Shown: positions 1 to 64,000 of the stretch, piece after piece
How the letters are laid out: the number at the start of each line of letters is the position of its first letter
Numbering within the stretch: position 1 is the first letter of the stretch
Assembly (NCBI RefSeq): GCF_045679555.1
Contig: NC_092120.1
Span: 6,505,074-6,569,073, forward strand
DNA from: Salvelinus alpinus
Lineage: Eukaryota; Chordata; Actinopteri; Salmoniformes; Salmonidae
DNA: 64,000 bases
Reading direction: 5' to 3'
Program-made: the position numbers and the translations under genes
Notes under the pieces: model-generated
The model's input: the letters and a program-made list of their open reading frames with translations, nothing else
Told to the model about the DNA's origin: nothing
The model's database searches: none

Positions 1-439
1 ATGGGGTGGAAAGAAATGTTTGCAGTTTTAAAGCTAATTTCCTGCAATTCTACACATGTTATAATGACTTATGCCATGTTAATGATATCTGAGTGAGAAT
101 GACTAACAAAATCAATGTGGGCCCCCTGGAGGTCAGGGCCCCTTGGCACATGCCCTGTGTTCCGGTCGGTATTCGGCCTGCCCCAGTATCTGTGCATTAG
201 AGACCTCCCTAACTCACAGAAAGCTCTGATTCAAACTCCCATTCGCCATACGTTTGTTACTCACTAAATTTGGAGTTTCGCTGAGCAACTATATCCATTT
301 TCTCCCATTACGGCCGGTATGTATTTCCTAACAATATCTAAATAAACATTTACAAGCAACCGAAAAGGAAATCCTCTTCGGCACCTCCATTGTATTGAGC
401 TGTTGTAGACTTCCGACCTGTGGCATTAATGTGTGATGT
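1..439. other. Intergenic, nothing recognised
   Basis: I see no open frame, RNA gene or clear repeat boundary here. The sequence is AT-rich and ends where Tc1-like terminal sequence begins. Confidence 0.4.
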
Positions 440-2515
440 ATGGTGCCTTCGTACCCCTTGACTTATTTCACATTTTGTTGTGTTACAGCCTGAATTCAAA
501 ATGGATAAAATATTTTCTTTTCTCACCCTGATCTGTTTCACCCGTCTTTGTGCTTGTTTCCACCCCCCCTCCAGGTGTTGCCCATCTTCCCATTATCCCC
601 TGTGTATTTATACCTGTGTTCTTTGTTTGTCTGTTGCCAGTTCGTCTTGTCATTTCTTACCAGCATTCTTTCCCACCTTCCTGTTGCTCTAGTTCTGTTT
701 CCTAGTTATTCCCGGTTCTGACCAGTCTGCCTGCCCCGACCCCGAGCCTGCCTGCTGTCCTGTGCCTGCCTGACTCTGACCTGATTATGAACCACTGCCT
801 GCCCTGACCCCGAGCCTGCCTGCCATCCTGTACCTGCCTGACCTTGACCTGATCGCCAACCTCTGCCTGCCCTCGACCTGCCCTTTGCCTGCCCCGTGTT
901 TCTAATAAATCATCTGAGAACTGTACTCTCCGCCTCCCGTGTCTGCATCTGGGTCATATCCTGAGTCGTGATACACCCATCTACACACAATACCCCATAA
1001 TGACAAAGTGAAGACATGTTTTGAGAAATGTTAGCACATTTTTGAGAATGAAATACAGAAATATCTCATTTACATAAGTATTCACACTCCCTAGTCAATT
1101 TTTGTAGAAGAACCTTTGGCAGCGATTAAGCTGCTGTCTTTCTGGGTAAGTCTCTAAGAACTTTCCACACCTGAATTGTCCAACATTTACCCATTTACTC
1201 TTTTCAAAATTCTTCAAGCTACATTTTCAAGTAGATTTAAGTCAAAACGGTAACTCGGACACTCAGGAACATTCACTGTCTTCTTGGTAAGTAACTCCAG
1301 TGTATATTTGGCCATGTGTTTTAGGTTATTGTCCTGCTGATAGGTGAATTCATCACACAGTGTCTGGTGGAAACTGACTGAACCCAGTTTTCCTCTAGAA
1401 TTTTGCCTGTGCTTAGCTCCATTCCATTACTTTTTGTGTCCTGAACAAATCCCCAGTCCTTAACAATTACAAGCATACCCAAAACATGATGCAGCCACCA
1501 CTATTCTTGAAAATATGGAAAGTGGTACTCAGTAATGTGTTGTATTGTATTTGCCCCAAACCAAACACCTTGTATTCAGGAAAAAAGTTAAATGCTTTGC
1601 CACATTTTTTGCAATATTACTTTAGTGCCTTGTTGCAAAACATGAAGTTTTGGAATATTTTTTTATTCTGTACAAGCTAACTTCTTTTTGCTATCATTTA
1701 GGTTAGTATTGTGGAGGGACTGCAATGTTGTTGATCCATCCTAAATTTTCTCATATATTAGCCATTAAACTCTGTAACTGTTTTAAAGTCACCATTGGCC
1801 TCATGGTGAAATCACTGAGCAGTTTCCTTCCTCTCCGGCAACTGAGTTAGGAAGGACAACTGTTTCTTTGTAGAGACTGGGTGTATTGATACACCATCGA
1901 AAGTGTAATTAATAATGTAACCATGCTCAAAGAGATACTCAATGTCTAGGTGCCCTTGTTTGCCAGGCATTAGAAAACCTACCTGGTCTTTGTGGTTGAA
2001 TCGGTTTGAAAATCTCTGCTCGACTGAGGGACCTTACAATTATCTGTATGTGTGGTACAGAGTCAGTCAGTCCATGCAATTTATGTGACTTGTTGAGCAG
2101 ATTTTTACTCCTGAACTTATTTAGGCTTGCCATAACAAAGGGCTTAACTTTTTCCACATTTTTTTACATTACAGCCTTATTCTAAAATTGATTAAATAAA
2201 TACAATTCCTAATCAATCTACACACAATACCCCATAAGGACAAAGCAAAAACAGATTTGTTATGTCTTTTCAAATGTATAAAAAAATAAAAACTTAAGTA
2301 CTGAGTGAAGGGTCTGAATAATTATGTAAATGTGATATTTCATTTTTTACATTTGGCAAAAATTCTAAACCTATTTTTTGCTTTGTCATTATGGGGTATT
2401 GTGTGTAGATTGCTGAGGGGGGGGTGACTATATCATCAATTTTAGAAAAAGGCTGTAAGGCAACAAAATTAGGAAAATGTCAAGGGGTCTGAATACTTTC
2501 TGAATGCACTGTATG
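440..2515. mobile_element. Tc1/mariner-derived non-autonomous block, interrupted
   Basis: The block starts and ends with sequence typical of salmonid Tc1-like ends: a 'cacattttgttgtgttacag' stretch near 466-488, 'ctacacacaataccccataa' near 981-1000 and again near 2218, and a terminal 'ctgaatactttctgaatgca' near 2489-2508. No transposase frame survives. The interior (about 1090-2140) has the non-coding type known from defective salmonid Tc1 relatives. The part from about 2145 to 2515 looks like a second, internally deleted copy with both ends kept. An LTR-like piece splits the left part at about 520-973. Boundaries are approximate. Confidence 0.6.
520..973 (+). mobile_element. Solo-LTR-like insertion inside a Tc1 copy
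   Basis: This segment interrupts Tc1 terminal sequence, which resumes at about 974. It starts near 'caccctgatctgtttcaccc', is rich in Tgcctgcc/gacc motifs and has an AATAAA signal near 903-908, as expected of an LTR carrying its own polyadenylation site. A related, shorter piece lies at about 32078-32330. I see no coding capacity. I infer a solo LTR, because the internal region is missing and no target duplication could be fixed. Confidence 0.5.
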
Positions 2516-2904
2516 TCCGGAACCAGCCCTGACATTGTACCCAATCAATCAAGTATGTATGTGTGTGTGTGTGTGAGAGAGTCTGTGTCACACTTCCCAA
2601 GCAAAATAGAGAAACTTTGGTGAAACAAAATGCTATGCCAGACATTGTCATTCATTTTTCAATTTATTTGGTATCACATCTAAAATGACTGGCTCACATT
2701 TTACACAGACCATTTGGGAATATATACCAGTGTGCCACTTTTAGTTTTTATTTTATTTACTCTAATGCATTTTTACTTAAGCTGATTGTTGCACAAGAGT
2801 ACAACAGGGACATTTGAACTTAGACAACTGAGTCTTATGTCAATTTCCCTCTAAGGTTGTTACATTAAGTGATTTCTCTTTCATCTTCGTTCCTCTGGTA
2901 CCAT

Positions 2905-4350
2905 CTACAAGCTTTTTCCTTTATCAGCAGGTTTCAATGCGGTGATGTCATCTAAAATGGACGGACCGCTGTAGCCGTTGGTTTCCACTGCCTCCAGCTT
3001 CTTAATGTAATCCAGAGGTAAGCCGTTTTGTTTTGCTCCAAGACAAACAACCTGTAGGACAAAGTTAGTTGCTTTTGTTAATAACACGACCCATGGGTAT
3101 TTGCATAAATCATTCTACTTCTGTATTGGGTTTCGACATTTTGCTATTAAATATAACACAAATGCATGATATGGCCAATGGAGGCATCCTTCAACCTGGC
3201 TATCAAAACGATCATTATTTGTGTATGATTGGGCTGCTTTATAGCAAAAGACAGACATATAGCGTACCTGTTTGTATGGAGGCGAGGTCTGGTGAAGTGT
3301 GAAGTTGTTCATCTGGTAGGTTCGACAGAGGACCTCTCCCTCGTCTGTGTTAATGGTAACGTCTAGTGGACTGTAGAATCCTATTCCCACTCCTTCCTGC
3401 CTGGAGGACACACAGTTAAGGGTAGTTAGAAGTTGTTAATCATTTGGAGATACTGTTGATTGAAGTTACAAATTCATGCCATTCTCTACAGTCTGTAAAA
3501 CAATCCAGAATGTTATATATAAATGCCATAGACATCAGTTGTACCACTTTTTCCACTGGAACCAGAATTTTATTAGGACCTGCTTGAGGGAAGAGAACTA
3601 GGATAACCAGGGGCTTATTTCCATTGATTCAGCCTTCTGGGCAAATATGTACATTTGGAATATCCCTCTATAGGTCCTAGGACATCTCAGCAACAATTCC
3701 TATTCAGGGCTGTTCAACTTCACAAACCGCACCCCATAGTGATAGGCCTATAACACTGTAAATGAGCCACCCACTTGTCTAAACTGATGAGGTTGTCCTT
3801 GTCCATCTTCCAGACCACTCCCCAGACCACATCTCCCTTGGACTCTTCTATAGTAGCAACACCACCATGCCAAGAGTTGGTGTTGTTGAACTCTTCCTTC
3901 CAGTATCCAAATTGAATCACATGATCCTGTCAAGTAGAATATTCAAAAGCATACACAGTAACTTCATAATCACATGTACGTAGCCTAATCACAATTATTT
4001 GTTAAAGCATTACTAACCGCTTAATTAACAGCTTGCACACGTATCATGGCAAATTAAAACTCCGATGCCAACCTACAATGCTTGGTGCCAACTTCTCAGC
4101 ATCTTCACAACAAAACATACGCACTGAAGCCTACCTTCAAACTGCCCGTTGTAACAAAAACCGCGGATGGATTCTTCAGCTGCAGTCTTTCCTTCAACAG
4201 ATTACTGCCATAAGCGAAATACATAAAGTAGTCGGACACGGATGTGTTTGAAACACTTGTTCCATTATTTTCAGCGGTGGCAGGAACCGCTTTTGACGCA
4301 ATTTGTTGATGGAACAGTGCAAGTAAAATCGTGTAAGTAAGGTATGACAT
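2905..4350 (-). CDS. ggct: Gamma-glutamylcyclotransferase (GGCT-type), 4 exons
   Basis: GGCT converts gamma-glutamyl amino acids to 5-oxoproline plus the free amino acid, in glutathione turnover. Exons on the minus strand are 4350-4135, 3926-3775, 3400-3268 and 3051-2905. All junctions are GT-AG and the joined frame is 215 codons plus stop. Visible motifs: the substrate-binding loop YFAYGSN (exon 1), WHGGVATI and VWGVVWKMDKDNL (exon 2), QEGVG with the family's catalytic Glu (start of exon 3), and LGAKQNGLPLDY (exon 4). The ATG at 4350-4348 gives about 42 residues before YFAYGSN, against roughly 18 in mammalian GGCT. The first 20 (MSYLTYTILLALFHQQIASK) look like a signal peptide or membrane anchor, odd for a cytosolic enzyme. 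A decayed paralogue lies at 18110-20214 on the same strand. Family assignment is firm; the exact paralogue name is not. Confidence 0.88.
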
Positions 4351-4694
4351 GGTCTATCCGCTTTGTGACGGTGAGTATGTTAACCAGTTGGTAATGTTGT
4401 CATTTTATTACTTGCTGTCTCTAGAGAATGGGCTCGCCTACTGTATCTCAGCGTGACGGCGCGCTGATTGGCTGAGCGCTAAACGAGGAGGGGCATGCAT
4501 GAACAGACAAAACAAACAGAACACCCTGTCTGTCCCCTTTAGTTGATAAGATTATCCTTCTTTTTCATTACATTTCTAGCATGATTCAGTTATCACAACA
4601 AAACATAGTATCCATTCTGGGTGAAATGAGAGAGGGGTTTTTATAATAAATGAATGCAATTTAAACTAGTGTGTTAATAGTGCCACTTGAAGCC
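4351..4694. other. Upstream flank of the ggct gene
   Basis: This is the presumed promoter side of the minus-strand ggct gene. I see no TATA box or clear element, and no other gene. Confidence 0.35.
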
Positions 4695-4832
4695 CAGTGG
4701 TGGAAAGTACTTAAGTAAAAAATACTTTAAAGAACTACTTAAGTCGTTTTTGGGGGTATCTGTACTTTCCTTTACTAATTATATTTTTGACAACTTTTAG
4801 TTTTACTCCACTACATCCCTAAAGAAAATAAT

Positions 4833-4836
4833 GTAC
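4833..4836. repeat. Target-site duplication GTAC, left copy
   Basis: GTAC directly precedes the 5' LTR and recurs directly after the 3' LTR at 10758-10761. A 4-bp duplication fits Ty3/gypsy integration. Confidence 0.8.
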
Positions 4837-5262
4837 TGTAGCGACCCGCACAGACAGCTGTGTGTTATGTGTTAGGCTAGGAGGTGGTTGTGTTGTACTG
4901 ACCAGTACCCGGTGTTCGCGGGGTCCGACATGTCAATCAACCTGCTATCTGCCAATCACGGGAATGCCTGGAATGTTCTGATGCCGGGCATCCTGGTGGT
5001 TGGCGGAGTGGCGTGGAGGGGGGTTGGGCAGGGGGGTGGAGCATTGGAAGTTAAGACCAGGTTCAGCCTTTGTTCTCTCTCTCTTACGTCTGGGCTTCAC
5101 AAGAGAAGGTCACGATTGGCTTGTGGGTTATCTGTCATCTCTTTGGCGTGTGCTACGGCCCAAACAGTAGCCTGTGTAAAGTTGGTTTAATAAACCGTCA
5201 ATTCGCAAACTCAAGCCTCTGTCTGGACAATTGTTCATTTATGATCTAGTCAGGTCATTACA
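4837..5262 (+). repeat. 5' LTR of the Ty3/gypsy element
   Basis: 426 bp, starting TGTAGCG and ending TCATTACA (TG...CA ends). It contains an AATAAA polyadenylation signal at 5189-5194. A 100-codon open frame lies inside it and is repeated in the 3' LTR; I treat that frame as chance. Confidence 0.95.
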
Positions 5263-5263
5263 T

Positions 5264-5281
5264 TGGTGTCAGAAGTAAAAA
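5264..5281 (+). promoter_or_regulatory. Primer-binding site, probably tRNA-Leu
   Basis: One base after the 5' LTR the sequence is TGGTGTCAGAAGTAAAAA. It starts with TGG, the complement of the CCA tail. The first nine bases match the complement of the tRNA-Leu acceptor end, with some mismatches after that. The tRNA identity is an inference. Confidence 0.6.
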
Positions 5282-5354
5282 CGTTGATACAAGTTAGCCA
5301 GCTAGCTAGCTGACTTATGTGGCTAGCTACCGTAGGTGAGAACGGGGATTGAAA

Positions 5355-6425
5355 ATGCTTCGAGGGAATCCGAAAGTGAAGGTGGAGGTAGGGGACGATT
5401 ATGGCCAAGGAGGTGCGTGTGAATGGACGTCGGGGGTTCTGTCTGAGGAGATCGCCAGGGCGTCGGAGCGCAGAGGCCGCTTGAGGGAGGACGTTAGAGC
5501 GATGGCGGCTGAAGCGGGCATGAGTGCTTCGTCGACTGTATTTCGCGCGGATTCTGGTGGGCGGACCGAAGTGGTGACGTCGACGCGGCGTGACGAGGAA
5601 TCTGGGGCTCAGGATGTAAACAAACATGGCGGCGATGTAAACAAACATGGCGGCGCCCAGTTCCCGGCTGCGTCCGTATCTGTTAAGACCCCGAAGTATT
5701 CCGGTAAGGCGGATTGGGAAGCTTTTCATGCTCAGTTTGAACTGTTAGCTCATTTTAGGGGGTGGTCGGATGAAGAAAGGGCACTGCAGTTGGCTTTATG
5801 CCTCACGGATGAAGCTCTGGCCTGTTTGATATTGATTAGCCCCGAGGACAGGCATGATTATGGTGCTTTAGTGGGAGCACTGAGGAGGCGCTATGGACAG
5901 TGTGTACAGCCCGGGCTACTGCGCTCCGAACTGAGTAATAGACGCAGGCAGCCTGGAGAGCCTCTACGGGTGCTAGCTAATGACATTGAGAGCCTCTCTC
6001 GGCGGGCATATGCTCACATGCCCCCTTCCGTGCAGAGCGAGCTAGCACGGGACCAGTTCATACAGGCGCTCTCTCCTACGGAGCTGCGCATACAGACCCA
6101 GCTGGCTCATCCTGAGTCATTGCAGACAGCCTTGGAGATGGCTTTGGAGAGGGAGCTGGTGTGGGCTGGGGCTTCAGCTGGGGCTTTGGTGGGGGTGCAG
6201 GGAGACACACCCTCTGTGCGAGCTGGGGGGCAGAGCAGCCCGGAGCCGGAAAAGCCTGCTTGGGTGGCCGAAATGACAAAACTCATTCGTGCTGTGTCGC
6301 TACAGGCGGCACGAAACACACGCCCTGGTCCCAGGGTCTGCTGGGGTTGTGGCCAGCCAGGCCATCTGCGCCGAGATTGCCCCATGTCCCCCAGAGCTCA
6401 GGGAAACGGCTCGGGGTCCGCATAG
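5355..6425 (+). CDS. gag: Gag polyprotein of the Ty3/gypsy element
   Basis: The frame encodes a structural protein that packages the element's RNA. I chose the ATG at 5355. The frame is open one codon further up from a TTG at 5349, but ATG is the normal start. The product is about 356 residues. A short in-frame duplication (DVNKHGG twice, near 5614-5656) sits in the N-terminal third. The capsid-like region follows (WEAFHAQFELLAHF, then RRRYGQ). A CCHC zinc knuckle, CWGCGQPGHLRRDC, sits near the C terminus (about 6340-6381). The frame ends at TAG 6423-6425. Pol lies in the -1 frame, and a candidate frameshift signal at 6401-6444 covers the last codons. The zinc knuckle and position make the assignment secure. 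Confidence 0.92.
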   Translation: MLRGNPKVKVEVGDDYGQGGACEWTSGVLSEEIARASERRGRLREDVRAMAAEAGMSASSTVFRADSGGRTEVVTSTRRDEESGAQDVNKHGGDVNKHGGAQFPAASVSVKTPKYSGKADWEAFHAQFELLAHFRGWSDEERALQLALCLTDEALACLILISPEDRHDYGALVGALRRRYGQCVQPGLLRSELSNRRRQPGEPLRVLANDIESLSRRAYAHMPPSVQSELARDQFIQALSPTELRIQTQLAHPESLQTALEMALERELVWAGASAGALVGVQGDTPSVRAGGQSSPEPEKPAWVAEMTKLIRAVSLQAARNTRPGPRVCWGCGQPGHLRRDCPMSPRAQGNGSGSA

Positions 6426-6444
6426 ACCGGGTAGTGCGGACCCC
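6401..6444 (+). promoter_or_regulatory. Candidate programmed -1 ribosomal frameshift site
   Basis: In the gag reading frame, 6401-6407 reads G GGA AAC, a heptamer of the X XXY YYZ type. A 5-nt spacer (6408-6412) follows, then GGGGTCCGCA (6413-6422), a 12-nt loop (6423-6434) and TGCGGACCCC (6435-6444), which are perfectly complementary over 10 bp. The gag stop codon TAG opens the loop. A -1 slip here leads directly into the long pol frame. Heptamer, spacing and stem are seen directly; function is inferred from known retroviral signals. Confidence 0.85.
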
Positions 6445-9400
6445 TGGCTTTCTATCCCAACCACCATCATCTTCAGGAGGAGCCCACCGGCACAGACGGG
6501 GAAGCAAGGCTCCACTTCCCCCAGAAGCAGACGAGGGCAAGCGGATGGAGCCTGTTGTTGTGGTGGGCCGGACCTGTGTTGGGGACTTTTGTCATGTCCC
6601 TGTCACTGTGGAGGGGGTGCCCTGCTCCGCCCTGGTGGACACTGGGTCCACAGTAACCCTGGTGAGGCCAGATATTGTGCCAGGTTGGACTCAGTGTGAG
6701 CCTACAACTGTGCAGCTCCGCACAGTCACAGGTGAGCTGGCACCCATGAAAGGGAAGGGAATAATGACTCTGACAGTAGGGGGCAGGACTGTGCGTCATC
6801 CTGTGTGGGTGGCGGCTGTGCAGGACCCTTGTATCCTGGGGTTGGACTTTCTTAGGAGCACAGGCTGCCAGTTAGACCTAAATAGGGGCACACTGAGCTT
6901 CCAGGGAGGGACGGAAGTCACCATGGCCCCCCCTAATGTCACATTCACTCAACCCAACAAACCCTTTACTCCAACAGTTAAAGCAGCAGAGACTCATGGC
7001 TGCGCCCCCTCCCCCACAGCTGTGTGTGACTTTTCCCCAGTCCCCCTGTCACCTACGGCGGTGTGTTACATTCCCCCAGCTACCTCCATGACACAGCCCT
7101 CTGTGAGCCCGGGCCGCACCCCCCCAGCCCAGCTACCCCAGATGGGAGAGGAGAGGACACTGTCTGCAGTGAGGGAGATATGGGGGAGGAACTGTGTTGG
7201 TCTTGACCCCGAGCAGCAGGAACGGTTGTGGCAGTTGCTGTTTGAATTCAGAGACAGCTTTGCGTTGAGTGAGGAAGAGGTGGGTCAGACTCATCTGGTG
7301 CAGCATGAGATCGACACAGGTGATGCTCGACCCATCAAGATGCGTCCCCGCCGTATCCCGCTGGCACGCCAGGAGGCGGCAGACAAGGCTGTGTTGGAGA
7401 TGCAGCGGGCAGACTTCATTGAGCCCTCAGACAGCCCCTGGGCGGCGCCAGTCGTCATGGTTCCAAAGAAGGGGGGCAAGCTGAGGTTCTGTGCGGACTA
7501 CAGGCGGCTGAATGAGGTAACCAGGAAGGACTCATACCCCATACCACGTATCGATGAGTCGCTGGACCTGGTTAGGGGGTCCTCCTGGTTCTCCTCACTA
7601 GACCTCCGCAGTAGCTACTGGCAGGTGCCCCTCTCCCCAGAGGCCAGAGCCAAAACTGCGTTCTCCACTAACAGAGGACACTGGCAGTTCAAGGTCCTGT
7701 GCTTTGGCCTGTGCAACGCTCCAGCTACTTTTGAGCGTTTGATGGACAGGGTGCTGGATGGCATCCCCCGACAGCAGTGTCTGGTATACCTCGATGACAT
7801 CCTGGCCCATGGCAGCTCCTTCCAGTCAGCCCTGGGGGCGCTACGGCGTGTGCTGGAGAGGGTGGCTGCCGCAGGTCTGAAGCTCCACCCCGAGAAGTGC
7901 CACTTCATGAGGAGAGAGGTGTCCTTCTTGGGCCACCGAGTGGGGAAGGAGGGGATCAGCACCATGGAGGACAAGGTAGGGGCTGTCAGAGACTGGCCCA
8001 CCCCCACCGACCAGCGTCAGCTGAAGAGCTTCCTGGGCCTGGCCTCGTACTACAGGAGGTTTGTACGGGGCTTCTCAAGCGTCGCTGCTCCACTGAACCG
8101 CCTGCTGCCGAAGGACAAGGCTTTCACTTGGACAGTGGAGTGTGAGGAGGCGTTCAACACCCTCAAACGTGCACTGATCGAGGCCCCCGTGCTCGCCCCC
8201 CCTGACCTCACCTTGCCCTTTATCCTGGACACAGACGCGAGCAATGTGGGCATGGGTGGGGTGCTGGCCCAGGTGGGGCCAGAGGGGGAGAGAGTGGTGG
8301 CGTACTTCAGCAAAACATTTGACAAACATGAGCGCCGCTACTGTGTCACCCGGCGGGAGCTCTTGGCTGTTGTGGCTTCCGTCAAACACTTCAAGTACTA
8401 CCTGGGTGGTCTGCCCTTTACTGTAAGGACTGACCACTCTGCTCTCCAGTGGCTCATGTCTTTCAGAGAGCCAGAGGGGCAGGTGGCACGCTGGTTGGAG
8501 GAGCTTCAGCCGTATGACTTCACGGTGGTGCACAGGGCAGGGGCACGCCACTCCAACGCCGACGCCATGTCCCGTCGGCCCTGTACTGCAGACGGCTGCC
8601 GCCACTGTGAACGGAGAGAGGGACGGGAGAGAGAGCTGCGGGCAGAGGAGGGTGTCTGTGCCACAGTGTGTCGGGCGAGCGGGCCTGTCTGCTGTGAGCT
8701 GCAGACTGTCGACGTGGCTGAATGGCGGCAGCAGCAGGGACGGGACACAGACCTACAGCCAGTGCTACAGTGGGTAGAGGCGCAGGTGAGGCCACCATGG
8801 GAAGAGGTGACAGCGCTCTCACTCGCGACCAAAGGGTTGTGGTCGAAGTTTGAGAGACTGCGGCTGGCTGATGGCGTGCTACAGCGGGCATGGAAGGAGT
8901 CAGCTACGGGAGAGGAGAGGTGGCAGGTGGTGGTCCCAAAAGCATTGCGGGAGGCTGTGCTCCAGAGTACTCATGGGGGGGTGGGGACTGGACACTTTGG
9001 GGTCACAAAAACACTGCGCCGTCTCCGTCAGGGCTTCTACTGGGGGCAGCACAAGAGGGATGTGGAGGACTTTTGTCGCCGCTGTGACAACTGCACAGCG
9101 AGAAAGGGCCCCCCAGGCCGCTCTCATGCTCAGCTCCAACAGTTCCCAGTGGGGGCTCCCATGGAGAGGGTGGGAGTGGATGTAGTTGGGCCGTTCCCCA
9201 CCACAGACAGTGGAAACCGCTGGGTGCTCACGGCCATGGACTATTTCACAAAATGGCCCGAGGCCTATGCTCTGCCTGACCAGGAGGCAGAGACCATCGT
9301 CGACGCCCTGACAGCGGGGATGTTCAGCAGGTTTGGAGCTGCAGAGTCCATCCACAGCGACCAAGGCAGAAACTTTGAGTCCCGTGTGTTCGCCACCATG

Positions 9401-10336
9401 TGTGAGAGGCTGGGTATGCACAAGACCCGCACTACTCCTCTCCATCCTCAAAGTGATGGCCTTGTGGAGCGCTTCAACAAAACGCTTGGACAGCAGCTGG
9501 CCATCGTCTCTTCCAAACACCAGCGTGACTGGGACAAGCACCTGCCTATGGTCCTCATGGCATGCCGCTCCGCTGTCCAAGACTCCACCTCCTGCACGCC
9601 TGCCCTCCTCATGCTGGGGAGAGAGATCCGCACCCCTGCGGAGATGGCGTTTGGTCGGCCCCTGGATAGCCCTCATGTTCCTCCGGGGCCGGAGTATGCC
9701 CGGAGACTCCAGGACCGCCTGGAGACAGCCCACACCTTCGCCAGAGAGCAGCTGGTGAATGCAGGTGTGAGGCAGAAAAGGAACTATGACGTGCACACCC
9801 GGGGAAGGCACTTTGTGGCTGGGGAGCTGGTCTGGGTCTACAGCCCCCTAAGGAAAAAAGGCAGATGCCCCAAGTTGGACAGTCACTGGGTGGGACCCTG
9901 CAGTGTCCTGGAGAGGGTAGGGGAGGTTGTGTACCGGGTGCAGCTTCCTCCCAGGGGGAGAAAGGTGGCACTGCACCGGGACAGGTTAGCCCCATACAGA
10001 GGGGCCTCTTCTCCCCAAACCCCAGGAACCCCCACAATTCCCCTCTCTGGCAATGACATTCTCCAGGCACCCACCCTCAGGTGCCGCAGACAAGGCTCCA
10101 GACAGCCCACTCCCCCTGTCTCCCCCCCTGTGTCACCGCGTGGTTCCCCAGAGCCACGGACTGTATTACCCGTTCCCGCTTCCTTGTCCCCCATATCCCT
10201 GCCTTCATCCCCTGGTTCCCAGAGGGGCACTCTGCGACCATCACGGCCACGCAGGCAAAGGAGACCTCCGGGTCGCTTCAGAGACTTTGTTTGTTCCCTC
10301 GGGGACGAGGGACTTTGTGGTGGGGGGGCTGTGTAG
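6408..10336 (+). CDS. pol: Pol polyprotein (PR-RT-RNase H-integrase)
   Basis: Pol is probably expressed as a Gag-Pol fusion through the frameshift site just upstream; the frame itself is open from about 6161. About 1,309 codons follow the shift. Domains in order: aspartic protease with LVDTGSTVTLV (DTG near 6638); reverse transcriptase with FCADYRRLNEV, SSLDLRSSYWQV and the catalytic YLDDIL (7787-7804); RNase H with DTDASNVGMGG (near 8230) and TDHSALQWL; integrase with an HHCC zinc finger (about 8965-9100), catalytic Asp at about 9179 and 9359, and Glu at about 9467 (36-residue step, DD35E); then a GPY/F-like segment WVGPCSVL. All catalytic residues checked are present. The TAG stop (10334-10336) lies inside the first five bases of the 3' LTR, so coding and LTR overlap. 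No internal stop is seen. Confidence 0.95.
10320..10331 (+). promoter_or_regulatory. Polypurine-like tract before the 3' LTR
   Basis: A G-rich run (gtgggggggctg) directly precedes the 3' LTR, where plus-strand DNA synthesis would be primed. It is shorter and less pure than many polypurine tracts. Confidence 0.5.
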
Positions 10337-10757
10337 CGACCCGCACAGACAGCTGTGTGTTATGTGTTAGGCTAGGAGGTGGTTGTGTTGTACTGACCAG
10401 TACCCGGTGTTCGCGGGGTCCGACATGTCAATCAACCTGCTATCTGCCAATCACGGGAATGCCTGGAATGTTCTGATGCCGGGCATCCTGGTGGTTGGCG
10501 GAGTGGCGTGGAGGGGGGTTGGGCAGGGGGGTGGAGCATTGGAAGTTAAGACCAGGTTCAGCCTTTGTTCTCTCTCTCTTACGTCTGGGCTTCACAAGAG
10601 AAGGTCACGATTGGCTTGTGGGTTATCTGTCATCTCTTTGGCGTGTGCTACGGCCCAAACAGTAGCCTGTGTAAAGTTGGTTTAATAAACCGTCAATTCG
10701 CAAACTCAAGCCTCTGTCTGGACAATTGTTCATTTATGATCTAGTCAGGTCATTACA
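10332..10757 (+). repeat. 3' LTR of the Ty3/gypsy element
   Basis: 426 bp. Compared line by line with the 5' LTR I found no difference. It is followed by GTAC (10758-10761), the right target duplication. Confidence 0.95.
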
Positions 10758-10929
10758 GTACTTTCAACTCCATTCCCTGACACCCAAAATGATTTGTTAC
10801 ATTTGGAATATTTAGCAGGACAGGAAAATGGTCCAACAAACTTAAAGAGAAAATCCCTGGTCATCCCTACTGCATCTTATGTGGCGGACTCACTAAACAC
10901 AAATGCTTTGTTTGTAAATTATGTTGGAG

Positions 10930-11105
10930 TGTGCCCAACTGAGTATTACAATTGTTGGAAAAATGACTTGTGTCATTCACAAAGTAGATGTCCTAACCGA
11001 CTTGCCAAAACTATAGTTTATTAACAAGACATTTTTGGAGTGGTTGAAAAACTAGTTTTAATGTCTCCAACCTAAGTGTATGTAATCTTCCGACTTGAAC
11101 TGTAC
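10930..11105. mobile_element. Tc1-like transposon end fragment
   Basis: The stretch ends 'taagtgtatgtaatcttccg' followed by 'acttgaactgta', a characteristic salmonid Tc1 terminal sequence. It is inserted in the MITE that resumes at about 11106. No transposase remains. Confidence 0.6.
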
Positions 11106-11276
11106 ATTTACTTTCGATACTTAAGTGTATTTAAAACTGAATACTTTTAGACTTTTACTCAAGTAGTATTTTACTAGGTGACTTTCACTTTTATTTTAGT
11201 AATTTTCTATTAAGGTATCTTTACTTTTACTCAAGTATGACAATTGGGTACTTTTTCTACCAATGCTGAAACCAGA

Positions 11277-13735
11277 CTTTTTTGCAGTGTTGTTGGGCTA
11301 ATATTCACATCCGTAGCAACATCCCCCTTTAAATCCTTTCTCAATAGAAGCATTGAGTGAATTGTAGCTTTAAGATTAAAGTTAAGAAGTAAGATTAGGA
11401 GATTAGGAGATCGCATGCTTTCTGTGATGGCACTGAACGTATTTGGAGGGATCCCCCTTTTGAAGAAACTCACAGTCAACAGATGTTGTACACAGGAGCT
11501 ATCTGATTTGCTATGCAGGATAGTTAATATGTCACAGTCAATAACAAGCCTGACATTTAAGTCAGAGGAGATAGTCACTTTGAGACCACCAAACTGCTCT
11601 GACACCAAAGGAGCTGTTCTTGAGCTTCCTCATTTCTATCATCTTCAAGAGGTGAGATTTTCATTCCCTAATGCGCATCACTTAGAAAAATGTGCATTCA
11701 AATGCCTTGAAAACATCACAGATCTCTCTGTGCCTATAGTTGATGAGCCACAGGCACAGCTTCTGCAGTCTGGCATCAAAAGACTACAGGCGTTTGATTT
11801 TTACAACAAATGCATTTCCTTTGAGTCAGTTTGTGAAACAGTATTCAAACTCTCAAACACAGAAATGAATGTAAGAAATTATCAATTCTGGAACATCACC
11901 ACATCTGCTGTGAGAAACTGCCAGGGGATAAAGTGGATTCATTTCTATTATTATGAACATGAACATGATGCAATTAACTTGAGTTTGATCCATTATTTGA
12001 AGAATCTCATTGATTTGGGAAGTTGAAATCAGTATGCTTTGTGACACTCAAAAGGGTCCCGTTCTGTGGCTGAAAAAACTGTGCCTGTTTAGCTTTCACA
12101 TCACAAACATCGCGTCAGAGCAGTTTGGTTGCTTGAAGAATCTGGAACAGCTGATTTTGTTAGGAAATCAGATTACCACTGTTGCAGATTTTACATTTAA
12201 GGATCTAGGTAAATTGAGGTTCCTAGACCTACGGAATAACAAGATCTCTCAAATAACAAAGAACAGTTTCTTTGGCCTGCATGGCTTGGAGAGCCTATTT
12301 CTGGAACTAAACACATTTGAAACGATTGAAGCATTTGCTTTCATCCACCTCACTTTGCTGAAGCATGTATGTTTAGGGGACTTTCACCCTTGCCTAGTGA
12401 GTTGGAGAGTAGCGTGAATGTGAATCTGACACATATTTGGTGTCTTCCCTCAAGGGTTAATGCACATTAACATTTCTTCCATGTGGTACACCCTCAACAT
12501 CATCATTTGCAGCAACAGCACCGCAAAACCAGGGATTTCTCTTCAGCTCAGTGCCACAACTGTATTCTTCCAGGACTGCTGGAGACCGTTTTTCCAGTCT
12601 GTCGTCAGCCTCATAGCCATAACAGAACACCTCCTGTGTGGGTCTCATTTTGCCGCAAGATACTTCACCACCCTACAGTACTTTGGCTTCAATTCTGTGC
12701 TGTCAGCTGAATTTGTGGACATGACTGACCTGAACACACTTGTGGAGCTGAGGACAAACAGCTGTATAGTTTCAGCAGGCGTGACATGTAAAAACGAGAA
12801 TGGAATCCAGAACTTTGCCAGGTAACAAGAAAGATGTACTGATAATGAGGAGCATACCATTTATTGTACAACCATATAGGCAACACACGCATAGAACACC
12901 AGCATGGCCGTTTAGCATTTGGACTTGCCATCTAGGCCTGGATGTGCAGCCACGACCTGTTTTGAAAGCTTTCTCTATTGATGGTGTCCATAATATGAGT
13001 ATCAAGGCATGTCTTTGTTTCCATCATTGCGCCATCCATCTCAGGTACTCAGCAGCCAACTGTTCCCTGGATGTGGGCTTTGTCCTGTTCCTCAGCATCT
13101 CGGGGGCCTGCTCCTCTTCATGCTGGTGGTGCTGCTCCGTCAGCTGGCTCGGGAATACCTGCTGGCCTTCTGCCACATCATCCTCGCCTGGCTGGAGGAG
13201 GCTGTACGGAGGCCCAACCCCAGGGGGCGCTATTGCTATGATGCCTTTGTGTCGTACAGTGGGAGAGACGAGCGCTGGGTGGTGGAGCAGCTGCTTCCGG
13301 GGCTGGAGCAGAAGGAGCCTCCTTTCCTGCGTCTATGTCTGCACAGCAGGGATTTCCAATTGGGGAAGGACATTGTGGACAACATCACAGACAGCCTCTA
13401 CGGTATGTATCCTGGACCACTAGAAATACTATATACAGACACACTGATTCAAAATGCCAAGCCTATGGCATCACCATCTAATGATCCTTCTTACTGGTCT
13501 GGTTCCAGGCAGCCACTACACCGTGTGTGTGGTGAGTCGTAACTACCTGCGCAGTAACTGGTGCTCCCTGGAGCTGCGGCTGGCCACACTCCGTTTGCTG
13601 GTGGAGCAAAGGGTCATCATTATCTTGGTCTTCCTGGAGGAAATCCCCCCTCGCCAGCTGTCTGCCCACCACCGCCTGTCTAGGCTGGTCAAGACCAGGT
13701 ACGTACAGTATGTGGAGAGGGGGTTCTGTGAACTA
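11277..13735 (+). pseudogene. Toll-like receptor pseudogene (teleost TLR11/22-like)
   Basis: TLRs sense microbial ligands and signal through a cytosolic TIR domain. Leucine-rich repeats are readable at 11415-12417 (for example LEQLILLGNQITTV and LRFLDLRNNKISQIT), then an LRR C-terminal region (12460-12821), a membrane segment with FVLFLSIS and LLLFMLVVLL (about 13080-13135), and a TIR domain with YDAFVSYSGRDERWV, LCLHSRDF and SRNYLRSNWCSLEL. Two GT-AG introns fit: 12822-13044 and 13403-13508, the second splitting the TIR. Breaks: frame changes near 12020 and 12400-12470, and a one-base slip in a G run near 13100. In the BB loop, RDFQLGK carries Leu where TLRs usually have Pro. The TIR is cut off near 13735 before its last motifs, just upstream of a Tc1/L2 nest. 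No start is identified. Subfamily naming is tentative. Confidence 0.82.
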
Positions 13736-13779
13736 CACTCTATCATTTATTTAACTAGGAAACATCCTTGCGAAACATA

Positions 13780-16699
<2,920 letters not shown>

Positions 16700-16700
<1 letters not shown>

Positions 16701-16815
16701 TACACTCTTTTAAAAACGGTTCTAAAAGGGGTCTTTGTTGGGTGAAAATGTTCTACCTGGAACCATAAAGGGTTCTCCTACAGAGATGAGCCAAATAACT
16801 CTTTAAGGTTTAAGA
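16700..16815. repeat. Degenerate 'gttctacctggaacc' repeats
   Basis: Imperfect copies of a short motif (gttctaaaagggg, gttctacctggaacc, gggttctcctacag) occur here and again at 42130-42240. They are common in salmonid introns and intergenic DNA. Confidence 0.45.
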
Positions 16816-18002
16816 GAGCACCTTTTTTGTGTACATGTCTAGACAGTGGTATTCTGCTTCCAATGAACTTTGTATGGACTGTGTGGATACAATGACCAAC
16901 CGTTATCAACAGCAGAGGGAGACAAAGACCTTCAATCATATACAGTACACAGACTTCCATTGTTCAAAATATGTTTTCAAGGAAACACATTCTCATCTAA
17001 CAATGAGGTTTATGGCTTTGCATCCATTTTTATTATTTGATTCAATAAAATGTTCTGTCTCTCCTGCCTTCTTCTAGCGTTGCATTACTGTATGACTCAG
17101 ATGTATGATACAGCTGATTTTCTCTGGTCACCATCTCAGCAGAGCCACATACTGGAAACTCACTTGGGGGGTTCTACTATGCTAACATATGGAATTGTCT
17201 TAAGATGTTGATACCATGGATCATTTAGCTATTTGATTTTGAGGTGTATAACAGAACAAAATGGAGAACACCATCGTGTTCGTGAGAATCTCATCTTTCC
17301 ATAGAGTGGTCATGTTAGTTGGCCAAACCGTTTGGACGCTACAGACATTTTTGCGAGTAGACCGATTTTTGGGATGTCTCATGGTCTGACAAACACCGCT
17401 GTAGCTCGGCCACCTTCTACTGCAGACGTGGAAGGCCAGCATAAGCAGATATCGCTAGCTTTAATTGGTGGATTTTTATGGGGATTTTTTTATTATGTTA
17501 CTTAGATTGACGCACGGGTGCATCAGTAGACTCTTAAGGATTAACAGCTGAAGTGATCTTGAATGTAGCCTGATCTTATATCTTTCTGTGCTGTCTTGAC
17601 AACGTGGTCATGTCACTGACCCATAGGATTTGGAAAGACTATCTTGAATGAGGCTGATTTAATGCCATTGTACCCTCTATACAGATCAACACAGAACATC
17701 CGGGGAGGTTTTATTGTCTGCCGAAGTAGTACAAATACACATGATCTTATTCTACATTCAATCCCTATACAGTCTGAGGGATGCTCATTGTCATCATCAT
17801 CATTGTTATTTGTCAGTAAATAACTATTCCTGAAGAGGACTTATAAATGTAATGTTGAGGGTTTCTCTAACCAGTGGGTTAGTGAACACAGTTCTCTCTA
17901 GGCAGGTTTGAGTTCCTAGAGAAAAATAAATGCTGTCGCTACCTTGCTTTCGAACCAAGGTGCATAAACAGTGGAGCAAACTGGAGATGAGAAGATATTC
18001 CG
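16816..18002. other. Intergenic, no gene recognised
   Basis: I see no coherent reading frame and no clear transposon ends. There is an AATAAA at about 17043-17048, but no adjacent coding sequence on the plus strand to which it could belong. Confidence 0.35.
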
Positions 18003-18063
18003 CAACTCTTGGTAGGACAATGGAAGATGTTGAAGCAAACTTCTATTGTCCTACCAGGAGTTG
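18003..18063 (+). ncRNA. Perfect 24-bp hairpin, possible pre-miRNA-like
   Basis: The left arm is 18003-18026 (caactcttggtaggac...) and the right arm 18040-18063 (...gtcctaccaggagttg), with a 13-nt loop. As plus-strand RNA all 24 positions pair, two of them as G-U. On the minus strand those two become mismatches. Size and shape fit a microRNA precursor, but a MITE remnant is equally possible. It lies just downstream of the ggct-like pseudogene. Confidence 0.4.
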
Positions 18064-18109
18064 AGTTCCTAAACATGGCAGTTTGTGCAAGGTGTTGTTA
18101 AGCGTCAGA

Positions 18110-20214
18110 TCAGTGGTTGGCTCTCTCCTTGTCTCTTTTCATAATCCGCTCCAGCTCAGCCATGACAGGCAGTGGGCCCTCAAACTTGTTGGTCTCGATG
18201 GACCTCAGCTTTTCCTGGTAGTTCTTCGGCAAGCCATTCTGCTCCGCCCCCATTAAAATCACCTGGCGCAACCAGAGAACAATCAACATAAAACATTTAT
18301 AATTTAAACAGAAGTTAAACCATATTAATCAGACAATCACTATTTTCTGTTATCTAACGACAAATAAATGACCATTACAATCCAGAACATGAATAGCAAC
18401 TGCCCTTATCCTATAGTAACTGCCCCAAGAATGTGTGTATCTCAAATACTGTACCCATCGGACCACACATAGAACATGCAACATAACAGAGGAACAATGC
18501 ACTCAGCTCAACTGTATGAGTCTGGTACACACACGACAGAGCACTGCACAAAGCTTCCGTGGTCACAAAGCCACGCTCCACGCCTGTTACATTCGCTGGC
18601 TGTTTTTCTCAGACCACTTTGATTATTTAGCTAGAGCTTTTAGATGTGCAATGAACCATCTGGAAACACAGTTTAGTAACTGTTCACATTGTCCAATACA
18701 GTGCATGAGATTGGGTAAATCCTGAATGAATTGATGGATATATACTAAATAAAAATTTTAAAGAATCCTGTGTTCTTGTGACAGCCAGAATATGAACCTG
18801 GAATGTAGCGTTCCAGATGCTTCAGAGAGGGTTTTATTTTGGAGAGGGGGAGTGAATAGTCAAAAAAATTAATTGACCTAGGTTGCTGCTCTTTCCCTGT
18901 TGTCTTTTCAACACAAAGCCATCTGGGAGCTGTCAGTGGCAAACGCCAGAAAAAACACCAAAACACTGCTATTTTTGCCACCACAGTGAGTGAGTGACAG
19001 AGACTCATTCAAGAGGATGATGTCACCCACACTGTCATCCACAAGTGATGAGTGATGTGTGAATTCCTTTTTCCAATGCGTTACATGTGGGTGTTTGATT
19101 TGCTGTTGTTTTGGTTATGAATTTGACCATATAGAGTATATTGTTTTATTACAATTCATTTGAAAAAGCATTTGTTGGTAAATACCTTTTCAGAGACAAC
19201 ATTCTGCATTTCTCTTCATTGTCCCACTGTATATCAATGGAGAGCACCAGTTTCAATAACAACGTTCCTCTCTACACTTTGTAAGGTCCCTAACTTCTTA
19301 CAGGGTTCAGTGTCAAGTCCATGTTCTTAAATGTATTTGGAATAAAATAGATATAACTAGATTGAGAAAGTAAGACAGTGTGTGAGAGAGAGAATGAGAG
19401 AGAGGGGGGGGCGTGTAAAAGGAGTTGTGTCTCCTTGAGGTACTGTGGTGATGGTGGAGCGTAAATACAGCTGTTCATGATGTAGGTGCGACAGTTGAGC
19501 TCTTGGTCCCGAGTCTTCATGTTAACCTCAACAGGGCTGTAGGCCCATAGTCTCACGTTCTCCTGGCTGCACACACACACACAAATATGAATACACCCAA
19601 CCACACAACTTTAGAACTGGTTAGAACTAGACCACATCAACCACAATGAAGAAGCACTCAGAATGACACAACAGACCAAGTATTTTTTTTTTTTTTTTAA
19701 CTAGGCAAGTCAGTTAAGAACAAATTCTTATTTACTATGATGGCCTACACCGACCAAACCCTGGACGACGCTGGGCCAATTGCGCGCCGCCCTATGGGAC
19801 TCCCAATCACGGCCGGTTGTGATACAGCCTGGATACAGTAGACACAGTATGTGCCAACTAGGATTAGGTGAACTAGATAAAGGTATCTTACCTGTCTAGA
19901 GACTCGAGGTCGGCCACGTTCATCCTCCATACCACTCCCCACACCTCGTCCGCTGGGCTGTTCTCGATGGTCGCCACACCCCCATGCCAGCGGTCACTGG
20001 CCAGACCCTTGTAGTTGCCAAATATCAGCTTGTAGTCCTGGAAAGAAGGAGAGATAGAGAGGATCAGGTTAAGGTCAGGTGTCCTTCCAGGTCCTCTTTA
20101 TAGTCAGGTCTGGTCATACCTTGAGCCTGGCCACACAGTGGATGGAAGCGGAGGGGTTCTTGAGCTGGAGCCTTTCCTTCAGTAGGTTGCTGCCGTAGGC
20201 AAAGTACAGGAAGA
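18110..20214 (-). pseudogene. Second ggct-like gene, probably non-functional
   Basis: Four homologous exons are readable on the minus strand: about 20214-20120 (FLYFAYGSNLLKERLQLKNP), 20037-19892 (WHGGVATIENSPADEVWGVV), 19566-19434 (QENVRLWAYSPVEV, catalytic Glu kept) and 18262-18110 (LMGAEQNGLPKNYQEKL, stop TGA). Exon 3 is exactly as long as in the intact ggct (133 nt). Two faults: the exon 3 donor reads GA instead of GT (19433-19432), with no good GT nearby, and the first exon has an in-frame stop four codons before the homologous part and no start. An unseen upstream first exon could supply the start, but the lost donor remains. A SINE sits in the intron at 19681-19831. Confidence 0.8.
19681..19831 (-). 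mobile_element. SlmI-type SINE, 5'-truncated
   Basis: On the minus strand it ends in 'ttgcctagttaaa' and a poly-A-like run (T run at 19684-19698 on the plus strand). It contains 'gattgggagtcccatagggc' and lacks the tRNA-like head. It lies in an intron of the second ggct-like gene. Confidence 0.75.
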
Positions 20215-21223
20215 CTCCCCATTCTCATGCTAATCCATCGGGCCTGCCCTGTGCTGTACTGTGCTGTGCCCACCACTGCCACACAATACACACACAGCCT
20301 GCTGGTTGCTGAGCCTTATGGCCTGAGCTGGCTGAGCTCACAGTCACACCAGCATGTCATTCACAGTGTGCTGCAACAAGCCTGCATAGCACTGTCTTGT
20401 GGACAGAGAAGTTAGTGATGTGTTGCAGCTGATGCTTTGACAAATAGGCCAATCCATCACTCATGTTTGCTTGCGTGCACATGGATTTATGTTTACACCG
20501 CCGATGGTAATCAGGCAAACCTCAATTATGTACAATGAAATATAATTTGAACTTTGCTTCGAAATTATGTCATTGGCACTGACTGGTGCAGTGGAGGGTA
20601 AATGCAGTTTACACACCTTTTTTATTTTGTGCCAAGCTTTACCAATATTTTGCAGAAAAATGCATTGAAAGTATAGGAAGCATTACTGGTCACGGGAATG
20701 GAAGGCTAAACATAAACATGGCTGGTCCATCAAGGTCCAGTAGGTAACTTTGTGTGCGATCTGATCAAATTCACATAGAAAAGTGAGTTATAGATTGGTA
20801 ATTCCTATTGAAAGCAAGTCTGATGCGCGGCATATCTGTTCTGTGTGTGCTATTTCTATGCTTCCCATCTTTAAGTTTAGCTTAAGCGTCTTTTTACTTT
20901 CGGTTTTGTACACCAGCTTCAAACAGCTTAACATACACTATTTTGGGTTATTTAAAATATATTTCACAGCAGTTTATATTTTACAATGATTCTCTACACT
21001 ATACATTTCTTGTTTTGTCACATAAACTTAAATTAGGCGAACATAACAACATTTTAGCAACCAGGAAATGGCTGAGCGATTTCTATCTATTGTACCTTGT
21101 GTTATTGGTCATGTTCCCTTGCTCCGACATTGCTAATGCATGCCAGATCTTACAATGCCTGGATAGGTATTTTACATATCAGCTAACCACATCACAACCA
21201 AATCTCTATTTTTGTTATGGAAG
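20215..21223. other. Intergenic, nothing recognised
   Basis: AT-rich sequence without a supported gene. A first coding exon for the ggct-like pseudogene would be expected here on the minus strand, but I could not find one. Confidence 0.35.
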
Positions 21224-21458
21224 GGTCCAGACACCTTTTTTGGGATTTCACATGTTTTTGAGAAACTTATCCCAAACAGCAAACCACTTCCTCATCCTTG
21301 TGTAAAATGGGGCCCCCAATTTTTTTTCCTTTTAGAAACAGCAAAGTTCGTATAGTGATGCAGGTCTAGATGTTGTACACATGTGTCATTCCGAAATGTA
21401 TCTGCAACGTTCTATTCCATTTTATTGCCACTCTAGCAATACCTCTCCATCTATTCTA

Positions 21459-21648
21459 CAGGTAACTGCCAAACACTTGAGTAAATGAGGGATACAAAGT
21501 ATATTAAAAGCATGGAGTGCTTCCACACAGGAAGTTTCAGACGCTTACAGAATCAAGGTGCATTGAAGCTGTTCTGACGGCTCCTGGTGGCCCAACACTG
21601 TATGAAGACACTTTATGTTGGCATTTCCTTTATTTTGACAGTTATCTG
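21459..21648. mobile_element. Deleted Tc1-like element
   Basis: Ends are CAGGTAACTGCC and GACAGTTATCTG, an imperfect inverted pair that matches the family at 43145-43657. Only 190 bp remain. Confidence 0.6.
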
Positions 21649-21771
21649 TAGCAATATGTTACAATGACAATGGAACAGCTGGATAGGGGAAACGGCTTGA
21701 GTTGCGCAAACGGGAATATAACATTGCAGATGTACACATGAAATTGTGTCAAACATCTAAAGACCTGCATT

Positions 21772-21965
21772 TGGGCTCACGAGTGGTACAGTGGTCTAAG
21801 GCACTGCATCTCAGTGTAAGAGGCATCACTACAGTCGTGGTTCGAATCCAGGCTGTATTGTATCCTGCAGTGATTGGGAGTCCCAGAGGGTGGTGAATAA
21901 TTGGCCCAGGGCAGGCTGTCATTGTAAATACAAATTTGTTCTTAACTTGCCTAGTTAAATTTAAA
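21772..21965 (+). mobile_element. SlmI-type (tRNA-Leu-derived) SINE
   Basis: The head has 'gtggtctaaggcactgcatc' (A-box-like) and 'ggttcgaatccaggctgt' (B-box-like). The tail ends 'ttgcctagttaaatttaaa'. This is the salmonoid SINE type related to tRNA-Leu. Confidence 0.8.
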
Positions 21966-22140
21966 AAAAACACTATACTGAGATGTTTGCCGTTTCTAAA
22001 AGGACATAAGTGGACATTTTTGGTGCCTTTGTTCATGTGTTTTTCTAGGCCCCCATACTACTCAATGAGGATGATGAAGTGATTTGCTATTTGGGGTAAG
22101 TTTCTCAAAAACATGAAATCACAAAAAAGGTGGCTGGACC

Positions 22141-22443
22141 ATTCTCCTTGTTCAGGCGGCGTTCGGCGGTCGACGTCACCGGCCTTCTAGCCACCGCCGA
22201 TCCACTTTTCATTTTCCATTTGTTCTGTCTTTGTCTTTCACACCTGGCTTCACTCAACCAATTACTTGTTTATTATTTAACCCTCTGTTCCCCATGTTTC
22301 GTTTGTGAGTGATTGTTCTTTGTACATCGGTCCGTGTTTGTGGGCTCGCTATGTTGCTTTGTAATTTTGAGTAAAGTACGTTGATTACTCATATCTGCTG
22401 TCCTACGCCTTACTCTACACCAGCTACACACTGGACCGTTACA
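22141..22443. mobile_element. LTR-like fragment
   Basis: The GC-rich start 'gttcaggcggcgttcggcgg' leads to 'ctacaccagctacacactgg' followed by accgttaca at the end. The layout suits a retrotransposon LTR fragment. No partner LTR or target duplication is visible. Confidence 0.35.
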
Positions 22444-28866
<6,423 letters not shown>

Positions 28867-28879
28867 GAGAGAGAGAGAG

Positions 28880-30715
28880 GCCAGGTTTTAGAACAGCTGC
28901 CATGTTAGAGCCCATATAGAACTTAATTCTTGAAATGTTGATGATGTAACAATGCGAGAGCGCCTCTGACAATTCTCTATGAAATGAAAAACAGAGCAGC
29001 GAATTTGACAGATGTTTTTATTGATTAGCTTTCAATGTGTATAGAAGTCTGTACTGTGTTGTGCTGTCAACAAATTGCATATCTGCAGTCACTGGAAATC
29101 TTCATAGGTTTTGAAAACTATCAGAAATAAACAGCACAATGCGGAAGTGTCAAATTATCACTTAACAGCTATGGAGGAGAAAGTGGCGCTGTCGGAATGT
29201 TCAGATATATGGCTCTGGTATTTCCGTAGTCCAGTCTTTGCCTTGAAACATTGGTGAATGTGTCAGAAACCCATCCCAAACAAATAACGGACACAAACAA
29301 CTGAACAATAATATCTCTACAAAGAGGGGAGCTGACATGGTTACCATGGCAAACATCAGTTCCGGATGTTTTGTCACCGAGCAGTAGTACACCCTCTGGC
29401 CAGACTTTCCCACGCGGGGTGAGCCAAGAGTCATGCTGCCCTGATGGTGTTCCAGACCAATATCATTAGCAGGCAGCAACACATGCGACTCAGGTACTAT
29501 ACTTGATCTTAGCTAAAAGGTTGATGCAGTGGTGTGACTCTCGCAAAAGAAAAATGTAAGCAATTATATTTCATTGTAAATAAACAAGTGTCAAATTGTG
29601 GATGAGGGAAAACAAACAATACACTCATTAAGTGTATGCAAATGGTCTCACCTGATCAACCCATCTTGTGACCAGTGTACAAGATTTAATAGCAGACTGG
29701 GCACATTGCTTGAGGAGACAGAACGGCCGTGTGTCAAAAACCCATTGAGAGACAAAGACCCATTGAGAGAACTGTTATGTAACGGGGTCTTAACTTTTCA
29801 GACAGTCTGTACCGCAACAGTCACTAATTGTCCATTGTTGCCAGGGCTATGGGCCAGGGAGGAGTTGGCTCTCGTTCCTGTAGTGTTCCTGTACTGAGCA
29901 GGCATGGGGTCTCTGTTCCTCACAGCAGCCACATTGACGTGATGTCAGGACCTGTTAAAGTACTTACCATCAGAACCCTAACCCAGACGGACTGTGCCTC
30001 ACTGTGGTGGACGTTTTGTCCAGATCTTTCCGGTCAGATCTGACCCAATCCCAGGCAGCCTCCAGCCTCTGGCCTTTCTGCTTTTTATTTGGAAGGATGT
30101 GACCAGTTGAAAGCTCACCATGGTGCATACAGACCAGTTCTGGGTTACAGACAAGAGGATATGATGTTGACCTCCCGCGAACAGCTCTTGCTAAATTCCA
30201 CATCTGTCGACAAAACATGTCCCCTCTCCCCTAACCCCTCTCCGATTGTAAATATGCAGGCTGGGTTGCTTTCCTCTACTGCGTTCTCTGTCCTTCAGAC
30301 ATTCTCCCTCCTCCCTCCACCCCAATGATCACACCACACCAGTCCCGTGGGCGTCTTCCTTAACTGTCCAACTAGGACCATTATGAAATCCCAAATAAAC
30401 ACAGCTAATGCATCAGAGAGGGGGATGTCATCTGGGACAAATATCAATGCATTTGTGTTATGTCAGTGGGGAGCAATGGAAAACAGAATTCAGCTCAATT
30501 GTACAGCTGCACCCCTCACTGTGAACCCCACTCTGACCCCCGCCCTCCCCTGACCCCCAACCCTCCCGTAACCAATCCTGCTGTTGCCTCATACAGCTCC
30601 TCCAACATGGTCCCATGGCCTCCCTCCACGAGGCTCTAGTCCCAACTGGACAGCGTCGACCATTAACTCCTGTTGTGTCCCATTTAGGGCTGTTTGAGCA
30701 CCGTCTCCCACCAAC
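28880..30715. other. Intergenic, no gene supported
   Basis: Apart from a U2-like fragment at 29491-29524 I see nothing coherent. A minus-strand open frame at 29201-29482 has no domain I recognise. Confidence 0.35.
29491..29524 (-). pseudogene. U2 snRNA 5' fragment
   Basis: On the minus strand it reads 'ttttagctaagatcaagtat' followed by agtacctg. This matches the start of vertebrate U2 snRNA (the 'cttttggctaagatcaagtg' region) apart from a few C-to-T type changes. Only about 34 nt are kept, so it is a retroposed or degraded fragment. Confidence 0.6.
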
Positions 30716-30865
30716 ATGACGGCCACTGCCTCCCTATCTTCCCTGACAAACCGTTCCACCAGCCTCAGCCTCATCTGGGACGGATTCAACAACAGTTTGT
30801 GGGATGTGCAGCAAGCAGCAAACCGCACGTGCACCCTTCAGGCGACCATTGCACAACCAGTCTAA
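30716..30865 (+). CDS. Possible short 49-residue protein, doubtful
   Basis: The ATG at 30716 has a favourable context (ccaacATGa). The product would contain NRS, NNS and NRT glycosylation sequons, as in MTATASLSSLTNRSTSLSL and WDGFNNSLW. There is no hydrophobic membrane segment and no family I recognise. It could be a first exon of an unseen gene or chance. Confidence 0.2.
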   Translation: MTATASLSSLTNRSTSLSLIWDGFNNSLWDVQQAANRTCTLQATIAQPV

Positions 30866-30974
30866 CCCCCATCTGAGACCCTGGTTTGAAGTGGATGAGT
30901 GGAAGGATTGTCACAGTAGGAATTGTGAAACATATGGTGATAATTGTGTTAGACTTGTTCATAAGCTGTTTGTT

Positions 30975-32077
30975 TTAATTTCAAGTTTGTCACATGCAGA
31001 AGTACAGTGAAATGTATTTAATATTTAATTTTTTGTATTTAATATAAACCCATCATTATCAATCTAGTACTAAAGAATAACATAACGTAGAACAAAAACA
31101 CAGATAGTTGTCATTCTGGAAGGTTCTCCCATCTCCACAGAGGAGCTCTAGAGCAACCATCAAGTTCTTGGTCACCTACCTGACCAAGGCCCTTCTCCCC
31201 CATTGAGAGAACTGCGCACTTTGGCCGGGCGGCCAGTTCTAGGAAGTACTTGGTGTTTCCAAACTTCTTCCATTTAAGAATGATGGAGACCACTGTGTTC
31301 TTGGGGACCTTCAATGCTGCAAAAATTGATAACAGATCTGTGCCTCGACATAATTCTGTCTCGGAGCTCTACGGACAATTCCTTCAACCCCATGGCTTGC
31401 TTTTTGCTCTGACATGCATTGTCAACTGTGGGACCTTATATAGACAGGTGTCCAATCAACTGAATTTACCACAGGTGGACTACAATCAAGTTGTAGAAAC
31501 ATCGCAAGGATGATCAATGGGAACAGGATGCACCTGAGCTTAATTTCAAGTCTCATAACAAAGAGTCTGAATACTTATGTAAATAAGGTATTTCTGTTTT
31601 TTATTTTGTATACATTTGTAAAAATGTCAAAAAATCTGTTTTCACTTTGTCATTATGGGGTATTGTGTGTAGATTGCTGAGGGATTTAAAAAAAAAATTA
31701 TATCCATTTTAGAATAAGGCTGTAATTTAACAAAATGTGGAAAAAATCAAGGGGTCTGAATATTTTCCGAAGGCACCATATGTATAGGGTTAAAGTGACT
31801 AGGCATCAGGATGTACGATAAACAGAGTAGCAGCAGCTTAAATAAAGATTATATGTGGGTGTGTGTCCGTGTGTGTAGAGTCAGTGTATATGTGTGTACA
31901 TGTTGTGTGTATTGGAGTGTCAAAGTGCGTGAGTGTGTAGAGTCCTGTGAGTGTGCATAGACACAGTACATTTTTTTTTATAAATACAAGGGTCAACTCA
32001 GATAGTCTTAGTAGCCATTTTGTTAGCTATTTACCAGTCTTATGGCTTGGGGATAGAAGTGTTTTAGGGGCCTATTG
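30975..32077 (-). mobile_element. LINE 3' fragment (jockey-like family), split by Tc1
   Basis: 'gtcacatgcagaagtacagt' and, after the Tc1 insertion, 'gtgactaggcatcaggatgt' and 'cagtcttatggcttggggat' match the 3' region of the longer element at 34115-36610. No coding sequence is left. Confidence 0.55.
31100..31790 (-). mobile_element. Tc1-like transposon remnant
   Basis: On the minus strand a transposase N-terminal segment is readable: VPKNTVVSIILKWKKFGNTK (about 31260-31312), then frame breaks. The end near 31750-31785 reads 'ggggtctgaatattttccga'. It is inserted in a LINE fragment. Confidence 0.7.
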
Positions 32078-32330
32078 TCACACCCTGATCTGTTTCACCT
32101 GTCTTTGTGATTGTCTCCACCCACCTCCAGGTGTCAGCTGTTTTCCTCATTAGTCCCTGGGTACTTATTCCTGTGTTCCCTGCTTGTCTGTTGCCAGTTT
32201 GTCTTGTTTGTCAAGTCAACCTGCGTGTTATTCCATTCGCCAGCTTTTTCCTTCGCTCTGTTTTTGCTAGTCCTCCTGGTTGTGACCCTTGCCTGTCTGG
32301 ACTCTGAACCCACCTGCATAAAACTGTAAT
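32078..32330 (+). mobile_element. LTR-like fragment
   Basis: It starts 'tcacaccctgatctgtttca' and is clearly related to the insertion at 520-973, but shorter. Confidence 0.45.
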
Positions 32331-32562
32331 GGAAATGTCCCTTTTTAGGTAGAAGAATGTGCCTTACTGGTTGACTTCTTACAGAAAACAACTATTTGAA
32401 TCATTGACACCTCATTGACACACATCTGACTCCAGTACTATATTTCAAGTTGTATGAACAGTAACAAGGAAAATAAATACATTATTTCCAGCACTGAATC
32501 TTGTACTGTGAAGTCCATTGTACAAAAGCAAACACATGATATCTGAAGCTTACCCTAAGGAA

Positions 32563-32571
32563 TATAAAAGG
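32563..32571 (+). promoter_or_regulatory. Possible TATA box upstream of slc6a20
   Basis: TATAAAAGG lies about 430 bp before the slc6a20 start codon. A plausible 3' splice site (tttcccatag, ending 32832) between them would allow an untranslated first exon. Position is suggestive only. Confidence 0.35.
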
Positions 32572-32998
32572 TATTGGCGATGGTCCACTGTCTCTATGAC
32601 AGGCTTATAAACTCAGGTTTTTAAGAAGAGCTGGGAAAATCAAACATTCACCTGGGTTATGTAAACTCTCTAGCCTATGCCTACCTATTAAAACGTTAGG
32701 CCCTCCCTCTCAAGTAAGGGGACCTCAGTAGAATGGGCAAGCGTTCTATAAACTCCATGCTATTTCTTCAACCATTGCAAATGTGTCTGACTCATACAGC
32801 CTCCTGTTGACACACGTTCCCTGTTTCCCATAGGACGCTGTCGTTGGATTTGTTCTATTATCCAGACAGGAGTGCCATCCCTACTCCCGGTACTTCAGAC
32901 TTAGGCTGGCTGACTGTCAAGGTTGTCCACCGGCACCGCACTGCCACCAACTCGACCGGACCTGAACATTGGCTTGATTGTGTGCTCAGGACTCAACG

Positions 32999-60654
<27,656 letters not shown>

Positions 60655-62071
60655 AGACCGACGTATTGGTTGACAGACGGAGTGACACAAGGCAGAGCTG
60701 CTACATTACGGCTCTGAGACTGACTGGACCCGCTAGTTATAGGATCGACTGATCGACAGCCTACCGTCCGTATCATGGTTGTCTTAACAGGACGGTACCT
60801 CACCCTCCTGGTGCGGTGGTTCATGCCACACCACAAACCAAAGGCCCTCTTTCTCCCCCTGGGGCAGACTGGCTCTGCCGCTGTGCTGCTGGTGGACAGA
60901 CGGGCAGATCTGTACCTAGCATTAGCCCTAGTCGTTCTTTGGCATCTAACACTTACTGGGTGATAATAGTGAACTTTTGTATTTTGTAGTTGTGGTTCTG
61001 AGCAGGGCTTAGAACTACATCCAAAATATTTCAGAAGTGAAAAACGATCAAATAATCTTGTCAATGGTTTATTGCATTGTTTAAAGGCCCAGTGCAGTAA
61101 AAAAAACATGATTTCCTGTGTTTTGTACATATTTCCAGGCTATGAGGTTGGAATAATACTGTAAAATTGGGAACATTATTATAATCCCCTTTTAGTGTAA
61201 GAGCTGTTTGGTGGGATGGAGCGTGGTAAATTAGTTAATAGACCAATAAGAAAGAGAGATCCAAACCTCTGCACATAACAGCTAGTTTTCCATTTTCCCT
61301 TCCCCACTCAAACCTCTACAAGACAGTCCTAGCAAAATTCTTGCTTGAGAAATTGCTCTTTGCTAAGAAGCTATTTTGGTTTCTTTTTGACCATTTTAAA
61401 TGAAAACAATCACAGTAAGATACTTAATTGTAACCCATAAATTATATGATATTGAGATAAAAATGGCTGCATTGGACCTTTAATGTTTAGCTTTCAGTAG
61501 CAGATTTTTGAGACAGTGTGTCAACCATCTTTATTTAAAGCTTCACAAAATCTTTAAGATATTTTTTCCCTTAAATTTCAGTATGGTGAAGTATTTTGTA
61601 TCACATTGTTTTACTTTAGATATTCTGGAGATTACTCAATGAGTTGTGAGATATGTTGAGTGCCTGGATGTACAAGGCAGACCTTGTGTTCAGATAGATA
61701 TATATTCTGTAGAACAGACACTATTCTCTGTCATATAGAATAGGAAATCATGTCAGCTCTATAGGAAGCATTTCTTTCTGCAACATTCCAGAGCGTTTCA
61801 CCTCCTGAACGTGTGAAAGATTTTGTGCTCTTCTAATTAGAAAGTATTGTAGTGTTGCACTGCTGTCATAGAATCCAAATCAACTGGACTTAGGATACAG
61901 CCCAATGGCTATGCACCAATGTGCTGTGCATATTCACAAACAAAAAATACAATGTAGACCTACTCTTTTTACAGTCAAATGTATGGGTTTGCACAGAAAC
62001 AATTGCCAAACATGTTGTAATACTGTGAGCATTTTTCATGTGAACAATTTGAAACCATCCATTTATAATAA
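60655..62071 (+). other. Probable slc6a20 3' UTR and downstream flank
   Basis: No coding frame follows the TAA. A MITE lies at 61084-61482. No convincing AATAAA was found in the first kilobase. Confidence 0.4.
61084..61482. mobile_element. MITE with inverted ends
   Basis: It opens TTAAAGGCCCAGTGCAG (from 61082) and closes CTGCATTGGACCTTTAA. Ends with TTAA on both sides suggest, but do not prove, a TTAA-targeting transposon family. Confidence 0.65.
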
Positions 62072-62310
62072 CAGGGGCGCAACTTTCACTGGGGACGGGA
62101 GGACAGGTCCCCCCTACATTCTGAAATTGCATTTTTGTCCCCCGCTGGTTTTATCATTGGAATGTGATTTTAAAAAATGAGGCAACGGTGTGCTTTAAGA
62201 CCATGCAGAGGTCTCCGAGCGGTCAGGTAGGCTGTTTGGACTGTTTATCCGACTGGATTAAAAAAACTAAAACATGTCCCCCCACTTCTAAAATCAAAGT
62301 TGTGCCCCTG
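62072..62310. mobile_element. hAT-like MITE
   Basis: It opens CAGGGGCGCAACTTT and closes AAAGTTGTGCCCCTG, a 15-bp inverted repeat with one mismatch. No clear 8-bp duplication. Confidence 0.7.
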
Positions 62311-62661
62311 TACAGTGATGGAAACAGTGTGTAAATATATTTGTACTATGTTTAATACAGGTTGGTGTTAGTGTGAACCAAGTATTGGTGTGAACAATTA
62401 TTTGGTACTGCTGTACCACAATGATGTGTTCATGTTTTATAAGTAGTATTTTCTATGGTGAAATTATTAAAGACATGAAGACATTTGAACCATTGGCATT
62501 AGTGAACAAGATACACATACAGCAGCCAGCCTGTTGCAAACCAGGCATTTCATTCAGTCCTACTTGCAAGGATGACACATTTCAATGTTATGAAACCTGG
62601 ATTTTTTTAAGTGCTTGGTTTGACAAGCTATGTACTTTATAATACCATTAAATGTTTAGAC

Positions 62662-63470
62662 CACAAAAATATAAACGCAACATGCAACAATTTCAAAGAT
62701 TTTACTGAGCTACAGTTCATATAAGGAAATCAGTCAATTGAAATAAATAAATTAGGCCCTAATCTATGGATTTCATATGACTGGGCAAGGACACAGCCAT
62801 GGGTGGGCCTGGGAGGGTATAGGCTCACCACTTGGGAGCCAGGCCCACTCACTGGAGAACCAGGCCCAGCCAATCAGAAGGAGTTTTTCCCCACAATAGG
62901 GCTTTATTACAGACAGAAATACTCCTCAGCACCGCCTCAGACGATCCCGCAAGTGAAGAAGCCGGATGTGGAGGTCCTGGGCTGGCGTGGTTACACGTGG
63001 TCTGTGGGTGTGAGGCCCATTGAACCTACGTGCCAAATTCTATAAAATTACATTGGATGCGGCTTATGGTAGAGAAATGGACATTAAATTATCTGGCAAC
63101 AGCTTTGGTGGACATTCCTGCAGGCAGAATACCAATTGCATGCTCCCTCAAAACTTGAGACATCTGTGACATTGTGTTGTAAGACAAAACTGCACAATTT
63201 AGAGTGGCCTTTTACTGTCCCCAGCACAAGGTCCACCTGTGTAATGATCATGCTGTTTAATCAGCTTATTGATATGCCACACCTGTCAGGTGGGTCGATT
63301 ATCTTGGCAAAGGAGAAATTCTCACTAACAGTGATGTAAACAAATTTGAGCACAACATTTGAGAGAAATACGCTTTTTGTGCGTATGGAAAATATCTGGG
63401 ATCGTTTATTTCAGCTCATGAAACATGGGACCAACACTTTACATGTTGCATTTATATTTTTGTCCAGTAT
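62662..63470. mobile_element. Non-autonomous DNA transposon
   Basis: Inverted ends 'aaaaatataaacgcaacatg' and 'catgttgcatttatattttt', about 810 bp, no transposase frame. Confidence 0.65.
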
Positions 63471-63953
63471 AGCATGAGATTATATTTCTATGGGATAGAC
63501 ATGGGCCATCCGAGAACCACCTGCATTAAATGGCGTGTTTGTCTGAAGTTAAGCACTTATTTTTCTCTGTCAAAGACTGGAATGTAGTCTTGTCTTCAGC
63601 CTAGTGAGCTGAGGTTTAGGGCTGAATATAACAGGGTCGTTCTTCAAATAGAGTGCCTTTTGCGTCTCTTTGATATTTTAAGTAGACATTTTAAAGCCTG
63701 CTATATTAAATGAAGTGCCCTTTAATACAAACCACATGGAAAATGTAATATATCCTATTCTTTATATGAATAAAGACTCGCTAAGGTGCCAAAACTCTAC
63801 ATTTTGACATGGCCCACGTCATGTTTTGCTGACTTATATATATATTTTCTTGCATTAGTGATAAATTTACGTTTGTCCCACATTTTAAGGTCAACCCTGT
63901 AATGTAAACTAGACAAATGTTAATATGCTGAAACTATTTCTAGTAGCACAGTG
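63471..63953. other. Intergenic, nothing recognised
   Basis: AT-rich sequence without a supported feature. Confidence 0.35.
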
Positions 63954-64000
63954 GTCCCGAGTGGCACAGCGGTCTAAGGCACTGCATCTCAGTGCTAGAG
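63954..64000 (+). mobile_element. SlmI-type SINE, cut by the window end
   Basis: The tRNA-Leu-like head 'gtggcacagcggtctaaggc' and 'actgcatctcagtgctagag' are visible. The rest lies outside. Confidence 0.8.

Follow-up and report, generated by a model that had tools for sequence, protein, structure and literature searches.

Structure of the element

The window, meaning the whole 64,000-nucleotide stretch of Salvelinus alpinus DNA that was analysed, contains a Ty3/gypsy (Metaviridae) element on the forward strand, with long terminal repeats (LTRs), a gag gene with a CCHC motif and a pol gene in the order protease, reverse transcriptase, RNase H and integrase. The features of this element, referred to below as the window element, are as follows.

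4837-10757, + strand: Ty3/gypsy element with LTRs, gag and pol
4833-4836 (left copy) and 10758-10761 (right copy), + strand: target-site duplication GTAC
4837-5262, + strand: 5' LTR, 426 bp, TGTAGC...TTACA, identical to 10332-10757
5264-5276, + strand: probable primer binding site, TGGTGTCAGAAGT
5355-6425, + strand: gag, from the first in-frame ATG (presumed start) to TAG, with a capsid-like region and a CCHC zinc knuckle
6401-10336, + strand: pol in the -1 frame, encoding protease, reverse transcriptase, RNase H and integrase
10332-10757, + strand: 3' LTR, 426 bp, identical to the 5' LTR

The tRNA matching the primer binding site is presumably tRNA-Leu. Domain searches of gag gave a match to PF00098 above the cut-off and a Ty3-capsid match (PF19259) below it, while comparison of gag with PDB sequences returned nothing better than E 0.0011, with nearly all matches falling on the zinc knuckle and one, PDB 5uif, on the capsid region (E 0.021). 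The pol stop codon falls within the opening bases of the 3' LTR. A scan of five pieces gave no chromodomain match at E 0.1, and the integrase C-terminus matched PF22938 and PF24626 instead; because of the missing chromodomain match, the element was not placed among the sushi-ichi chromoviruses.

Behind the 3' LTR, positions 11361-13542 hold open stretches in several frames, one of which has a TIR match below the Pfam cut-off; the others appear leucine-rich by eye, and 11361-12023 had no Pfam match. The region resembles a Toll-like receptor gene that is broken or spread over several frames.

A predicted frameshift signal at the gag/pol junction

Gag and pol lie in different frames; the -1 frame stays open between 6116 and 10336, across the putative shift site, and overlaps gag by 310 nt. 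The junction carries the following features.

6401-6407, + strand: slippery heptamer G GGA AAC in the gag frame, also found in other families
6408-6412, + strand: 5-nt spacer GGCTC
6413-6422, + strand: stem 1, 5' arm, GGGGTCCGCA
6423-6434, + strand: 12-nt loop with two gag-frame stops, TAG 6423-6425 and TAG 6432-6434
6435-6444, + strand: stem 1, 3' arm, TGCGGACCCC, the exact reverse complement of the 5' arm
6429-6434, + strand: candidate stem 2, 5' arm, GGGTAG, weak (98/5000 shuffles as good)
6452-6457, + strand: candidate stem 2, 3' arm, CTATCC, giving 6 bp with one G-U

An earlier note on this DNA had described the heptamer, the 5-nt spacer, a perfect 10-bp stem whose loop contains the gag TAG, and a pol frame open at -1, and all of these positions proved exact. 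The gag codons GGA AAC begin at 6402, so that the heptamer has the form X XXY YYZ in the zero frame, and no other XXXAAAN or XXXTTTN heptamer occurs in the gag open reading frame, whichever frame is considered. The 10-bp stem follows after 5 nt, where it is predicted to act as the stimulatory structure. An Rfam search of 6380-6520 gave seven matches, none above the gathering score and none to a frameshift family.

The chance expectation for this arrangement was calculated from dinucleotide shuffles, among which an in-frame slippery heptamer fell within the last 41 codons (stop included) in 319/20000 and GGGAAAC itself in 35/20000, while a fully paired stem of 10 bp or more, beginning 3-9 nt downstream of a slippery heptamer, was obtained in 5/20000. 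Counting both strands, the 64-kb window contains 453 slippery-type heptamers, one with such a 10-bp stem and one more with an 8-bp stem. When wobble pairs and a spacing of 4-7 nt were allowed, stem 1 was matched by 3/5000 shuffles. The fold of the whole 103-nt region is ordinary (z = -1.60; 15/200 shuffles fold as well), which counts against the signal, and therefore the evidence rests in the placement of the hairpin.

Copies of the window family

A search with 201 bp of the junction, in which 40 of 149 candidates were scored, placed 33 copies (including the window) at the top score and seven slightly lower. With the gag capsid as query 150 of 442 candidates were scored, 31 of them (including the window) reaching the top score and 14 sharing one score at 98% identity. 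Judged from these copies and from the identical LTRs, the window family, designated A1, is young, recently active and multi-copy.

Some copies lie in succession: members of the window family lie approximately 5.46-5.47 kb apart at G000:C32:23482930 and 23488404 and at C4:46061861 and 46067320, and copies of one family lie 4.83 kb apart at C24:5525551, 5530376 and 5535201. The window element minus one LTR measures 5.495 kb, and such successive copies of the same family look like tandem elements with common LTRs.

Conservation within A1 was examined in 20 places that were less than fully identical in the gag capsid, two of which, L118 and L125, were dropped because their junctions did not align. 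Among the 18 remaining divergent copies, the heptamer was kept in 14 and all ten stem pairs in 11, with standard pairs in 173/180 cells. Differences amounted to 5/126 in the heptamer (4.0%), 10/359 in the stem (2.8%) and 147/2953 elsewhere (5.0%), giving no clear sign of purifying selection on heptamer and stem in these 18 copies. There is accordingly little sign in the alignment of extra constraint on the signal within A1, which counts against a frameshift function; a junction difference rate near background can be attributed to the fact that mostly dead copies are expected to drift. The second loop TAG (6432-6434) reads CAG in five of the 18 aligned copies (L114, L122, L123, L126 and L127).

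The earlier note had held that a frameshift signal would be refuted if other copies had disrupted heptamers or stems, or if their gag and pol shared a frame. Such copies do exist: the heptamer is broken in L077, L120, L122, L126 and L127, the stem is broken in L078 (by a single mismatch) and in others, and gag and pol share one frame in L077, where a deletion removed the heptamer, and in L079 of the related family described below. They are read as products of decay because other copies of their families keep the signal.

The related family A2

A second family, A2, was found via L079 and is 54-55% identical to the window in the gag capsid. Of its 44 candidates 40 were scored, and 20 copies were fetched. 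GGGAAAC stood in the gag frame in all 20, and pol, located by distance to a conserved pol motif, lay in the -1 frame in 11; in the other nine, intervening indels place the pol motif outside the -1 frame, which counts against the frameshift reading. Compared with 23 of the 40 scored copies, L079 itself carries one extra base, and its gag reads into pol in one frame. A C-tract of variable length directly behind the stem shifts the relation between the gag and pol frames in A2 (L089-L108), and several indels occur there.

Comparison of the window with the A2 copy L089 showed 153/261 junction positions to be identical, distributed as 34/42 in the zinc knuckle, 8/18 in the gag linker, 7/10 and 6/10 in the two stem arms, 2/7 in the stem-2 region and 41/82 in the pol linker. 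Positions 6399-6408 were identical at 10/10, codon third positions included.

Pairing in stem 1 was assessed in an alignment of 12 rows, made up of the window, L078 and ten A2 copies out of the 20 fetched. Standard pairing was found in 105/120 cells, as against 20.5-53.3% when the arms were slid by 1-3 columns, and 0/500 column shuffles gave as many; the A2 hairpin alone was matched by 15/5000 shuffles. The innermost pair, A-U in the window, is replaced on both sides by G-C in most A2 rows, the outermost pair (6413-6444) is lost in A2, and the other pairs vary within U-A/U-G and G-C/G-U. The covariation is thin and can be taken as supportive of the predicted stem, not as proof, because the single pair changed on both sides is equalled in 214/500 column shuffles and the covariation score is reached by 19/500. 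Alignment of further copies had been proposed in the earlier note as a check on whether heptamer, spacer and stem covary while gag codons drift; heptamer, spacing and stem are kept in A2, covariation is thin and within-family constraint is little.

Junctions of other gypsy families

In family B the corresponding position holds GGGAAAC at 27 of 30 loci, the remainder being two with GGGAAAA and one with another sequence. The heptamer could be traced in the gag frame, 37 nt before a TAA, in 21 of the 30 loci, and in 20 of those 21 the -1 frame is open for at least 938 nt. A simple hairpin is weak in this family (179/5000 shuffles as good). Its zinc knuckle reads CCLYCGKPGHF, from which we take the family to be sushi-like.

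Family C includes L049 and further loci within L039-L068. Of its 30 loci, 24 have G TTA AAC, and 13 of these 24 also show the two stem arms, GGCTCGCT and AGCGAGCC, as exact matches nearby. The stem comprises 8 bp and stands 5 nt behind the heptamer, with 2/5000 shuffles as good, and an 8-nt loop segment, TTGGGAGG, is complementary to the downstream CCTCCCAA (304/5000 by the freer statistic). Family C is a second gypsy family, with a putative -1 signal of a different build.

Predicted -1 signals recur among the gypsy families of this genome, yet they are not universal: L075 encodes gag and pol in a single frame of 1565 aa, and at L083, L086 and L085, where pol is offset by -1, the junction has no XXXAAAN or XXXTTTN heptamer. 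The zinc knuckle of the L083 and L086 family reads CLYCGRAGHF.

Hairpin or pseudoknot

The loop of stem 1 could pair with sequence further downstream to form an H-type pseudoknot (6429-6434 with 6452-6457), and chances are about even that this weakly supported structure forms. Candidate stem 2 leaves 7 nt for crossing stem 1, and by a freer statistic, in which any place in the loop is permitted, 359/5000 shuffles are as good. In A2, GGGGGC can pair with GCCCCC at a similar location, though the register differs, with 535/5000 shuffles as good.

That the simple hairpin drives frameshifting alone, with no pseudoknot, is a reading we place slightly below an even chance. It agrees with the significance of stem 1 (3/5000) in comparison to stem 2 (98/5000 in the window and 535/5000 in A2) and with the poor conservation of the stem-2 bases between the window and A2 (2/7), whereas complementarity between loop and downstream sequence at about the same place in window and A2, and its occurrence in family C too, speaks for a pseudoknot, as do a C-U mismatch in four divergent A1 copies where the young copies have U-A and the pseudoknot that serves as the stimulator of PEG10. 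A home-made pseudoknot scan based on stacking sums found 0/300 shuffles as good for the window, L079 and B and 4/300 for C, but the stem 2 that it picked in the window was a different and remote one, a choice that also sits well with the simple hairpin; the scan was not relied on because stem 1 dominated the sums and this remote stem 2 was chosen. Overall, the predicted hairpin is better supported than the predicted pseudoknot.

Probable programmed frameshifting and its alternatives

Positions 6401-6457 very probably constitute a -1 programmed ribosomal frameshift signal that would set the ratio of Gag to Gag-Pol in this Ty3/gypsy element. This reading, which the earlier note had advanced for the gag/pol junction, emerges as the best one because the -1 arrangement occurs in a young multi-copy family with identical LTRs and because heptamer, spacing and stem are kept in A2. 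Both slippage in cells and the pseudoknot are inferred from sequence.

Pausing at a structure together with re-pairing of tRNAs is the established picture of -1 frameshifting. Applied to this element, ribosomes translating gag would arrive at GGA AAC just as the hairpin, or possibly a pseudoknot, meets the mRNA entry channel, and the hairpin would pause the ribosome while these codons are decoded. Most ribosomes would unwind the hairpin and terminate at TAG 6423, while in a minority both tRNAs would slip and re-pair on GGG AAA, entering the pol frame and continuing through protease, reverse transcriptase, RNase H and integrase. The fusion product would read ...AQGN and then RLGV... in the pol frame.

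Alternatively, the first pol-frame ATG (6545), which lies 120 nt behind the gag stop and ahead of the protease match, might serve as the start of pol through re-initiation or internal initiation. We regard this as very improbable: it would leave the heptamer and stem unexplained, and it was rejected on the A2 copy L089, which has no ATG at the aligned place though its pol is in the -1 frame.

Even less credible is that the -1 offset arose by mutation of a decayed copy, with the heptamer and stem there by chance. One-frame copies do exist, produced in L077 by a deletion across the heptamer and in L079 by one extra base, and gag-containing open frames of 1018, 1611, 1619, 1623 and 1610 aa were found at five of the 150 scored places, with further ones of 899 and 886 aa at two places. 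These observations are set against 33/40 junction copies at the top score, identical LTRs, a -1 offset in 11/20 A2 copies and in families B and C, and the low chance of the heptamer-stem geometry; the sharing of the -1 offset by many intact copies led to the rejection of an offset by mutation or decay. Finally, stop-codon readthrough was rejected because pol lies in another frame than gag.

Comparison with known systems

The mechanism of -1 frameshifting at such junctions is already known, and the window element looks like a well-supported new example of it. GGGAAAC followed by a downstream structure is the gag-pro signal of type D simian retroviruses, and GGGAAAC is also the heptamer of PNMA3 (Ma3). 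Type D simian retroviruses use separate gag-pro and pro-pol shifts, whereas a single shift in the window element would reach protease plus the rest of pol. With mammalian ribosomes G_GGA_AAC is described as being among the most shift-prone heptamers (PMC5009743).

The closest known match that we found is PEG10. According to its published description, PEG10 shifts at G GGA AAC followed by a 5-nt spacer and a pseudoknot, at an efficiency of 22% in reporters (PMC2800197, PMC4598141). The window element carries the same GGGAAAC and 5-nt spacer, as judged by comparison with that description. The likeness extends to a structured stimulator, predicted in our element, to a protease in the -1 frame soon after the site and to a zinc finger that ends the gag part (PMC2800197, PMC4598141, PMC10570562). 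As described, PEG10 differs in being a host gene that lacks LTRs and in having a stimulator reported as a pseudoknot, and it is related to sushi-ichi elements, whereas the window element gave no chromodomain match. PNMA3 shows a comparable likeness, being described as Ty3/gypsy-derived with a classical heptanucleotide and an H-type pseudoknot that is about 20% efficient (PMC5009743); it differs in being a host gene, with no functional domain reported behind the shift in the account consulted (PMC11011659).

Of 51 animal LTR retrotransposons in a 2003 survey, as cited in PMC5009743, 28 had their pol at -1, many with classical heptamers; most were in D. melanogaster according to the citing passage, which names no fish element. 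Our literature search found no report of such signals in fish elements, with subscription papers mostly outside its coverage, and we make no claim that they are unpublished.

It is conceivable, though rather unlikely, that GGGAAAC, its 5-nt spacer and the structure behind them, whether stem-loop or pseudoknot, form an old vertebrate Metaviridae cassette common to A1/A2 and B in this one genome and to PEG10 and PNMA3. If so, the mammalian frameshift genes would keep an inherited signal, sharing an ancestor with living retrotransposons, and would not represent separate inventions. The metaviral ancestor of PEG10 has been described as almost certainly frameshifting, and the extant element chosen as its proxy lacks a frameshift (PMC11011659, 2024). 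Families such as B, with GGGAAAC, could be better proxies for this ancestor, and the window element offers a clean, recently active retrotransposon with the heptamer and spacing of PEG10. Elements of this kind make it testable whether the high frameshifting of PEG10 was inherited or was tuned after domestication.
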